A stretch of DNA of 64,000 nucleotides, from positions 339,646-403,645 of the forward strand of contig NZ_JZHZ01000007.1 in the NCBI RefSeq assembly GCF_000963005.1, read 5' to 3'. The translations under genes and the position numbers were made by a program. Below are positions 1 through 64,000 of the stretch, one piece after another; position 1 is the first letter of the stretch; the number at the start of each line of letters is the position of its first letter. This stretch comes from Xanthomonas sp. GPE 39. Its GTDB lineage: Bacteria > Pseudomonadota > Gammaproteobacteria > Xanthomonadales > Xanthomonadaceae. The notes beneath the pieces are model-generated. The model had not been told where the DNA came from. It ran no database searches and saw only the letters and a program-made list of their open reading frames with translations.

Positions 1-121
1 CTTCGTCGTCTTCTCAATGCTCATGCTTGGAAATGCAACGTCTCTACTTCAAAGTTCATAACACGCTCTAGGTAGATTTTCTGCCCGAACCAGTTGGGAG
101 CCTCTCAAGCCCAGGCGCTCC

Positions 122-460
122 CTATGGACCGAGGCAGATCAAGCGTTGGACAGCTCGGCGCAGGTGAGGTCGGAACTGGCCGAGCCGATCCATGCACTGA
201 TCGAGGTCGAGCCATCGTTCGATGAACGAACGGTGGCTGGATTGCTTGGGATGAGCAAGAACAGGGTGTAGCGGATTTTCCAGCTCAAGGGCTGGCATGC
301 GCGCAAGTGCGGTGTTGGCCGTCGTCCCCGGATCCAGGCTCTGGCCTCGCTGGACATCCTCGCACTGCACCGAGTGTTGGACTGCGGCAACCTGACGGCG
401 GAACTGGCCGAGGACTGGGTCGATAGCCTGTTCGGCAAAGCGACCCCGATGCGCGATTGA
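122..460 (+). pseudogene. Transposase fragment, IS3-type OrfB-like (relic)
   Basis: Reading the plus strand in the frame that ends at the TGA at 458-460 gives a helix-turn-helix-like stretch (about DERTVAGLLGMSKNRV, then RIFQLKGWHARK and GRRPRIQAL), which resembles the DNA-binding amino-terminal part of IS3-group OrfB transposases. The frame is broken by an in-frame TAG at 269-271, and homology stops soon after RIQAL, where the DDE catalytic core should begin; the rest to 460 looks unrelated. No terminal inverted repeats are seen. The family assignment is from memory of such sequences and is tentative. It is a dead fragment, not a mobile element. Confidence 0.4.
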
Positions 461-607
461 TGCAGTGCAGCAGGTCGAAACTGAATGGCGCGAGGGTTCA
501 TTCACGTGAAATCCACAGTCGTGACCGCACATTCACGCACAGGCGATAGCGCGGCGGTGCCTATCGTCATGGTCCAGACCATCTTTAGATTGCCAGAGGA
601 ATTCCTG

Positions 608-760
608 ATGAAGCGACTGACTACCTTGATGATGCTGACCCTGTTCTGTGCTGGCCTGCTGAGCGGCTGCAACACTGTCGCCGGTGCCGGCAAAGATATG
701 CAGAAGGCGGGTGAGAAGGTGGAGGACAAGGCTCAGGATTGCAGTGCGGGCAAGTGCTGA
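608..760 (+). CDS. Entericidin-like small lipoprotein (copy 1)
   Basis: A 50-residue protein with a short charged start (MKR), a hydrophobic h-region and the lipobox LLSGC, so the mature protein should begin at Cys20 and be lipid-anchored. The mature part (NTVAGAGKDMQKAGEKVEDKA) is typical of the entericidin A/B family, small membrane lipoproteins described in E. coli as an antidote/toxin pair. I chose the ATG at 608 over upstream starts because it gives a proper signal peptide and follows a purine-rich AGAGGAA. It ends in Cys-Lys-Cys, unlike copy 2. The second copy follows about 100 bases downstream. Whether it is bacteriolytic here cannot be told. Confidence 0.85.
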   Translation: MKRLTTLMMLTLFCAGLLSGCNTVAGAGKDMQKAGEKVEDKAQDCSAGKC

Positions 761-862
761 GTGCCTCGGTCATGCGCGGCGGCAGACTGTCGCGCACGAC
801 CGGCATGCGATTCCGTGCGGTTACCATGCCGCTTCCCATGATCAAGTAAAGGGGTGAATTTT

Positions 863-1003
863 ATGAAGCGTATGTTTGCGTTGATGATGTTGGCGATCTT
901 CTCGGCGGGCCTGCTGTCGGCTTGCAACACCGTTGCCGGTGCTGGCAAGGACGTGCAGAAGGCTGGCGAGAAAGTCGAAGACGCTGCTTCCAAGAAGAAC
1001 TGA
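863..1003 (+). CDS. ecnB: Entericidin-like small lipoprotein (copy 2)
   Basis: A 46-residue paralogue of the gene just upstream: MKRMFALMMLAIFSAG, lipobox LLSAC, then NTVAGAGKDVQKAGEKVEDAA. A strong ribosome-binding site (AAAGGGG, about 848-854) precedes the ATG, and a good intrinsic terminator follows. The two copies differ mainly in the last residues (ASKKN here, DCSAGKC in copy 1), so they arose by tandem duplication and then diverged at the carboxyl end. The E. coli pair is an outer-membrane toxin and its antidote; which role each copy has here is unknown. The symbol is by family only. Confidence 0.85.
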   Translation: MKRMFALMMLAIFSAGLLSACNTVAGAGKDVQKAGEKVEDAASKKN

Positions 1004-1021
1004 GCGACTTGCTCAACCATG

Positions 1022-1052
1022 AAAACGGGCCGGCTTGCCGGCCCGTTTTTTT
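1022..1052 (+). terminator. Intrinsic terminator after the entericidin pair
   Basis: ACGGGCCGG, loop CTTG, CCGGCCCGT form a perfect 9-bp GC-rich stem, followed by a run of T residues. It lies 19 bases after the stop codon of the second entericidin gene. Confidence 0.9.
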
Positions 1053-1197
1053 GTCATGACCCATCCACCTGCGTGGCGACCACGGCCACACGCGATGCGC
1101 ATGTCGTGATGGCGCTGCGATTGAATCGGCCACGCGCCGGAACGTAGGCGTGTGCTGCGGTTAAACTCGTCGGGTTTTCCTCGGCCTTTCATTCCGC

Positions 1198-2487
1198 ATG
1201 ACCACCCGTGTTCTCACCGGCATCACCACTTCCGGCACGCCGCATTTGGGCAACTACGTGGGCGCGATTCGTCCTGCGCTGCAGGCTAGCCGGCGTCCTG
1301 GCATCGAGAGTTTCTTTTTTCTTGCCGACCTGCATAGCCTCATCAAGGCGCAGGACCCGATGCGTACCCAGCGTTCGACGCTGGAGATCGCCGCCACCTG
1401 GCTGGCCGCGGGCCTGGATCCGGCCCAGGTATGGTTCTATCGCCAGTCGGACGTGCCGGAGACCAATGAGCTGACCTGGTTCCTGACGTGCGTTGCCGGC
1501 AAGGGCATCCTCAACCGTGCGCATGCCTACAAGGCCGCGGTCGACAAGAACCGCGCCGATGGCGAGGACGAGGATGCCGGCGTGACGGCGGGCTTGTTCA
1601 TGTATCCGGTGTTGATGGCCGCCGACATCCTGCTGTTCAAGGCGCAGCAAGTCCCGGTGGGCCGCGACCAGATCCAGCATATCGAGATGGCGCGCGATTT
1701 TGCCCAGCGCTTCAACCATGTTTATGGTCGCGACCATTTCATCTTGCCCGAGGCCCTGATCGACGAGCAGGTGGCGACGCTGCCGGGACTGGACGGGCGC
1801 AAGATGAGCAAGAGCTACGACAACACCATCGCGTTGTTTGCGCCGCGCGAGGAGCTGAAGAAGCGCGTGTTCGCCATCGTGACCGATTCCCGTGCGCCTG
1901 GCGTGCGGAAAGACACCGAGGGTTCGGCATTGTTCCAGTTGTATCAGGCTTTTGCCACGGTTGAGGAGACTGCGGCGTTCGCTCAGGCTTTCGCTGACGG
2001 TATCGGCTGGGGTGAGGCCAAGCAGCAACTGTTCGAGCGCATTGATGGCGAGATCGCACCGATGCGCGAGCGCTATGACGCGCTGATGGCGCGTCCGGAG
2101 GTGATCGAAGCGACCTTGCGCGACAATGCGCAGCGCTTGCGCGAGCGTTACGCCACGCCGTTCCTGGCCGAATTGCGGCATGCGGTGGGATTGCGCGATT
2201 TATCCCAGCGCGACGCCGTATCGAACGCGACTGCCACAAAACAGGCGCTACCGAGTTTCAAGCAGTACCGCGAAGGCGACGGCCAGTTCTATTTCAAGTT
2301 GCTCGATGGCGAAGGCACGTTGTTGTTGCACAGTACCGGCTTTGCTTCGCCGCGCGATGCTGGGCAGACCATCGCAGCACTCAAGCAGGTCACCCAGGCC
2401 GATGCGTTGCAGGCGATGCCGCTGGTCCTGGTGGCACCGGCAGAAACGGTCATGAGTGCGTTGCAGCGTCTGCGTGAGGCGGACTGA
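1198..2487 (+). CDS. trpS: Tryptophan--tRNA ligase (long form)
   Basis: Charges tRNA-Trp with tryptophan in the cytoplasm. The 429-residue product is a class I aminoacyl-tRNA synthetase: the HIGH-type signature is HLGN at residues 16-19 and the KMSKS loop is intact at about 202-206 (GRKMSKSYDN). The catalytic part covers about residues 1-330; beyond it is an extension of roughly 90 residues (KQALPSFKQYREGDGQFYFKL onward), absent from the compact E. coli enzyme of about 334 residues but typical of Xanthomonas-type TrpS. The ATG at 1198 is the only start leaving the HIGH loop near the amino end. It appears to be monocistronic. Confidence 0.97.
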   Translation: MTTRVLTGITTSGTPHLGNYVGAIRPALQASRRPGIESFFFLADLHSLIKAQDPMRTQRSTLEIAATWLAAGLDPAQVWFYRQSDVPETNELTWFLTCVAGKGILNRAHAYKAAVDKNRADGEDEDAGVTAGLFMYPVLMAADILLFKAQQVPVGRDQIQHIEMARDFAQRFNHVYGRDHFILPEALIDEQVATLPGLDGRKMSKSYDNTIALFAPREELKKRVFAIVTDSRAPGVRKDTEGSALFQLYQAFATVEETAAFAQAFADGIGWGEAKQQLFERIDGEIAPMRERYDALMARPEVIEATLRDNAQRLRERYATPFLAELRHAVGLRDLSQRDAVSNATATKQALPSFKQYREGDGQFYFKLLDGEGTLLLHSTGFASPRDAGQTIAALKQVTQADALQAMPLVLVAPAETVMSALQRLREAD

Positions 2488-2644
2488 GCGCAGCGCCTGT
2501 CTGCTAGCGGAGTCGGTCCCGATGCGCAAATCGGATCGGGGCTGAAGCTGCGCCTTCAGGCGTGTTTGTGCTGCGTTGGCTTGAGCTGCCAATGCCTTCC
2601 ATACGGCCTAAAATGCGCCTTTCGCACAGCCGCTGCCTGACGCC

Positions 2645-3577
2645 ATGCCAAGCGATCCCAGCATTCATCTCATCGATACCGGTTTTCAGCGCGCGCAGTT
2701 CGATGCGGCTTATTTGATGGTGGAGCAGGGGCGTGGGGCTTTCGTCGATTGCGGCACCAGTCATGCCGTGCCGGTGTTGCTGCACGCGCTGGAGTGCGCG
2801 GGTCTGGCGCCGGACAAGGTTGACTGGCTGATTCTCACCCATGTGCATCTGGATCATGCCGGTGGCGCCGGCGCGTTGCTGCAGCAACTGCCCAATGCGC
2901 GCCTGTTGGTACATCCGCGCGGCGCCTCGCACATGATCAATCCGGAGCGGCTGATCGCGGGCGCCACGGCGGTGTATGGCGAAGAGGAGATGGCACGCAG
3001 TTATGGCCGCATCGTGCCGGTGCCAGCCGAGCGCGTGGTCGTCGCCGAAGAGGGCCATCGGTTGAGGTTGGGTGCGCGCGAATTGCTGTGTATCGATACT
3101 CCTGGCCATGCGCGCCATCATCTGTGTGTGTGGGATGCGCGCAGCCGCAGTTGGTTCACCGGCGATACCTTCGGGCTGTCCTACCGAGAGCTGGACAGTG
3201 CGCGCGGCGCGTTCGCGATTCCGACGTCCTCGCCGGTACAGTTCGAGCCGGACGCCATGCGCGCCTCGATCCAGCGCATGCTCGACTACGCGCCGCAGAC
3301 CCTGTATCTGACGCACTACGGCCCGGTGGAAGGTGCGGCGAGGTTGGCGGCGGAGTTGTTCGAGCAACTCGATGCGATGGTCGCGATTGCGCGCGTCTGC
3401 GATGGCCGTTCCGATCGTCATCGTTGTCTGGTTGCCGCGTTGACCGCGTTGTACCTGGAGCGCGCACGCTTGCACGGTTGCGCGCTGGACGATGCCGGGG
3501 TGGAGCGCGTGCTGCACATGGACATCGAACTCAATGCGCAGGGCTTGGCTTGTTGGTTGGATCGTTCCGCAGGTTGA
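2645..3577 (+). CDS. Metallo-beta-lactamase-fold hydrolase
   Basis: The 310-residue product carries the zinc-binding signature THVHLDHAGG at about residues 65-74 (HxHxDH), a further metal His in DTPGHARHH and the acidic bridging residue in WFTGDTFG, so both metal sites look complete. There is no signal peptide, suggesting a cytoplasmic enzyme. It resembles the MBL-fold hydrolases of the glyoxalase II/quorum-quenching type, but nothing in the sequence fixes the substrate. The gene stands between trpS and a small secreted-protein gene, both on the same strand but with gaps over 70 bases, so no operon is implied. Confidence 0.88.
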   Translation: MPSDPSIHLIDTGFQRAQFDAAYLMVEQGRGAFVDCGTSHAVPVLLHALECAGLAPDKVDWLILTHVHLDHAGGAGALLQQLPNARLLVHPRGASHMINPERLIAGATAVYGEEEMARSYGRIVPVPAERVVVAEEGHRLRLGARELLCIDTPGHARHHLCVWDARSRSWFTGDTFGLSYRELDSARGAFAIPTSSPVQFEPDAMRASIQRMLDYAPQTLYLTHYGPVEGAARLAAELFEQLDAMVAIARVCDGRSDRHRCLVAALTALYLERARLHGCALDDAGVERVLHMDIELNAQGLACWLDRSAG

Positions 3578-3688
3578 GTGGCGCCATGCGTGCTGTGCGG
3601 ACGATGATTTCACCGCGCTCTGTCTGTTGGCGCCGTCACGTTTTACACTGTGCTGCCTACTCGTCGTCAGGTCGTGATCGTGAACCCG

Positions 3689-3856
3689 ATGCGCATGTTG
3701 CTGCTGTCCGCCGCTCTGTTCATGGGAGGTGCCGCACAGGCAGCCAACGATGCATCTGTTGGAGAGGGTGGCAGTGAAACAGATGCTTCGGAATGGTATG
3801 GAGTGCCATTGGCTTATGAGTCGGAGAAGTGCGACGGACCCGTCCCGCTAGGTTAG
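3689..3856 (+). CDS. Small secreted protein, unknown function
   Basis: The ATG at 3689 gives a 55-residue product beginning MRMLLLSAALFMGGAAQA, a convincing signal peptide with a cleavage site after AQA. The mature peptide is short, acidic and has a single Cys near the end (EKCDGPVPLG). An upstream GTG at 3650 would lengthen it and bury the signal peptide, so I prefer the internal ATG. It matches no family I recognise. The stop falls before a non-coding stretch, and the next gene is on the opposite strand. Confidence 0.5.
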   Translation: MRMLLLSAALFMGGAAQAANDASVGEGGSETDASEWYGVPLAYESEKCDGPVPLG

Positions 3857-3991
3857 AGAGCCATCGCCTCTGGCGATCTTCGTTGTAGGTGGCTGCCCTG
3901 CTGCTTGCCGCTCGGCACGGCATTACTTCACCCCTGGCGAGGAACGGACTGACTAGGATCCTCGCCCTCGCCGCAGAGCTGCGTCACCGGC

Positions 3992-4486
3992 TCAGGCGGT
4001 GGTGGAAATCAGACTGCCCACGATGCCCTGGTTGAGCAGATCGCCGACGATGGGACCGGTCAGGTTGGGATTTTCTTTGAGCGCGGACGACAGTGCCGGC
4101 GTCAACGTGTTGTCGGCGGTGAAGACGCCGGATGCGTTATAGATGCCGGGTGTCGACGGGGGGGTGCCGATACCATCCAAAATGCCCTGAGAATAGGACT
4201 GATTCGCCTGATTTTGATCGATGTTGGGCGAGGTGCCGTCGGCCGAACCAGCACGGACGATGGTATTGAACAGACCGGCCGCCGTATAGGTGAGGCCCTG
4301 GTCGGCAGGCGAGGAAGTGCCGAGGCTAAGGATCAACGCCGCATCCGATGACAGCGAGACAGCCTGTTGCACTGCAGAAGTGTCATTGCTTGCTTGGACA
4401 GTGTTGCCGAGCGGGTTCGTTGTCGGGATGGCGAATGGGTTTGGTGCGCTACCGATCGACTGCAGTGAAGCATCAATGCTGGTCAT
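3992..4486 (-). CDS. Hypothetical protein, Ser/Thr/Asn/Pro-rich
   Basis: A 164-residue product with no Cys, Trp or His and almost no basic residues, rich in Ser, Thr, Asn and Ala. No signal peptide or membrane segment is visible. The amino end (MTSIDASLQSIGSAPNPF) is polar and disordered-looking, and the middle contains short Asn/Gln runs. This composition resembles secreted structural or type III/flagellar-type export substrates, but that is only a resemblance. The ATG at 4486 is the first in frame. It is isolated, with about 135 bases to the gene on its left and over 500 bases of non-coding sequence upstream. Function unknown. Confidence 0.6.
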   Translation of the reverse strand: MTSIDASLQSIGSAPNPFAIPTTNPLGNTVQASNDTSAVQQAVSLSSDAALILSLGTSSPADQGLTYTAAGLFNTIVRAGSADGTSPNIDQNQANQSYSQGILDGIGTPPSTPGIYNASGVFTADNTLTPALSSALKENPNLTGPIVGDLLNQGIVGSLISTTA

Positions 4487-5062
4487 GGTAGTTCCGAAAT
4501 GAAGGGTGTAGTGCTGGAATACGCCTATGATAATGAATGGATTATTAATTTAAGTCCGGTGGCTCGGTCGACCCGGCGAGGGCGAGGGCGAGGGCTGGGG
4601 TGAGGAAGGTGCCGGTCTGACATCGTCGTCAGCCCGCTCCAGCACTCTTGTGCCGCTGGCCTGCAGTGTGTGATGGACTTCAAGAGGTCGACTGCGAAAT
4701 TATCCGAAGTGTGTTGAGACAAGGTCAGTCACGCAAGTTCGGCGCGCGCCAATATGGCGTGCCGTCGGGGTCGGGTTGACCGTCAGCGCTACGTCAGATG
4801 TGTCGTGTGGCTTGACTTGGCGATGGCCAGGACAGCATCACGCAACATCGTCCCAGCCATTGCCGGTGACCAACGCATCTCGTTTCAACATGCGTCGGCA
4901 CACGCTCTAGAATCCGAGGTCATTCTCTTCGTCCATGTCGTGCGCGTATGTCATCTTTGTTCGTTTCGATTGCCCCTGCCCACGCGCGGTGTTGCGTGGC
5001 TGTTGGTCTGTGGTGCACGTTCTGGCCGCTGCGGTGGTGATCGCGGTGGCGGGGACTGGCCG
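4487..5062. other. Intergenic region, 576 bases
   Basis: The region holds the presumed promoter of the minus-strand hypothetical gene (an AT-rich patch about 4528-4552), a short GAGGGC tandem run around 4577-4600, and the upstream region of rarD. A 43-codon frame starting with the ATG at about 4935 ends in a TGA that overlaps the rarD ATG; it is listed among the findings. Nothing else is recognisable. Confidence 0.5.
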
Positions 5063-5974
5063 ATGAGCGTTGCCGAGCACGACCTGCGGCGCGGTTTATG
5101 GATGACTGCGGCGGCTTTTGCGCTATGGGGCGTCGCGCCGTTGTACTGGCATCTGCTCAAGGCAGTGCCGTCTGCGCACATCATCGCTCACCGCATCGTG
5201 TGGAGCGCCGTGCTGGTGGTGGCCTGGTTGATGTACAGCACACGCCTGCAGTGGTGGCGGCGCATCGCCGCGCAGCCGCATGCGTTGGTCACGCTGGCGT
5301 TGAGCAGTGTGGCGATCGCCTTTAATTGGGGCTTGTACATCTGGGCGATCAATGCCGGGTATGTGATCGAGGCCAGCCTGGGATATTTCATCAATCCGCT
5401 GTTCAACGTGCTACTCGGCGTGGTGGTGCTGCATGAACGCTTGCGTCGGCTGCAATGGCTCGCGGTCGCGTGTGCAGCGCTCGGTGTGGTCTGGCTCACG
5501 ATCGATGCAGGCGCGCCGCCGTGGGTCGCGCTGGGTTTGGCCAGCTCGTTCGCACTGTACGGCCTGCTGCGCAAGTTGGTGCACGTGGATGCGGTGGCTG
5601 GATTGGGCGTGGAAAGCGTGTATCTGTTCCTGCCAGCGCTGGGCTTCCTGCTCTGGGGCGAGGCGGGTCACGGCGGCGGGTTTTTTGGCGCCTGGGGCTG
5701 GCGTGACGACGTGCTGCTGATGTGCGGTGGCGCGGTCACGGCGGCGCCGTTGATCGGTTTCGCTTACGGGGTGCGGCGGGTTCCGTTGTCGTTGGTTGGA
5801 TTGCTGCAGTACATCTCGCCAAGTTTGCAGTTGCTGCTGGGTGTTTGCTTCTTCGGTGAGCCGTTCGATACCGGCAGGGCGCTGGGTTTTGCCGCGATCT
5901 GGATCGGGCTGCTGCTGTTCGCTGGCGAGAGCGTGTGGCGTTCGGGGATCGGGCGCCGCCGCGGCGTGGTATAG
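5063..5974 (+). CDS. rarD: RarD-type EamA/DMT permease
   Basis: A 303-residue inner-membrane protein with about ten hydrophobic segments and the RarD signature region (AAAFALWGVAPLYWHLLKAVPS, then HRIVWS) at the amino end. It belongs to the drug/metabolite transporter superfamily; RarD homologues are named for chloramphenicol sensitivity, but their substrate is not established. The open frame runs further upstream, but the extra residues are Arg/Cys/Gly-rich and unlike a protein, and the family's usual length of about 300 supports the ATG at 5063 (MSVAEHDLRRGLW). It converges with the hydrolase lipoprotein, with 16 bases between stops. Confidence 0.93.
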   Translation: MSVAEHDLRRGLWMTAAAFALWGVAPLYWHLLKAVPSAHIIAHRIVWSAVLVVAWLMYSTRLQWWRRIAAQPHALVTLALSSVAIAFNWGLYIWAINAGYVIEASLGYFINPLFNVLLGVVVLHERLRRLQWLAVACAALGVVWLTIDAGAPPWVALGLASSFALYGLLRKLVHVDAVAGLGVESVYLFLPALGFLLWGEAGHGGGFFGAWGWRDDVLLMCGGAVTAAPLIGFAYGVRRVPLSLVGLLQYISPSLQLLLGVCFFGEPFDTGRALGFAAIWIGLLLFAGESVWRSGIGRRRGVV

Positions 5975-5990
5975 CGGGGCGATACGGCAC

Positions 5991-7133
5991 TCAGCCTCGG
6001 GTGGTGTTCGCGGTCGAGGTGAGGGTGAATTGTTGGGTAGCGTCCAGGCGTGGCGGCAGCGGCTGCGGGCAGTGACCGTCGTGGCGTGGCGCCGGTAGTT
6101 CGGCGAACCAGTCTTCTACGGTGGGTGCCAGCAAATCCAGCCGCATCGGCAGGCTCAGGTGATTTTCCCCGTGCATCTCCAGGTAGTGCGCGCGTGGCGC
6201 GTCCAGCGCCAGCAATCGGCCGTGCGCCACCGGGATATGTTGGTCGGCGCTGCCGTGCAGCAGCAGTACGCAAGCGCTTGTGCTGCGTGCTGCGGTGGTG
6301 ACATCGACTTGGTCCAGGTTCAGCGCCAGGCGTTGATTGGCGCTGGCGATCACCGCATCCAAGTTTTGATCGCCATAGCGCCACCGCGCCAGATCCATCG
6401 CCGCGCTCGCCATCCAGCCGCGCGGGTGGCTGGCGAGCATGTGCGGGATCATGTCGCGGATACCGCGTCCGGCATTGGCGAAGGATTCCAGCGCCACCAC
6501 GCCGTCGACCGCGTTGCCGAGCTTTTGCGCGGTGAACAATGCGGTGGCCGCGCCATAGGACACGCCGAACAGGTAGACCGGCCCCTGCACTTCGCCGCGC
6601 ATGCGTAGTGCGCGGATCACCGCGACCACGTCATCGGATTCGCGGGTGCCGTAGCCCGCCGGCCCGCCGCCGGAACGACCGTGGTTGCGCAGGTCGATGC
6701 TGATGCTGCGATAGCCGGCCTGAGCCAGGTCCAGCGACCACGGCAGTAGCGAATCGCCGTCCATCATCCAGCCGTGCAACAGCACCACGGTGCCGCGCGG
6801 TACCGGATGAATCCCGGGCGGCGGTGTGGCGACGTCCATCGCGAAGTCGGCGTGTTCGTGGCCGTTGGCGTCGCGAGCGGCGTGTTCGTAGCGGTAGCGC
6901 ATACGGTAATCGCCTGGGTCGATCGCGCGCCAGAAGATCGGGATACCGCCCGGCACCACCACGTGTCCACTGCGGTTGGGCAGGGTCGCCAGCAGGCTTT
7001 GGATCCGCTCCTCGTCCATCAACGGTGATACGCCACCGGGTGCGACCAGGCGGTCGCTCAACGAGGTGGAGGAACAGGCGCCCAGGCACACGCTGGCGCA
7101 CAGGACAAGCAACAGGCACAGGCGCGAGGACAT
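5991..7133 (-). CDS. Alpha/beta-hydrolase lipoprotein
   Basis: The 380-residue product begins with a lipoprotein signal peptide ending in the lipobox CLGAC, so it should be anchored by Cys19. The hydrolase fold is clear: oxyanion region VVLLHGWMMDGD, strand-turn SIDLRNHGRSGG, nucleophile elbow GVSYGAA with catalytic Ser, an acid in LLHGSADQHIP and a His in MHGENHLS. It resembles serine aminopeptidase/lysophospholipase-like enzymes of the cell envelope. The substrate is unknown. The gene is convergent with rarD, and its promoter must lie in the 290-base gap to its right. Confidence 0.88.
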   Translation of the reverse strand: MSSRLCLLLVLCASVCLGACSSTSLSDRLVAPGGVSPLMDEERIQSLLATLPNRSGHVVVPGGIPIFWRAIDPGDYRMRYRYEHAARDANGHEHADFAMDVATPPPGIHPVPRGTVVLLHGWMMDGDSLLPWSLDLAQAGYRSISIDLRNHGRSGGGPAGYGTRESDDVVAVIRALRMRGEVQGPVYLFGVSYGAATALFTAQKLGNAVDGVVALESFANAGRGIRDMIPHMLASHPRGWMASAAMDLARWRYGDQNLDAVIASANQRLALNLDQVDVTTAARSTSACVLLLHGSADQHIPVAHGRLLALDAPRAHYLEMHGENHLSLPMRLDLLAPTVEDWFAELPAPRHDGHCPQPLPPRLDATQQFTLTSTANTTRG

Positions 7134-7426
7134 GGCGGTAACGGAGATGGAAACAAATGGTCGCGCAGGCTACTCCCTGGGAGGGGCGCCGCTCTACCGT
7201 GTTTTCATGACCAAAAGATGACGCGTCAGTCCCCATTGGGCCAGGCTGGGAGCGCGATCTTGGAAACTGGGCCCGGTCGCAGCACCCCCAGGGAAGTGCT
7301 GATCGGCAGCCGCGCGGCGCACAGGGCCGGGAAACGGGCGCCGACCAGGTCAATGCCTAGTGCCGATTCAGGTTGGTCCGTAGCAGCATGGCCGTTGATC
7401 GGATTGCTACGTTTGGCTGAGCGCTG
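7134..7426. other. Intergenic region left of the broken regulator
   Basis: About 290 bases that contain the presumed promoter of the minus-strand hydrolase gene and the remains upstream of the response-regulator pseudogene. I see no coding frame with family resemblance in it and no histidine-kinase remnant that would match the regulator. Confidence 0.4.
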
Positions 7427-7795
7427 ATGTCACGACGGCCCTACAATACCCCCACAGGGGCGTGGGGCCGTGTTCGATTGGTGTTAGCGGAGGACCAGCT
7501 AATGGTGCGTAGCGCATTGGGAACCCTACTGGACCTGGAGGCGGATATCGACGTCGTCGCCAGAGTGGCCGATGGCGAGGCCGCCTGCTGTGGGCTGCCG
7601 GCTGAGCTGCCGGTCATCGACACCCCTCAGTTCAGCTCCCTGAAAATGGCTGGTCGCATTCAGCGTCAGCAGTTACCGGTACGTGTGTCCATGGTCACTG
7701 CCTTGCATGGAAGCGGCGCGGCTGGCGCTTCTGAAGGGGATACTACGATCCCATGTGGGTTTGCTCTTGGAGCTCGTCTGGTGGTTTGCGCATGA
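7427..7795 (+). pseudogene. Decayed NarL/DesR-type response regulator
   Basis: The frame contains clear pieces of a LuxR-family receiver domain: RLVLAEDQLMVRSALGTLL (acidic pocket in AED), then DIDVVARVADGEAA, followed after a small deletion by a piece with the phospho-Asp loop corrupted (PVIDTPQFSSL in place of the usual TDIEMP...GLE), then AGRIQRQQLPVRV. The C-terminal half of the receiver after the conserved VTA is scrambled, and the LuxR-type helix-turn-helix is missing. No cognate kinase gene is adjacent. I conclude that it is a dead gene with deletions, although one open frame runs through it. Confidence 0.7.
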
Positions 7796-7857
7796 TTCCG
7801 CATCTTGGTTTTGGTCCTGAGGACGACGGTACTTCTGTCTCTGCGCGCTTTGACATC

Positions 7858-9579
7858 ATGTCCTTCGCGACCATCAATCGCTATGGCGTGCCGCTGGCGC
7901 TGCTGTTGTTGATCGGGATCAGTGCCGCGCTGCTGTTTGGGAGTCAGTGCTTGCTTGGCGATGCCGCTTCTGTAGAGCACAGCAACCAAGTCGTTGCCGG
8001 GATCAATGTGCTGCAATTCAATCTCAGCGATTGCGACGCCAAGTTGCGCGCTCTCCTGCTGCCGGGTGACAAGAAGGACGTGGTCGATTTTCAGCGTTGC
8101 GAGCAGTCCCTGCCGTCGCGTCTACAACAACTCTCCACCTTGCTGCGGGATAATCCGGCGCAATCGTCGCGACTGCGTTTGATTCAGGCGCAGATCCGCG
8201 AACGCATGCAGATCAGTGAGCACGCCATCGCGCGCCTTCAGCTCCATGACGCGACGATGCGGCCGGAGATGGAGCGCATTCGCCAGGCCTACGCGCTGTC
8301 CCAGGCCGCAGGTCGCAATGCCGATGCAATGCTGCACAGCGAGCGCGACTTGCTCGCCAAACGCATGCGCGCCACTGCCGATAGCGCCGGCATCCTGCGT
8401 CTTTTGGCCTTCGGTGGTATCCCAGGCGTGTGCGTGCTTACGCTCTGCTTGTATATGCTGCTGCGTCGCGAAATCGGTCGCCGGACTCAGGCCGAGCGCC
8501 TTGGGCATCATGCCAATGCGCTGCTGGTGGGCACAGTCCAGCAAATGCAGCGTACAGAACAGGACCTGCGCACGCTCAACCGCTGCAGTCGCGGGCTACA
8601 GAGTTGCGTGCAGCAAGATGAAGCGGTCGAGGTCGCACGCCAGGCGCTTGAGCGCCTGCTCGGTTCGGCTGGGTGCGGCGTGTACTGCACCGATGCTGCT
8701 GGCGAGCAGGTGGTGTGCGTCGCCCACTGGGGGATGGAGACGGCATGTGCGCCATCGATGTCGCTGGAGCGTTGCGAGAGTCTATGTCGGCACGCGACCC
8801 AGGTGATGCAGCCCGGTGCAGCGTCGCTGTGCGCACAAACCAGCGATGCCATTTGCGACCCGGCACAAGCGCTTTACGGTGCCTGTGTGCCGATGATCGT
8901 GCAGGACGAACGGCTGGGGATGATCCATCTCTCCAGTCCCGACCTTGCCGTGCTGGAGCGGCTCAACCTGGTCGAGGTGGTGGCCGAGCAACTGGCGATG
9001 GCGCTGCACAATCTGCATTTGCGTCAGCGCCTGCGCACGCAGTCGATTCGTGATCCGCTGACCGGGCTGTATAACCGACGCTATCTGGAGGAGTCGCTGC
9101 TGCGCGAACTATCGCGCTGTGCGCGCCGCGATTTGCCGTTGGCGCTGATGATGTTGGATCTGGACCATTTCAAGGCGCTCAACGACTGCTTGGGCCATGC
9201 TGGCGGCGACGCGTTGCTGGCTGCTTTCGGCCAGTTGCTGGGGGGAATGGTGCGACCGGAAGATATCGCCTGCCGTTATGGTGGCGAGGAGTTCACGGTG
9301 ATTCTCCCGGGTGCCTCGGCAGACGTTGCGCAACGCCGCGCCGAGCAAATTCGCGTGGCGGTCGAGCAGCTGCAGGTACAGCATCAGGGGCAAACGCTGC
9401 CACCGATCACGGTGTCGATTGGCGTAGCGGCTTATCCGGACCATGGCAGTACCGGTGAGGAATTGCTGCGCTGCGCCGACGCTGCGCTTTACGCTGGCAA
9501 GCGTAATGGCCGCAATCGAGTCGCCTCGGCTGTGACCGAGCTGAGCGTGAACGACGATTGCCAACTCGCGTCATCGTAA
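7858..9579 (+). CDS. Membrane GAF-GGDEF diguanylate cyclase
   Basis: Predicted to make cyclic di-GMP from GTP at the inner membrane. From the ATG at 7858 (573 residues): first membrane helix about 9-30, a helical periplasmic sensor of about 145 residues, second membrane helix about 180-203, a short coiled linker, a GAF-like domain about 245-395, and the GGDEF domain. The active-site motif is an intact GGEEF at 475-479, and an inhibitory-site RxxD (RPED, 466-469) lies exactly five residues before it, so product feedback is expected. In-frame starts at 7753 and 7792 would add a tail before the first helix; 7858 gives the normal topology. Its signal is unknown. Confidence 0.93.
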   Translation: MSFATINRYGVPLALLLLIGISAALLFGSQCLLGDAASVEHSNQVVAGINVLQFNLSDCDAKLRALLLPGDKKDVVDFQRCEQSLPSRLQQLSTLLRDNPAQSSRLRLIQAQIRERMQISEHAIARLQLHDATMRPEMERIRQAYALSQAAGRNADAMLHSERDLLAKRMRATADSAGILRLLAFGGIPGVCVLTLCLYMLLRREIGRRTQAERLGHHANALLVGTVQQMQRTEQDLRTLNRCSRGLQSCVQQDEAVEVARQALERLLGSAGCGVYCTDAAGEQVVCVAHWGMETACAPSMSLERCESLCRHATQVMQPGAASLCAQTSDAICDPAQALYGACVPMIVQDERLGMIHLSSPDLAVLERLNLVEVVAEQLAMALHNLHLRQRLRTQSIRDPLTGLYNRRYLEESLLRELSRCARRDLPLALMMLDLDHFKALNDCLGHAGGDALLAAFGQLLGGMVRPEDIACRYGGEEFTVILPGASADVAQRRAEQIRVAVEQLQVQHQGQTLPPITVSIGVAAYPDHGSTGEELLRCADAALYAGKRNGRNRVASAVTELSVNDDCQLASS

Positions 9580-9611
9580 GGCGTTATCCCGCGTTGTCCG
9601 GCTATGTCCGG

Positions 9612-10187
9612 CTATGTCCGCTCGGGTGTTGCCGTTGGCTTGGCCGCTGCCGCGCCGCGCACCATGCTCGCCAATACATCGTCCCGGCGTATCCAGGCAT
9701 GGAACAGTGCCGCGCACAGATGTCCCAACACCGTGGCGAACAACAGATAACCCAGCCAGCCATGCGCGCAACGTAGCTGCGCGTACAGCACCGGGTTGTG
9801 CGAGGTGATCGCGGGCAGGTGTACGCCCGCCCACAGCACGATTGGATAGCCGCCAGCCGAGAGCATCGCCCAGCCCAACAGCGGCATCGCCAGCATCAGC
9901 GCATACAGCAAGCCGTGCGAGGCATGCGCGGCGATTTTTTGCCAGTGCGGCAGGTCGGCCGGTAGCGGCGGCGGGCGGTGCCGCAGACGGTTGCCCAGGC
10001 GCACCAGCGCCAGCAGCCCGATGGCGATGCCCAGTGGACGGTGCAGGTCCAGCAGCCAGGGGCGTTGCGACACCGAGGCAACCATGCCGACGCCGACAAA
10101 CAGCATGGTCAGGATCATCGCCGCCATCAGCCAATGCAGCACGCGCGCGGTCAGGTTGAAGTGCCCAGATCGGTTGCTCGGATTCAT
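9612..10187 (-). CDS. Cytochrome b561-type membrane protein
   Basis: A 191-residue membrane protein with four hydrophobic helices and the family's haem-ligand histidines: one in VLHWLMA (helix 1), one in LDLHRPLG (helix 2), and others in HASHGLLY and CAHGWLGY. It belongs to the bacterial cytochrome b561/CybB group, which passes electrons between quinol and periplasmic partners. The open frame runs far upstream, but that part overlaps the catalase gene out of frame; the ATG at 10187 overlaps the catalase stop as ATGA, so the two are translationally coupled. It is probably the electron partner of that peroxidase. Confidence 0.9.
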   Translation of the reverse strand: MNPSNRSGHFNLTARVLHWLMAAMILTMLFVGVGMVASVSQRPWLLDLHRPLGIAIGLLALVRLGNRLRHRPPPLPADLPHWQKIAAHASHGLLYALMLAMPLLGWAMLSAGGYPIVLWAGVHLPAITSHNPVLYAQLRCAHGWLGYLLFATVLGHLCAALFHAWIRRDDVLASMVRGAAAAKPTATPERT

Positions 10188-11278
10188 TGTGCAGTTCCTT
10201 GTTGGCCGATGGCATCCGGCGCCTGGCCGCGTGCGATCTCGCGCTCGCGGCGGTTGAACGATTGTGCATAGACCGCCGAGCGTGCGGCTAGAATCGGGTC
10301 GTTGGAGCCGGCGATGCCGTGCGGCAGGATCAGCGGGTCGTAGTTGAGGTCGCGGCATGGGCCGCTGGCCTGTGGTTCGGCATGGTCGAGCACCAGGGTG
10401 CCAGCGACCACATGTTGCCGCGTCGGTGGCCAGGAGCGGGACGGATCCTCGATTGGATCGCCGGGCGCGGCCATGGTCAGTACCAAGTCCCAGCGTAGCG
10501 GGCCGCGCTTCAGCCGCGTCTGTAGATCCTCGCTGAGGAAATTCGCATCGGCCTGCGCGCGCTGCGCCGCCGACAATGGCATGAACGGCGTGTGCGGGCG
10601 CATCGACCAGCGCACGTAGCGGCTGCTGCCATCGGCGGCGGTGAAACGGAACGCGTTGACGCCGTTGTACTCGGTATTGGCCCAACTGTTCGACCATGGC
10701 GCGGTCATCGCCCATTCCTGGAACATATGTGCTTCCGGATAGCGTTGCAGGAACGCGGCCATCTTCGCTGGGTCCGGTTTGCCGGTCGCCGGATCTGGCG
10801 TTGACGCCTGGATCTGCGCCATGAAGCCTTCTGGCGTGGCGACCACGAAGAACGGAAAGTTGTTCATCGCCATGCGCCATTCCTGGCCGTCGTCGCTGCG
10901 CAACTGCAGGGCCATGCTGCGCACGCGTGCCTGGCCGTCGGCGCCGTGTGGATCGCCGCCGCCGATCGACAGGCGGCCCAGCACCGGCACCGAGGCCTGG
11001 GCGAACACCCGAGCTTCGGACAATGCCTGACCTTGGCCGTTACTCTCGAAGTGGCCGCTGACGCAGACCCCCTTGCTGTGCGCGCGGCGGAAGCCGGGAT
11101 GCGCTGGACCACCGGCTTGTAGGGCGTCAGTCATGTGCTGGGCGGTCAGCCGTTGCGGCCCGCCGAGCCAGCCCGCGCTCCAGGCGAAGGCGGCGGCCAG
11201 AGCAACAGCGATTGCGGCGATGCCAGCCAGCGCCAGCCAGGGACGTGGTGGTGACGAGGTCGGATCGGGCTGGGACAT
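10184..11278 (-). CDS. Catalase-family (SrpA-like) haem peroxidase
   Basis: The 364-residue product is the short catalase-related type. It has an amino-terminal uncleaved anchor or signal helix (about residues 14-33), the distal His in GFRRAHSKGVCVSG, the Asn/Phe-rich active-site strand MAMNNFPFFVV, and the proximal-Tyr region AARSAVYAQSFNRRE near the end. This family lacks the full catalase clamp and acts as a membrane-attached peroxidase. The coupled cytochrome b561 gene suggests electrons come from the quinone pool. The start ATG at 11278 leaves a cytoplasmic tail before the helix. An ECF sigma/anti-sigma pair often neighbours such genes but is absent here. Confidence 0.88.
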   Translation of the reverse strand: MSQPDPTSSPPRPWLALAGIAAIAVALAAAFAWSAGWLGGPQRLTAQHMTDALQAGGPAHPGFRRAHSKGVCVSGHFESNGQGQALSEARVFAQASVPVLGRLSIGGGDPHGADGQARVRSMALQLRSDDGQEWRMAMNNFPFFVVATPEGFMAQIQASTPDPATGKPDPAKMAAFLQRYPEAHMFQEWAMTAPWSNSWANTEYNGVNAFRFTAADGSSRYVRWSMRPHTPFMPLSAAQRAQADANFLSEDLQTRLKRGPLRWDLVLTMAAPGDPIEDPSRSWPPTRQHVVAGTLVLDHAEPQASGPCRDLNYDPLILPHGIAGSNDPILAARSAVYAQSFNRREREIARGQAPDAIGQQGTAQ

Positions 11279-11617
11279 CTGCAGCTCCTATGGCGATGGG
11301 GGTGACGTGGCTGGATGGCGCAAAGAGGTTGTGTCGCAGTGGTGCCGGTGACAAGGCCATACCAGCGACGAGGCGGCATTCGCACTCCGTTTTACACCGA
11401 TTCGAACGGATGCATGGCGACAATTGCCGCATCCATGCCGAGGCCTGTATCCGCCGCATGGTGGATTGCGTGCCATCGTGTTGCGATACGTCGACACAAC
11501 GCGGTTGGCGCATATCGCCCGGGTCATGGCCTTGCTGGTGACGTGGCGGCCGGTTCACGCCGTTGTGCGGATCGGCATCAGCGCGGCGTCGGGTTGGATG
11601 TCATCGTCAGCAGCAGG
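11279..11617. other. Intergenic region, 339 bases
   Basis: Lies upstream of the minus-strand catalase gene and downstream of the mnh operon. It must hold the catalase promoter and the operon terminator, but I could not pick out a convincing hairpin with a T run, a sigma-70 box pair or a coding frame. Confidence 0.4.
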
Positions 11618-12001
11618 CTAGGGCAACGGTGGCGGTTGCTTCGTTCGGGTCGGTATCGGTCGCTGTTTCTGGTCGATGTCTCTACTGTCGGGCGTCGGTG
11701 GCTGTTCTGCCAGCATTAGCGAGAGCGCGGCCTTTGCCATCATGTGCGCGCTGATCGGTGCGGTGATGAACAAGAACGCGGTAATCAACAATTCGCGTGG
11801 CTGCGGGTCTTGCCCCAGGAACAGGTGATAGCCCACCGAGGCTAGCAGAATGCAGCCCACGCCCAGCGTGCTGGCCATGGTCGGCGCGTGCAGGCGCTTG
11901 AAGAAGTCCGATAGTCTCACCAGTCCCAGCGCACCGAGCAAGATGAAAGAGCAGCCGACGATCAGCAGCAACGCCAGGGTGAGATGCAGCAATGCGTTCA
12001 T
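11618..12001 (-). CDS. mnhG: Mrp antiporter subunit G
   Basis: Last gene of the six-gene antiporter operon. The 127-residue protein has three membrane helices and the MnhG/PhaG signature (LLGALGLVRLSDFFKRLHAPTMASTLG). MrpG is a small obligatory subunit of the cation/proton antiporter membrane complex. The ATG at 12001 overlaps the mnhF stop by four bases. The carboxyl tail after LMLAEQ is a polar, Pro- and Lys-rich extension of about 25 residues, longer than usual for the family. Confidence 0.92.
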   Translation of the reverse strand: MNALLHLTLALLLIVGCSFILLGALGLVRLSDFFKRLHAPTMASTLGVGCILLASVGYHLFLGQDPQPRELLITAFLFITAPISAHMMAKAALSLMLAEQPPTPDSRDIDQKQRPIPTRTKQPPPLP

Positions 12002-12282
12002 TCGACGATGTCCCGACGCAGCACGTATTTGCTCAGCACCACGGTACTGCCGAAGCCGAGCATGGCGATGATCAACGCCGCCTCGAAATACACCGGCGAA
12101 TCCAGGTACATGCCCCATAACATCACTTCGGCGATTGCGGTGATCGAGAGCGTATCCAGCGCCAGGATGCGGTCGGGCAGGGTCGGGCCGCGCAGCAGCC
12201 GCCACAACGCCAGCAGCATTGCCAGGGCGACCATGTGCATGCACACCACGATGGTGGTGTCGATGAACATGTCGTGGGTCAT
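11998..12282 (-). CDS. mnhF: Mrp antiporter subunit F
   Basis: A 94-residue membrane protein with three helices and the MnhF/PhaF core (LLRGPTLPDRILALDTLS). The start ATG at 12282 overlaps the mnhE stop as ATGA, and its own stop overlaps the mnhG start in the same way. MrpF is required for assembly and activity of the heteromeric antiporter. A second in-frame Met four residues on (MFIDTTIV) is also possible. Confidence 0.92.
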   Translation of the reverse strand: MTHDMFIDTTIVVCMHMVALAMLLALWRLLRGPTLPDRILALDTLSITAIAEVMLWGMYLDSPVYFEAALIIAMLGFGSTVVLSKYVLRRDIVE

Positions 12283-12782
12283 GGGAAGATCTCCATCAAT
12301 GGCGCTTCGTAACGTGTCTTGATTTGCTGGATCAGGCGCTCGGCATCGTCCAAGTGCAGCACATGCACCAGCAAATATTTGCGGTCCTGCGACAACGCTG
12401 CCGAGACCGTACCTGGGGTCAGGGTAATCATGCTGGTCAGTGCGGCGATGCCGTGGATGTTGGCGATATCCAGCGGCACCCAGACAAAGCCGGGGCGGAT
12501 CCGTGTCTGCGGTCCTAGCACTTGCAGCGCGACCGTCACGTTCGAGCGCACGATGTCCCAGGCCGCCACGCATAGCATCTTCGGCAGCGGACGCAGCGTG
12601 CCGATGCGGGCGAATTCGCGGTCCAGGCGCGCGGCGAACAGCGGCACCGCCACGCCGAGTCCACCGCCAAGCAAGAGTTGGCCGGGGCTGAGACTGTCGC
12701 TCATCAGCAGCCAGAACGCGGTGATGGTGAGACTCAGCGGCCAGGATGGAAACAGCCGGCGCGACCAGGAGGAACGGATCAT
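12279..12782 (-). CDS. mnhE: Mrp antiporter subunit E
   Basis: The 167-residue product has two or three amino-terminal membrane helices (FWLLMSDSLSPGQLLLGGGLG) and the conserved MnhE soluble part, including ALTSMITLTPGTVSA and the HVLHLDD segment. It is an accessory subunit of the Na+/H+ or K+/H+ antiporter. The gene follows mnhD by one base and overlaps mnhF by four, consistent with one polycistronic message. Confidence 0.93.
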   Translation of the reverse strand: MIRSSWSRRLFPSWPLSLTITAFWLLMSDSLSPGQLLLGGGLGVAVPLFAARLDREFARIGTLRPLPKMLCVAAWDIVRSNVTVALQVLGPQTRIRPGFVWVPLDIANIHGIAALTSMITLTPGTVSAALSQDRKYLLVHVLHLDDAERLIQQIKTRYEAPLMEIFP

Positions 12783-12783
12783 C

Positions 12784-14346
12784 TCAGGGCTCCCGTAGCA
12801 CGGGCGCGGTGGCGCGCAATTGGGCGACGTAAGCGAATGGACGCAACACCTGCGCGGCGATGGCGTCGGTGTAGCGCAGCAGTGGTTCGGCTGCCAACGT
12901 CATGGTCATGCCGTAGCCGAGCAGCAACAGGGTGGCGGCGATTTCCAGCCGCCGTGCCGGTACCGTGCGCGTGACCGGCGGTGGCAATGCTGCAGTGTTG
13001 TGATTGACGGTGTTGTGGTTGCCGGGCACGTGCCAGAACAGTCGCACGCCGCTGCGGGTCAGCCCGATGATGACCATCAGGCTGCTGAGGAGCACCGTGC
13101 TCCACACCGGGCCAGTGAGTGCCGCTGGCGTGGCGCTGAGCAGCGCGATCTTGGCCAGGAAACCGGACAGTGGGGGCAGCCCAGCCACCGAGATCGCCGC
13201 GATCAGGAACAGCAGTCCTGACAGCGTTTTCTGCGGCAGCGGGGCGATGCGGTTGTTGCGCTCGCCTGCACCGCCGCGTCGGCCGCGGATCAGTTCGGCG
13301 ATCATGAACAGTGCGGCGGCCACGAAACTGCTGTGTGCCAGGTAATACAGGCCGGCACTGAGCATGCCGGGTTGCTGCAGCGCGAAGGCGATAAACAGCG
13401 TCGCTGCCGACACGATCACCAAGTAGCCGATCAGCACCGGCAGGCGCACCGCCGCCAGCACGCCGAGAGCACCCAGCAGCAGCGTGGTCAGGCCCAGCCA
13501 CAGTAGCCAGTCGCCACCGTAGCCATGCAGCGTCGGCGACTGGCTGCCGAGCATCAGCGTACTGACTCGCAACATCGCATACAGGCCGACCTTAGTCATG
13601 ATCACGCATAGCGCCGCGACGGCGGTCGGCGCTCGTGCATAGGTTTCCGGCAACCACAGATATAACGGTAGCAACGCGGCCTTGGCGCAGAACACCAGCA
13701 GCAACAGGCCCATTGCGGCCTTGATCAGCGCCAGGTTCTGCGGTGGCGCCTGCGCCACGCGCTGCGACAACTCGGCCATGTTCAGCGAGCCGAGCAGTGC
13801 GTACAGCAAACCCAGTGCGATCAGGAACACGGTGGAGCAGGTGACGTTGAACACCACGTAATGAAACCCCGCACGCAGACGCAGACCGCGACCGCCACTG
13901 AGCAGCAGGCCGTAGGAGGCGATCAACATCACCTCGAAGAATACGAACAGATTGAAGACATCGCCGGTCAGGAACGCGCCATTGAGGCCGACCAACTGGA
14001 ACTGGAACAGCGCATGGAAATGCGGCGCACGCCGATCCCAACCCGCGCAGGCGTGTAGCAGGCAAGCGGCGGCGAGCAAGGTGGTGGTCGCCAGCATCCA
14101 TGCCGATAGCCGGTCGGCCATCAGCACGATGCCCAACCGCGCGGGCCAGTCGCCCAGCAGATAGGCGTGGACGTGACCATCGCCCACCTGCGCGCATAGC
14201 GCGGTCACGGCTGCGGCCAGTGCCGCCATTGCCGTCCACGCCAGCAGGCGCTGCAACCTGCGCGCTGCGCGACGTTGTTCCAGCAACAACGACAACCCGG
14301 CACCGAGCAATGGAATCAGGATCGGCAGGATCAGCACATGGCTCAT
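12784..14346 (-). CDS. mnhD: Mrp antiporter subunit D (NuoM/N-like)
   Basis: A 520-residue polytopic protein of the proton-conducting antiporter family, homologous to complex I subunits NuoM/NuoN. About 14 hydrophobic helices are visible. Landmarks are FFEVMLIASYGLL with the conserved Glu of helix 5, the loop ALLPLYLWLPETYARAPTAVAAL with the proton-channel Lys just before it, and GLPPLSGFLAKIALL. With subunit A it is thought to form the ion/proton path. Its start overlaps the mnhC stop by four bases. Confidence 0.95.
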   Translation of the reverse strand: MSHVLILPILIPLLGAGLSLLLEQRRAARRLQRLLAWTAMAALAAAVTALCAQVGDGHVHAYLLGDWPARLGIVLMADRLSAWMLATTTLLAAACLLHACAGWDRRAPHFHALFQFQLVGLNGAFLTGDVFNLFVFFEVMLIASYGLLLSGGRGLRLRAGFHYVVFNVTCSTVFLIALGLLYALLGSLNMAELSQRVAQAPPQNLALIKAAMGLLLLVFCAKAALLPLYLWLPETYARAPTAVAALCVIMTKVGLYAMLRVSTLMLGSQSPTLHGYGGDWLLWLGLTTLLLGALGVLAAVRLPVLIGYLVIVSAATLFIAFALQQPGMLSAGLYYLAHSSFVAAALFMIAELIRGRRGGAGERNNRIAPLPQKTLSGLLFLIAAISVAGLPPLSGFLAKIALLSATPAALTGPVWSTVLLSSLMVIIGLTRSGVRLFWHVPGNHNTVNHNTAALPPPVTRTVPARRLEIAATLLLLGYGMTMTLAAEPLLRYTDAIAAQVLRPFAYVAQLRATAPVLREP

Positions 14347-14702
14347 GGCGCATCCTCCGCGTCATGAGCCGCGCGTGCATCGACATGGTCGCTGTGGTTG
14401 TCGCTGCGATTGCGCAGTGCCAGCACGATGCTCACGGCCGTCATCGCGAAGGCGATCACGATCGCGGTCAACACCAACGCTTGCGGCAGTGGGTCGGCAT
14501 GCTCGGCCAGGGTCGGCGCGATGCCGTCGCGCAGCAGCGGCGCTTTGCCCTGCACCAGCCGTCCACCAGCGAAGATCAGCAGGTTGGTGGCGTAGGACAG
14601 CACGGTCATGCCCAGGATCACATCGAAGCTGCGCGCGCGCAGTAGCAAATACACGCCTACCGCTGTCAGCACGCCGATCGCGCTCGCCAAGGCCAGTTCC
14701 AT
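14343..14702 (-). CDS. mnhC: Mrp antiporter subunit C (NuoK-like)
   Basis: The 119-residue protein has three membrane helices and resembles NuoK/MnhC (YLLLRARSFDVILGMTVLS, then ATNLLIFAGG, then LPQALVLTAIVIAFAM). The ATG at 14702 shares its A with the TGA of the upstream fused A/B gene, and its stop overlaps the mnhD start. The open frame extends far upstream in parallel with mnhA; that extension is Arg-rich and is a shadow of the high-GC sequence, so the short form is the gene. The polar His/Asp/Ala-rich tail is not conserved in the family as I know it. Confidence 0.93.
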   Translation of the reverse strand: MELALASAIGVLTAVGVYLLLRARSFDVILGMTVLSYATNLLIFAGGRLVQGKAPLLRDGIAPTLAEHADPLPQALVLTAIVIAFAMTAVSIVLALRNRSDNHSDHVDARAAHDAEDAP

Positions 14703-17533
14703 CAGTGCATTTCCCCGCTGATGGCCGAGCGTCGGGTCGGGTCGATGCGCCCGCGCCGCGCCTCGCGCGTGCGTGAGGGCATGATTGTGCCCAGCATCGA
14801 CAGGGTCAACATTGTGCCGCCGAACACCACCAGGAAGACGCCAGTGTCGAACCCCAGCGCACTGGTCAACGATACCTCGCCGATCAATGGCAGCGTCAGA
14901 TTGAGGTGGCCGCTGGTCAGCAATGGCGCGCCGAACAACAGTGCGCCCATGCCGCTGAGCGCGGCCAGCAACAAACCCAGCGCGATGCAGCGGATGTAGT
15001 CCAGGCCGAAGCGCGATTCCACCGAGGCGGCACCCTGAATCACGTATTGCATCAGCAGCGGCACCGCTAGCACCAGCCCGGCGATAAAGCCACCACCGGG
15101 CGCGTTGTGTCCGCGCAGAAACAAAAAGATCGACACGGTGAGGGTGAGCGGGAACAGCAATTGGGTCAGATCGGCCGGCACCGGCAGCATGATCGGCGGG
15201 CCGGGCATGCGCGTTTCGGGCGGCATCGGCACACCGCGCAACAGCGCGTGCACCACCAGCGCGGCAATCGCGAACACACTGATTTCGCCGAAGGTATCCA
15301 AACCGCGGAAATCCACCAGAATCACGTTGACCACGTTGCGTCCATACGCCTGTGGCAGCGCGCGTTGCAGTAGTTCGCCGGCCATGCTCGACGTCGGGCG
15401 GGTCATCGCCGCATACGCCAGCAAGGCCATGCCGACACCGGCGGCGATTGCCAATGTCGCATCGCGTCGCCGCGGCCAGCGCCGTGGTTCCGCAGGCGAC
15501 ACAGTAGGCAAGTAGTGCAGCCCCAGCAGCATCAACACCAGCGTGACCATTTCCACCAGCAATTGGGTCAGCGCCAGATCCGGTGCGGACAGGAACACGA
15601 AGACCAGACTCACGCCCAGTCCGCTGCCACCGATGGCCACCACGGCCAGCAGGCGCTGGCGGTACAGGCGCAGCGTGGTGAATGCGCTGCCGACGATCAA
15701 CAACCATAGCGCCCAGCCCAGCGGCGGCATCGGCTGCGGTGGCGGCCACGACGGCCACGACGGTGCAGCCGTGACGAACGGTGCCGCCGCGACCACCACG
15801 GCGGCCAACAGCAAGCAACGCAGGCTGCGTTGCAGGCGGCCATTGACGAGCAGCCGGGTCGCCCGCGCGGCCAGGCCGAACAATGTCTGCACATGCCAGT
15901 GGAACAGCCGTTTGCCTAGCGAACGGCGCACCTCGGTGTATAGCGCCGTCAGCCGGCGCAGGCTGAAGTACAGTGCCACCCCGCCGATCACGCCGGTCAG
16001 GCTCATCGCCAGCGGCGCGTTCCAGCCGTGCCACAGCGTCAGGCTGTAGTCGGGCAGGGCGTCGCCGAGGATCGCGCTGGCGGCGCTGCGCAACACCGGT
16101 GCCACGGTCAGCGTCGGCACGGTGCCGACCGCCACGCAGACCAACACCAGGATTTCCACCGGAATCTTCATCCAGCGTGGCGGCTCGTGCGGCATCGTCG
16201 GCAAGCCGCGTGGCCCTTCGCCGAAGAACGTCTCGTAGACGAAGCGCAGGCTGTAGGCCACGCCGAACACGCCGGCCAGCAACGCTGTGCTGGCGATGAA
16301 CACGCGCATCTGCGTCGGTCCGTTGGCGCCCAGCGCCTCGGCGAAGAACATTTCCTTGGACAAAAACCCGTTGAGTAGCGGGATACCGGCCATCGCCAGC
16401 GCGGCGATGATCGCCAGCGTGCTGGTGATCGGCATCCAACGGCGCAGCCCGCCGAGCCTGCGCATGTCGCGGGTGTGGGTCTCGTGGTCGATGATGCCGG
16501 AGGCCATGAACAACGAGGCTTTGAAGACGGCGTGATTGAGGATGTGGAAGACGCCAGCGACCACCGCCATCGGCGTGGACAGCCCGAACAACATGGTGAT
16601 CAAGCCCAGATGCGAGATCGTCGAATACGCCAGCACGCCTTTCAGATCGTGCTGGAAAATCGCCAACCAGGCGCCGGTCAGCAGGGTGATCGCGCCGATG
16701 CCGCTGACCGTATAGAAGAACAACGGGCTGCCGGCCAGCGCCGGATGCAGTCGCGCCAGCAGGAAGACGCCGGCCTTGACCATCGTCGCCGAATGCAGAT
16801 ACGCCGACACTGGCGTTGGCGCCGCCATCGCCTGCGGCAGCCAGAAATGCAGCGGGAACTGCGCGCTCTTGCTGAAGATGCCGAGCAGGATCAACCCCAG
16901 CGCCCACGGATACAGCACGCTGGCGCGGATCGTCTGACCGGCGGCGAGTACCGCGTCGAGCTGATAACTGCCGACGATGCGACCGAGCAACAGCACGCCG
17001 CCGAGCAACGCCAGGCCACCGCCGCCGGTGATGACCAGGGCCATGCGCGCGCCGTCGCGCGCGTCCTTGCGCTGCGACCAGAAGCCGATCAGCAGGAACG
17101 AACTGATGCTGGTCAGTTCCCAGAACACCATCAGCAGCAACAGATTGCCGGCCAGCACCATGCCCAGCATCGCGCCCATGAACAGCAGCAGGCAGGCATA
17201 GAAGCGCGCCGCGTTCTCGCGCGCGCTCAGGTAGTAGTGCGCATACATCACCACCAGTGCGCCGATCGCCAGCACCAAGCCAGCGAACATCCAGGCCAAG
17301 CCATCGAGCCGCAGTGAAAACTGCAGCCCGATCTGCGGCAGCCAGGCGTGATCGCTGCGGACGATGCCGCCTTGCAGGACGGTCGCGCTCAACGTGCCCA
17401 GCAGCACCAGGCCGGCCAGTGGCGCGATCGCCGCGACCCAGGCCAGCACAGCGCGTGTCCGATGGCGCAGGGCGACCACGCTGACCGCCATCAGGAACGG
17501 CAAGGCCAACAGGGGGATGAGGATGGGCATCAT
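14702..17533 (-). CDS. mnhA: Mrp antiporter subunit A fused to subunit B
   Basis: First gene of the operon; 943 residues from the ATG at 17533 ([17 protein letters not shown]). Residues up to about 770 form the NuoL-like proton-translocating subunit [27 protein letters not shown], the helix-5 Glu in [15 protein letters not shown], and [26 protein letters not shown] in pieces. The last roughly 150 residues are an MnhB domain, recognisable by [17 protein letters not shown]. Fusion of A and B is known in some bacteria and removes the need for a separate mnhB, which is missing here. The whole operon exports Na+ or other monovalent cations in exchange for protons across the inner membrane. Confidence 0.95.
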
Positions 17534-17715
17534 GCAGGGAATACGCGATTCGCGTGCAGAGATCCGAGTGTAACAGGCAGGTTGTGGCGCTGGCCGAGGT
17601 TGACGTGGCGCGCATGCACGCACATCGACGCGCTGAACCGCAGCAGGCCATACGTCTGAGCGTGCGGCGCTACAGGAAATTGGGCATGGTGGCGTGCGCT
17701 GGTTATGCTGTGGCG

Positions 17716-18648
17716 ATGATCGATGCGCCCGTTTCCGCTGTCCCCATGCAACACCCTCCCACGTCGCCGGGTATCGCGCTGCTGTTCGGCGGGAGTGGGC
17801 AAATCGGCGAACGGCTGTTGCAAGGGTTGCTCGCCGCCGGTTGGCAGGTGCATGCCTACTCGCGCACCGCCCAGCCGGCCCGGACCGGCCTGCATTGGCA
17901 TTCTGGCGAGCTGGGGACGTTGTCGATGCCGCCGTTGCCGGTCGATGTCGTCTTCAGTTGCGGGCCGCTGGATGCGTTCGCGGATTGGTATCGGCGCGTG
18001 CCGATGCAGGCACCGCGCGTGGTTGCGTTCGGCTCCACCAGCCTGGAGGTCAAGCGCGATTCGCTGGATACCGCCGAGCGCGATGTTGCCCGACGCTTGC
18101 GCGAGGCCGAAGCGACGCTGTTTGCGGTGGCCGCCGAACGCGGCGCCGCTGCGACGGTGTTACGACCGACCCTGGTCTACGGTGCTGGTCGCGACCGTAC
18201 CTTGAGCGCGATTGCCGCGCTGGCGCGGCGCAGCGGTTGCTTCGTGCTACCGCGCAGTGCCTGTGGCCTGCGGCAGCCGGTGCATGTGCAGGATCTGGCC
18301 GATGCGGCGCTGGCGGTACTGGCGTCTGCGGCCACGCATGGCAAAAGCTATGCGCTGGGCGGCGGCGAGACACTGCGTTATCGCGACATGGTGCGCCGCG
18401 TGCTGGCCGTGTTGCAGCCGCCGGCACGGTTGCTGCTGTTGCCGCATACCGTGTTCGCGCTGCTGTTGGCGTTGGCGCATGCCTGCGGTCGCTTGCGTGG
18501 CATGAATCGCGCGGCCTTGCAGCGCATGCGCGAGGATCTGGTCTTCGATCTGGCGCCGGCGCTGCGCGATTTCGGCTACGCGCCGCGCGTGTTCGCCCCG
18601 GATGCGGCCATGCTCGGCGTGACGCCCGCAGCCACCGTGCGTCAGTAG
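17716..18648 (+). CDS. NAD(P)-binding epimerase/dehydratase-like protein
   Basis: The product (310 residues from the ATG at 17716) has a Rossmann start ([20 protein letters not shown], GxxGxxG type) followed by a typical atypical-SDR layout: FGSTSLEVK with the Ser/Thr strand, then [21 protein letters not shown], where the usual YxxxK motif is replaced (no clear catalytic Tyr-Lys pair). A later ATG at 17746 (MQHPPTSPG) is equally possible. The carboxyl half contains a hydrophobic helix ([18 protein letters not shown]). Such proteins are often annotated NAD-dependent epimerase/dehydratase; the substrate is unknown. The gene is divergent from the mnh operon and its last bases overlap the convergent DUF962 gene by seven. 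Confidence 0.82.
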
Positions 18649-19124
18649 CGCCAGTGCATGTGCCGGTACAGCTTGGCCAGCACCCAGGCCGGGCCGATCA
18701 GCAGATACACGACATCGGTGAAAAAACTGGGCCGCTGGCCTTCCAGTGTGTGGCCGAGGTACTGCGCGCTCCACGCGAGCACGAAGACCGCCAGTGCCAC
18801 CCAGCGCAATCCCTGCAGCCCCAGGTGTGCTTCCAGCAGCCGGCACAGACAGCCACAGAAAAAGAAGACGGCGAGCATGCCGTAGCCCAGTGGTCGCGAC
18901 AGCCGGTTGTAGTACATCCACGCGGCGAACATGCCCAGCGCCGCCCACACGCCGCTTTGGAACCAGCTAGCGCCGACCGGGATGCACCACAGCAGCGCCA
19001 CGACCGACCACAGGATCGCCGGCACCGCGATCACGTGGATACGCTGGTTGACGGTGTTGCGGTGAGCGTCGGAATAGTGGGCGAAGTATCGGTCGATCGG
19101 GCGCGCGTAGACGGTGGTTTCCAT
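18642..19124 (-). CDS. DUF962/Mpo1-family membrane protein
   Basis: The 160-residue protein fits the DUF962 (YGL010W/Mpo1) family: amino-terminal HYSDAHRNTVNQRIHVIAVP with His16, His21 and His30, about four hydrophobic helices, and the second metal-site motif YLGHTLEGQRPSFF. Yeast Mpo1 is an iron-dependent dioxygenase that shortens 2-hydroxy fatty acids; the histidines that would bind the metal are all present here. That the bacterial protein does the same is an inference. The gene has a good start context (AGGAAAG before the ATG at 19124) and is convergent with the SDR-like gene. Confidence 0.88.
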   Translation of the reverse strand: METTVYARPIDRYFAHYSDAHRNTVNQRIHVIAVPAILWSVVALLWCIPVGASWFQSGVWAALGMFAAWMYYNRLSRPLGYGMLAVFFFCGCLCRLLEAHLGLQGLRWVALAVFVLAWSAQYLGHTLEGQRPSFFTDVVYLLIGPAWVLAKLYRHMHWRY

Positions 19125-19456
19125 CTTTCCTCCGAGTCACCAAATCAGCATAGCGTCATCGACGCCGCGATGCGCAGACAGCCCCCTGTGGCGTGAACGC
19201 GTGCGAGCGATGAGAACGCTGCCTGGGTTGGCGAGGTGTCGCAGAGCGGCGTGTTGACCGCACAAGTGTGTTGGAGCCAGCGCCGATCCGGTGGTTGCAA
19301 GCTCGGGAACGCAGAAGCGCAGGCGATAGCGAAAGCATCGTCGGTTCCGGGTCGATCCGCTCATGCGGTGGAGGGTACGCCGCATTACCGCATCCGCATG
19401 CGCATGCGCATGCCGCCTCGTCCAAGCGCCGGCAATCTGGCGCAGGGCGATGCGCT
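19125..19456. other. Intergenic region, 332 bases
   Basis: Lies between the start of the DUF962 gene and the end of purC, both on the minus strand. It contains a short run of overlapping GCATGC/CGCATG units at about 19394-19414. Frames here give His-, Cys- and Arg-rich peptides without family likeness, so I annotate no gene. Confidence 0.4.
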
Positions 19457-20383
19457 TCAATCGACCGAAATACCGGCCAGCCGCTGCAGTGCCTCGGCGT
19501 ATTTGCTTCGGGTGCGTTCGATCACTTCCTGCGGCAGGCGCGGGCCGGGCGCGGTCTTGCCCCAGTCCAGCGTTTCCAGGTAATCGCGCACGAACTGTTT
19601 GTCGTAGCTCGGCGGGCTGCTGCCGATTGCGTATTCGTCGGCCGGCCAATAACGCGAGGAGTCCGGGGTCAGCATCTCGTCCATGATGTACAGGCGGCCA
19701 TCGAGGTCGGTGCCGAATTCGAACTTGGTGTCCGCCAGCAGGATGCCGCGCTCGGCGGCGAAGTCGGCGGCGAAGCGGTAGATGCGCAAGGTGGCGTCGC
19801 GCACGCGCTCGGCCAGCTCGGCGCCCACGGTCTTGACCATGGCATCGAAGTCGATGTTTTCGTCGTGGTCGCCGACGGCGGCCTTGGTCGAGGGGGTGAA
19901 GATCGGTTCGGCCAGTTTCTCGGCCTGGCGCAGGCCATCGGGTAGCTCGATCCCGCTAACCTTGCCGGTGCGCTGGTAGTCCTTCCAGCCGCTGCCGATC
20001 AGATAGCCGCGGGCGATGGCTTCCACCGGCACCGGCTTGAGCTTGCGAGTCACCACCGCGCGTTTGGCGTACAGCGCGGTGTCCACGCCCTCGGGCAGCA
20101 CCGCGGCGACATCGATGCCGGTGAGATGGTTGGGCATCAGGTGTTCGGTCTTCTTGAACCAGAAGTTGGACACCTGGCAGAGCATCTCGCCCTTGCCGGG
20201 AATCGGGTCGGGCAGCACCACGTCGAAGGCGGACAAGCGGTCGGTGGCGACCATCAGCAGGTAATCGCCGGCGGGGACGTTGGCGGGCAGGCGTTCGCGC
20301 GGCAGATCGAACACGTCGCGGACCTTGCCGCGGTGACGCAACGGCAGGCCAGGCAGATCGGATTGCAACAGCGTGGTGGACAC
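19457..20383 (-). CDS. purC: SAICAR synthase
   Basis: Phosphoribosylaminoimidazole-succinocarboxamide synthase joins CAIR and aspartate in purine synthesis. The 308-residue product has the family hallmarks: [12 protein letters not shown] (nucleotide-binding loop), [47 protein letters not shown] and KFEFGTD...[16 protein letters not shown]. It is of the long eukaryote/Xanthomonas type (about 300 residues, compared with 237 in E. coli). The start is a GTG at 20383 ([15 protein letters not shown]); the longer frame upstream is Arg-rich and unlike the family. No other purine gene is adjacent; purD and purH lie 30 kb away. Confidence 0.96.
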
Positions 20384-20520
20384 AGGCGCTCCTACGGACT
20401 TCGCAATGGCGACCGTCCCAGGGACCCGGCGGGCCCGCGGCGGACGGCGGGCCGCGTAGTGTACGGCTGGAAAGCCCTGCTGTGCCGTAAAATATACGTC
20501 CCTATCCGCCGAGCCCGCCC

Positions 20521-20859
20521 TTGTCCAAGCCCTGGTACGGAAAACTGCTCGGCGCCATCGCCGCCGCCTTGCTGCTGCGGCCAACGCCCGTGCTTGGCGC
20601 GTTCATCGGGCTGCTGATCGGACATGCTTTCGACGCGGACTGGTTCAAGCTATCCCAGCGCGAAGATCCGTATCGCGAGCTGGGCCTCACACGCGATGCG
20701 ACCGACGCTGAAATCGAACTTGCCTATCGCCGGCTGATGTCCCAATACCATCCCGACAAAGTCGCTAACGCCAGTCCAGAGTTGCGCGCGCGCGCCGAGA
20801 AAAAGGCCAGCCAGCTCAACACGGCTTACGACCGTATTCGCCTCCTGCGCAAACGCTGA
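20521..20859 (+). CDS. Short J-domain protein with membrane anchor
   Basis: The 112-residue product has an amino-terminal hydrophobic stretch (about residues 8-35, [26 protein letters not shown]), reminiscent of the glycine-rich anchor of DjlA, and a complete J domain from [18 protein letters not shown] to the end with the HPD motif in QYHPDK. It should stimulate a DnaK-type chaperone at the membrane. It lacks the TerB-like domain of DjlA and is less than half its size. The start appears to be TTG at 20521; no better start keeps the anchor. The gene is nine bases upstream of rpe. Confidence 0.85.
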
Positions 20860-20868
20860 GATCCCGCC

Positions 20869-21537
20869 ATGTCCGATTGCATCATTGCCCCGTCCATCCT
20901 GTCCGCCGATTTCGCCCGTCTTGGCGAGGAAGTGGATGCGGTGCTGCGCGGCGGCGCCGACTGGATCCATTTCGATGTGATGGATAACCACTACGTGCCG
21001 AATCTGACCATCGGCCCGATGGTATGCCGGGCGCTGCGCAAGCATGGTGTCACCGCGCCGATCGACGTGCATCTGATGGTGGAGCCGGTGGATCGGTTGA
21101 TTCCCGATTTCGCCGAGGCCGGTGCCAGCCTCATCAGTTTCCATCCCGAGGCCAGCCGTCATGTCCATCGCAGCATCCAACTGATCAAGTCGCACGGCTG
21201 CCAAGTCGGGTTGGCACTCAACCCCGCCACTCCGTTGGAGATTCTCGACTGGGTGTTGGACGATGTGGATCTGGTGCTGGTGATGTCGGTCAACCCGGGC
21301 TTTGGCGGGCAGGCGTTCATTCCCTCGGCGCTGGACAAGCTGCGCTCCATCCGCACCTGCATCGACGCCAGTCGCAAGCCGATCCGGCTGCAAGTCGATG
21401 GTGGGATCAAGCCGGACAACATCGCTGCGGCTGCGGCCGCCGGCGCCGATACCTTCGTCGCAGGGTCGGCGATCTTCAACGCGCCGGATTACGCCGAGGT
21501 CATCGCGCACATGCGCGCGGCGGTGGCGGCGCGCTGA
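20869..21537 (+). CDS. rpe: Ribulose-phosphate 3-epimerase
   Basis: Interconverts ribulose 5-phosphate and xylulose 5-phosphate in the pentose phosphate pathway. The 222-residue TIM barrel has every landmark: [31 protein letters not shown] with the metal His and Asp, [24 protein letters not shown] and DGGIKPDN. Length and motifs are normal. It follows the J-domain gene by nine bases and precedes a GNAT gene by one base, so the three may be co-transcribed. Confidence 0.98.
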
Positions 21538-21538
21538 A

Positions 21539-22021
21539 ATGGCGGTGATGCAGATCCGCCCGGCGCTGGCCGCCGATGCCGCGCTGATCCTGCGGATGAT
21601 TCGCGACCTGGCCCGCTACGAGCGGGCCGAGGACGCGGTGCAAACCGACGAGGCCGGCCTGCGCGCCAGTTTGTTCGGTCCCGGTGCGCGTGCGCATGCG
21701 TTGATCTGCGAAATCGATACGCAGCCGGTCGGTTATGCGGTGTATTTCTACAATTATTCCACCTGGCTCGGACGCAACGGCCTGTACCTGGAAGACCTGT
21801 ACGTGGATCCCGCGCATCGTGGTCTAGGTGCCGGCAAGGCGTTGTTGCGGCATTTGGCGCGGCAGGCGGTGGCCGAAGGTTGCGGTCGTTTCGAGTGGTC
21901 GGTGCTGGACTGGAACCAACCGGCAATCGACTTCTACGCAGCAGCAGGCGCGCAGGCGCAGGACGAATGGACGGTGTACCGCTTGCAGGGCGAGGCACTG
22001 AGCAAGTTCGCAGCCGGTTAA
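21539..22021 (+). CDS. GNAT-family N-acetyltransferase
   Basis: A 160-residue acetyltransferase with the acetyl-CoA loop LYVDPAHRGLGAGKALLRHLA (motif A) and the diamine-acetyltransferase-like segment AVYFYNYSTWLGRNGLYLEDL, plus the closing WNQPAIDFYAAAGA (motif B). It is closest in appearance to the spermidine/diamine acetyltransferase group, though the acceptor cannot be read from sequence. The ATG at 21539 lies one base after the rpe stop. A long inverted repeat follows its stop codon and may end the rpe transcript. Confidence 0.9.
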   Translation: MAVMQIRPALAADAALILRMIRDLARYERAEDAVQTDEAGLRASLFGPGARAHALICEIDTQPVGYAVYFYNYSTWLGRNGLYLEDLYVDPAHRGLGAGKALLRHLARQAVAEGCGRFEWSVLDWNQPAIDFYAAAGAQAQDEWTVYRLQGEALSKFAAG

Positions 22022-22588
22022 GCGCCGTTGCGGTGCGAGCTGCAAAAAGCAGCGACGTACAAAAGCAGGAACCGCACAGTTGCCTGTGCGGTTCCTCTGG
22101 AAATATTTGGAGGCTGATCCTGCCTCCATCCGTCGTCCCTGCTATGGCCTTCTATGTTCCGGATCGTCGGTGACGCGGGTATGACAGTGCGCGGGCGGTG
22201 TCGTATCGATTCGCGATCCGTGTCATGCCGTGTCGGCGAAGCACGCGCGATGGTCCGCGCAGGCTGTGCATGGCGGCAGCGCATCGGTCCTGGTTTTCAG
22301 GCGGCGAAGCCAGCTTTGCGCACCGCGCCGATGTCCGCGAACGTACTGCGGACGCGGTTCCCTTCACCCGATCCGCCTGCGTCGCTGTGGCTAAACCGCC
22401 AGATGTGCCTGCCGTCGCACAATCGACTGTGCCGTCTGCAACCGTTGCCAGTCGCCGCAGTTGCGGTAAAGTAGTGACCGTGTTCAGCCTGACGACCCCG
22501 CGTTCCTTCACTTCGGCTCGCCGTGCGTGGCGATGGTGGCCTGCAGCCGTCGTCCGTCCCGTTATCGCGTCCCGGAAGGAAAGCCGTC
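22022..22588. other. Long leader/intergenic region before trpE
   Basis: The 567 bases between the acetyltransferase gene and trpE contain the perfect hairpin described separately, no recognisable coding frame, and just before trpE a short frame whose codons include Trp-Arg-Trp-Trp. This length is unusual compared with the tight spacing of the neighbouring genes and leaves room for a leader transcript. Confidence 0.45.
22067..22096 (+). terminator. Perfect 13-bp hairpin after the acetyltransferase gene
   Basis: AGGAACCGCACAG and CTGTGCGGTTCCT are exactly complementary around a TTGC loop. The position, about 45 bases after the stop codon, suits an intrinsic terminator of the rpe transcript. 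There is no T run afterwards, so it may instead be a processing or stability hairpin. Confidence 0.55.
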
Positions 22589-24064
22589 TTGATCACCCGC
22601 GAGCAGTTCCAGCACTACGCCGCTGAAGGCCACACCCGTATCCCCGTCGTCCGCGAAGTGCTGTCCGATCTGGACACGCCATTGTCGGTCTACCTCAAGC
22701 TCGCCGACGCCCCGCATACCTATCTGTTCGAATCGGTCGAAGGTGGCGAGCGTTTTGGCCGTTATTCGATCATCGGCCTGCCGGCGCGCCGCGTCTACAC
22801 CTTCCGTGGCCACACGTTGGAGGTGCGCGACCACGGCAGCCTGGTCGAGCAACGCGAGGTCGCCGATCCGCTCGCCGAAGTCGAGGCGCTGCGCGCCCAA
22901 CACATGGTGCCCAGGATCGACGGCGTGCCGGGCTTCACCGGCGGCCTGGTGGGGTGGTTCGGATTCGAGTGCATTGGCTATATCGAGCCGCGCTTGGCGG
23001 GTGACGTTGCTCACGACGAATTGGACACACCGGATATTCTGCTCATGCTGTCCGAAGAGGTCGCGGTTTTCGACAACCTCAAGGGCCGCCTGTACCTGAT
23101 CGTGCACGTTGATCCATCCGCTGCCGATGCCTGGGAGATGGCACAGGCGCGGCTGGACACGCTCACCGCCACGCTGCGTCAGCCAGGTGCGGGCTATCCC
23201 GCGCCGTTGGCGCGCGACGTGCTCGACGAGAGCGATTTTGTCTCCGGCTTCACCCGCGAAGGCTTCATCGCCGCGGTGGAGAAGTCCAAGGACTACATTC
23301 GTGCCGGCGACATCTTCCAGGTCGTGCTGAGCCAGCGCCTGAGCGTGCCGTTCAAGACGCGTCCGTTGGACGTGTACCGCGCGCTGCGCGCGTTGAACCC
23401 GTCGCCCTACATGTATTTCATTGATGTTGGCGACACCCAGGTGGTCGGTTCCTCGCCGGAGATTTTGGTGCGTCTGGAGGCTGGGCAGGTCACCGTGCGC
23501 CCGATTGCCGGCACGCGTCGGCGCGGCAAGACCGTGGAAGAAGACCTCGCGCTGGAAGCGGAACTGCTCGCCGATCCCAAGGAGCGCGCCGAGCATTTGA
23601 TGTTGATCGACCTGGGCCGCAACGACGCCGGTCGCGTCTCGCAGGCGGGGAGCGTGGCGGTCGGCGAGCGTTTCGTGATCGAGCGCTACAGCCACGTCAT
23701 GCACATCGTCAGCGAAGTCACCGGCACGCTGTTGCCGGGGCTCAGTTACGCCGACGTGTTACGCGCGACCTTCCCCGCCGGCACCGTCAGCGGCGCGCCG
23801 AAGATCCGTGCGCTGGAGGTCATCCGCGAGTTGGAGCCGATCAAGCGCAACGTGTACGCCGGCAGCATCGGCTACCTCGGTTGGCATGGCGATGCCGACA
23901 CCGCCATCGCCATCCGCACGGCGGTGATCAAGCATGGCCGCCTGCATGTGCAGGCCGGCGCCGGCATCGTCTACGACTCCGATCCGCAGGCCGAATGGGA
24001 CGAGACGATGAGCAAGGGCCGCGCGCTGTTCCGCGCGGTGGCCGAGGCGGCGAAGGGGCTCTAA
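22589..24064 (+). CDS. trpE: Anthranilate synthase component I
   Basis: Converts chorismate and glutamine-derived ammonia to anthranilate, the first step of tryptophan synthesis. The 491-residue product has the feedback-site region LESVEGG-type (FESVEGGERFGRYSIIG), and the chorismate-binding half with GDIFQVVLSQR, NPSPYMYF, SSPEILVRL, GTRRRGKT, HLMLIDLGRND and TFPAGTVSGAPKIRA. The start is a TTG at 22589 (read as MITREQFQHYAAEG), preceded by GGAAGGA; family members start at this point, and the longer frame adds unrelated residues. The TAA stop overlaps the ATG of the gutted gene that separates trpE from trpG. Confidence 0.96.
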   Translation: MITREQFQHYAAEGHTRIPVVREVLSDLDTPLSVYLKLADAPHTYLFESVEGGERFGRYSIIGLPARRVYTFRGHTLEVRDHGSLVEQREVADPLAEVEALRAQHMVPRIDGVPGFTGGLVGWFGFECIGYIEPRLAGDVAHDELDTPDILLMLSEEVAVFDNLKGRLYLIVHVDPSAADAWEMAQARLDTLTATLRQPGAGYPAPLARDVLDESDFVSGFTREGFIAAVEKSKDYIRAGDIFQVVLSQRLSVPFKTRPLDVYRALRALNPSPYMYFIDVGDTQVVGSSPEILVRLEAGQVTVRPIAGTRRRGKTVEEDLALEAELLADPKERAEHLMLIDLGRNDAGRVSQAGSVAVGERFVIERYSHVMHIVSEVTGTLLPGLSYADVLRATFPAGTVSGAPKIRALEVIRELEPIKRNVYAGSIGYLGWHGDADTAIAIRTAVIKHGRLHVQAGAGIVYDSDPQAEWDETMSKGRALFRAVAEAAKGL

Positions 24065-24274
24065 TGCAAAGGACATTCAGTGAGCGACTGGGTTTTAAGG
24101 CGCCGAGAACGGTGGCTCAGGTCGAATTGGCAGCTCGACGGATATACGAGCGATGCCGACGGCATTCGGCATGCCTTGATGGGTGAATCCAACATCACGC
24201 AAGCTGACGCCCGCTATTTTCTGATGACATGCAGTGCATTCGTGAATTTACTTAAGACAAAGAAGGCCAGCTGA
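24064..24274 (+). pseudogene. Internally deleted AbiJ/HEPN-like abortive-infection gene
   Basis: Two ends of one protein are preserved in neighbouring frames. The frame from the ATG at 24064 starts MQRTFSERLGFKAPRTVAQVE, like the amino end of AbiJ-NTD4/HEPN-type proteins (FSERxGFKPxR). The frame shifted by one base (GTG at 24080) ends DGYTSDADGIRHAL, then [19 protein letters not shown], like the carboxyl end of the same proteins. The central 200 or more residues are missing and the halves are out of register, so no intact protein can be made. The left ATG overlaps the trpE stop (TAATG) and the right TGA overlaps the trpG start (TGATG). Family recognition is from memory, and a database comparison has not been done. 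Confidence 0.6.
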
Positions 24275-24852
24275 TGCTGTTGATGCTCGACAACTACGAC
24301 AGCTTCACCTACAACCTCGTGCAGTACTTGCAGGCGCTCGGTGCCGAGGTCAAGGTGGTGCGCAACGATGCGCTCAGCGTGGACGAGATCGAGCGCTTGG
24401 TGCCCGAGCGCATCGTCATCTCGCCCGGTCCATGCACGCCGAACGAGGCCGGGGTGTCGCTGCAATTGATCGAACGGCTCGGCCAGCACACGCCGATCCT
24501 GGGCGTGTGCCTGGGGCACCAGAGCATCGGTCAGGTCTATGGCGGGCAGGTGGTGCGCGCCGGCACCATCATGCACGGCAAGACCTCGCGCATCCGCCAC
24601 CAGGGGCTGGGCGTGTTCGCCGGTCTGCCCGATGGCTACGAGGCCACCCGCTACCACTCGCTGGTGGTGGAGAAGACCACGCTGCCGCAGTGCCTGGAAA
24701 TCACCGCCTGGACCGAACACGCCGATGGCAGCATGGAAGAAATCATGGGCCTGCGTCATCGTCAGTTCCCGGTCGAGGGTGTGCAGTTCCATCCCGAGTC
24801 CATCCTCACCGAGCATGGTCACGCCTTGTTGAAGAATTTCCTGGAGCGTTGA
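24274..24852 (+). CDS. trpG: Anthranilate synthase component II (glutamine amidotransferase)
   Basis: Supplies ammonia from glutamine to TrpE. The 192-residue class I amidotransferase has [16 protein letters not shown], the oxyanion strand [11 protein letters not shown], the nucleophile Cys79 in [12 protein letters not shown], and the His/Glu of the triad in [12 protein letters not shown]. Some TrpG proteins double as PabA; that cannot be excluded. The ATG at 24274 shares its first base with the stop codon of the preceding remnant, which probably couples translation. Confidence 0.97.
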
Positions 24853-24902
24853 GTCGCCGCGCCGGCATCGCGTTCCTTTTCGTCACCGCCGGATGCCTAA
24901 CG

Positions 24903-25541
24903 ATGCAAGATCCCGCCGAAACCTTCCATTTCTACGAACCGGCCCATGGCCATGGGTTGCCGCACGATCCGTTCAACGCGATTGTCGGACCACGGCCGAT
25001 CGGTTGGATCGGTTCGCGCAGCGCTGACGGCGTCGCCAATCTGGCGCCTTACAGTTTTTTCAATGCCTTCAACTACGTTCCGCCGATTGTCGGCTTCGCC
25101 AGCATCGGCTGGAAGGACAGTGTCCGCAACATCGAGGCCAGCGGGGAATTCACCTGGAATCTGGTCACGCGCCCGTTGGCCGAGGCGATGAACGCCAGTT
25201 CTGCGGCGGTCGCGCCGGAGGTCGATGAATTCGCTCTGGCGGGGTTGGCCGTCGCGCCGTCGCGCTTGGTCGGCGCGCCACGGGTCGCTGCAAGTCCGGT
25301 GAGTTTCGAATGCCGGCTTAGCCAGTTGCTGCCGCTGCAGACTGCGCGTGGCGAACCGATTCAAACGTGGCTGGTGCTCGGCGAAGTGGTCGGCGTGCAC
25401 ATCGCACGCAGCGCATTGCACGATGGGCTTTACGATCCGGCCGCAGTGGCGACCCTGCTGCGTGCAGGTGGACCGGCCGATTATTTCGAGGTGCTCGCGC
25501 AAGGGCGGTTACGCCTGGAGCGACCCGCTCGCCCGGCTTGA
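24903..25541 (+). CDS. Flavin reductase-like (FMN-binding split barrel) protein
   Basis: The 212-residue product from the ATG at 24903 matches the flavin-reductase/DIM6-NTAB family: GPRPIGWIGSRSADGVANLAPYSFFNAF is the FMN-binding region, followed by GFASIGWKDSVRNIEASGEFTWNLV and FECRLSQLLPL. These proteins bind FMN and often serve as oxidoreductases of unknown substrate. The open frame begins inside trpG, but that part is a shadow. Its place between trpG and trpD is unexpected for a tryptophan operon; nothing suggests a role in the pathway. Confidence 0.88.
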   Translation: MQDPAETFHFYEPAHGHGLPHDPFNAIVGPRPIGWIGSRSADGVANLAPYSFFNAFNYVPPIVGFASIGWKDSVRNIEASGEFTWNLVTRPLAEAMNASSAAVAPEVDEFALAGLAVAPSRLVGAPRVAASPVSFECRLSQLLPLQTARGEPIQTWLVLGEVVGVHIARSALHDGLYDPAAVATLLRAGGPADYFEVLAQGRLRLERPARPA

Positions 25542-25592
25542 CCCCATTGGTGGCCCTTTTCCCTCTTTAGGACAGCGACAGATCTTTCTTCT

Positions 25593-26636
25593 ATGACCAT
25601 CACCCCTCAACAAGCGTTGCAACGGACCATCGAGCATCGCGAAATCTTCCATGACGAGATGGTCGGGCTGATGCGGCAGATCATGCGGGGCGAGGTGTCG
25701 CCGGCGATCACGGCGGCCATCCTGACCGGGCTGCGGGTGAAGAAGGAGACGGTTGGCGAGATTGCCGGTGCGGCGCAGGTGATGCGCGAGTTCTCGCGCA
25801 CGGTGGACGTCGCCGAACGCCGCCACATGGTCGACATTGTCGGCACGGGCGGCGACGGTTCGCACACCTTCAACATCTCCACCTGCGCGATGTTCGTCGC
25901 CGCCGCAGCCGGGGCCAAAGTGGCTAAGCACGGCAATCGCAGCGTCTCTTCCAAATCCGGCAGTGCCGATGTGCTGGAAGCGCTGGGAGCGGCGATCGAG
26001 TTGCAACCGGAGCAGGTGGCGCAGGCGTTGCAGGCCACCGGCATCGGTTTCATGTATGCGCCGGTGCATCATCCGGCGATGAAGGTGGTAGCGCCGGTAC
26101 GCCGCGAGATGGGCGTGCGTACCATCTTCAACATCCTCGGCCCACTGACCAATCCGGCCGGTGCGCCGAACATCCTGATGGGGGTGTTTCATCCGGATCT
26201 GGTCGGCATCCAGGCGCGTGTGCTGCACGAACTGGGGGCCGAGCGCGCGCTGGTGGTGTGGGGCCGAGATGGCATGGACGAACTATCGTTGGGAGCCGGC
26301 ACGCTGGTCGGCGAGTTGCGCGATGGTCAGGTGTGCGAATACGAACTGCATCCGGAGGATTTCGGTATCGCTATGTCGGCCAGCCGTAACCTCAAAGTGG
26401 CCGATGCCGCCGAATCGATGGCGATGCTGCGTGGCGTGCTCGATAACGTGCCCGGCCCGGCGTTGGACATCGTCGTCTTCAATGCCGGGGCGGCGTTGTA
26501 CGTGGCTGGTGTGGCCGCCGATATCGCCAGCGGTATCGCGCTGGCCCGTGCCGCCATCGCCGATGGTCGTGCGCGGGCCAAGCTGCAGGCGTATGTGGCG
26601 TGCACGCGCACAATCTTGGCGATCTGCGAGCCGTGA
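25593..26636 (+). CDS. trpD: Anthranilate phosphoribosyltransferase
   Basis: Transfers the phosphoribosyl group of PRPP to anthranilate. The 347-residue product shows the family motifs: [17 protein letters not shown] (phosphate-binding loop), [33 protein letters not shown] and [15 protein letters not shown], and GRDGMDELS in the nucleoside-phosphorylase-like fold. The ATG at 25593 is 51 bases after the preceding flavin-reductase gene and is preceded by a purine-rich tract. Confidence 0.97.
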
Positions 26637-26807
26637 CCGGATGCGCGCGGCTTACGTCGATATGCACGGCGTTCGCAACCGTTTGGGATTCTTACAGCAC
26701 GCACGATAGCCAGTGCCCGCCTGCCTGGGCGATGTCTGATACGCGTTCATTGACCTACCGTTACCTTCAGCATTGCCGATAATGCCCCCTCCACAGGATC
26801 CCAACGC

Positions 26808-27602
26808 ATGAGCGACATTCTCCGTACCATCCTCGCGCGCAAGACCGAAGAGATCGCCGAACGCAGCGCGCGCGTGCCGTTGACCGAGCTGGTCGCGCGC
26901 GCGGAGGCGATGCCGTCCACGCGTGGGTTCGCGCGCGCGCTGCAGGCCGCCATCGCCAACGGCGACCCGGCGGTGATCGCTGAAGTCAAAAAGGCCAGCC
27001 CGTCCAAGGGCGTGATCCGGCCTGACTTCCATCCGGCCGATATCGCAGTCAGCTACCAATTTGGTGGTGCCGCCTGCTTGTCGGTGCTGACCGATCAGGA
27101 TTTCTTCCAGGGGCACGATCGCTATCTGCAGCAGGCGCGCGAGGCATGCACCCTGCCGGTGTTGCGAAAAGACTTCACCATCGACCCGTATCAGGTCTAC
27201 GAGGCCCGCGTGCTCGGTGCCGACTGCATTCTGCTGATCGTCGCCGCCCTGGACGACCTGCAACTGGCCGAATTGTCGTCGTTGGCGCTGCATCTGGGCA
27301 TGGACGTCCTGGTGGAAGTGCACGACATCGATGAATTGGAACGCGCCCTGCAAGTGCCAGCGCCACTGATCGGCATCAACAACCGCAACCTGCGTACCTT
27401 CGAGGTGTCGCTGCAGACCACCTTGTCGATGAAGGAGGCGGTGCCGCGCGATCGCCTGTTGGTGACCGAGAGTGGCATCCTCAGTCAGGCCGACGTGGCG
27501 ATGATGCGGACTGCCGGCGTGCATGCCTTCCTGGTCGGCGAGGCGTTCATGCGTGCCGAGGAGCCTGGAGAAGCACTGCGGCAGTTGTTCTTTTCTGCAT
27601 GA
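26808..27602 (+). CDS. trpC: Indole-3-glycerol phosphate synthase
   Basis: Closes the indole ring from CdRP. The 264-residue TIM barrel has [19 protein letters not shown] with the catalytic Lys residues and the Glu in [65 protein letters not shown] and TESGIL. It is a monofunctional enzyme (no TrpF domain). It lies 171 bases after trpD; the gap contains no gene. The stop overlaps the start of the HAD gene as ATGA. Confidence 0.98.
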
Positions 27603-28321
27603 GCGTAACGTATCCAGTTCCGCACGCCGATGCGCCGGTGGTGGTATTCGATTTCGACCACACGCTGTACGACGGCGACTCCGGCAGCCACCTGTTCGCT
27701 TGGTTGATCCGGCGCAATCCGTTGCGCTTGATCGCCGCGTTGTTGGCGACGCCGTTGTTAGGGCCGCTGGTGGCGATGCTGTCGACACGACGCACCGGCA
27801 TCTCTGGCTATGTGTGGATCGCCAGCTTCGGTTTGCATCGCGCACGCGAGTTCAACGGGATCATCGATCAATACGTCCTGCATCATCAGGCGCAGATTCG
27901 GCAGCGGCTGCTGCCGCAGGCGCTGGAGGTGTTCGCCCGGCACCGTGCCGCAGGCGACCGGGTGGTGGTGGCCACCGGCGCGCCGCCGGAGTTGGCACGG
28001 GCGATTCTCGGTTTTGTCGCGCACCAGGACGTGCCGGTGATCGGCAGCCTGATCGGTCCGCGCCTGGGCGCGGTCACGGCGACCCGCCACTGCCACAATC
28101 AGGAAAAGATGCGCATGCTGCGCGAGCTCGGCTATGGCGCCATCGCCAAGGCCTATTCGGACAGCATCGCCGACCTGCCGCTGCTGCAAGCGGCAGCAGC
28201 GCCAGTCGTGGTCAATCCCAAGGCGTCGGCGGTGGCGGTGTTTCGGCAGGCCCTGCCGTCCGGTACGCCTATCCTGAACTGGGGATGCCGTGATCGCGCT
28301 GGCGACGCGGTTGGCGCGTGA
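27599..28321 (+). CDS. HAD-superfamily IB phosphatase-like protein
   Basis: The 240-residue product carries HAD motif [11 protein letters not shown] (nucleophile Asp), motif [12 protein letters not shown], a motif III region with Lys ([12 protein letters not shown]) and motif [14 protein letters not shown], all intact. It is of subfamily IB, similar to the YfhB/SerB-like phosphatases, with two hydrophobic helices in the cap region ([18 protein letters not shown]). It overlaps trpC by four bases, so it is translated from the trp transcript. The substrate is unknown; YfhB-type members act on phosphoserine or phosphatidylglycerol phosphate-like substrates. Confidence 0.87.
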
Positions 28322-28359
28322 TTGCCGCGAAACGGCAGCCCAGCGCTCGACGCTGTTGC

Positions 28360-29379
28360 TCAACGCCCAGGTGCCGAATAGGCGCTGTCGCTCGCGACCA
28401 GGGCTCGGTGGATCGGCGCGATCCATTGCCCCTGGCCGATGTCGTAGGTGCCGAAGCCGCCTTCGAATTCCCAGTAGGCCCAGGCGAAATGGCGTTTCTC
28501 TGCAGCGTTGACCACGGCGACCGTCCAGGCGATGCGGTCGGCTGGTGGCGCCTTGTCGTAGGTGCCGAATTCACCTAGCAGCACGTGCCGGTGATACGCT
28601 GCGGCCCAGGCCGCGATCGTGTCGAACTCGCGATAAAGCTTGGCCCGGTCTACGTCGCTGCCCCAGTGCACGCCTGTGTTGTCGCGGATGTCGCGCCGGA
28701 CCCAGGGTGCGCCCTGATGGGTGAAGCGGAACGGATTGTAGTAATGCACCGTGACCAGAAGATGGGGGTCGTTCTCGGGCAGGCGCAGCTCGTCGAGGGC
28801 GTTGAAGTTATTGCCGTTGGCCGGGCCGACGACCACGGTCCGGATCGGGTTGTCGTGGCGGATGACGTGCAGTGCGTCCCCGAGCAGGCTATTCCACACC
28901 GGACTGGTCACTTCGCCGCCGGGCTCGTTGAGGATTTCGAACAGTACCGAAGGCGGTGCGTTGCGGTAGCGTGGGGCGATCTGACTCCAGAATGCCAACA
29001 GTTTCGTGCGGCAAACAGAGGCGTCGTTGGCGCAGGCATGGAAGTCGTGTTCGTCCAGGATCACGTTCAATCCGGCTGCCGTAGCCTGGCTGACCACCGT
29101 GTCCAGTGTGTTGAGCCAGACCGGGTCGAGCCGGTTGGCTGCGTCCATGTGCGCGAAGGCTTGCAGGTTCACCCGAACGGTGTGGAAGCCGCCATCGCGG
29201 ATGGTGCGGAACAGTGGCGGGCGGAAACGCGCCTTGGCCGGGTCCGTCCACATTGGGTCCTCGCTCAGGATGTTGACCCCACGGCCGAGCTGGGCAGAGG
29301 CGTCGGCCTGTGCCCAGCGCATTGGTAGGGCCAGACATAGCAGCGCCAGAACGATGGGGATACCACGGTTGCGGTGCAT
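28360..29379 (-). CDS. Secreted GH5 endoglucanase (cellulase)
   Basis: The 339-residue protein has a signal peptide (about residues 1-26) and a GH5 TIM barrel: GGFHTVRVNLQ with the conserved Arg, the acid/base Glu152 in FEILNEPGG, TVHYYNPFRFTHQG, and the nucleophile Glu270 in LLGEFGTY. It should cut beta-1,4-glucans outside the cell. There is no carbohydrate-binding domain, unlike the long Xanthomonas EngXCA type. It converges with the HAD gene and lies downstream of clp, whose product is known to switch on plant cell-wall-degrading enzymes in Xanthomonas. Confidence 0.93.
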   Translation of the reverse strand: MHRNRGIPIVLALLCLALPMRWAQADASAQLGRGVNILSEDPMWTDPAKARFRPPLFRTIRDGGFHTVRVNLQAFAHMDAANRLDPVWLNTLDTVVSQATAAGLNVILDEHDFHACANDASVCRTKLLAFWSQIAPRYRNAPPSVLFEILNEPGGEVTSPVWNSLLGDALHVIRHDNPIRTVVVGPANGNNFNALDELRLPENDPHLLVTVHYYNPFRFTHQGAPWVRRDIRDNTGVHWGSDVDRAKLYREFDTIAAWAAAYHRHVLLGEFGTYDKAPPADRIAWTVAVVNAAEKRHFAWAYWEFEGGFGTYDIGQGQWIAPIHRALVASDSAYSAPGR

Positions 29380-29713
29380 TGCTGGCTCCTAGGCGGGGGC
29401 AGGAGGCGAGACGCGCCGAGGAGTAGTCAGTTGGCAGCGGAGCCGCCACTGCACTCACTGCGCCAGTATCTCGCGCTCTATCATCGTGCCCCATGGTCTG
29501 GGAAAAGCGAATGCAGGCTAACTGACCGGGCCAAGCGGGACCATGGCATCGCAGACGTACTCGCTGCCGCAGCCTCCGCCGTGTGGACTGGCGGTTGTCT
29601 CACACAACGCAGCGCGGCTGTCCATCTGAGACAGGTGGGTGCCCAGCGCCGGCACACCGACCACCGCGCGCGGTGGCGAGCAGGTCTTGTTCAGCGCTAT
29701 CGCGGCATGCCGA
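29380..29713. other. Region between clp and the endoglucanase gene, 334 bases
   Basis: Contains the upstream region of the minus-strand endoglucanase gene. A palindromic GTTGT-CTCAC-ACAAC at about 29594-29608 includes a TCACA half-site, the half common to Crp/Clp operators, but the other half is poor. No coding frame is convincing. Confidence 0.35.
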
Positions 29714-30403
29714 TCAGCGTGCGCCGTACAGCACCACGGTCTTGCCGCGTGCGTGCAGAAGGCCGTCGACCTGGAGCTTCTTCAGCACCCGGCCGGCCAT
29801 CTCGCGCGAGCAGCCGACCAGTCGTGCCAACTCCTGCCGCGACACCCGCAACTGCATACCCTGCGGGTGGCTCATCGCCTCCGGCTCCTGGGCTAGGTCG
29901 TGCAGGGTGCGCACAATGCGGTCGCTGACATCCAGGAAGGCAAGGCGGCTGGCTTTGCGCGAGGTATCGAGCAGGCGCTTGGATAGCTGCACGCCGATTG
30001 CGTACAGCACCCGCGGCGCATCGGCCGACAGCGAACCTAAGAACAACTGGTGCAAACGTTCGTAGCTGATCTCGGCCAGTTCGCACGGCGTGCGCGTGCG
30101 CAGGATCACCTCGCGCTGGTCCGATTCGATGAACAGCCCCATCTCGCCGACGAACTCGCCGTTGCCGAAATAGCCGAGAACCAGCTCACGGTCGTCATCT
30201 TCCTCGGCGATAATGCTGACCGAGCCGCTGACCACGTAGTACAGGGTCCCGGCAGGGTCGCCAGGTCTGAACACGTCGGTCCGCGCCGGATAACGACGGC
30301 GATGGCTATGCGCTAGAAAGCGGTCAATGGTGGCGGCGTCCAACGTCAGAGGACTTGGGGCGATACGCACGGGGGCTGCGGTGGTGGCGTTTCCGGGACT
30401 CAT
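29714..30403 (-). CDS. clp: Crp/FNR-family global regulator Clp
   Basis: The Xanthomonas Crp-like protein, a global activator of pathogenicity genes that binds DNA unless cyclic di-GMP is bound. The 229-residue product has a cyclic-nucleotide-binding barrel (FRPGDPAGTLYYVVSGSVSIIAEEDDDRELVLGYFGNGEFVGEMGL in parts), a dimer helix and an HTH (RQELARLVGCSREMAGRVLKKL). I chose the ATG at 30403 (MSPGN), because the longer frame adds residues that do not belong to the family. It is divergent from speD. Its c-di-GMP link connects with the cyclase and degenerate GGDEF-EAL genes in this window. Confidence 0.95.
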   Translation of the reverse strand: MSPGNATTAAPVRIAPSPLTLDAATIDRFLAHSHRRRYPARTDVFRPGDPAGTLYYVVSGSVSIIAEEDDDRELVLGYFGNGEFVGEMGLFIESDQREVILRTRTPCELAEISYERLHQLFLGSLSADAPRVLYAIGVQLSKRLLDTSRKASRLAFLDVSDRIVRTLHDLAQEPEAMSHPQGMQLRVSRQELARLVGCSREMAGRVLKKLQVDGLLHARGKTVVLYGAR

Positions 30404-30531
30404 GTTGGTTTCAGCTACGGCGTGATTCGTGAAGCTTAACGGGACGCGTTCGTGGCGGCAAACATTAGGACGGACGACACATTTCGCGTTGCGCGCGTTT
30501 AGCTCATAATCTTGTGTATTCCCACGTCCGC

Positions 30532-30537
30532 AGAGGA
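30532..30537 (+). promoter_or_regulatory. Ribosome-binding site of speD (GTG start)
   Basis: AGAGGA eight bases before the GTG at 30546 fixes the non-ATG start of speD. A CATAAT at 30505-30510 is a possible -10 box; a matching -35 is weak. Confidence 0.6.
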
Positions 30538-30545
30538 CCCAAACC

Positions 30546-31340
30546 GTGGTCAAGCCGTTGCCTCGCTTGAGGCTGCAAGGTTTCAACAACCTCACCAAGG
30601 CGTTGAGCTTCAACATTTACGACGTCTGTTACGCGATCTCCGAAGATGAGCGTCAGCGTTACATCGAATATATCGACGAGCAGTACGACGCCGATCGTCT
30701 GACCCAGATTCTTACCGATGTGGCCGAGATCATCGGCGCCAACATTCTGAACATTGCGCGCCAGGATTACGATCCGCAGGGCGCGTCGGTGACGATGCTG
30801 ATCTCCGAAGAGCCGGTTATCGATAAGAAGGCCGCGGGCAAGGAAATCATCTCCGATGCCGTGGTTGCGCACATGGACAAGAGCCACATCACCGTCCATA
30901 CCTACCCCGAAACCTATTCGCAGCACGGTATTGCTACGTTCCGTGCTGACATCGATGTCGCGACCTGCGGAGTGATTTCGCCGCTGAAGGCGCTCAACTA
31001 TCTCATCGAGAGTCTTGAATCGGACATCGTGATCATGGATTACCGCGTGCGCGGCTTCACCCGCGACGTGAAGGGCAAGAAGCACTATATCGATCACAAG
31101 ATCAATTCGATCCAGAATTTCCTGGCGAAGAACATCAAATCGCGCTACGAGATGTTCGATGTCAACGTGTATCAGGAAAACATCTTCCATACCAAGATGC
31201 ACCTGAAGGACTTCGATCTAGATCAGTACTTGTTCGAGGAAAAAGCCAAGAACCTGTCGTTCAAGGAGCGCATGCGTATCGAAGCGCTGCTCAAGCGCGA
31301 GATCGAGGAGTTGTTCCACGGCCGCAATTTGGTCGAATAA
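30546..31340 (+). CDS. speD: S-adenosylmethionine decarboxylase proenzyme (class 1A)
   Basis: Makes decarboxylated AdoMet, the aminopropyl donor for spermidine. The 264-residue product aligns along its length with the E. coli-type enzyme: LHGFNNLTK-like [31 protein letters not shown], the self-cleavage site at Lys112-Ser113 in [15 protein letters not shown] (Ser113 becomes the pyruvoyl group), [22 protein letters not shown] and QENIFHTKM. It starts with GTG at 30546. The aminopropyltransferase gene speE is not in the window. Confidence 0.97.
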
Positions 31341-31494
31341 GTCTCTCCGTCAGGGGTGCGCGGCAAGGTCGCCGCCGCGCGCTACGCGCTCCCGACAGGG
31401 CGCGGAGGCGCTAAAAAAGTGTGCGATTCCGCTGCATTTTGTCTACATGCGGAGACGATGCGGCAATTCTTTTTGCCGGCACGTGCTGGATCGG

Positions 31495-31527
31495 CGCAGC
31501 CCTCCGACCGAAGGGCTGCGGCGGTTT
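31495..31527 (+). terminator. Terminator-like hairpin downstream of speD
   Basis: CGCAGCCCT and AGGGCTGCG form a perfect 9-bp stem around an 8-base loop (31495-31520), followed by GCGGTTTTGC. At about 155 bases after the speD stop it could end the speD message or a small RNA. Confidence 0.5.
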
Positions 31528-31724
31528 TGCTTTAGCTGTTGACCCGGTACGTGAGGCCGGGGCGCTTGGCGCCTCCGGTCTTGGGGCGGCCGTGCGATCC
31601 AGTCGGGCAGTCTCTGGCGGCAGGAGGTGCGTTGCTGTGGGGCGTACTTGGTGACAGCGCCTTGTCGGCGGTGCGCTGGGTTGCGTCCGCCGGATGCGCG
31701 GCTTGCGGAATCAGCCTACGGTGC

Positions 31725-31773
31725 GGTGCCGGGTGCCGGGTGCCGGGTGCCGGGTGCCGGGTGCCGGGTGCCG
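31725..31773. repeat. Seven tandem copies of a 7-bp unit
   Basis: GGTGCCG is repeated exactly seven times without mismatch (49 bases), ending three bases before the stop codon of the minus-strand DUF3592-like gene. Perfect short units like this are prone to slipped-strand copy-number change. Confidence 0.9.
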
Positions 31774-31776
31774 GCC

Positions 31777-32307
31777 TCAGGTGATGGCCATCCGTTTGCG
31801 TCGGGCGAGTAGGCGGCCGATCAGCAAGCGGTGCGCGACCATCGCCAGCAGCGCAGTGATCGACAGCGCGATGATGACGCGGGTAAACATGCCGCCCAGA
31901 TTGCCGGCGTGCTCCAGTTGGTCGAGTCGGCCGAACTGCGATGGATCTGCGTTGGCATAGGCGATCACCACGGTGGCGCCGTCCAGCAGCAACGGTGCCG
32001 CTTCGGCGCCACTGGCTTCGAACGCGCCGCTGTGCAGCAGCCCCTTGCTCTGGAACGCATAATGAAAGCGATAGCGCGCCAATGGCCGGGTCTGCATGCT
32101 GAAGGTGCCATCAGGGATCACCGGGACCGTGGTCACCGAGTGGTCGCGCAGGATTGCGCTGGCGTGGGCGTAGTCGCCGAGCAAGTGATAAAGCACGACG
32201 CCACTGCAAAGCGCGAACAGGGCCGCGAACAGCAGGCGTGAGAGCCTGTGGATCAGCGGTGACGGTGAGTGGAGCGTGGCTGCGGGCATGGTGGTCGACG
32301 TGCGCAA
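31777..32307 (-). CDS. DUF3592-like membrane protein
   Basis: The 176-residue product has one hydrophobic helix near the amino end (about residues 24-43, LSRLLFAALFALCSGVVLYHL), an extracytoplasmic domain with the DUF3592-like pattern (RYRFHYAFQSKG, GATVVIAYANADPSQ) and a second helix near 140-160 (FTRVIIALSITALLAMVAH). The tail is basic (RLLARRKRM). The function is unknown. The start may also be the Met at residue 7. Its stop lies next to the tandem repeat. Confidence 0.75.
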   Translation of the reverse strand: MRTSTTMPAATLHSPSPLIHRLSRLLFAALFALCSGVVLYHLLGDYAHASAILRDHSVTTVPVIPDGTFSMQTRPLARYRFHYAFQSKGLLHSGAFEASGAEAAPLLLDGATVVIAYANADPSQFGRLDQLEHAGNLGGMFTRVIIALSITALLAMVAHRLLIGRLLARRKRMAIT

Positions 32308-32479
32308 CCCGCGCCGAAGGTGCTAGAAGCGAACAATGCCGCAGATGAAACACGACACAGCAGATTGCCCATCGCGGGAATGTCGTGCGTGTGCGTGGAA
32401 TCAGTCAGCATTTGTTCACTTTAGCCCGAATCCGCTGGCAATGCCAGTCGGCCCGGCTGCTCGCCGCCACCAGCCATGG

Positions 32480-33121
32480 TCACAGTCGATAGGCGACCGC
32501 TTTCATTACGCGCGACGCGGCGGCCATCACGGTAGGGATTGGTGCGGGCAGGTGTCGCGCGCCGGCGTGTTCGGCGTGCTCGGCATGGCGTGCCTCGTCG
32601 ACTTTCATCACTGTCAAAATGTCGCGGCTGCGCAGGTCGGCTGGTGGCAGCGTCTGCAGGTGTTCGTCCAGATGCGCCTCGACCTGGCGTTCGGTCTCCA
32701 CGACGAAGCCCAGGTTCCAGCCATCGCCACGCAGCCCGGCGAGCGTGCCGATCGCGTAGCTGCCCGCGTACCAGAGCGGATTGAACAGGCTCGGACGGCT
32801 GTCCAGTTCGTGTAGCCGCTTCGCGCACCAGGCCAGGTGATCGGTCTCTTCCTGTGCCGCCTCCAGCAGCTGCGCGCGGGTGGCCGGGTCGCGGGCGACC
32901 GCAGCCTGGCCGAAGTACAGCCCTTGTGCGCAGACTTCGCCCACATGGTTGATACGCATCAGCCCGGCCGCGTGGCGGCGCTCGTCCGGTGCCAGCACCA
33001 CATCGGCGCTGGCGGCGGGATAGGCCCGTTGCGCTGGCGGATCGCCGAACACGGTCTCCAGGGCGCGTTGGGCCTCGACCAGGATGCGATCAAGTGGAGA
33101 ATACTGGCGGCTGTCCGTCAT
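32480..33121 (-). CDS. coq7: COQ7-family 5-demethoxyubiquinone hydroxylase
   Basis: Adds the last hydroxyl group in ubiquinone synthesis. The 213-residue product from the ATG at 33121 ([14 protein letters not shown]) is a ferritin-like di-iron protein: [18 protein letters not shown] supplies the first Glu and the ExxH context, [13 protein letters not shown] has EExx[18 protein letters not shown] follows, and [24 protein letters not shown] has the last Glu/His pair. Xanthomonas uses this enzyme type in place of UbiF. The upstream extension of the frame covers the rplM leader and is a shadow. Confidence 0.95.
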
Positions 33122-33218
33122 GCGGGAGGCCCGGAAGCGGTGGGAGTGTCGATTCTCCCTCCGGGCTGGCGCACTGCCAAGCGTGAAGGGGCATTCTGAC
33201 GTTTGTGCCAGGAAGAAC

Positions 33219-33247
33219 TTGCACGCAACCGTCATCGCGCGTAGAAT
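33219..33247 (+). promoter_or_regulatory. Sigma-70-like promoter of rplM-rpsI
   Basis: TTGCAC at 33219-33224 and TAGAAT at 33242-33247 are separated by 17 bases, the ideal spacing. The start of transcription would be near 33254, leaving an untranslated leader of about 80 bases. Confidence 0.75.
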
Positions 33248-33288
33248 TTCGCCTCTTGCGTTTTTGCAATTCACAACGCGTGGCAAAG

Positions 33289-33310
33289 TTCCGGCAGTTT
33301 GCTGCGGGAA
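33289..33310 (+). promoter_or_regulatory. Hairpin in the rplM leader
   Basis: TTCC-G-GCAG, loop TTTG, CTGC-G-GGAA form a stem of eight pairs with one G-G mismatch, placed 25 bases before the rplM start. The operon is known to be controlled by its own L13 product in E. coli, so this stem could be the L13 target; that is an inference. Confidence 0.5.
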
Positions 33311-33335
33311 TCCGCCCGACCAACCGAGTCTTTCA

Positions 33336-33764
33336 ATGAGCACCTTCACTGCTAAGTCCGAGACAGTCCAGCGCGACTGGTATCTCGTCGACGCCGCCGG
33401 CAAAACGCTGGGTCGGCTTTCTACCGAACTTGCTCGCCGTCTGCGCGGCAAGCACAAGCCGGTCTACACCCCCCACGTGGATACTGGCGATTATCTGGTG
33501 GTGATCAACGCCGAGAAGATCGTCGTCACCGGCAACAAGCTCAAGGACAAGAAGTATCACCGCTTCACCGGCTACATCGGTAATCTGAAGACCGAGAGCC
33601 TGGAGCAGGCGTTGGAGCGCCATCCTGAGCGAGTGATCGAGATCGCGGTCAAGGGCATGTTGCCCAAGGGGCCGCTGGGTCGCGCGATGTATCGCAAGCT
33701 CAAGGTCTATTCCGGTGCGCAACATCCGCACGCCGCTCAGCAGCCGCAGGTTCTGGATATCTAA
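33336..33764 (+). CDS. rplM: 50S ribosomal protein L13
   Basis: An early-assembly protein of the large subunit. The 142-residue product from the ATG at 33336 ([20 protein letters not shown]) has the family core: [52 protein letters not shown] and [19 protein letters not shown]. The frame continues upstream but those residues are the coq7 shadow. It is followed after three bases by rpsI, the universal arrangement. Confidence 0.98.
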
Positions 33765-33767
33765 ATC

Positions 33768-34160
33768 ATGGCTATCACGCAAAACTACGGCACTGGCCGC
33801 CGCAAGTCCTCCACCGCTCGCGTGTTCCTGCGCAAGGGTACCGGCAATATCTCTGTCAATGGCCGTCCGCTGGACGAGTTCTTTGGCCGCGAGACCGCAC
33901 GCATGATCGTGCGTCAGCCGTTGGAACTGACCAAGAACACCGAGAGCTTCGACATCGTGGTCACCGCCTCTGGCGGCGGCACCACTGGTCAGGCTGGCGC
34001 GATCCGCTTGGGGATTGCGCGTGCGCTGGTCGAGTACGACGAAACGTTGAAGTCCGAGCTGCGCAAGGCCGGTTTCATGACCCGCGACGCCCGTGAAGTC
34101 GAGCGTAAGAAGGTTGGTCTACACAAGGCGCGTCGCGCCACCCAGTTCTCCAAGCGCTGA
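33768..34160 (+). CDS. rpsI: 30S ribosomal protein S9
   Basis: The 130-residue product has the complete S9 pattern: [54 protein letters not shown] and the basic carboxyl tail [11 protein letters not shown], whose terminal Lys-Arg reaches into the ribosomal P site. It is co-transcribed with rplM (three-base gap) and ends in a strong intrinsic terminator. Confidence 0.98.
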
Positions 34161-34520
34161 TTCATCGCGCCTGGTGTGGAATCCTGCGGGATTCCACTGG
34201 GGTGTACAAAAGCCTGGCTTCGGCCGGGCTTTTGTCGTTTTGAGGCTTTGTTCTGTGTTTGCCGACCGATAACGATGGAGGGTTGGCAATGCGTGATCCC
34301 GGCGGTTTTTGGCGTCGCGCACGTTTGGCACAGTGCCGCGCGTGGCTTGTGCCTGTGGCTCCGAGGCGAAGCGCTGTAACGCTTTGTCTCCAGCTCTGCT
34401 GAAAAGTCCCTATGAGTTCACAAGGGGTTTGGCTGGAGAGAGCAGGTGTTGGGTCTGCCGCCTTGTGCGCGGCGTGCAGCGCGGGTGCGATGGACTTGCG
34501 CGAACCAAAAGCGAGTCAAA
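34161..34520. other. Intergenic region between rpsI and the tRNA genes
   Basis: After the rpsI terminator the remaining 280 bases hold no gene I can recognise. The frames present give Cys- and Trp-rich peptides without family likeness. Confidence 0.5.
34206..34235 (+). terminator. Intrinsic terminator of rplM-rpsI
   Basis: ACAAAAGCCTGGC, loop TTCG, GCCGGGCTTTTGT: a 13-bp stem with one T-G pair and a stabilising TTCG loop, 45 bases after the rpsI stop. Confidence 0.88.
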
Positions 34521-34544
34521 TAAAAAGCCGATCTGTCGATCGGC
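34521..34544 (-). terminator. Terminator of the tRNA-Met/tRNA-Gln unit
   Basis: On the minus strand GCCGATC, loop GACA, GATCGGC forms a perfect 7-bp stem followed by TTTTTA, just past the 3' end of the tRNA-Gln gene. Confidence 0.88.
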
Positions 34545-34554
34545 TTTATTTATT

Positions 34555-34629
34555 TGGCTGCCCCGGATGGATTCGAACCACCGAATGCCTGAGTCAGAGT
34601 CAGGTGCCTTACCGCTTGGCGACGGGGCA
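34555..34629 (-). tRNA. tRNA-Gln (anticodon CTG)
   Basis: The minus strand folds into a full cloverleaf. The acceptor stem pairs TGCCCCG with CGGGGCA, the D arm is GCCAAGCGGTAAGGC, the anticodon arm has the loop CTCTGAC with anticodon CTG, and the T arm has GGTTCGAATC. The CCA end is encoded in the DNA (34555-34557). Anticodon CTG reads CAG codons. It lies downstream of tRNA-Met with a 41-base spacer and shares its promoter. Confidence 0.96.
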
Positions 34630-34670
34630 ATGTGTAACAAAATTATTGCACGCCTTCAGCGTGGATACCA

Positions 34671-34747
34671 TGGTGGCTATGGGTGGACTCGAACCACCGA
34701 CCCCAGCATTATGAGTGCTGTGCTCTAACCGGCTGAGCTACATAGCC
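34671..34747 (-). tRNA. tRNA-Met (anticodon CAT, elongator type)
   Basis: A 77-nucleotide cloverleaf on the minus strand: acceptor stem GGCTATG/CATAGCC, D arm AGCTCAGCCGGTTAGAGC, anticodon loop CTCATAA, T arm GGTTCGAGTCC, encoded CCA at 34671-34673. The fully paired first base pair and the usual variable loop fit elongator Met and not the initiator, which has an unpaired first base. An Ile2 (lysidine-modified CAT) identity is less likely but not excluded. Confidence 0.92.
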
Positions 34748-34761
34748 TCGGTGAACCGTCA

Positions 34762-34790
34762 ATTCTTATGGAGAATCGGGCGGCTGTCAA
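34762..34790 (-). promoter_or_regulatory. Promoter of the tRNA-Met/tRNA-Gln unit
   Basis: On the minus strand a perfect TTGACA (34785-34790) precedes TAAGAAT (34762-34768) by 16 bases, ending about 15 bases before the tRNA-Met gene. Confidence 0.85.
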
Positions 34791-34867
34791 CGCATTTCTG
34801 CCCTGCTTGTGGCTTGAGCGCCACCATGGCAGAGTCGGAGCCAGTAGATTTTTCAGGAGTCCGCATC

Positions 34868-35479
34868 GTGATCGATCCGGACGGCTATCGACCGAACGTA
34901 GGCATCGTGCTGATGCGGCCGGATGGTCAGGTGTTCTGGGCACGTCGTGTGCGCCGGGATGGCTGGCAGTTCCCGCAAGGCGGCATGAATACCGACGAAA
35001 CCCCGGTCGAAGCCATGTACCGCGAGTTGCGCGAAGAAACCGGCTTGATGCCCGAGCATGTGGAAGTGCTCGGCGCCACGCCCGGCTGGCTGCGCTATCG
35101 CTTGCCCAGCCGAGCCATTCGCCGCAATGAGCGGCAGGTCTGTATCGGCCAGAAACAGGTCTGGTTCCTGCTACGCATGCAATGCGACGAAAGCCAGTTG
35201 AATCTGGAGTTGACCGAGACGCCGGAGTTCGACCACTGGCGCTGGGTCGATTTTTGGTATCCAGTGGAGCATGTGGTGCTGTTCAAGCGCGGTGTGTACG
35301 CCCGCGCACTGCGGCATCTGGCACCGTTGGCGCAGAACATCGCCGGCAGCGGCATCCGCGCCATGCCGGCGCTGGCGCAGGAGGCCTGGTTGCCGGGCAA
35401 TAACGCTGGCCACGAGCGCCCACGTAAGCGGCCGCGCAAGCGCGGCGGGTCATTGGGGGTGCGGGTGAATCATGATTAA
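34868..35479 (+). CDS. rppH: RNA pyrophosphohydrolase
   Basis: Removes pyrophosphate from the 5' end of mRNA and so starts RNase E-dependent decay. The 203-residue product begins at a GTG (34868) with AGGAG eight bases before it, giving [15 protein letters not shown], the family start. The Nudix box [16 protein letters not shown], then LREETGL, is intact. Further family marks are [19 protein letters not shown] and [22 protein letters not shown] basic Lys/Arg-rich tail of about 35 residues ([11 protein letters not shown]) extends beyond the usual end and may help RNA binding. Confidence 0.95.
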
Positions 35480-35487
35480 CGGGTGGA

Positions 35488-35506
35488 ATTGACAACCATT
35501 CTCACT
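35488..35506 (+). promoter_or_regulatory. Fur-box-like site upstream of bfd
   Basis: ATTGACAACCATTCTCACT contains, on the other strand, TGAGAATGGTT, a strong match to one half of the Fur operator. It lies about 55 bases before the bfd start. An iron-responsive bfd fits known biology: Bfd releases iron from bacterioferritin when iron is scarce. Confidence 0.6.
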
Positions 35507-35558
35507 TCGGGTTGAATGGTCCAGGGCGCAGTCCGCGCTGTTCACTACCAAGCTCGCC

Positions 35559-35768
35559 GTGTACGTCTGCATCTGCAACGGGGTCACTGATCGCCAGATC
35601 CGCGAAGCGGCCGAGGCCGGCTGTCGTAGCGTGTCCGAATTGACCATGCGCACGGGCTGCGGTGCTACCTGCGGCTCCTGTCTGGACATGGCCGCCGATC
35701 TGCTGCAAAGCGCGCTCACGCGTGAACTGCCGCTCCCGGTGTTGGTCGGTCTGGCCTGTGCTGCCTGA
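35559..35768 (+). CDS. bfd: Bacterioferritin-associated ferredoxin
   Basis: A 69-residue [2Fe-2S] protein that reduces and mobilises iron from bacterioferritin. The start is a GTG at 35559 (read MYVCICNGVTDRQIREAAEAG). The four cluster cysteines are Cys4, Cys6 and the pair in GCGATCGSC, the Bfd/NifU-central-domain spacing. The gene is about 100 bases upstream of bfr and is preceded by a Fur-box-like sequence. Confidence 0.95.
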   Translation: MYVCICNGVTDRQIREAAEAGCRSVSELTMRTGCGATCGSCLDMAADLLQSALTRELPLPVLVGLACAA

Positions 35769-35868
35769 GTGCATGCCGCCGCGCGGCTGGATGATCACGA
35801 TTCGCGTTCCCTCACGTTAGCGCTCGATTCGCTAGAGTCTGCGCTTTCCATCTTCCGCGAGCGATGCG

Positions 35869-36339
35869 ATGAAGGGCGACAGCAAGGTCATCGAGTTCCT
35901 CAACAAGGTCCTGTACAACGAACTGACCGCGATCAATCAGTATTTTCTGCATGCCAAGATGCTGAAGAACTGGGGCCTGAAGGAACTGGCCGAGCACGAG
36001 TACAAGGAATCCATCGACGAGATGAAGCACGCCGACAAGCTTGCCGACCGGATTCTGTTCCTTGAGGGTCTGCCCAACTTCCAGGCGTTGGGGAAGCTGC
36101 GCATCGGCGAAAACCCGAAGGAAATTCTCGAATGCGATCTGGCTCTAGAGCAGGACGGCACCGCCACCTTGCGCGAGGGCATCGCCTACGCCGAGTCGAT
36201 CCAGGACTATGTCAGCCGTCAGTTGCTGGCCGATATCCTTGAGTCGGAGGAAGAGCACATCGACTGGCTGGAAACCCAGTTGGATCTGATCGCGCGGATC
36301 GGCGAGCCGAACTACCTGTTGACCAAGCTCGAAGACTGA
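35869..36339 (+). CDS. bfr: Bacterioferritin
   Basis: Haem-containing iron storage protein that forms 24-mers. The 156-residue product has the ferroxidase residues (Glu18 in YNELTAINQ, Glu51 and His54 in DEMKHADK, Glu127-region [10 protein letters not shown]) and the haem-ligand Met52 in DEMKH. Length and motifs are normal. It is paired with bfd upstream. The downstream stretch to 36508 is short and converges with the kinase gene. Confidence 0.97.
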
Positions 36340-36508
36340 GTCGCGTCCTGCGCCTGCGCGGCGTTCGATGCTCCGAGCAAGCGCGCGGTTTTCCTTTCGT
36401 GACATCCGCTGATCTGTAGTGATCGGCATTGCCGGGGGCGCTGACCTGTCGCACAACGGTCAGCCTGCCCACTGGGACGAAGCATCCACCAGCTCAGAGT
36501 GCGGAGCT

Positions 36509-39016
36509 TTAAGCGTTGCGCAACATGGTGAGGTAACCATTCAAGGCCAATCGCGCTTGTGCGAACTCGGCGATGACCTGGCTGACCTCGACAGCGGGAT
36601 GTTCCAGCGTTCCCGCGCGCGCGCCGGCTTCGATGCGCAGCGCTGCGGCCGACAGAGGCTGCGCACCGACGTTGGCGGCCGATGATTTAAGGGTATGTGC
36701 GGCATCGCGTAGCAGCGCCTGCTCGGCGGTCGCGACGGCTTGTTCCATGCGCTGGATCAACAGTGGCGCATCGCCCAGAAAGGTGTCGACGATCTGCGCA
36801 GTGTTGGCGTTGCCGATGACCTCGCGCAGTTCGTCCAGCACTTCGATTTCCAACACTTGCTTTGCCACCACCACCGGTCCTGTGCTCTCGATCGCTGCCG
36901 ATGCTGGCGTCGGCGTGGCTGCGATGGCGGCGGCCGCGTCTTTCGTGGGAAGAGACGGCCTGCTGCTGCCGGTGTCGTGAACGGCACTCGCATTCGCCAT
37001 GCCCGCGTCCATGCCAGTGACCGCTGATGCAGGCACATGCGTCTGCGTGCGCATGGCAGGACGGCTTGGTAGCCAGCGTTGTAGGCAGGCTGCTAGCCGA
37101 GTTTGATCGATTGGCTTGGAGAGGTAATCGTCCATGCCGGCATCCAGGCAGCGTTGGCGGTCGCCGGCCATGGCATTGGCGGTCATCGCCACGATCGGCA
37201 GACGCGCTCGCGTCCCGTTGGCTTCTGACTGACGCCATTGGCGGGTGGCGGCGTAGCCATCCAGTACCGGCATCTGGCAATCCATCAATACCAGGTCGTA
37301 AGGCTGTTGAGCCAATTGCGTCAACGCCAATGCCCCGTTTTCGACAGTGTCGGCACGATACCCCAGGGCTTCGAGCAATCGTTGCGCCACCATCATATTG
37401 ACCGGGTTGTCTTCAACCAGCAGCAGACGGTATTGGCTGGGCGTGGTCTTGGCGTTCGAGTCGTTGGCCATGGTGTGCGTGGGGGGCGGTGTGCTGCGCT
37501 CCTTGGTGCGCTCGCTTTCGATCTGCGCGTTTGTGTCCAGGGCTTTCAGTGTATTGACGTAGGTGTCTTCTTTCGGCCTTTCCGCGCTGGCCTCCACCGC
37601 AGGTGGGTCAAGGGCGAGCATGCTGCGCAGGTCCAGGTCAGCCGCCTGCCGCGATAGCAGTGCGCCGTGCGCGCGGATTTCTTCCGGAATCTCCGTGTCA
37701 CCGTAGAGCCAGATCAGGCGTGTGGTCTGCGGCGCTGGCAACCGCGCGACCGCACGCTGCAGCGCGCGGGCGCTGTGCCGCATGCCGTCAAGATCGCCGA
37801 TCACCAAATCGTAGGTCGAACGCTTGCTGTTGCCAGTGCGTAGCCGCTCCAGCGCTTCCTGGGTGGAATCGACCTTGCTGACCTGCACTCCCCAGTTCGT
37901 CAGCAGCCGATTCAGCCGTTGGTACAAGCGCTGGTCCGGACTGACCAGCAGGGCATGTAGACGCGGCATGTGACTGTCTGCATGCGATATGTCACCGATC
38001 ACCTTGAGCAGTGCAATCTCGAACCAGAAAGTAGCGCCATGATCGGGCTGGGATTCCAGGCCGATGCGTCCGCCCATCAGCTCGACGATACGCTTGCAGA
38101 TCGCCAGGCCCAAGCCGGTGCCGCCGTAGAGGCGGGTTGTGGATGCGTCGGCCTGGGTGAAGGCTTGGAACAGCCGTTCCTGGCGTTCGGCGCTGATGCC
38201 GATCCCGGTATCGCGCACTTCGAAGCGCAGCACGTGTTGCGCCGGACTCTCGCCGAGGCGGCGCACGTGCAGGTCGATGCCCCCGCGTGCGGTGAATTTG
38301 ATCGCGTTGCCCAGCAGGTTGCTCAGCACCTGGCGTAGTCGCACCGGATCGCCGCGTACTGGCAAACGCACCGCGCGGTCCAGTTGCAGTGTCATGCGCA
38401 GGCCTTTGGCTTCCGCCGCACGTTGCATCAGTTGCAATACGTCGTCGAGCAGTTCGCGCAGGTTGAAGGCGGTGGTTTCCAACTCCAGTCGGTTCGCTTC
38501 GAGCTTGGAGTAGTCCAGGATGTCGTCGACGATTCGCAGCAATTGCAGCGATGAGTTGTTGGCCGCACGCAGCATCTCGCTCTGATCCAGGTCCAGCGGA
38601 CCTTGCGCGATCAGTTCCAGCATCGGGATGATGCCGTTGAGTGGCGTGCGGATCTCGTGGCTCATCGTGGCCAGGAACTCGCCCTTGGCCAGCACAGCGG
38701 CCTCTGCCGCTTGCTTGGCCTGGACCAGCTCGCATTCCAGCCGCTCGCGCAGGTGTACATCGTGCTGCAGTGCGTTACGTTCGGATTCGGCTAGGTTGGC
38801 GCGGGTCAGGGCCGTGTCGAGATCGCTGACCTGTTGCTGTGCGCGCCAGCCGACGGTTGCAGCCAGTATGGCCGCGGCGATCATGCACGCTGGCGCCAGC
38901 CAGGACCATGGTGCTTGCAGGGCCATCGGGGGGAGCGCAAGGATCGCACCGCCGATGGCGCTGCCGGTGCCCAGCACGGCCAGCCATGGTAGGGGCTGGC
39001 GTTTTTGTGCGGACAT
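36509..39016 (-). CDS. Hybrid sensor histidine kinase with REC and Hpt domains
   Basis: An 835-residue inner-membrane kinase. Two hydrophobic helices lie near residues 12-32 and 37-58, with almost no periplasmic loop. A coiled-coil linker follows, then the H box ATMSHEIRTPLNG with His120, the N box LLGNAIKFTARGG, G1 DTGIGIS and G2 GTGLGLAICKRIVELMGG. Two receiver domains come next: the first (LHALLVSPDQ, DLVIGDLDG) lacks the normal acidic pair and is probably a pseudo-receiver, and the second (LLLVEDNPVN, LVLMDCQMPVLDG) is intact. The Hpt domain near the end has its His in DAAHTLKSSAANVG. It lies three bases after the GGDEF-EAL regulator gene, its likely partner. Confidence 0.95.
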   Translation of the reverse strand: MSAQKRQPLPWLAVLGTGSAIGGAILALPPMALQAPWSWLAPACMIAAAILAATVGWRAQQQVSDLDTALTRANLAESERNALQHDVHLRERLECELVQAKQAAEAAVLAKGEFLATMSHEIRTPLNGIIPMLELIAQGPLDLDQSEMLRAANNSSLQLLRIVDDILDYSKLEANRLELETTAFNLRELLDDVLQLMQRAAEAKGLRMTLQLDRAVRLPVRGDPVRLRQVLSNLLGNAIKFTARGGIDLHVRRLGESPAQHVLRFEVRDTGIGISAERQERLFQAFTQADASTTRLYGGTGLGLAICKRIVELMGGRIGLESQPDHGATFWFEIALLKVIGDISHADSHMPRLHALLVSPDQRLYQRLNRLLTNWGVQVSKVDSTQEALERLRTGNSKRSTYDLVIGDLDGMRHSARALQRAVARLPAPQTTRLIWLYGDTEIPEEIRAHGALLSRQAADLDLRSMLALDPPAVEASAERPKEDTYVNTLKALDTNAQIESERTKERSTPPPTHTMANDSNAKTTPSQYRLLLVEDNPVNMMVAQRLLEALGYRADTVENGALALTQLAQQPYDLVLMDCQMPVLDGYAATRQWRQSEANGTRARLPIVAMTANAMAGDRQRCLDAGMDDYLSKPIDQTRLAACLQRWLPSRPAMRTQTHVPASAVTGMDAGMANASAVHDTGSSRPSLPTKDAAAAIAATPTPASAAIESTGPVVVAKQVLEIEVLDELREVIGNANTAQIVDTFLGDAPLLIQRMEQAVATAEQALLRDAAHTLKSSAANVGAQPLSAAALRIEAGARAGTLEHPAVEVSQVIAEFAQARLALNGYLTMLRNA

Positions 39017-39019
39017 GGG

Positions 39020-40930
39020 CTACAGCACCGCGTTCTGGAAGTCGAAGTTCAGTTGGTCGCCGGCTGATTGCACCAGATTGCCCTGGATGAAGTCGACTCC
39101 GCCCATCCACATTGCCGCAGCCGCCTGTGCCTGCTCGATTTGCTGGCCGATGATGAGCAGCCCGGCGCGGTGCGCCAAGTCGATTGCGATGCGTAGTTGG
39201 TCGCGCAATTGAGGGTTGCCGTGGGCGTTGGCGAAGCGCGCGGATAGTCGCAGATACCCCAGCGGTAACTGGGCGATCAGTGCTTCGGCTTCGGGGCCTG
39301 GTTCGAACTGGCTGATGCAGAACTGCACGCCCACCGGCATCAGGCGTGCGCAGAACTGCTGTAGCGTCGCAGTGTGAATCAGCGCATCGTCCAGACGCAG
39401 GTCGATCACCAGCGAGGTGCCGGTGACACCACGTCGCTCGATGGCGTCGATCAGCCAGTCGGTGAAGGCGGTGCGGGCCAGGGTGCGGCTGGACTGCGAG
39501 ACGAATAGGCGCAGCGGCGGCGTGGCGTTCTGGTGAAGCTGCAGCAGGCCAAGTGCGTGGTCCAACACCTGCTGGTCGAGATCGGCGATGAGTCCACCGG
39601 CTTCGGCCGCCGGCAATAGCTGGCCGGCGGAGATCAGGGTGCCGTCGCGTTGGCGCACGCGCAGCAGTACCTGGTACTGCGCGATATCGCCGCCGGCGAC
39701 GGCGACGATCGGCTGGTAGGAGGGTTCCAGTTGGCCTTCCAGCATCGCAATGCGAGCCAGGTCCTCCTCCGTGCGCGGTGGGGTGTAGGCGACGATGCTT
39801 TGCGGATGCAGTCGCGCTTGCAGCGCAGTGCGCTCCACCGCTTCCAGTGCGGCGCCGGCGTCTTCGAAGCCCTGCACCAGATCGGCATATCCGACTGCGC
39901 AACGCAGATGCAAGGTTTCGTCATCGCGCAACGGGAAGCCGTGGCCTGTCAGGGTGTCGCGCAGCGCTTGCGCGCGCTGTAGTTGTGTCTCGGCGTCGCT
40001 GTCCTCGCTCAACAGCAGGAAGCTGTTGTCGTTCAGTCGTGCCAGTGGCAGTGGTACGTTGGCCGCTGCCAGACGTTGTCCGGCTTGGGTGACCAGACGT
40101 TCGAACGCGGCGTAGCCGTAGCGCTCGCGCAAGCCAAGCGCGCTGGCGATCTCGATGAAAAACAGGCTGCCGGGGCGGCGTGCTTGTAACGCGGTTTCCA
40201 GCAGTTGCAGCAGGTGCGCGCTGGTCGGTAAGCCGGTCTCGGGATTGTTCAACGGTACCTGCTCGGCGCTGCCCTGTTGACTCTGTTGGGCTTGCTGACG
40301 CGCGCGGCGGATGCGGTTGGACACGGCGGCGATTAGATGCCGCGGCCGGATCGGTTTGGTCAGGAAATCGTCGGCGCCACTGTCGAGTACTTCGTAGGGT
40401 AATTCCGGATTTGCATCGCCGGACAAGAACACAATCGGCAGTAACTGATGTTGCGGTTGCTGACGGATCAGCGTGGTCAGGCGCATGCCGTCGAGTCCGG
40501 GCATGTGCAGGTCCATCAGGATCAGGTCTGGTTGGTACTCGGCGATCGTCTGTTGCACTTCTTCTGCCTGCAACTGCACCTGTGCGTCCATGCCAGCACC
40601 GTGGAGAATGCTCTGCGCGAACAGCGCCTGCGAGCGGTCGTCCTCGACGATCAGGACACGGTAGGCGTTTTCTTGCAGTTGTGGTGAGTTGTCATTTACC
40701 GCATCGGCCTCCACGGCCTGGGCTTCGGGCGTGTTGGCTGCCGACCGGCTCAGGCTGTCTGCAGTGCTGTGGCTGGCGAGCGGCCCGGACGCTGCGTCCG
40801 CCGCTGGCGATTCGGTCACGGCAGCGGTGGCCCAGCGCTGCCAATGATCGGGCGGCGGGGTCTCGGCACGGACATTGTGCGTGCCCGGTTGCTCGTGATC
40901 TGGAAGTGGAGTGGTGTCTCTGGTTGCCAT
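39020..40930 (-). CDS. REC-GGDEF-EAL response regulator, both output domains degenerate
   Basis: A 636-residue cytoplasmic protein. A disordered Ala/Thr/Pro-rich head of about 90 residues leads to a receiver domain with intact phospho-site (VLIVEDDRSQ, LILMDLHMPGLDG, phosphorylatable Asp in LMDLH, Lys in LTKPIRP). The GGDEF region lacks its signature (LNDNSFLLLSED at the place of GGDEF). The EAL region also lacks its catalytic residues: QVLLRVRQRDG in place of EALLRW, SQFEPG in place of DDFGTG and IIGQQIEQ in place of AEGVE. So neither synthesis nor hydrolysis of c-di-GMP is expected; binding or scaffolding is more likely. It is co-transcribed with the hybrid kinase. Confidence 0.9.
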   Translation of the reverse strand: MATRDTTPLPDHEQPGTHNVRAETPPPDHWQRWATAAVTESPAADAASGPLASHSTADSLSRSAANTPEAQAVEADAVNDNSPQLQENAYRVLIVEDDRSQALFAQSILHGAGMDAQVQLQAEEVQQTIAEYQPDLILMDLHMPGLDGMRLTTLIRQQPQHQLLPIVFLSGDANPELPYEVLDSGADDFLTKPIRPRHLIAAVSNRIRRARQQAQQSQQGSAEQVPLNNPETGLPTSAHLLQLLETALQARRPGSLFFIEIASALGLRERYGYAAFERLVTQAGQRLAAANVPLPLARLNDNSFLLLSEDSDAETQLQRAQALRDTLTGHGFPLRDDETLHLRCAVGYADLVQGFEDAGAALEAVERTALQARLHPQSIVAYTPPRTEEDLARIAMLEGQLEPSYQPIVAVAGGDIAQYQVLLRVRQRDGTLISAGQLLPAAEAGGLIADLDQQVLDHALGLLQLHQNATPPLRLFVSQSSRTLARTAFTDWLIDAIERRGVTGTSLVIDLRLDDALIHTATLQQFCARLMPVGVQFCISQFEPGPEAEALIAQLPLGYLRLSARFANAHGNPQLRDQLRIAIDLAHRAGLLIIGQQIEQAQAAAAMWMGGVDFIQGNLVQSAGDQLNFDFQNAVL

Positions 40931-41448
40931 CGCGTCTTGTTCCTGGTGCGCTCCCCATTATGCGTTGAAGTGAGCGATGGCAGGGAAACGGTCTCATTTG
41001 GCTCAGCGACGAGGCTGCGTGCTGGGGCTGGCTGGAGCCAGCGCATGCGGCCTCGTCGCAAGCGCCACATCCGCAGTGTACCGACCACGTTCGCGGCCAG
41101 GACTGGCGATAAAGGCTGGCTTCCAGGAGGGGCCCGGCGCGGCTATCCGGGTGCTGGGGCGCGGTCCCAGGCCGAATCCAGGTCCGGCCGCCAGTCTGTC
41201 GGCGAGGCGCTCGGCCAAGGCCGATGCGCTGGCGTTGCCGAGTCTGGCCCGGGATTGGCGTATCTGCAACAGCGGCGGCTCGGTCAATCCCATCGTCTAC
41301 GCCTGTGGCCATGGTCAGTCGGGCGTGGGCGATACCGGCGGCAATTCGCCGTCGATCATGGGTTGGCTCTGGATTACAATTTGCAAAACCAAGCAGGCCG
41401 ACTCGCCAGGATCGATGTTGGCGCCGTTCCGGTGGCGCCGTTGTATGC
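40931..41448. other. Intergenic region between divergent units, 518 bases
   Basis: Separates the minus-strand kinase operon from the plus-strand DUF6776-bactofilin row. Frames on both strands stay open for up to about 170 codons (for example 40977-41486 on the plus strand), but they overlap neighbouring genes, are Arg/Gly/Pro-rich and look like shadows of high GC. A TACAAT at 41375-41380 is a possible -10 box for the downstream genes. Confidence 0.4.
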
Positions 41449-42222
41449 ATGAACCGACCCGTTCCCCGTTTCCAGATCGTGCTTAATGGCGTTGCGCCAC
41501 GCCGTGCCCGTGCAGTCTGGTTGTTGTTCGCGCTGCTATGGCCGCTGTCGATGGGCCTGACTTGGTGGTTCGCCAGCCGTCAGGCAGCGCCTCGGCTGGG
41601 CGTGGTCAGCGCGCAATTGCGCCAAGCCCAACACCAGTTGCTGGCACAGCAGCAGCAGATCCAGGCCCTGCATCAGCATCAGGCCACCCTGGCCCGTTCC
41701 GACCAGATCAGCCGCGCCGCCAACAATGAAGTGCAGAGTTCGCTTGCCGAGCGCGAGGAAGAGATCGCCAGCCTGCGCGCGGATGTCGCGTTCTACGAGC
41801 GTTTGGTCGGGGCGACCAGCCAGCGCAAGGGCTTGAGTGTGCATTCGGCGGAGTTCTCGGCCGAGGTCGGCGGCACCTGGCACTACAACGTGGTGCTGAC
41901 CCAGAACCTCAACCGTGGCGCGATCAGCCAGGGACAGATGCTCCTGACCGTGGAAGGGGTGCGCGCAGGCAAACTCGCCAGCGTGGGTTGGGACGAATTG
42001 CATCAGAAGACGGGCATGCCTGGACAGGACTATTCGTTCCGATACTTCCAACAGCTCGATGGCAGCGTAATACTGCCCAAGGGATTCACCCCACAGCGGG
42101 TGCGCGTGTGGTTGAGCGGTGGTGGGGCACCGGTCAACCAGACCTTCGATTGGGTGTTGGCCGGTAACAGCAACGGCAAAGTGGAGCAGAGCGATGTTCG
42201 GAAACAAGAGCGGCCGCAGTAG
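41449..42222 (+). CDS. DUF6776-like membrane protein with coiled coil
   Basis: The 257-residue product from the ATG at 41449 (MNRPVPRFQIVLNG) has one membrane helix at about 22-40 (AVWLLFALLWPLSMGLTWWF), then a Gln-rich coiled coil (about 55-115, VVSAQLRQAQHQLLAQQQQIQAL and on), and a periplasmic beta-rich domain with YNVVLTQNLNRGAISQGQM and QTFDWVL. It fits the DUF6776 type of proteins found next to bactofilins. The function is unknown, and anchoring or envelope scaffolding is an inference from the neighbour. Its last 29 bases overlap the bactofilin gene. Confidence 0.82.
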   Translation: MNRPVPRFQIVLNGVAPRRARAVWLLFALLWPLSMGLTWWFASRQAAPRLGVVSAQLRQAQHQLLAQQQQIQALHQHQATLARSDQISRAANNEVQSSLAEREEEIASLRADVAFYERLVGATSQRKGLSVHSAEFSAEVGGTWHYNVVLTQNLNRGAISQGQMLLTVEGVRAGKLASVGWDELHQKTGMPGQDYSFRYFQQLDGSVILPKGFTPQRVRVWLSGGGAPVNQTFDWVLAGNSNGKVEQSDVRKQERPQ

Positions 42223-42652
42223 CGGTCAGACCGTGGTGGACACTCTGATCGGCGCCCAGGTGGTGATCCGTGGCGATCTGATGTTCAGCGGTGGGCTCTA
42301 CGTGGAAGGGCGCATTCTTGGCAAGGTGATCGCCGAGGAGGGAGTACCGGCGATGCTCACCCTGTCCGAACACGGCAGCATCGAAGGCGAAATACGGGCC
42401 CCGGTGGTGGTCATCAATGGTCAAATGATTGGCGACGTATACGCCACCGAGCGGGTGGAGCTAGCGCCGAAGGCGCGGGTGCAGGGCAACGTGCATTACC
42501 AGGTGGTGGAGATGAACGCCGGCGCACAACTCACCGGGTGTTTGATCCATGCCGGCAGTATCGCCACGCTGGCGCTGCCGCAGATGCCCAACGCCGCTGC
42601 CTTGGGTGCTCCCGAGTCGCCGCCGCCTGCGCTGACTGCGGACCAGGCTTGA
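42194..42652 (+). CDS. Bactofilin (polymer-forming cytoskeletal protein)
   Basis: The 152-residue product has the bactofilin beta-helix: [26 protein letters not shown], then repeated GxIxGxI-like rungs ([44 protein letters not shown] in parts), with flexible ends including a Pro-rich tail. Bactofilins self-assemble without nucleotide and organise cell shape or envelope enzymes. The ATG at 42194 lies inside the preceding DUF6776 gene in another frame, which suggests coupled expression. It is followed by erpA after 31 bases. Confidence 0.93.
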
Positions 42653-42683
42653 TTCGGCGCCTGGCCATCCCCATGCTGTCTAC

Positions 42684-43070
42684 ATGAGCACCATCGTCTC
42701 CCTGCCCGGCGCTGCGCCGACGCCCGATTACCAGTCGCTGGAGCGGCCGCTGAACTTCACCTCGGCCGCCGCGGCCAAGGTGCGCGAGTTGATCCGCGAG
42801 GAAGGCAATGACGCGCTGGCATTGCGCGTCTACATCCAGGGTGGTGGTTGCTCAGGCTTTCAGTACGGCTTCGAGTTCGACGAAAACCGTGCCGAGGACG
42901 ATCTGGCGGTGCAGACCGACGCGGTCACCTTGCTGGTCGATCCACTCAGCCTGCAGTACTTGATGGGTGCCGAAGTGGACTACAGCGAAGGGTTGCACGG
43001 TGCGCAGTTCGTGATCCGCAACCCGAACGCCAAGACGACCTGCGGCTGCGGCAGCAGTTTCAGCGTGTAG
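42684..43070 (+). CDS. erpA: Iron-sulfur cluster insertion protein
   Basis: A-type carrier that delivers [4Fe-4S] clusters to target enzymes. The 128-residue product has the HesB/IscA core [20 protein letters not shown] and the carboxyl CGCGSSFSV, so all three cluster cysteines are present. A slightly longer amino end (about 20 residues before [11 protein letters not shown]) is usual for ErpA in this group. It is followed closely by nudC, but 49 bases separate them. Confidence 0.96.
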
Positions 43071-43118
43071 ACACGCTGCGGCTTGCGGCACGCCCGGTTT
43101 GCCTGCACCCTGCGGCGC

Positions 43119-44045
43119 ATGTCCGAACCGATGCCCATGCCCGTTTCTTTCGCTTTCGCCACAAGCGTACTCGACCGTGCCGATGCTCTGCGCAACGATC
43201 CGGTTGCGCTGCGTCGAGCCTGGGAGCAGGCACGGGTGTTGGTCCTGGATGCCGATGGCCATGCGTATGCGGACGTTCAAGGGCATTTGTGCGTCTATGA
43301 CAGCGCGACGTTGGGCGATGCGCTGGAGCGTGCGGTGTTTCTCGGCTTGGACGATGGGCAGGCGTGGTTCGCGCTGATCGCCGCTGCGCTGCCGGGCGAT
43401 CTCGTGCCAGCGCAGCGCCTGGATTTGCGCCGTGCCGCTGCCGAGTGGTCAGCGCCCGCCGCTGGCATGTTCGCCTATGCCCGCGCCATGCTCCATTGGC
43501 AGTCGCGGAACCGCTTCTGCGGCGTATGTGGTGGCGCGATTGCATTCTTGCGCGGTGGTTTTCTCGGCCAATGCACCCAATGCGGCATCGAACATTACCC
43601 ACGCGTGGACCCAGCGGTGATCGTCGCGGTCAGCGATGGCCGGCGTCTGCTGCTTGGGCGTCAGGCCAGTTGGCCGGCGCGCCGCTATTCGTTGATCGCC
43701 GGGTTCGTCGAACCAGGCGAGTCGCTGGAGCAGACCGTGGTCCGCGAAGTGGTCGAGGAAACCCGGGTACGGGTGCAGCCGGACAGTTGCCGTTACTATG
43801 CCGCGCAGCCATGGCCCTTTCCTGGCGCGCTGATGCTCGGTTTCACCGCGCTGGCGGGGCCGGACGCGCCGCAGGTGGATGGTGAACTGGAGGACGCGCG
43901 CTGGTTCGACCGCGAGGACATCGGCGCTGCTTTGGAGCGCGCAACGGCACAGGGCGACAGCGCCGACGACGGTCATGGACTGCGCTTGCCACCGCGCATT
44001 TCCATTGCGCGTGCGTTGATCGAGGACTGGTACCGGCGCGGCTAG
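43119..44045 (+). CDS. nudC: NAD(H) pyrophosphatase / NAD-cap hydrolase
   Basis: Splits NADH and removes NAD caps from RNA. The 308-residue product from the ATG at 43119 has the four-Cys zinc ribbon (FCGVCGG and QCTQCGIEHYPR) followed by the Nudix box GFVEPGESLEQTVVRE, then VVEETRV, and the family tag QPWPFP, which here reads AQPWPFPGALMLGF with Ala in place of the common Ser. Catalytic Glu residues are present. The amino-terminal domain before the zinc ribbon is of normal length. Confidence 0.93.
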   Translation: MSEPMPMPVSFAFATSVLDRADALRNDPVALRRAWEQARVLVLDADGHAYADVQGHLCVYDSATLGDALERAVFLGLDDGQAWFALIAAALPGDLVPAQRLDLRRAAAEWSAPAAGMFAYARAMLHWQSRNRFCGVCGGAIAFLRGGFLGQCTQCGIEHYPRVDPAVIVAVSDGRRLLLGRQASWPARRYSLIAGFVEPGESLEQTVVREVVEETRVRVQPDSCRYYAAQPWPFPGALMLGFTALAGPDAPQVDGELEDARWFDREDIGAALERATAQGDSADDGHGLRLPPRISIARALIEDWYRRG

Positions 44046-44099
44046 CCGCAGCGCTGCCGGTCAAGCGCATCCGCTTCAGAACGGTCCCGGAGGACCTGC

Positions 44100-44996
44100 A
44101 TGTTTACGACCCTCGTCGCTGTGATCGTTACCCTGGTGCTGGGCCATGTCGCGCCTAGCATGGTGGCGTCTTTGCGTCGCTTCGATGCGTTCGGCGATTG
44201 GTTGTCATGGTTGGATGCGCGCGCTGGCGATGGCAGTGTGTGGCGCGGCCGCGACGGCATGTTGCTGGCGTTGCTGCCGATCTTGTTGCTGGTGGGCTTG
44301 GTGCAGTGGCTGTTGGCGGTGCCGTATCTTGGCTTGTTCGCGCTGCTGTTCGGGATCGCAGTGTTGGTCTTCAGTTGGGGCCCGCGTGACCTGGACCGCG
44401 ATGTGGAAGCGGTGATCGAGGCCGACGACGCAGCGGCGCGACGCGTGGCGGTGGCGCAATTACGGGCTGCTGGCGAGCCGCTGCGCGAGGATCCGGCCGG
44501 TCTGGTCGAGGCGGTGGCGGTCGCGGCGCTGCGGCGTTGGTTCGCGGTGCTGTTTTGGTTCCTGCTGCTCGGGCCATTCGGCGCATTGGGTTACCGTTTG
44601 CTCGCGCTGGCGGTGGCTGGTCCTTATGCGGCGCGGCTACCGCCTGCCACCGCGGCTGGTGCGCGCGTGTTGCTGGGCGCGCTGGAATGGCCGGTGGCCC
44701 ATCTGATGACGTTTTCGTTGGCGTTGGTCGGCAATTTCGAGGCGGTGTTTGGCGTCTGGCGTGCGCTCGGTGCTGGCCGTTGGCGTCTGGACAGCAGCTT
44801 CATCGGGCCAGTGGCTTGCGCCAGCGTGCGAGGCGAACTCGATGCCGAGGCGCACGACTACAGCGACGCAGGCATGTTGGTGCCGGCCTTGCGACCGCTG
44901 CCCGAATTGCGCGATGCAATGAGCCAGGTGTGGCGGATCTTGCTGTTGTGGTTGGTGCTGCTGGCCTTGCTAGTGATTGCTGGCTGGGTCGGTTGA
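44100..44996 (+). CDS. ampE: AmpE-like inner-membrane protein
   Basis: The 298-residue polytopic protein has four or five hydrophobic helices (amino end TLVAVIVTLVLGHVAPSMV; MLLALLPILLLVGLVQWLLAVPYLGLFALLFGIAVLVFSWGPRDLDRD in sections) and the AmpE signature GPRDLDRDVE, then RRWFAVLFWFLLLGPFGALGYRL. AmpE sits beside the amidase gene ampD in many gammaproteobacteria and is thought to be a sensory membrane protein in beta-lactamase induction; ampD is not next to it here. The ATG at 44100 follows a GGAGG at 44089-44093. Confidence 0.88.
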   Translation: MFTTLVAVIVTLVLGHVAPSMVASLRRFDAFGDWLSWLDARAGDGSVWRGRDGMLLALLPILLLVGLVQWLLAVPYLGLFALLFGIAVLVFSWGPRDLDRDVEAVIEADDAAARRVAVAQLRAAGEPLREDPAGLVEAVAVAALRRWFAVLFWFLLLGPFGALGYRLLALAVAGPYAARLPPATAAGARVLLGALEWPVAHLMTFSLALVGNFEAVFGVWRALGAGRWRLDSSFIGPVACASVRGELDAEAHDYSDAGMLVPALRPLPELRDAMSQVWRILLLWLVLLALLVIAGWVG

Positions 44997-45008
44997 GCTG
45001 GCGCGCCG

Positions 45009-45440
45009 CTACGCAAGTGTGTGTGGCGCGAGCAAGGTGAATGGGAACCACGGGAGGTTGCGCAGCAGTGCGTAACCGAGCAGCACCCACAGCCATCCTC
45101 GTGGATCGGCCAGAATTTTCATCAGTGGTGCCAATGGACGTAGGCGCAAGCCGGCGGCGTTGAGTGCCATGAGCGCCACTAGCGGCAGCGCCACCACCAA
45201 CAGTGGATTGCTTGCCCAGGCGTGGGCCAGATCCAGATGCACTAACGCATGCAGGCAGCGGGTACTGCCACAGCCGGGACAGTACAGGCCGGTGAGGCGA
45301 TGGAAGGGACATGCCGGCAGCGGATGACCCGGTGCGTTGGGGTCGACGTGGCGCAACACCAGCGTGGCGACCGTGGCGGCACTGCTCAGTGCGAGCAGTG
45401 GCAACCAGCGGGGCAGGGAATGGACGCGTGTTAGCACCAC
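45009..45440 (-). CDS. DUF2752 membrane protein
   Basis: The 143-residue product has three or four hydrophobic helices and the DUF2752 signature CPFHRLTGLYCPGCGSTR. The function of the family is unknown. Its usual neighbour is a CD225-domain protein, and here such a gene lies immediately upstream on the same strand, although broken. The start at 45440 is a GTG; a nearby alternative would shorten the amino end by a few residues. The gene converges with ampE, with 12 bases between stops. Confidence 0.85.
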   Translation of the reverse strand: MVLTRVHSLPRWLPLLALSSAATVATLVLRHVDPNAPGHPLPACPFHRLTGLYCPGCGSTRCLHALVHLDLAHAWASNPLLVVALPLVALMALNAAGLRLRPLAPLMKILADPRGWLWVLLGYALLRNLPWFPFTLLAPHTLA

Positions 45441-45533
45441 CGCGACACCTTTTGGCGTTGGGGAGCGACCGCTGCTACAGACGGCGGCGGACCGGACCGG
45501 TGATTACGAAGAGGCCTTCATGCGGCAAGCTAT

Positions 45534-45863
45534 TCAGTGGCCGAGGAGGCTGCCGAATACGATGCTGCTGCCGCCCAGTACGAACAATAGGGCGATCAGG
45601 ATGGGCACGGCGAGCGCGGACAAGAGTGCCCACATGCATGCCTTGCGTGAGGCCGCGCGCGCGCCGTCGATGTCGCCCGCATTGCGACGCCCGTCGACCT
45701 GGGCGGCGTATACGATCGACACGATGCCCAGCGGCAGACAGCAGAACAGCGTGGTCAGGATCGCCTAGACCAGATGGTTGGGAATATAGAGGCCCGTCTC
45801 GTTGGGTGCGGGTGGCGGTGATGCGTGGCTCACTGTCTTTGATCCTTCATCCGTGGATGCCAT
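45534..45863 (-). pseudogene. CD225/dispanin-domain protein, interrupted by an amber codon
   Basis: Read from the ATG at 45863, the frame gives MASTDEGSKTVSHASPPPAP, then NETGLYIPNHLV, then TAG at 45765-45767, then AILTTLFCCLPLGIVSIVYAA and QVDGRRNAGDIDGARAASRKA and a final membrane helix (MWALLSALAVPILIALLFVLGG). That is a complete two-helix CD225 protein except for the stop, at the position where the family normally has Trp (HLVWAIL), a single TGG to TAG change. It would encode 109 residues if read through. The gene lies just upstream of the DUF2752 gene. The frame is otherwise intact, so loss must be recent or the stop is suppressed. Confidence 0.85.
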
Positions 45864-45954
45864 GGTGCCGATGCGGACAGAGCGGGGGAGGTGCGCCCAG
45901 CGTCTTTGCCTACATAAGTTAGGCCGAAGCATACATGCCTCGCACCTATCCTGT

Positions 45955-47877
45955 TCATGCGGCGTCGCCGCGTAGTCCTCGCACCTGTGCTTCCAGCAGC
46001 GCGGCGCTGGCCTGGGTACCGGCAATCGGTGTGTCGGCGATCACCTCGATCGAGGCGCGGAAGCGTCGCGGTACACGCATGCGTCCCAGCCGTGAATCGC
46101 GCCTGCTCCACATGCTGCTCCACATGTTGCGCAGGGCCATCGGTACCACCGGCACCGCGCGGCGGGCGAGGATTTTCTCCACTCCGGACTTGAACGCACC
46201 GATTTGCCCGTCCTTGGTCAGCGTGCCCTCGGGGAAGATGCACACCAGCTCGCCCTCGGCCAGCGCCGCATCGATGGCGTCGAACGCGCGCTCCAACAGT
46301 ATCGGGTCCTCGCGCGCGCCAGCGATCGGAATCGCCCTGGCGGTGCGGAAGATCCAACGCATCACCGGGAGATTGAAGATGCGGTAGTACATGACGAAGC
46401 GCACCGGTCGCGGGAGCGAGGCGGCCAGCACCAGCGCATCCAGGTAGCTGACGTGGTTGCACACGATCAGCGCCGGGCCCGCGTCGGGCACGTGTTGTTC
46501 GATGCCGTGCGTGCGCAGTCGGTACAGTGCGCGCACCATCACCCAGCTCAGGAAGCGCATCAGGAATTCGGGGACGATACTGAAGATCCACAGCGCGACC
46601 AGCGCATTGGCGATGGCCAGCGCCAGGAAGACCTGCGGGATGCTCAGTCCAGGCATCGGGATGCGCAGGCCGAACAAGCTCAGTTGCGGCAACTGTAATG
46701 CGATGCCTATCGCTGCGGCCAGGACAATGAACAGCGCGTTCTGGATATTGAGCCCGGCGATGACCCGCGATATTTCCGCCTTCGGCGTGCGGCTCTGGAT
46801 CAGAGCGAATAGCGGCACCACGAACAGGCCGGCACACAGGCCGATGCCGACCAAGTCGAGCATGAGCCGCCAGCTTCCAGCCTGGTGGACGAACGCGCCG
46901 ATTTCCAGGCCGGTGTGCAGCGCCGAGCTAGGCCGGGCGAAGTACAGGTCGAGCATGAAGCCGCTGATGCCGAACGCGCCCAGCGGCACCAGGCCGATTT
47001 CCACGGTGTGTCCGGATAGCCTCTCGCATAGCAGCGCGCCGGTGCAGGTGCCGACCGAGAACAGCGCTAGCGCGAAGATGTACAGTTGCGGCGCACCACC
47101 GAGATTGACCTCGGCATAAGTCGGCAACTGTGCGGTGAGCACGGTGCCGAAGAACCAGAACCACGACACGCCCAGCACCGCGTTGCGTACCGCCAGTTGG
47201 CGACGGGTCAGGCGCATGATCGCCAGCGACTGCGGCAGTGGGTTCCACTGGATGTTCAGTTGCGGTGCGCCGGCATCGACCTTGGGAATGCGGCGCGCGA
47301 CCAGATTGCCGGTCACCGACAGTGCGATCACCGCAGTGGCGGCGGCGACTGGACCGTGGTGGCCGGCGATCTGAAAGATCAACCCGCCCACGATCATGCC
47401 GCACAGGATTGCCAGCGACGTGCCCATCTCGATCAGGCCATTGCCGCCGGTCAGCTCTTCCGGCTTGAGCACCGATGGCAGGATCGAATACTTCACCGGA
47501 CCGAACAACGTGGCTTGCAGGCCGCTGCAGAATAGCGCCAGCAGCAGCAGCGTCATGTGCTCGGTCAGGAAGCCGACCGCCGCCAGCGACATGATCGCGA
47601 TCTCCATCGTGGTGGTGATGACCACCAGACGCGATTTCTCCAGCTTCTCTGCGATTTGCCCGGCGAGCGAGGAAAACAGGAAGAACGGCAGGATGAACAG
47701 TGCGGGAGCTAGGTTGGTGTACAGCGTGCGCTGTTGTGGGGTCACACCGAGATAGAACAACAGCCCGATGATCGCTTGTCGGTACACGTTGTCGTTGAAC
47801 GCGCCGAGCGCCTGGACCACGAAAAACGGCAGAAAGCGGCGTTGCCGCAGCAGGGCGAACTGGTTGTGGGCAGACAT
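45955..47877 (-). CDS. MFS transporter fused to PlsC-type acyltransferase
   Basis: The 640-residue product has an amino-terminal major-facilitator half (about residues 1-400, with the LplT-like FNDNVYRQAIIGLLFY and GLQATLFGPVKYSILPSVL) and a carboxyl-terminal acyltransferase domain with NHVSYLDA (HX4D) and FPEGTLTKDGQIG. This is the arrangement of LplT-Aas-like proteins, which flip lysophospholipids across the inner membrane and re-acylate them; the acyl-ACP synthetase domain of full Aas fusions is missing. Role inferred from domain content. It precedes the CD225/DUF2752 genes in transcription order, with a gap of about 90 bases. Confidence 0.92.
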   Translation of the reverse strand: MSAHNQFALLRQRRFLPFFVVQALGAFNDNVYRQAIIGLLFYLGVTPQQRTLYTNLAPALFILPFFLFSSLAGQIAEKLEKSRLVVITTTMEIAIMSLAAVGFLTEHMTLLLLALFCSGLQATLFGPVKYSILPSVLKPEELTGGNGLIEMGTSLAILCGMIVGGLIFQIAGHHGPVAAATAVIALSVTGNLVARRIPKVDAGAPQLNIQWNPLPQSLAIMRLTRRQLAVRNAVLGVSWFWFFGTVLTAQLPTYAEVNLGGAPQLYIFALALFSVGTCTGALLCERLSGHTVEIGLVPLGAFGISGFMLDLYFARPSSALHTGLEIGAFVHQAGSWRLMLDLVGIGLCAGLFVVPLFALIQSRTPKAEISRVIAGLNIQNALFIVLAAAIGIALQLPQLSLFGLRIPMPGLSIPQVFLALAIANALVALWIFSIVPEFLMRFLSWVMVRALYRLRTHGIEQHVPDAGPALIVCNHVSYLDALVLAASLPRPVRFVMYYRIFNLPVMRWIFRTARAIPIAGAREDPILLERAFDAIDAALAEGELVCIFPEGTLTKDGQIGAFKSGVEKILARRAVPVVPMALRNMWSSMWSRRDSRLGRMRVPRRFRASIEVIADTPIAGTQASAALLEAQVRGLRGDAA

Positions 47878-47923
47878 GCAGACTCCTTTGCGGACGTGGG
47901 CAGCCTAGCAGCTTCGATGCGGA

Positions 47924-50230
47924 TCAAGGTTGCGGTGAGCATCTGTTCGTGCGCGGCGAGCTTGTCGCGGGCGGTGAAGCAGATGGATCGTGCTGACAAC
48001 ACATCTCAGCGTGTGTTTGGCACGGCAAGCGCGGACGTTGTGTTGATGTCCCCATATCAGCAGCCGCCCGCGCCGCTTCGCGGAGTTTGGGCAATAAGCG
48101 CAGGGTCAGTGCGAGTTGGTTGCGCACCAGCCGGCGCTTGCTGTCGTCGATGCCATCCTCGCGTTCCAGTGCGTCCGCCAGCGCGATCTCCACCGCCGTG
48201 TCGGTCATGGGTAACGCGTGTCGCTGGTTCAGTGCGTCGGCTAGCGCGCTCAGTGTCTCTTGCAGGTAGGTGCCTGCATGGTCGATGTCCGGATCGGCTT
48301 CGCCGGCCAGAGCGGCGCGGTGCGCGCCCAGCGCTGACAGATAACCGAGCAGGGTGTTAGACAGCGCCAGAAAGCGGAAACCCGCATCCAGATTGCGGCG
48401 ATAGCGGCCCGGTTCGCGCAGCATGTTGGATAACGCCACCGACAGGCCCGCGTCGGCGTTGTGCATGTCGCGCCGGGCGATGCGGTAAGGCAGATCGTCA
48501 CGCATGCCGCTGCGATATTGCTCCAGCACTTGCGTCAGGTAGCGTGCGCAACTGGTCAGCACCGTCGCCATGACCTGGTTGATACGGCGACCCTGCCAGT
48601 CCGGCAGGATCAAGAACGCGGCGGCGGCGGCAATTGCGCAGCCGATCAGCGTATCGAGCAGACGCGGCCAGATCAGCACGAAGCCGTCGCCGAGCAGGTT
48701 GAAACAGAACAGCGCCATCACTGTGATTCCCGCAGTGGCGAGCATGTAGCGGTCAGTACGGGTCACGAAGAACAGCAGCGTGGCGAGCAAGGCAAACAGT
48801 AACTGCACCTCGGTGCCGGTGAACAGTTGCATCAGCGCCCAAGCCGCGCCCAGGCCGATCAGCGTGCCGGCGATGCGTTGCGCCAGGCGCAGCCGGGTGG
48901 CGCCGTAGTTGGGCCGGCAGACAAACGCGGTGGTCAGCAGCACCCAGTAGCCGTTGCGTGTATGCATGGCTTGGATGATGGTGTAACCGGCTGCCAGCGC
49001 AATCGCCATGCGCAGTCCGTGCCGGAACAGCACCGAGCCGGGGGTGAATTGTTGGCCGAGGCGCAGCAACATTTCGCGCAAGGTATGCGGCGAAGCGTCG
49101 CGCAGGCGAGTATCCATGGTGTCGCTGTTGGTATCTGATCGTGCCGCCTCGGCCAGGCGCCGTTCGATGCTCTGCAGGTTGGTCACCAGTAACTCCAGCG
49201 AGCCGAGCAGGCGCGCCTGCTGCGGATCGGCGTGGGTGTGCAGAAAATCCAGCGACTGACGCAGGTCGGTGGTGGCCTGCTGGGTCTGCTCGCCATAGTC
49301 GAATGGCTGGCGTAGCCGGATCGCCTCGCCCAGTGCCGCGCAGGCCTTGCCCTGTAGCGCCAGCAGACGCTGGCAGCGGTACAGCACGTCGCTGTGGAAG
49401 AAGGCGTCGGTCAACGCCTCGTATGGATAGTGCGAGGAGCTGGCGCGCTCGTGGAAGTCCTGCGCCATGTAGTACAGGCGGAAGTACAGGCCGGACTGCA
49501 CGCCGGGCCGGCCGGAACGACCGAAGCGGCTCATGATTGCGGTCTTGGCCGCATTGAGCGCTGCCACCACTTGTGCGTTCTGTTCGGCCAGTGCCAGCCG
49601 CCGCGCCTGCAGGTCGCTTTGCCGGATCGGCTCGAACAGCGCGGCTTTGAGTTGCAGGTAGCGGCCAAGTTCGACGAACAGCCGCGACAGCCCTTCGCGT
49701 ACCGGGCGGTTGGCGAACAGCACCGTCCACAGCACCGACAGCACGCCGTACCAACCAGCGCCGAGTAGCAACAGTGCCACGCCGTGCCAAGCGCTGCTGT
49801 CCAGATGGCCGCTCTGGCTGACATGGTCGATGCCGATCATGGTGTAGATCGCCAGCGCCACCGTGCCCTGGGCGATGGACGCATAGCGTTCGCCGAGCGC
49901 GCCGAGCAGGGTCAGGGCGAAGGTGGACAGCGCCAGGCCGGCCACGAACGCGAGCGGATACGGGAACAGCACCACCACCGCGGCGGCAGCGGCGGCGAAG
50001 CACAGAAGCGACAGCAGCACCGATTTGATCCGGCCCAGCCAATTGTCGTCGGTTTCGGCGATGGCGCTGGCGATGGTGCCGAGGAAGATCGCCGGTAGCG
50101 CATCCAACTGCTGGCGATGCCAGCACAGGCCCATGGCCGCGGCCAGTGCGATGAACACACGCAGGCCGTAGCTGGCCTTTTCGTGGGCCCAGAGGCGGCT
50201 GAGACGGGATTCGAGCGAGGTCGTGGACAC
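47924..50230 (-). CDS. YccS/FUSC-family membrane protein
   Basis: A 768-residue integral membrane protein of the FUSC type, with two clusters of about six helices (amino end about 20-180, and about 400-550) separated by a cytoplasmic helical region. The amino half matches the YccS/YhfK domain (VFIALAAAMGLCWHRQQLDALPAIFLGTIASAIAETDD, in part). Related proteins are aromatic-acid or fusaric-acid exporters, but the YccS branch has no proven substrate. The start is probably GTG at 50230 (VSTTSLESRLSRLW); the longer frame adds an unrelated basic tail. Orphan CRISPR repeats lie just upstream. Confidence 0.9.
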   Translation of the reverse strand: MSTTSLESRLSRLWAHEKASYGLRVFIALAAAMGLCWHRQQLDALPAIFLGTIASAIAETDDNWLGRIKSVLLSLLCFAAAAAAVVVLFPYPLAFVAGLALSTFALTLLGALGERYASIAQGTVALAIYTMIGIDHVSQSGHLDSSAWHGVALLLLGAGWYGVLSVLWTVLFANRPVREGLSRLFVELGRYLQLKAALFEPIRQSDLQARRLALAEQNAQVVAALNAAKTAIMSRFGRSGRPGVQSGLYFRLYYMAQDFHERASSSHYPYEALTDAFFHSDVLYRCQRLLALQGKACAALGEAIRLRQPFDYGEQTQQATTDLRQSLDFLHTHADPQQARLLGSLELLVTNLQSIERRLAEAARSDTNSDTMDTRLRDASPHTLREMLLRLGQQFTPGSVLFRHGLRMAIALAAGYTIIQAMHTRNGYWVLLTTAFVCRPNYGATRLRLAQRIAGTLIGLGAAWALMQLFTGTEVQLLFALLATLLFFVTRTDRYMLATAGITVMALFCFNLLGDGFVLIWPRLLDTLIGCAIAAAAAFLILPDWQGRRINQVMATVLTSCARYLTQVLEQYRSGMRDDLPYRIARRDMHNADAGLSVALSNMLREPGRYRRNLDAGFRFLALSNTLLGYLSALGAHRAALAGEADPDIDHAGTYLQETLSALADALNQRHALPMTDTAVEIALADALEREDGIDDSKRRLVRNQLALTLRLLPKLREAARAAADMGTSTQRPRLPCQTHAEMCCQHDPSASPPATSSPRTNRCSPQP

Positions 50231-50328
50231 GGCGACACGATAGCGTACCCGTTGTCGGTGCGACGCGATCAGCGTCACCGGGTGTGTCAGAGAATGGGAG
50301 GCATTGGTGTGGCGATCCAGCGGCGGAT

Positions 50329-50592
50329 TTTTTGAGCTGCTTGTGCGGCAGTGAACGCCCTGCCCAACATCACGACGCTGGCTCGGATCTTTTTGGGCTG
50401 CCTACACGGCAGTGAACGTGTGGCGCTGACCTTGATTGCGTCTTCCGCATTTCTGAGCTGCCTACACGGCAGTTAACTACGCCGGTTACTTCGTCTTGAT
50501 CGCCATTCTTTTCTGAGCTGCCTACACGGCAGTGAACAAACGCAACTCAGATCAAAGATGCACGCATACTTTCTGAGCTGCCTACACGGCAG
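50329..50592 (-). CRISPR. Short type I-F-like CRISPR array, no cas genes nearby
   Basis: Five copies of a 28-base repeat (50329-50356, 50390-50417, 50450-50477, 50510-50537, 50570-50592) flank four unique spacers of 33, 32, 32 and 32 bases. The repeat carries the I-F palindrome, CTGCC...GGCAG, between a GTTCA end and an AGAAA end on the minus strand, matching the Pseudomonas/E. coli I-F repeat family. Copies 3 and 4 are near-identical (one change), copy 2 has two changes and copy 1 five, so the leader-distal end is on the left and the array is read on the minus strand. The leader-side copy 5 lacks its first five bases. No cas gene exists in this window. Confidence 0.92.
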
Positions 50593-50746
50593 GTTGCTGA
50601 CATCGGATGGATGCGTGGATGCGCAATTCACACCTGTTGCAGCTTTCCAGCACAGCCAGCCGCTGCCGCTTGCGCGCACAGCGACATCCTCTCGCAACGG
50701 GCGTTAGCGATGATGCCGTCGCGAGGGGATGCCGTGCTTACACGCG

Positions 50747-52036
50747 CTACGCGTCGCGTTCGCGCGCGATTGCGCGCCAGCCGATATCGTGGCGGTGGAA
50801 AGCACTGGCCCAATGAATCCCGGTCATGCCGGCATAGGCGCGGCGCTGCGCATCGGCCACGCTATCGCCTAACGCGGCCACGCACAGCACGCGGCCGCCG
50901 GCGCTGACCACGCGCCCTTGCGCATCGAGTGCGGTGCCGGCATGGAACACTTTGGCGTCGGCGGGCACCGTCTCCAGGCCGGTGATCGGCTCGCCAGTGA
51001 CCGGCGTGTCCGGATACGGCGCGGCGGCCAGCACCACGCCGAGCGATGGGCGTGGGTCCCACTGCGCTTGGGTCGCATGCAGCCGTTCATCCAGTGCCGC
51101 TTCGACCAGATCGAGCAGGTCCGATTGCAGCCGCAGCATCACCGGCTGCGTTTCCGGGTCGCCGAAGCGCACGTTGAATTCGATCACCTTCGGCGCGCCG
51201 TTGGCGTCGATCATCAGGCCCGCGTAGAGAAAGCCGGTGAACGGCACGCCATCGGCCTGCATGCCGCGCACGGTCGGTTCCACCACTTCGCGCATCACCC
51301 GCGCATGCACTTCGGCGGTGACCACCGGCGCTGGCGAGTAGGCGCCCATGCCGCCGGTATTGGGGCCGGTGTCGCCGTCGCCGACGCGCTTGTGGTCCTG
51401 GCTGGTGGCCATCGGCAATGCGCTGACGCCATCGACCATGGAGATGAAGCTGGCTTCCTCGCCGTCGAGGAATTCCTCGATCACCACGCGTGCACCGGCG
51501 TCGCCGAAGGCGTTGCCGGAGAGCATGTCGCGCACGGCGGCCTCGGCCTCGGCCATGGTCATGGCCACGATCACGCCCTTGCCGGCGGCCAGGCCGTCGG
51601 CCTTGATCACGATCGGCGCGCCTTTTTCGTGCACGTAGGCCAGCGCGGCGTCCACCTCGGTGTGCACGGCGTAGAACGCGGTCGGGATGCCGTGGCGGTG
51701 CAGGAAGTCTTTCGCATAGGCCTTGCTGCCTTCCAACTGCGCGGCCGCGGCGGTGGGGCCGAAGATGCGCAGGCCGGCGGCGCGGAAGCGGTCCACCACG
51801 CCCAGCACCAGTGGCACTTCCGGGCCGACCACGGTCAGCGCCACGCCTTCGGTCTGCGCCAGGGTCAGCAGCCCGTCGAGGTCGGTGACCTTGATTGCCA
51901 CGTTGCGGCATTTGGCTTCGCTGGCGGTGCCGGCGTTACCGGGCGCGACCAGCACTTCGCTGACACGGGAGGATTGGGCCAGTTTCCAGGCCAAGGCGTG
52001 TTCGCGGCCGCCGGCGCCGATGACGAGCAATTTCAT
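50747..52036 (-). CDS. purD: Phosphoribosylamine--glycine ligase
   Basis: GAR synthetase, an ATP-grasp enzyme that joins phosphoribosylamine and glycine. The 429-residue product has [18 protein letters not shown] at the start, [23 protein letters not shown], the ATP-grasp [70 protein letters not shown] (in parts) and [12 protein letters not shown]. Length and motifs are normal. The start codon overlaps the stop of a 51-codon small gene as ATGA. It is followed to the left by the CRISPR array. Confidence 0.97.
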
Positions 52037-52188
52037 GGGGTCGAGTTATCCATACGAATCAGGGGGAACGCCAAACGGAGCCGCCATCTGATAAAGCCGA
52101 GCCAGATTTTGCGTCTGTGGATCTGCTCGGTCGTTTCAGTACGGTTGCCACGATGGTCAGTACAACGCAGCGTGCGATTTGTTGTCAT
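52033..52188 (-). CDS. Small basic protein of unknown function, coupled to purD
   Basis: A 51-residue frame, [20 protein letters not shown] and then [20 protein letters not shown], with AGGAA eight bases before its ATG at 52188. Its stop overlaps the purD start as ATGA, the same coupling seen in the mnh and trp genes, which argues for a real gene. The peptide is Arg-rich with a possible short amphipathic helix ([16 protein letters not shown]) but has no family I know. A chance frame in GC-rich DNA cannot be excluded. Confidence 0.45.
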
Positions 52189-52311
52189 GGTCAGTTCCTG
52201 CAATAGTGATGACCATGACAAACGAAACAGCTTCCATGCGCGATCAACGGGCGGACATTGCAAAATTCCACCCGCAGCGACCGTGCCAGGATCCACGTGC
52301 CTCAGTCCGCC

Positions 52312-53898
52312 TCAATGGCGGAAATGCCGCACGCCGGTGAACACCATGGCGATGCCGTGTTCGTCGGCGGCGGCGATGACCTCGGCGTCGCGCATCGAAC
52401 CGCCGGGCTGGATCACCGCCTTGATGCCGGCGGCGGCGGCGGCATCGATGCCATCGCGGAACGGGAAGAACGCATCGGAGGCCATCACCGAGCCTTCCAC
52501 CCTCAGGTCCGCATCGGTGGCCTTGATGCCGGCGATGCGTGCCGAATACACCCGGCTCATCTGCCCGGCGCCTACGCCGATGGTGCGGTGATCCCTGGCG
52601 TAGACGATGGCGTTGGATTTGACATATTTGGCCACTTTCCACGCGAACAGCAGGTCGGCGAACTGCGCCTGGCTCGGCGCCAGTCGGGTGACGACCTTGA
52701 GCGCATCGCGGGTCACCACGCGGTCGTCGGCGGTCTGCATCAGCAGGCCCGAGCCGATGCGTTTGGTGTCGATGAAGCCAGGGGAGGCCGGTGCCAGCGG
52801 GATGCGCAGCACACGCACGTTGGCCTTCTTCTTGGCGTATTCCAGCGCGGCGTCTTCGTAGTCCGGGGCGATCAGCACCTCGACGAACTGGCGGTCCAGG
52901 ATGACCTTGGCCGTGGCCGCATCCAGCGTGCGATTGAAGGCGAGGATGCCGCCGAAGGCGCTGGTCGGATCGGTCGCATAGGCCAGTTCGTAGGTGTCGC
53001 CGCAGCCCGTGCCCACCGCCACCCCGCACGGATTGGCGTGCTTGACGATGACGCAGGCCGGCGCGTCGAACTGGCGCACGCATTCCCAGGCCGCGTCGCT
53101 GTCGGCGATGTTGTTGTAGCTCAGTTCCTTGCCCTGCAATTGCGCGAAGGTCGCCAGCGAGCCTGGGGCCGGGTGCAGGTCGCGATAGAACGCGGCCTGC
53201 TGGTGCGGGTTCTCGCCGTAGCGCAGGTCCATCACCTTGACGAAGCTGCTGTTGCTCTGCGCGGGGAACGCGCTGCGGCACACGCCGGCCTCGGTGTGTT
53301 CGACCACCGCTGACAGATAATTGCTGATCGCCGCGTCGTACTGGGCGACGCGGTTGAACGCGGCCACTGCCAGGGCGAAGCGCTTGGCGGCCGACAACTG
53401 GCCATCGTGGGCTTCCAGCTCGGCCAACAGGTCGGCGTATTGCGCTGGATCGGTGGCCACGGCCACGCGGGCGAAGTTCTTTGCCGCCGAGCGCAGCATC
53501 GCCGGGCCGCCGATGTCGATGTTCTCCACCGCCACATCCAGGGTGCAGGCCGCATCGGCGGTCACTTGCTCGAACGGATACAGATTCAGCACCAGCAGGT
53601 CGATCGGCGCGATGCCATGTTCGGCCATCACCGCATCGTCGGTGCCGGCACGGCCGAGCAGGCCACCGTGCACCCGTGGGTGCAGGGTCTTGACCCGTCC
53701 GTCCATCATTTCTGGAAAGCCGGTCAGTTCGGAGACGTCCTGCACCGTCAGCCCGGCCTCGCGCAGCGCCTTGGCGGTGCCGCCGGTGGACAGCAGTTCC
53801 ACCTTGCGTGCGGCCAGCGCATGGGCCAGATCGATCAAGCCGGTCTTGTCGGAAACGGACAGCAGTGCCCGGCGCACGGGCAGGAAATCGGAGGACAT
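52312..53898 (-). CDS. purH: Bifunctional AICAR formyltransferase / IMP cyclohydrolase
   Basis: Catalyses the last two steps of IMP synthesis. The 528-residue product from the ATG at 53898 ([18 protein letters not shown]) has the IMP cyclohydrolase part in about 1-200 ([33 protein letters not shown]) and the transformylase part in the rest, with the catalytic Lys-His pair in [13 protein letters not shown] and the tail [28 protein letters not shown]. The longer upstream frame is not family sequence. Gene order purH then purD on one strand is usual in this group. Confidence 0.98.
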
Positions 53899-54172
53899 GA
53901 GGGTAAGGCACACATCGAAGCGAGGGAGCGATATTGTAGGCTGCGCCGTCGCCGGCATGGACCTCGGCACCGCGCCAGGGTGTGGATCTACGCGATCATT
54001 GGTCGTTGCCAGGACCGTTTGCGCTTGGCGAAGTGGATCTTGTCCCGGTGCCAACGCCATCGGGCCTGCATTGCGCAGGGTTTCCCGGGTCTGTCTGGGC
54101 CATGAAAACCCCCTGCGTCCGCAACTGAGGTCAGCGCCGGGCCATTGATGTCGAGCCCGTCGGTGTCACGGA

Positions 54173-55117
54173 TCAATGGGATTGAAGCCACGGCGAGGAC
54201 AGGGACCAAAAAATGATGTCCGCTCCCAGGTAGTCCGTCGCGAAAGTCGACTGTTCAACCTTGCCCACGACTTTACCGGTACGCGGATCACGATAGTCGA
54301 GATCGGGTTCTTGAACGGCCATCGCGACCAGATCCAGCCCTCCCTTGTATGTGTGGAAGAATGGATAGGCGTTATGCATCTGGGCTTTCTTGTAGGGCAG
54401 CACGTCTGGTCCGCCGACGCCGATGTGATGCGCTACAGCGAAATCGAAAGCACGCTGCATGTAGCGATGGTCGTTGTTCCATTCGCAGGGCCAGAAGTTG
54501 ATGTATTGGACGACAGCGCTGTGCTTGAAGACCGCGCGCGCATAGGCGGCATTCTCCAGGGTGGCTTGAAAGTATCCGTCGCAGCTAAAACCTCCAGCGG
54601 AGTCTTTGGGCTTGTCCAGATCAATCGCCGATTCGGGCAAGTTGATGCCGCGAATGCGTCCGTCGAAGCGTTCGGCCAGTGCCTTGAGTAGCGCCTGATA
54701 GCGTTCACGTACATGGGGATTCCATTGCATGGCCACCCAGCCTTCGCCGCTGGTGCTATCGCCCTGCTTCGCTAGCCCTCCGCCGTAGATGGGATCTTTC
54801 AGTAGATACTCGGGGATGCGGCGGGCGTCGGCCGAGAAGAAGCGGTCCTGCAGTTGCACGAAGAGCTGTTTGTGCGCCGATTGCAGATAGGCCAGGTCAT
54901 GTTCGATCGCGGTAAAATCGTAGACGCCCTTCGACTTTTCCAGCATGCGCCAGGGATAAAGAACCTGAGCGCCCTTGATGTCGTTGCGCGCTAAAAGCGG
55001 CTTGGCCTTGGCGAAATCTCCGGTGGAAAGATAGATGTAGTCATCTGCAGTTCTGGCTTTTTTCGCCGATGCAGGAAGTGCAAGAGCCAATAGGCAAAGC
55101 AACATGGTCTTGTTCAT
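54173..55117 (-). CDS. Secreted glycoside-hydrolase-like TIM-barrel protein, unassigned
   Basis: The 314-residue product from the ATG at 55117 has a clean signal peptide (MNKTMLLCLLALALPASA). The mature part has TIM-barrel enzyme features: GAQVLYPWRMLEKSKGVYDF like the first strand-turn of GH42/GH5-type barrels, FVQLQDRFFSADARR, RGINLPESAID with a candidate acid/base Glu, INFWPCEWNNDHRYM and GVGGPDVLPYKK. I cannot place it in a named GH family. It stands alone between fis and purH, with over 270 bases on each side, in a row that in related genomes runs fis directly to purH. Confidence 0.75.
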   Translation of the reverse strand: MNKTMLLCLLALALPASAKKARTADDYIYLSTGDFAKAKPLLARNDIKGAQVLYPWRMLEKSKGVYDFTAIEHDLAYLQSAHKQLFVQLQDRFFSADARRIPEYLLKDPIYGGGLAKQGDSTSGEGWVAMQWNPHVRERYQALLKALAERFDGRIRGINLPESAIDLDKPKDSAGGFSCDGYFQATLENAAYARAVFKHSAVVQYINFWPCEWNNDHRYMQRAFDFAVAHHIGVGGPDVLPYKKAQMHNAYPFFHTYKGGLDLVAMAVQEPDLDYRDPRTGKVVGKVEQSTFATDYLGADIIFWSLSSPWLQSH

Positions 55118-55467
55118 TTGTAGGCATTGCATGGTCAAGAACACAGCGCAGGCGCTGCGTGTGTGTTGTCCAATCGATGGATGCTGCGTCGTTTATGGCG
55201 GCCGGCCAGACGATGTGGCTGGCTTGCGGCAATCCAGGCCGTCGGCCAATCGAAAAACTATCACTCTACGAATCGACTTTACAACACGTCGAGATGCCTG
55301 CGATCGAGACTTCATCGGCTTGATGAATTGCCCGGACGTTGCCTAATAACGCGGTGGCAAAACCGATTGCCACCGGAGCCGATATGGCGGTGTTTGGGGG
55401 CAATGGCGCGCATCGCATCGGGCGAGGAGGGCGTGCCTTCGCAGCGCAGTTGCGTGCGTCTTGTCCT
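55118..55467. other. Intergenic region, 350 bases
   Basis: Lies between fis and the glycoside-hydrolase-like gene, both on the minus strand, so it holds the latter's promoter and the fis terminator. I see no further gene; the frames present give Arg- and Cys-rich peptides. Confidence 0.4.
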
Positions 55468-55740
55468 TCAGGCTAGCCCGTATTCTTTCAGTTTCTTTCG
55501 CAGCGTGGCGCGATGAATGCCTAGCAGCGCCGCCGCGCGGCTCTGGTTGCCTTCGCAGTAGTTGAGTACTTCCACGAACAATGGAATCTCCATCTCGCGC
55601 AGTACGATCTCGTATACGTCGTCTGCGTCGCAACCATCGAGGTCGCGCAGGTAGCGGCGCACGGCCTGTGCCACGTGTTCGCGCAGCGGTGGCTTCGGTG
55701 CGCCGCGACTGGAATCAGGACGTGTGGTGGCGGCGTTCAA
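55468..55740 (-). CDS. fis: Nucleoid protein Fis
   Basis: The 90-residue product is a Fis-type DNA-bending protein: a disordered amino end ([19 protein letters not shown]), a dimerisation region ([14 protein letters not shown]), then [36 protein letters not shown] containing the helix-turn-helix (split here: [20 protein letters not shown]). Fis bends DNA and activates rRNA and growth-phase genes. In E. coli fis follows dusB; here it follows the DUF3426 gene, the usual Xanthomonas order. Confidence 0.95.
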
Positions 55741-55857
55741 ATTCGATGGATCCCGGTAAGACGACCACGCCGGGAGACTGAAGGGTCGGCGTGGGGAGAG
55801 GAGTCTAGCGCGTGGCCCGCGCCGCTGTCATGGCGACAAGTAGAAATTAGTGCGGTT

Positions 55858-56589
55858 TCAGTGGAAGTCAAAGCTGAATGCTGCGGTGTCTACTGCCGAC
55901 TCGCGTACTTGGAAGGTGATCTGTGCGCTCTGTCCCGGCGCAAGTGTCGCGTTGTCTGGACGGTGATTGCCCAGGTAGTCCTGCGGCTTCAAGACACGGC
56001 TGCCGATGGTGCGTCCATCGGCGTCGGCCAGCGATAGTTGCAATAGCGGCCATGCTTGCGCCCAGCGTGCGTCGTTGCGAAATGTGGCGCGTACCAGCAG
56101 TACGCCGTCCTTGCCAGGCAGCGGCCGCACCTCGCGGCTGAGCATGGTGAATGCGCGTGGCTCGCGCCACGCCGGCACACTGCAATGCAGCACGTCGCAG
56201 ATTCCGCTCACCCATGGCCGCCAGTGCGCGTCCGCACTGAGTTGTTGGCGGTCGGCGATCAGGATCTGTAGCGCCAGCAGGGCGCTCAACCCGAGCAGGG
56301 CGATCCATTGCCAGGGTCTGGAGCGCAACACCGGTCGCTTCAGGAAATTCGGCGCGGCGCTGGGTGCTGTCTCTGGCGTGTGCGCCACCGCGTCGGTGAT
56401 TGCCTCCGGCATGTCCGCTGTGGTGTCGGCCGTATCGGGTTCGGTCTGGTGGGTGGGTGCGCCATGTGCGGGTACGTGCGCTATAGCGCCGGCCTCGGAC
56501 GTGGCGGCGGTATCGGTACCTGTGTGGGACCGATCCGGTTGACGTAACAGAGTCGCGAAGCTGGGACGTGGTGGCGTGGGATCGGGCAT
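55858..56589 (-). CDS. DUF3426 membrane protein
   Basis: The 243-residue product has a low-complexity Thr/Ala/Pro head (about 1-80), one membrane helix at about 95-115 (PWQWIALLGLSALLALQILIA) and a DUF3426 extracytoplasmic domain (WVSGICDVLHCSVPAWREP, then VLLVRATFRNDARWAQAWPLL and LAPGQSAQITFQVR). The zinc ribbon that often starts such proteins is absent. I prefer the ATG at 56589 (MPDPTPPRPSF) over the TTG at 56610. It is followed by fis and preceded by prmA, the common order. Function unknown. Confidence 0.85.
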   Translation of the reverse strand: MPDPTPPRPSFATLLRQPDRSHTGTDTAATSEAGAIAHVPAHGAPTHQTEPDTADTTADMPEAITDAVAHTPETAPSAAPNFLKRPVLRSRPWQWIALLGLSALLALQILIADRQQLSADAHWRPWVSGICDVLHCSVPAWREPRAFTMLSREVRPLPGKDGVLLVRATFRNDARWAQAWPLLQLSLADADGRTIGSRVLKPQDYLGNHRPDNATLAPGQSAQITFQVRESAVDTAAFSFDFH

Positions 56590-56886
56590 GCGCAAACGTG
56601 ACGACGGCAAGGACGCTATTCAAGCATGGGCGCAGAGGCTGTGCTGCGCCAGACACTGCCACCGCGCGCTTGGCGCGGTGGCGAGTGTAGTGGGTTGCTC
56701 ACGTTCATTTGCAAACAAGACGAGGCATCGGGTTACCGGCTAGCGCGGATGGTGCGTTGCGCTATCGGTACTGCTGATGTCATCGCTCGGGTTGGAGTGA
56801 CCTGCCGACGATGGGGCGGTTGTGCCGTGCGCGCGATGGGGTCATCGTCGGCCACTCCGTCCATCTCGGAGGCGATGGCACCGGAT

Positions 56887-57807
56887 TCAGGTGCGGCGCA
56901 CGCCGTCGATGCGCATCCAGTCGCCGTCCTGCTCGGTGCGCAATTGGTCGAACCACGCGGCATAACGCTGCAACAGGTCCTGTTCCTGCCCGTGCAGGAT
57001 GCCAGAGAGCGCGATGCGTCCGCCTGGGGCGACGCGGGCGGCCAGGGTCGGTGCCAGCGTGTCCAGCGCCGAGGCGAGGATGTTGGCGACCACCACTGGA
57101 TAGGTCGCGGTGGGTTCGTCATGCGGCAGATACACCGCCAGGCGCGCACCGACGGCGTTGCGCTCGGCGTTGTCGTGGCTCGCCAGTAGTGCTTGTGGGT
57201 CGTTGTCCACGCCGACGGCTGCCGCTGCGCCCAGCTTCAGCGCGGCCAGCGCCAGGATCCCCGAGCCGCAGCCGAAATCCAGCACCCGCGCTTGGGTCAA
57301 CGCGCCGTCGGCGGCGAGTGCGTCCAGCCAGCGCAGGCACAGCGCGGTGGTCGGGTGGGTGCCAGAACCGAATGCCAGACCGGGGTCCAGACGCACTACG
57401 GCGGCGTCGCTGCCGCTGGCCTCCTCCGGTAGCGCGTGGTTCCACGGCACGATGAAGGTGCGTGCGCCGAAGCGCATCGGCTGGAACTGATCCAGCCAGG
57501 CGCGTTCCCAGTCCTGGTCGTCGACTTTGCGGAAAGTGGCCTGGCTCCAGTCCAGCCCGGGGTCGAACGCATCCAGCGCGGCCAGCAACAACAACGCGTC
57601 CTGCTCCTCAGGGAATAGCGCACTGAGAACCAATGTGCCCCACAGTGGTGTTTCGCCCACGCCTGGTTCCAGAATCGCGCGTTCGTTGCTGGTGTCGGCA
57701 TCGGCATCGAGCAAGGTGACGGCCAGCGCACCGACATCCTCCAGCGCAGTCTCGTAACGGGGCTGGGTCGCGTCGGTGCAGCGCAGGGTCAGTTCGAGGA
57801 ACGGCAT
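56887..57807 (-). CDS. prmA: Ribosomal protein L11 methyltransferase
   Basis: Trimethylates lysines and the amino end of L11. The 306-residue product shows the substrate-recognition domain ([16 protein letters not shown]) followed by the AdoMet-binding Rossmann core: [54 protein letters not shown] and [17 protein letters not shown]. Length and motifs are normal. It is the upstream member of the prmA-DUF3426-fis row. Confidence 0.96.
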
Positions 57808-57938
57808 CGGTCGGCGGGCAATCAGGGGAGTGAGGGCGAGTCGCGGACTCGGAACTTGGCCTTTTCCAGGTGTAAGCCGCAGGTGGTGCTGTCATGGCGG
57901 CGGCATACAGGGCCAACGGCATGTTGCTACGTGCGATG

Positions 57939-57962
57939 GCGGCAACGCCTTGCCGCTTTTTT
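57939..57962 (+). terminator. Plus-strand intrinsic terminator without an obvious gene
   Basis: GCGGCAA, loop CGCC, TTGCCGC form a perfect 7-bp stem followed by six T residues on the plus strand. Both flanking genes (accC and prmA) are on the minus strand, so no annotated transcript needs it. Confidence 0.65.
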
Positions 57963-57985
57963 CGTCACGGTATTGGAGCGCAATT

Positions 57986-58018
57986 TGGCTCCGGAGCGCA
58001 TGTCGCTGTCCGGAGCCA
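57986..58018 (-). terminator. Hairpin at the 3' end of accC
   Basis: TGGCTCCGGA and TCCGGAGCCA form a perfect 10-bp stem with a 13-base loop, about ten bases after the accC stop. On the minus strand it is followed by AATTGCG with no T run, so its strength as a terminator is uncertain. Confidence 0.5.
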
Positions 58019-58027
58019 CTGGCTTCA

Positions 58028-59395
<1,368 letters not shown>

Positions 59396-59450
59396 GGGAA
59401 AGGATTCCGAACGCGGGATGTGGTTCTGGACGTGGGATTGCGAGGCGCTG

Positions 59451-59496
59451 GACGCGGAAAAGCAAATTGGCGCGCAGGCGCTTGCTTTTCCGCGTC
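59451..59496 (-). promoter_or_regulatory. 15-bp inverted repeat between accB and accC
   Basis: GACGCGGAAAAGCAA (59451-59465) is exactly complementary to TTGCTTTTCCGCGTC (59482-59496), with a 16-base loop. It lies in the 129-base gap between accB and accC. It may act as an attenuator, an RNase processing site or a stability element; there is no T run close to the stem, so a simple terminator is less likely. Confidence 0.75.
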
Positions 59497-59524
59497 ACAG
59501 GTCCCGGTCCTGCGTCCCGGCGCT

Positions 59525-60007
59525 TCAACCGATCACGAACAGTGGCTGATCGAACTCCACGGGTTGGCCGCTTTCGCCCAGGATCGCCACGATGGTGCCG
59601 GCGACGTCGGCTTCGATCGGGTTGAACATCTTCATCGCTTCGATGATCGCCAGCGTCTCGCCGATCTTCACCGTCTGGCCGACGCTGACGAACGCGGGCT
59701 TGTCCGGGGATGGGGAGGTATAGAAGGTGCCGACCATCGGCGCACGCAGCACGTGGCCCTCGGGCAGGGCGTTGCCGGGCTTGGCGCTGCCGCCGGTGGA
59801 GGCTTCGGTTGGCGAATGCATCGGCATTGCGGCGGTCGGCGCAGGCGCAGCCACCGGCGCTGCGGCGACGTACTGCGGCGCGCTGCCGGCCATCCCCTTG
59901 GGCGTGCGCGCCAGGCGCACACTTTCCTCGCCTTCCTTGATCTCGATCTCGGCGAGATTGGATTCTTCCAGCAGGTCGATCAGCTTCTTGATTTTGCGCA
60001 GATCCAT
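59525..60007 (-). CDS. accB: Acetyl-CoA carboxylase, biotin carboxyl carrier protein
   Basis: Carries the carboxylated biotin between AccC and the transferase subunits. The 160-residue product has a short amino-terminal dimer segment ([20 protein letters not shown]), an Ala/Pro-rich flexible linker (about 50-80), and the biotinyl domain with Lys126 in EAMKMF and the thumb-containing [13 protein letters not shown]. All residues expected for biotinylation are present. accC follows on the same strand. Confidence 0.98.
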
Positions 60008-60059
60008 AACGGCCTCGTGAGGTGAATCGGAATAAAGACCGGGCGTGCGGCCCGGCGAC

Positions 60060-60536
60060 TTAGATGGGAGTGCGGCGTGCTGGCATGGCGCATGCGGTCG
60101 CTTCCAGCCGTGTCAGCGCCGCGTCCATCGCATAGCGGTAGCTATCTGCGCCGAACCCGCAGACCACGCCGACCGCGTGATCGCTGAAATAGCTGTGGTG
60201 GCGGAATGGCTCGCGGCTGTGCGGATTGGACAGGTGGATTTCGATGAACGGAATCGCCACCGCCGCCAGCGCATCGCGCAGCGCCACCGAGGTGTGGGTG
60301 AATGCGGCCGGGTTGATTAGGATGAACGCGGTACCGTCCTCGCGTGCGGCTTGCACCCGCTCCACCAGCACATGCTCGGCGTTGGACTGCAGGCTGTCCA
60401 ACTGGTAACCCGCCGCGCCGGCCTGGGCCAGCAGGGCTGCATCGATCTGCGCCAGCGTGGTGTGCCCGTACACGTCCGGCTCGCGGCTGCCGAGCAGGTT
60501 GAGGTTGGGGCCATGCAGCAGCAGCAGTCGGGACAT
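60060..60536 (-). CDS. aroQ: 3-dehydroquinate dehydratase, type II
   Basis: Third step of the shikimate pathway. The 158-residue product from the ATG at 60536 ([20 protein letters not shown]) has the type II signature: [17 protein letters not shown] with the catalytic Tyr and Arg region, [47 protein letters not shown] and [11 protein letters not shown] carboxyl tail ([12 protein letters not shown]) is a little longer than usual. It lies about 50 bases upstream of accB. Confidence 0.96.
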
Positions 60537-60736
60537 CGAGGGCACAACATTGGAAAGGGCGGCAGTCTGCGCGAAGCCGGCATTGCTGTCCAGTTCGGCG
60601 AAGTTGCAGATGTTTTAAGCGTCCGTTTGATTTCCTCGATTCCCTGCTGCGCTGCGCCAGGTCAGCGTCCACGATCATGCCGTGAGCGTGGACGCGCCAC
60701 GGTTCCATCCGTGCGGGATCGCCTGCGTTGTGTCGC

Positions 60737-61255
60737 TCAATGCGCTGGCGAGTGGCCGTCGCGTGTCCAGCGCTCGGCCTCGCCTGCGGCGAACGGACCG
60801 AGTTTTTGTTTCACAATGCGGCCATCGGCGTCGATCAGCACGCTATACGGCAATAAGCCCTGAGTGTCGCCCAGGCGCACGCTGGCGTCGGCCGGGCCGG
60901 GAGGCTCCAGCGCGATCGGGTAGCTGATCGGTATCCGTTGCAGCAATGCGCGCACATCCTCGACCCGGTCCAGGGCGATACCCAACACCTGCAGGCCGCC
61001 TTGGTTTGGCGTGCGTGCCAGACGGTCCACTTCTGGTATTTCACGCACGCATTGTTCGCACCAACTGGCCCAGACGTTGACCAACAGCGGCCTGCCACGG
61101 AACTGCGCCAGACTGATGTGCTCGCCATTGAGCGTGGTGAGTTGCAGCGCTGGTGCGCGTTTGCCGTGTCGCACGTCCAACGCGTGTGCGGCGATCAATC
61201 CCAGCACCGCCGCGACCACTGCGACCACGAGCAGGCGTTCCGGCGTGGCGGTCAT
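60737..61255 (-). CDS. TlpA/ResA-like membrane-anchored thioredoxin
   Basis: The 172-residue product has an amino-terminal membrane anchor (residues about 8-25, LLVVAVVAAVLGLIAAHAL) and a TlpA-type thioredoxin fold: LTTLNGEHISLAQFRGRPLLVNVWASWCEQCVREIP with the redox pair Cys66 and Cys69 (CEQC), and LPYSVLIDADGRIV with the cis-Pro. It should reduce periplasmic disulfides, for example in cytochrome c maturation. The start ATG at 61255 overlaps the dsbD stop as ATGA, so electrons from DsbD to this protein are likely. Confidence 0.93.
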   Translation of the reverse strand: MTATPERLLVVAVVAAVLGLIAAHALDVRHGKRAPALQLTTLNGEHISLAQFRGRPLLVNVWASWCEQCVREIPEVDRLARTPNQGGLQVLGIALDRVEDVRALLQRIPISYPIALEPPGPADASVRLGDTQGLLPYSVLIDADGRIVKQKLGPFAAGEAERWTRDGHSPAH

Positions 61256-63537
61256 CGCGCCGCGCGTAGCAGCGCGTCTTCGACCACGGCCTGGGTCAGC
61301 ATTGGCGGCAGCACGGTTGGCGGTGCGCCAGGACCGTAGACCACGTACAGCGGCACACCGACCGCCTTGTGCTCGGCGAGGAAGGCGCTGATGCGCTGGT
61401 CCTCGTTGGTCCAGTCGCCCTTCATGTACACCGCGTCCACGCGTTTGAGCGTGTCGCGGAACGCGTCGCTGCGGAAGACGTTGCGCTCGTTGGCCTTGCA
61501 GGTGACGCACCAGTCCGCGGTCATGTTGACGAACACCACGCGGTTGTCGGTGCGCAGACGGTCGAGCATCTCCGGCGAATAGGCCACGGTATTGCCCTCT
61601 TCCACCGTGGCACTGGGGGGGGGCAGTCGGGTCACGCCCCAGGCCGGCAGCAGCGCCAGCAGCAGCAATACGCTGGCCGCGCGCATGCCCCACGTATGGC
61701 CGTGCCAGCGTGCGCGTTCGAACCACCACAGGCCCAGGGCCAGTAGCGTGGTGCCGATCAACAGCAGGGCGACCGCGTCTACGCCGCGCTGCTTGCCCAG
61801 CACCCACAGCAGCCAGATCGCGGTCAGGTACATCGGGAACGCCAGCACCTGCTTGAGCGTTTCCATCCATGCGCCCGGCTTGGGTAGGCGCGTGGCAAGG
61901 GACGGTACGAAGCCGATCAACAGGAATGGCAGCGCCAGGCCCAGGCCGAGGGTCAGGAACACCAGCATGGCTGTGGCTGGCGGGGCGGTCAGTGCATAGC
62001 CCAGTGCCGGACCCATGAATGGCCCGATACAGGCACTAGACACCACGCAGGCCAGTACGCCGGTGAAGAAATCCCCGACCGGTCCGCTGCGCGCCGAGAG
62101 CGACTGACCCAGGCCGCCGAGATTGGTGCTGAGGGTGAAGACGCCGGACAGGCTGAGCCCGACCACGAACATCAGATACACCAGGACCGCGACGAAGCCC
62201 GGACGCTGCAATTGGAACCCCCATAGCAGGCGCGCAGCCACGGCGATACCGCCGACCACGGCGAAGGAGGTCAAGACTCCCATGGTGTACCAGAGCGCAT
62301 GGCGGCGAGCGCGGCTGCGGCTTTCGCCGCTTTGCGCCAAGCCCAGAACCTTCAACGATAGGATCGGCAGCACGCAGGGCAACAGGTTCAGCACCAAGCC
62401 CCCGCCCAATGCCAGCAGTAGGATCCACAGCAGGTTTTGCGGTGCGGGCGGCGTCGCGGCGTGGCTTGCGTCACGGTACGCCGGGGCATCCGGCGCAGGC
62501 TTGGGCGCAGGCGCTGTCGTTTGGCTGGCGGCGGTCGTCGCGTCGTTGGCGTCACTCTGGCTGCTGTCCAGCGGAGTCACCATGAGCGGGGTGACCGCTG
62601 CTTGATCGGGCGAAGTGAGCTTGCCCTTGGGCAGCGACAGCTTCACCCGCCGGGTCATGGGCGGATAGCAGATGCCATTGGTCTGACAGCCCTGGAAGGT
62701 CGTCACCAAGGTCGCTTCGGCGGCATTGGTGCGTTGTCGTTGCAGCGGCACGGTCACTTCGCTTTGGTCGAAGTACACCACCACATTGCCGAAGTGCTCG
62801 TCCTGGTGCGAGCGGCCCGGCGGCCAACGCGGTATGCCGGTGCGAATGCCGGGGGCACCTTCCAGTACCAGCGCGGTGCGGTCGCGGTACAGGTAATAGC
62901 CGGGTGCAGGCGTGAAGCGCAACAGCAAGGTATTGCCGTCGCTGACGATGGCTTCGAAGCCGAATGCCTGATCCGATGGCAGCGGCAGGCCCTGCAGCAT
63001 GTCGGTCGCTGCACTGGTGCCGAGCAGCGGTTTTTCCTCGTTATCGGAGTGGTTGTCTACTAGTGCAGATTTGCTGGGCGGCACCGCATCCGCGGCAACG
63101 GCCGCCGGTAGCGCCACATCGAGCATGCGTTTCTGTGGCGGGTAGCACACGCCGGCGTCGGCGCAGCCCTGGTAGCGCACTTCCAGTTGAAGGTGCTTGG
63201 TGCCGGGGTCGGCAATGCCGCTCTGCACTGCGGTCAGTTCGTCGCGGTAGGTCTCCACTTCGCCGAAATACGGATCGATCTTTTTGTGTCCGGCTGGCAA
63301 TTGCAGGGTCGGGTTAGGTTTGAAGTCACCGATCACCCGGACTGCGATCCGGTGCCGATACAGGTAGTAACCCTTGGCAATGTCCCAGTGCAGCACGATG
63401 CGGCCGCGTTCGGGCGCTTGCGCGCTCAGCACGAAGGCCTTGTCCACCGGCAGCAGGTCTTTTTCGCTGATCGCCAGGGCGGGGAAGGCGGCCATGGCCA
63501 GCAGGCACACAGCGACGATACGTTGCAGCAAGGTCAT
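61252..63537 (-). CDS. dsbD: Thiol:disulfide interchange protein DsbD with two N-terminal domains
   Basis: Transfers electrons from cytoplasmic thioredoxin to periplasmic substrates. The 761-residue product has a signal peptide, then two nDsbD-like domains, each with its own Cys pair: YQGCADAGVCYPPQKR (first) and FQGCQTNGICYPPMTRR (second). The membrane part has the paired Cys in NLLPCVLPILSLK and CVVSSACIGPF, and the carboxyl thioredoxin domain has WCVTC. A single nDsbD domain is the E. coli arrangement, so the duplication is notable. It is upstream of, and coupled to, the TlpA-like gene. Confidence 0.93.
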   Translation of the reverse strand: MTLLQRIVAVCLLAMAAFPALAISEKDLLPVDKAFVLSAQAPERGRIVLHWDIAKGYYLYRHRIAVRVIGDFKPNPTLQLPAGHKKIDPYFGEVETYRDELTAVQSGIADPGTKHLQLEVRYQGCADAGVCYPPQKRMLDVALPAAVAADAVPPSKSALVDNHSDNEEKPLLGTSAATDMLQGLPLPSDQAFGFEAIVSDGNTLLLRFTPAPGYYLYRDRTALVLEGAPGIRTGIPRWPPGRSHQDEHFGNVVVYFDQSEVTVPLQRQRTNAAEATLVTTFQGCQTNGICYPPMTRRVKLSLPKGKLTSPDQAAVTPLMVTPLDSSQSDANDATTAASQTTAPAPKPAPDAPAYRDASHAATPPAPQNLLWILLLALGGGLVLNLLPCVLPILSLKVLGLAQSGESRSRARRHALWYTMGVLTSFAVVGGIAVAARLLWGFQLQRPGFVAVLVYLMFVVGLSLSGVFTLSTNLGGLGQSLSARSGPVGDFFTGVLACVVSSACIGPFMGPALGYALTAPPATAMLVFLTLGLGLALPFLLIGFVPSLATRLPKPGAWMETLKQVLAFPMYLTAIWLLWVLGKQRGVDAVALLLIGTTLLALGLWWFERARWHGHTWGMRAASVLLLLALLPAWGVTRLPPPSATVEEGNTVAYSPEMLDRLRTDNRVVFVNMTADWCVTCKANERNVFRSDAFRDTLKRVDAVYMKGDWTNEDQRISAFLAEHKAVGVPLYVVYGPGAPPTVLPPMLTQAVVEDALLRAAR

Positions 63538-63541
63538 TGGC

Positions 63542-63883
63542 TTATGGTTCCTCACGGGTTTCGGCATGCAGCCATTGCAGGTAGGCGGGCAGGCCATCGG
63601 CGACCTCGACTTCGACCAGCTCAGGGACAGCATAGGGGTGCAGTTCGCACAGCCGCTGCCGTAGCGCAGGCAGGCGGTCGGCAGCGGTTTTGATCAGCAG
63701 CAGTACTTCCTCGGCCTGTTCCACCGTGCCCTGCCAGCGGTAAGTGGAGTGCAGGCCTGGTAGGCGGCTCACGCATGCGGCCAGCCGCTCGTCGACCAGC
63801 GTTCGTGCGATCCGCGCGGCGCAGGCCGGATCGGGGCAGGTGCTGAACAATAGGCGGAGCGCGGGCATGACCATATAGGCCAC
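63542..63883 (-). CDS. cutA: Divalent-ion tolerance protein CutA
   Basis: A trimeric ferredoxin-like protein named for copper tolerance in E. coli. The 113-residue product has the CutA signature LLFSTCPDPACAARIARTLVDERLAACVSRLPG (in parts), YRWQGTVEQAEEVLLLIKT and LHPYAVPELVEVEV. The real start may be the internal Met (MPALRLLF), since MAYMV lies outside the family core. It is four bases upstream of dsbD, as in E. coli, where cutA precedes dsbD (dipZ). Confidence 0.94.
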   Translation of the reverse strand: MAYMVMPALRLLFSTCPDPACAARIARTLVDERLAACVSRLPGLHSTYRWQGTVEQAEEVLLLIKTAADRLPALRQRLCELHPYAVPELVEVEVADGLPAYLQWLHAETREEP

Positions 63884-63981
63884 AGTATAGGGACGCCCAA
63901 TCGGGCTGTGGTGGCGCCCGGAGCGATGTTCGATGTCCTGGCGTGGAGAACGGTGGGTGCGAAAATTTTTTGCTCTCGCCC

Positions 63982-63988
63982 CTTGAAA
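63982..63988 (+). promoter_or_regulatory. Sigma-32-type -35 element at the window edge
   Basis: CTTGAAA preceded by CCC is the heat-shock -35 consensus. Its -10 (CCCCAT type) would lie just beyond base 64000, so it cannot be checked. groESL next to cutA/dsbD is common in enteric and Xanthomonas genomes, so this is probably that promoter. Confidence 0.5.
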
Positions 63989-64000
63989 GCCTGTCGCTTG

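What the first reader, a model, noticed from the sequence alone, without database searches (positions are those of the whole stretch)
50329..50592. Orphan type I-F-like CRISPR mini-array between purD and a FUSC gene
Four unique spacers sit between five repeats of a 28-base unit with the I-F palindrome. The window holds no cas gene, leader or toxin near it. The repeat family normally pairs with the cas1-cas3-csy1-4 cassette, so this array either depends on cas genes elsewhere or is a fossil. The spacers record past invaders of this lineage. This is the clearest immunity signal in the window.
Basis: partly seen in the sequence, partly recalled or inferred. Interest (0 to 1): 0.7.

Follow-up and report, generated by a model that had tools for sequence, protein, structure and literature searches.

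The report
Leaderless distal type I-F CRISPR array
A short stretch of bacterial immune memory sits far from the CRISPR machinery that would read it; two of its four records match known phages almost perfectly, so it is a real but ordinary remote CRISPR array that can probably no longer grow.

Summary
Five 28-nt type I-F repeats and four unique 32-33-nt spacers lie at 50329-50597, minus strand, between purD and a yccS-type FUSC gene. "Orphan" is true only locally: the same genome has full-length cas1, cas2-3 and csy1-4 frames beside a 54-spacer array with the identical repeat, elsewhere on the chromosome, plus a prophage-borne array. Two of four spacers match IMG/VR proviruses (32/32 and 31/32), both with the 5'-CC PAM published for the X. 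albilineans I-F1 system; no target was found for the other two. One of those phage genes is also matched by a spacer of this genome's own I-C-like array. No leader is present, and the first five bases of the leader-side repeat no longer match, so the array probably cannot acquire spacers, although its crRNA-processing hairpins are mostly intact. A sister species has an array at the same site with conserved flanks but no shared spacer. Size and array content fit "X. pseudalbilineans" GPE 39 (inferred). Several I-F arrays sharing one cassette are already published for X. albilineans. New member of a known kind; the one puzzle is how a now-leaderless site holds wholly different spacers in two sister species.

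The parts
50329..50356 (-). Repeat 5 (leader-distal, 23/28; one stem pair lost)
50357..50389 (-). Spacer 4 (33 nt); no hit of its first 20 bases in viral contigs
50390..50417 (-). Repeat 4 (26/28; altered last bases, hairpin intact)
50418..50449 (-). Spacer 3; 32/32 match, preceded by ACC, in provirus IMGVR_UViG_2627853881_000008, inside a gene PHROGs labels superinfection exclusion Sie-like (Pfam: tRNA_anti-like)
50450..50477 (-). Repeat 3 (27/28)
50478..50509 (-). Spacer 2; one 20-base hit only (23/32 in all, no CC), taken as chance
50510..50537 (-). Repeat 2 (28/28, identical to the cas-linked array's repeat)
50538..50569 (-). Spacer 1; 31/32 match, preceded by GCC, in provirus IMGVR_UViG_2636415837_000002, inside a MASE1-domain gene
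50570..50597 (-). Repeat 1 (leader-proximal, 24/28; first five bases replaced, hairpin and 3' end intact)
50598..50746 (-). 149-bp stretch between purD and the array: no match to the I-F leader, no repeat remnant, no match over 31 bp elsewhere in the genome
50747..52036 (-). purD, upstream of and co-oriented with the array
47924..50278 (-). YccS-family FUSC transporter gene, downstream and co-oriented

Best explanation
This is a distal ('orphan') type I-F1 CRISPR array served in trans by the genome's one I-F1 cas cassette, which lies about 3 Mb away along the contig (about 0.5 Mb round the other way if the contig is the whole circular chromosome). It reads on the minus strand, from the purD side. 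If it is transcribed (perhaps by read-through from purD, inferred), Csy4/Cas6f would cut at the hairpins and load crRNAs into Cascade, which would target temperate phages at CC-flanked sites (inferred from the family). Because the leader is missing and the leader-side repeat has lost its first five bases, it most likely no longer takes up spacers: a frozen but still readable memory. Shown here: repeat identity, full-length cas genes elsewhere, orientation, absence of the leader, two phage targets with CC, and an array at the same place in a sister species. Inferred: transcription, processing, interference and loss of adaptation.
For: The same repeat core forms three arrays in the genome, one of them the 54-spacer array. 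Cas1f, Cas2-3f, Csy1, Csy2, Csy3 and Csy4 frames beside that array cover their NCBIfam models and exceed the cut-offs. Protospacers at 32/32 and 31/32, both preceded by CC, the PAM given for the X. albilineans I-F1 system in PMC10810201 (passage seen). In one search's screen of 130 spacers against 136 held sequences (window and loci; four of these loci had been fetched by spacer pieces), reversed spacers gave nothing below 8 mismatches. Six IMG/VR scans with 20-22 bases of a spacer gave two real hits and three chance hits of 22-23/32 without CC, and two scans gave none. The gene hit by spacer 3 is matched 34/36 by a spacer of this genome's I-C-like array, 47 bases away. Two sister-genome main-array spacers hit the provirus of spacer 1 at 2 and 3 mismatches, each with CC. 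Csy3 is present in 5 of 20 genus genomes, including both that carry this site.
Against: No promoter-like site in 701 bp (sigma-70 consensus only). No RNA data for this strain. Short I-F1 arrays 1 and 5 of X. albilineans CFBP7063 gave atypical crRNA products; whether either is this locus I could not tell. Two of four spacers here, and both spacers of the sister's array at this site, have no credible target. No match in the phage collection.
Confidence: 0.65

Rival explanations
1. Pure fossil: the array is not transcribed and is decaying.
For: No leader, damaged first repeat, decayed last repeat; no promoter-like site. A decayed I-F array (27, 26, 23, 23 of 28) exists in G008, which has no csy3 match.
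Against: Repeats 2 and 3 are 28/28 and 27/28; repeats 1-4 keep the hairpin; cognate cas genes are full length; two spacers match phages at 31-32/32; the array is co-oriented behind purD.
Confidence: 0.3
2. Leaderless but still changing: after the two species split, spacers at this site were renewed by recombination with other arrays or by leader-independent insertion. (Overlaps with the best explanation except on 'frozen'.)
For: Same site, conserved flanks (purD 1212/1290; downstream 955/1050 identical), no shared spacer (best in-register identity 11 positions of 32), the main leader not found at either copy. Near-perfect phage matches suggest uptake after the split.
Against: Separate loss of leader and of different spacers from a longer ancestral array explains the same pattern. 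The sister's purD-array join can be read as a deletion between a CGTGTA after purD and one inside a repeat (my reading). No spacer is shared between this array and this genome's main array.
Confidence: 0.2
3. Phage-borne mini-array left behind by a prophage.
For: Another cas-less array in this genome lies between an HNH endonuclease and terminase genes and is held in IMG/VR as a provirus.
Against: Neighbours here are purD and yccS. In the 39 of 80 named loci where both genes were in the fetched DNA they lie 0.1-3.6 kb apart without an I-F-like palindrome between them. End sequences differ from those of the phage arrays.
Confidence: 0.05
4. Anti-cas or regulatory array whose spacers match cas or host genes.
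For: Precedent in E. coli I-F orphan arrays (PMC8616872, passage seen).
Against: No spacer matches any other place in 20 genus genomes, five of them with csy3, at 3 or fewer mismatches.
Confidence: 0.03

Closest known systems
X. albilineans CFBP7063/GPE PC73 I-F1 arrays (PMC10810201; section 18 and passages seen)
   Same: One I-F1 system with five I-F1-associated arrays, some short; CC PAM; self-targeting spacers mainly against predicted prophages and a plasmid
   Different: Another species; the text seen gives no array positions, so I could not say whether one of them is the purD-yccS site
CRISPR-2 of 'X. pseudalbilineans' GPE 39 (PMC4584326; passages seen)
   Same: Probably this genome's cas-linked array; 28-bp repeats; a spacer-54 is mentioned and 54 spacers are found here
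   Different: The passages seen describe CRISPR-1 and CRISPR-2 only, not this array
CRISPR3/CRISPR4 of Brazilian X. albilineans (PMC10269729; passages seen)
   Same: Cas-less arrays with repeats identical to CRISPR-2
   Different: Next to an HNH endonuclease, CRISPR3 within prophages; like this genome's other cas-less array, not the window's
E. coli I-F orphan (CRISPR4) arrays (review PMC8616872; passage seen)
   Same: Short I-F array away from cas genes
   Different: Those lineages lost I-F cas and the spacers match cas genes; here cas genes are present and two spacers match phages
Virus-borne mini-CRISPR arrays (review PMC11656645; passages seen)
   Same: Short cas-less array using the host's repeat
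   Different: This one is chromosomal, between housekeeping genes

Membership tests
Type I-F1 CRISPR array | 28-nt repeat with the I-F palindrome | tested here: met
   Rfam RF01317 in 3 of 5 copies; one copy 28/28 identical to the cas-linked repeat
Type I-F1 CRISPR array | Unique ~32-nt spacers | tested here: met
   33, 32, 32, 32 nt; no second place in 20 genomes at 3 or fewer mismatches
Type I-F1 CRISPR array | Cognate cas1, cas2-3, csy1-4 in the genome | tested here: met
Type I-F1 CRISPR array | Protospacers in mobile DNA with 5'-CC | tested here: met
   Met for 2 of 4 spacers; none found for the other two
Type I-F1 CRISPR array | crRNAs with an 8-nt handle | not testable with these tools
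   No RNA reads on hand; repeats 1-4 fold into the hairpin
Adaptation-competent I-F array | Leader next to an intact first repeat | tested here: not met
   Main leader matches only the main arrays among the loci held; first repeat 24/28, its first five bases replaced
Virus-borne mini-array | Lies in a viral genome or provirus | tested here: not met
   Immediate neighbours are purD and yccS; prophage prediction of the wider window was not run
Anti-cas orphan array (E. coli CRISPR4) | Spacers match I-F cas genes; no I-F cas in the genome | tested here: not met
RNA anti-CRISPR (solitary repeat unit) | A single repeat without array | tested here: not met
   Five repeats
Guide for host gene regulation | Partial match to a host gene or promoter | tested here: inconclusive
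   None at 3 or fewer mismatches; seed-only matches not tested

The most novel reading that the evidence does not exclude
A chromosomal I-F array that has no recognisable leader in either of two sister species nevertheless had its spacers replaced after they split, by exchange with other arrays or by leader-independent insertion, so distal arrays would not be dead ends but recombining side-stores of immune memory.
Probability: 0.2. Interest if true: 0.5.

Novelty: new member of a known kind. Interest (0 to 1): 0.27.

Why it matters
It shows that an isolated-looking array belongs with cas genes elsewhere in the genome, and links it to two temperate phages. Across strains, the site could show how distal, leaderless arrays change or die, which is testable with genome sequences alone.

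Tried and rejected
A repeat remnant in the 149 bp next to purD: rejected, best minus-strand score 12/28 in the 198-bp piece searched, below the usual random best of 13-14. The 149 bp as a repeated element: no match over 31 bp elsewhere in the genome. Spacer matches in the phage collection: none. Plasmid collection: 21 records, 20 listed; most listed places overlap the array part of the query, one (Gemmobacter, 81% over about 47 bases, E 0.4) falls in the 149-bp stretch; I opened two X. citri records, which hold a one-spacer array with the same repeat, and did not examine the rest. Chance 20-base hits: spacer 2 in L133 (23/32), spacer 3 in L134 (22/32), a sister spacer in L143 (22/32), none with CC. 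A 25/33 match of spacer 4 on the same provirus as spacer 3, with TCC, is not counted: at 8 mismatches the reversed control gave 14 against 16 observed. One search's filter did not remove array copies; one search replaced it, and two of its three zero-mismatch rows (L012, L121) are still array copies, not targets. A lone repeat-like site with 3 mismatches at C1:2737139 was not followed. G001's species was not determined. PMC8073235, the one paper with all three terms, was checked: the 'purD' is an author name. Also mended: the distance to the cas cassette, which is only about 0.5 Mb round the other side if the contig is the whole circle.

Full report
What is there. Five copies of a 28-nt repeat with four unique spacers lie at 50329-50597. 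Read on the minus strand the consensus is GTTCACTGCCGTGTAGGCAGCTCAGAAA; from the purD side the copies score 24, 28, 27, 26 and 23 of 28, nothing else in the window reaches 19, and 2000 random 198-bp pieces from before position 49,200 never passed 18. Rfam's CRISPR-DR4 family calls three of the five, all on the minus strand. The array lies between purD and a YccS-family FUSC gene, all on the minus strand.

The genome. The window lies in an assembly of 3,534,477 bases in 8 contigs, the largest 3,517,237 bases. PMC4584326 (passages seen) reports assemblies of 4, 8 and 126 scaffolds; the 8-scaffold one has a largest scaffold of 3,511,121 bp and a total of 3,528,360 bp without gaps. It mentions a spacer-54 in CRISPR-2 of "X. 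pseudalbilineans" GPE 39 and says that, of its four strains, only GPE PC73 and GPE 39 have CRISPR-1. The genome here has a 54-spacer I-F array and a second array type with at least 19 repeats, which I take for type I-C from recall. The paper also says the spacers of GPE 39 showed no identity to phages in GenBank at that time, which agrees.

The machinery. The repeat core occurs in three arrays: the window's, one at C1:480.7-480.9 kb and one at C1:3377.9-3381.1 kb; one further lone site has 3 mismatches. The last array has 54 spacers and a leader. Directly before it are frames for Cas1f, Cas2-3f, Csy1, Csy2, Csy3 and Csy4 that cover their models and exceed the NCBIfam cut-offs. So the array is orphan by position only.

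The targets. Spacer 3 matches IMGVR_UViG_2627853881_000008 at 32/32, preceded by ACC; spacer 1 matches IMGVR_UViG_2636415837_000002 at 31/32, preceded by GCC. The published PAM of the X. albilineans I-F1 system is 5'-CC (PMC10810201, passage). Spacer 3's target lies in a gene that PHROGs labels superinfection exclusion Sie-like and Pfam tRNA_anti-like; a spacer of this genome's I-C-like array matches the same gene 34/36, 47 bases away. Spacer 1's target lies in a MASE1-domain gene on a contig with terminase, primase, CII-like and repressor genes (20 of 52 kb held). Two spacers of the sister genome's main array hit that contig at 2 and 3 mismatches, each with CC. No credible target was found for spacers 2 and 4. 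None of the four matches any other place in 20 genus genomes, its own included, at 3 or fewer mismatches.

Leader and processing. The cas-linked leader is 90% identical between the two species and matches nothing else among the loci held, which include the DNA around the window array. The leader-side repeat has lost its first five bases but keeps hairpin and 3' end; repeats 2-4 keep the hairpin; repeat 5 loses a pair. In an Acinetobacter I-F system a leader shortened to 60 bp gave no detectable acquisition (PMC9602844, passage). I infer that the array cannot adapt but could be processed if transcribed. No promoter-like site was found; read-through from purD is possible, not shown.

The site in relatives. 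Of 20 genus genomes, I saw the array at this site in G000 and G001 only (both lists were cut, and in 11 of the other 18 the interval itself was read and held no I-F-like palindrome). Of 80 named loci fetched around the FUSC gene (101 found, 80 kept), 39 held both purD and FUSC, and none of these had an I-F-like palindrome between them. In G001 the flanks are conserved (purD 1212/1290; downstream 955/1050), the trailing end of the array is alike, but there are only two spacers, neither shared (best 11 positions of 32, in register), and the first repeat starts at the purD stop codon. G001's join fits a deletion between a CGTGTA after purD (as in G000) and the CGTGTA inside a repeat (my reading). 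Separate losses from a longer ancestral array, or renewal of spacers after the split, both fit; near-perfect phage matches lean toward uptake after the split but do not prove it. Neither of G001's two spacers had a credible target.

What is known. X. albilineans CFBP7063 has five I-F1-associated arrays for one I-F1 system, and short arrays 1 and 5 gave atypical processing products (PMC10810201, section 18 read). Brazilian strains have cas-less arrays with CRISPR-2-identical repeats beside an HNH gene, CRISPR3 within prophages (PMC10269729, passages). My literature searches, with passages of the papers opened, did not turn up a description of the purD-yccS array; supplements and figures were not readable, and most listed papers were not opened. 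The finding is an ordinary distal I-F array with one open evolutionary question.

Noticed in passing
L011 (G000:C1:474000-488000), array at about C1:480665-480930: A second cas-less I-F array (4 spacers) in a prophage between an HNH endonuclease and terminase genes; the same spacers are in IMG/VR provirus 2636415431_000001. Same layout with other spacers in G001 (two places) and provirus 2627853881_000004.
   Followed up: partly
L121 spacer 2 and L093 spacer 1: Spacers of two such HNH-side arrays are near reverse complements (27 of 32 or 33), as if aimed at one phage site from opposite strands.
   Followed up: no
L141, G000:C1:3208766-3208801: A spacer of an I-C-like array of the same genome matches, 34/36, the phage gene hit by window spacer 3.
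   Followed up: yes
L130 and L131 (X. citri plasmids NZ_CP020886.1, NZ_CP020890.1), about 2994-3081: A one-spacer I-F mini-array, one repeat identical to this genome's and one 22/28, between csrA and a recombinase gene.
   Followed up: no
L097 (G008:C1:366000-378000), about 5794-6000, minus strand: A decayed four-repeat I-F array (27, 26, 23, 23 of 28) in a genome without a csy3 match.
   Followed up: no
L098 (G009:C1:280000-296000), starting at 4297 and 10931, minus strand: Two solitary I-F repeats (27 and 28 of 28) 6.6 kb apart in a genome without a csy3 match; possible solitary repeat units.
   Followed up: no
L132 and L135: Both target proviruses carry a MASE1-domain protein gene beside a repressor-like or regulator gene.
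   Followed up: no
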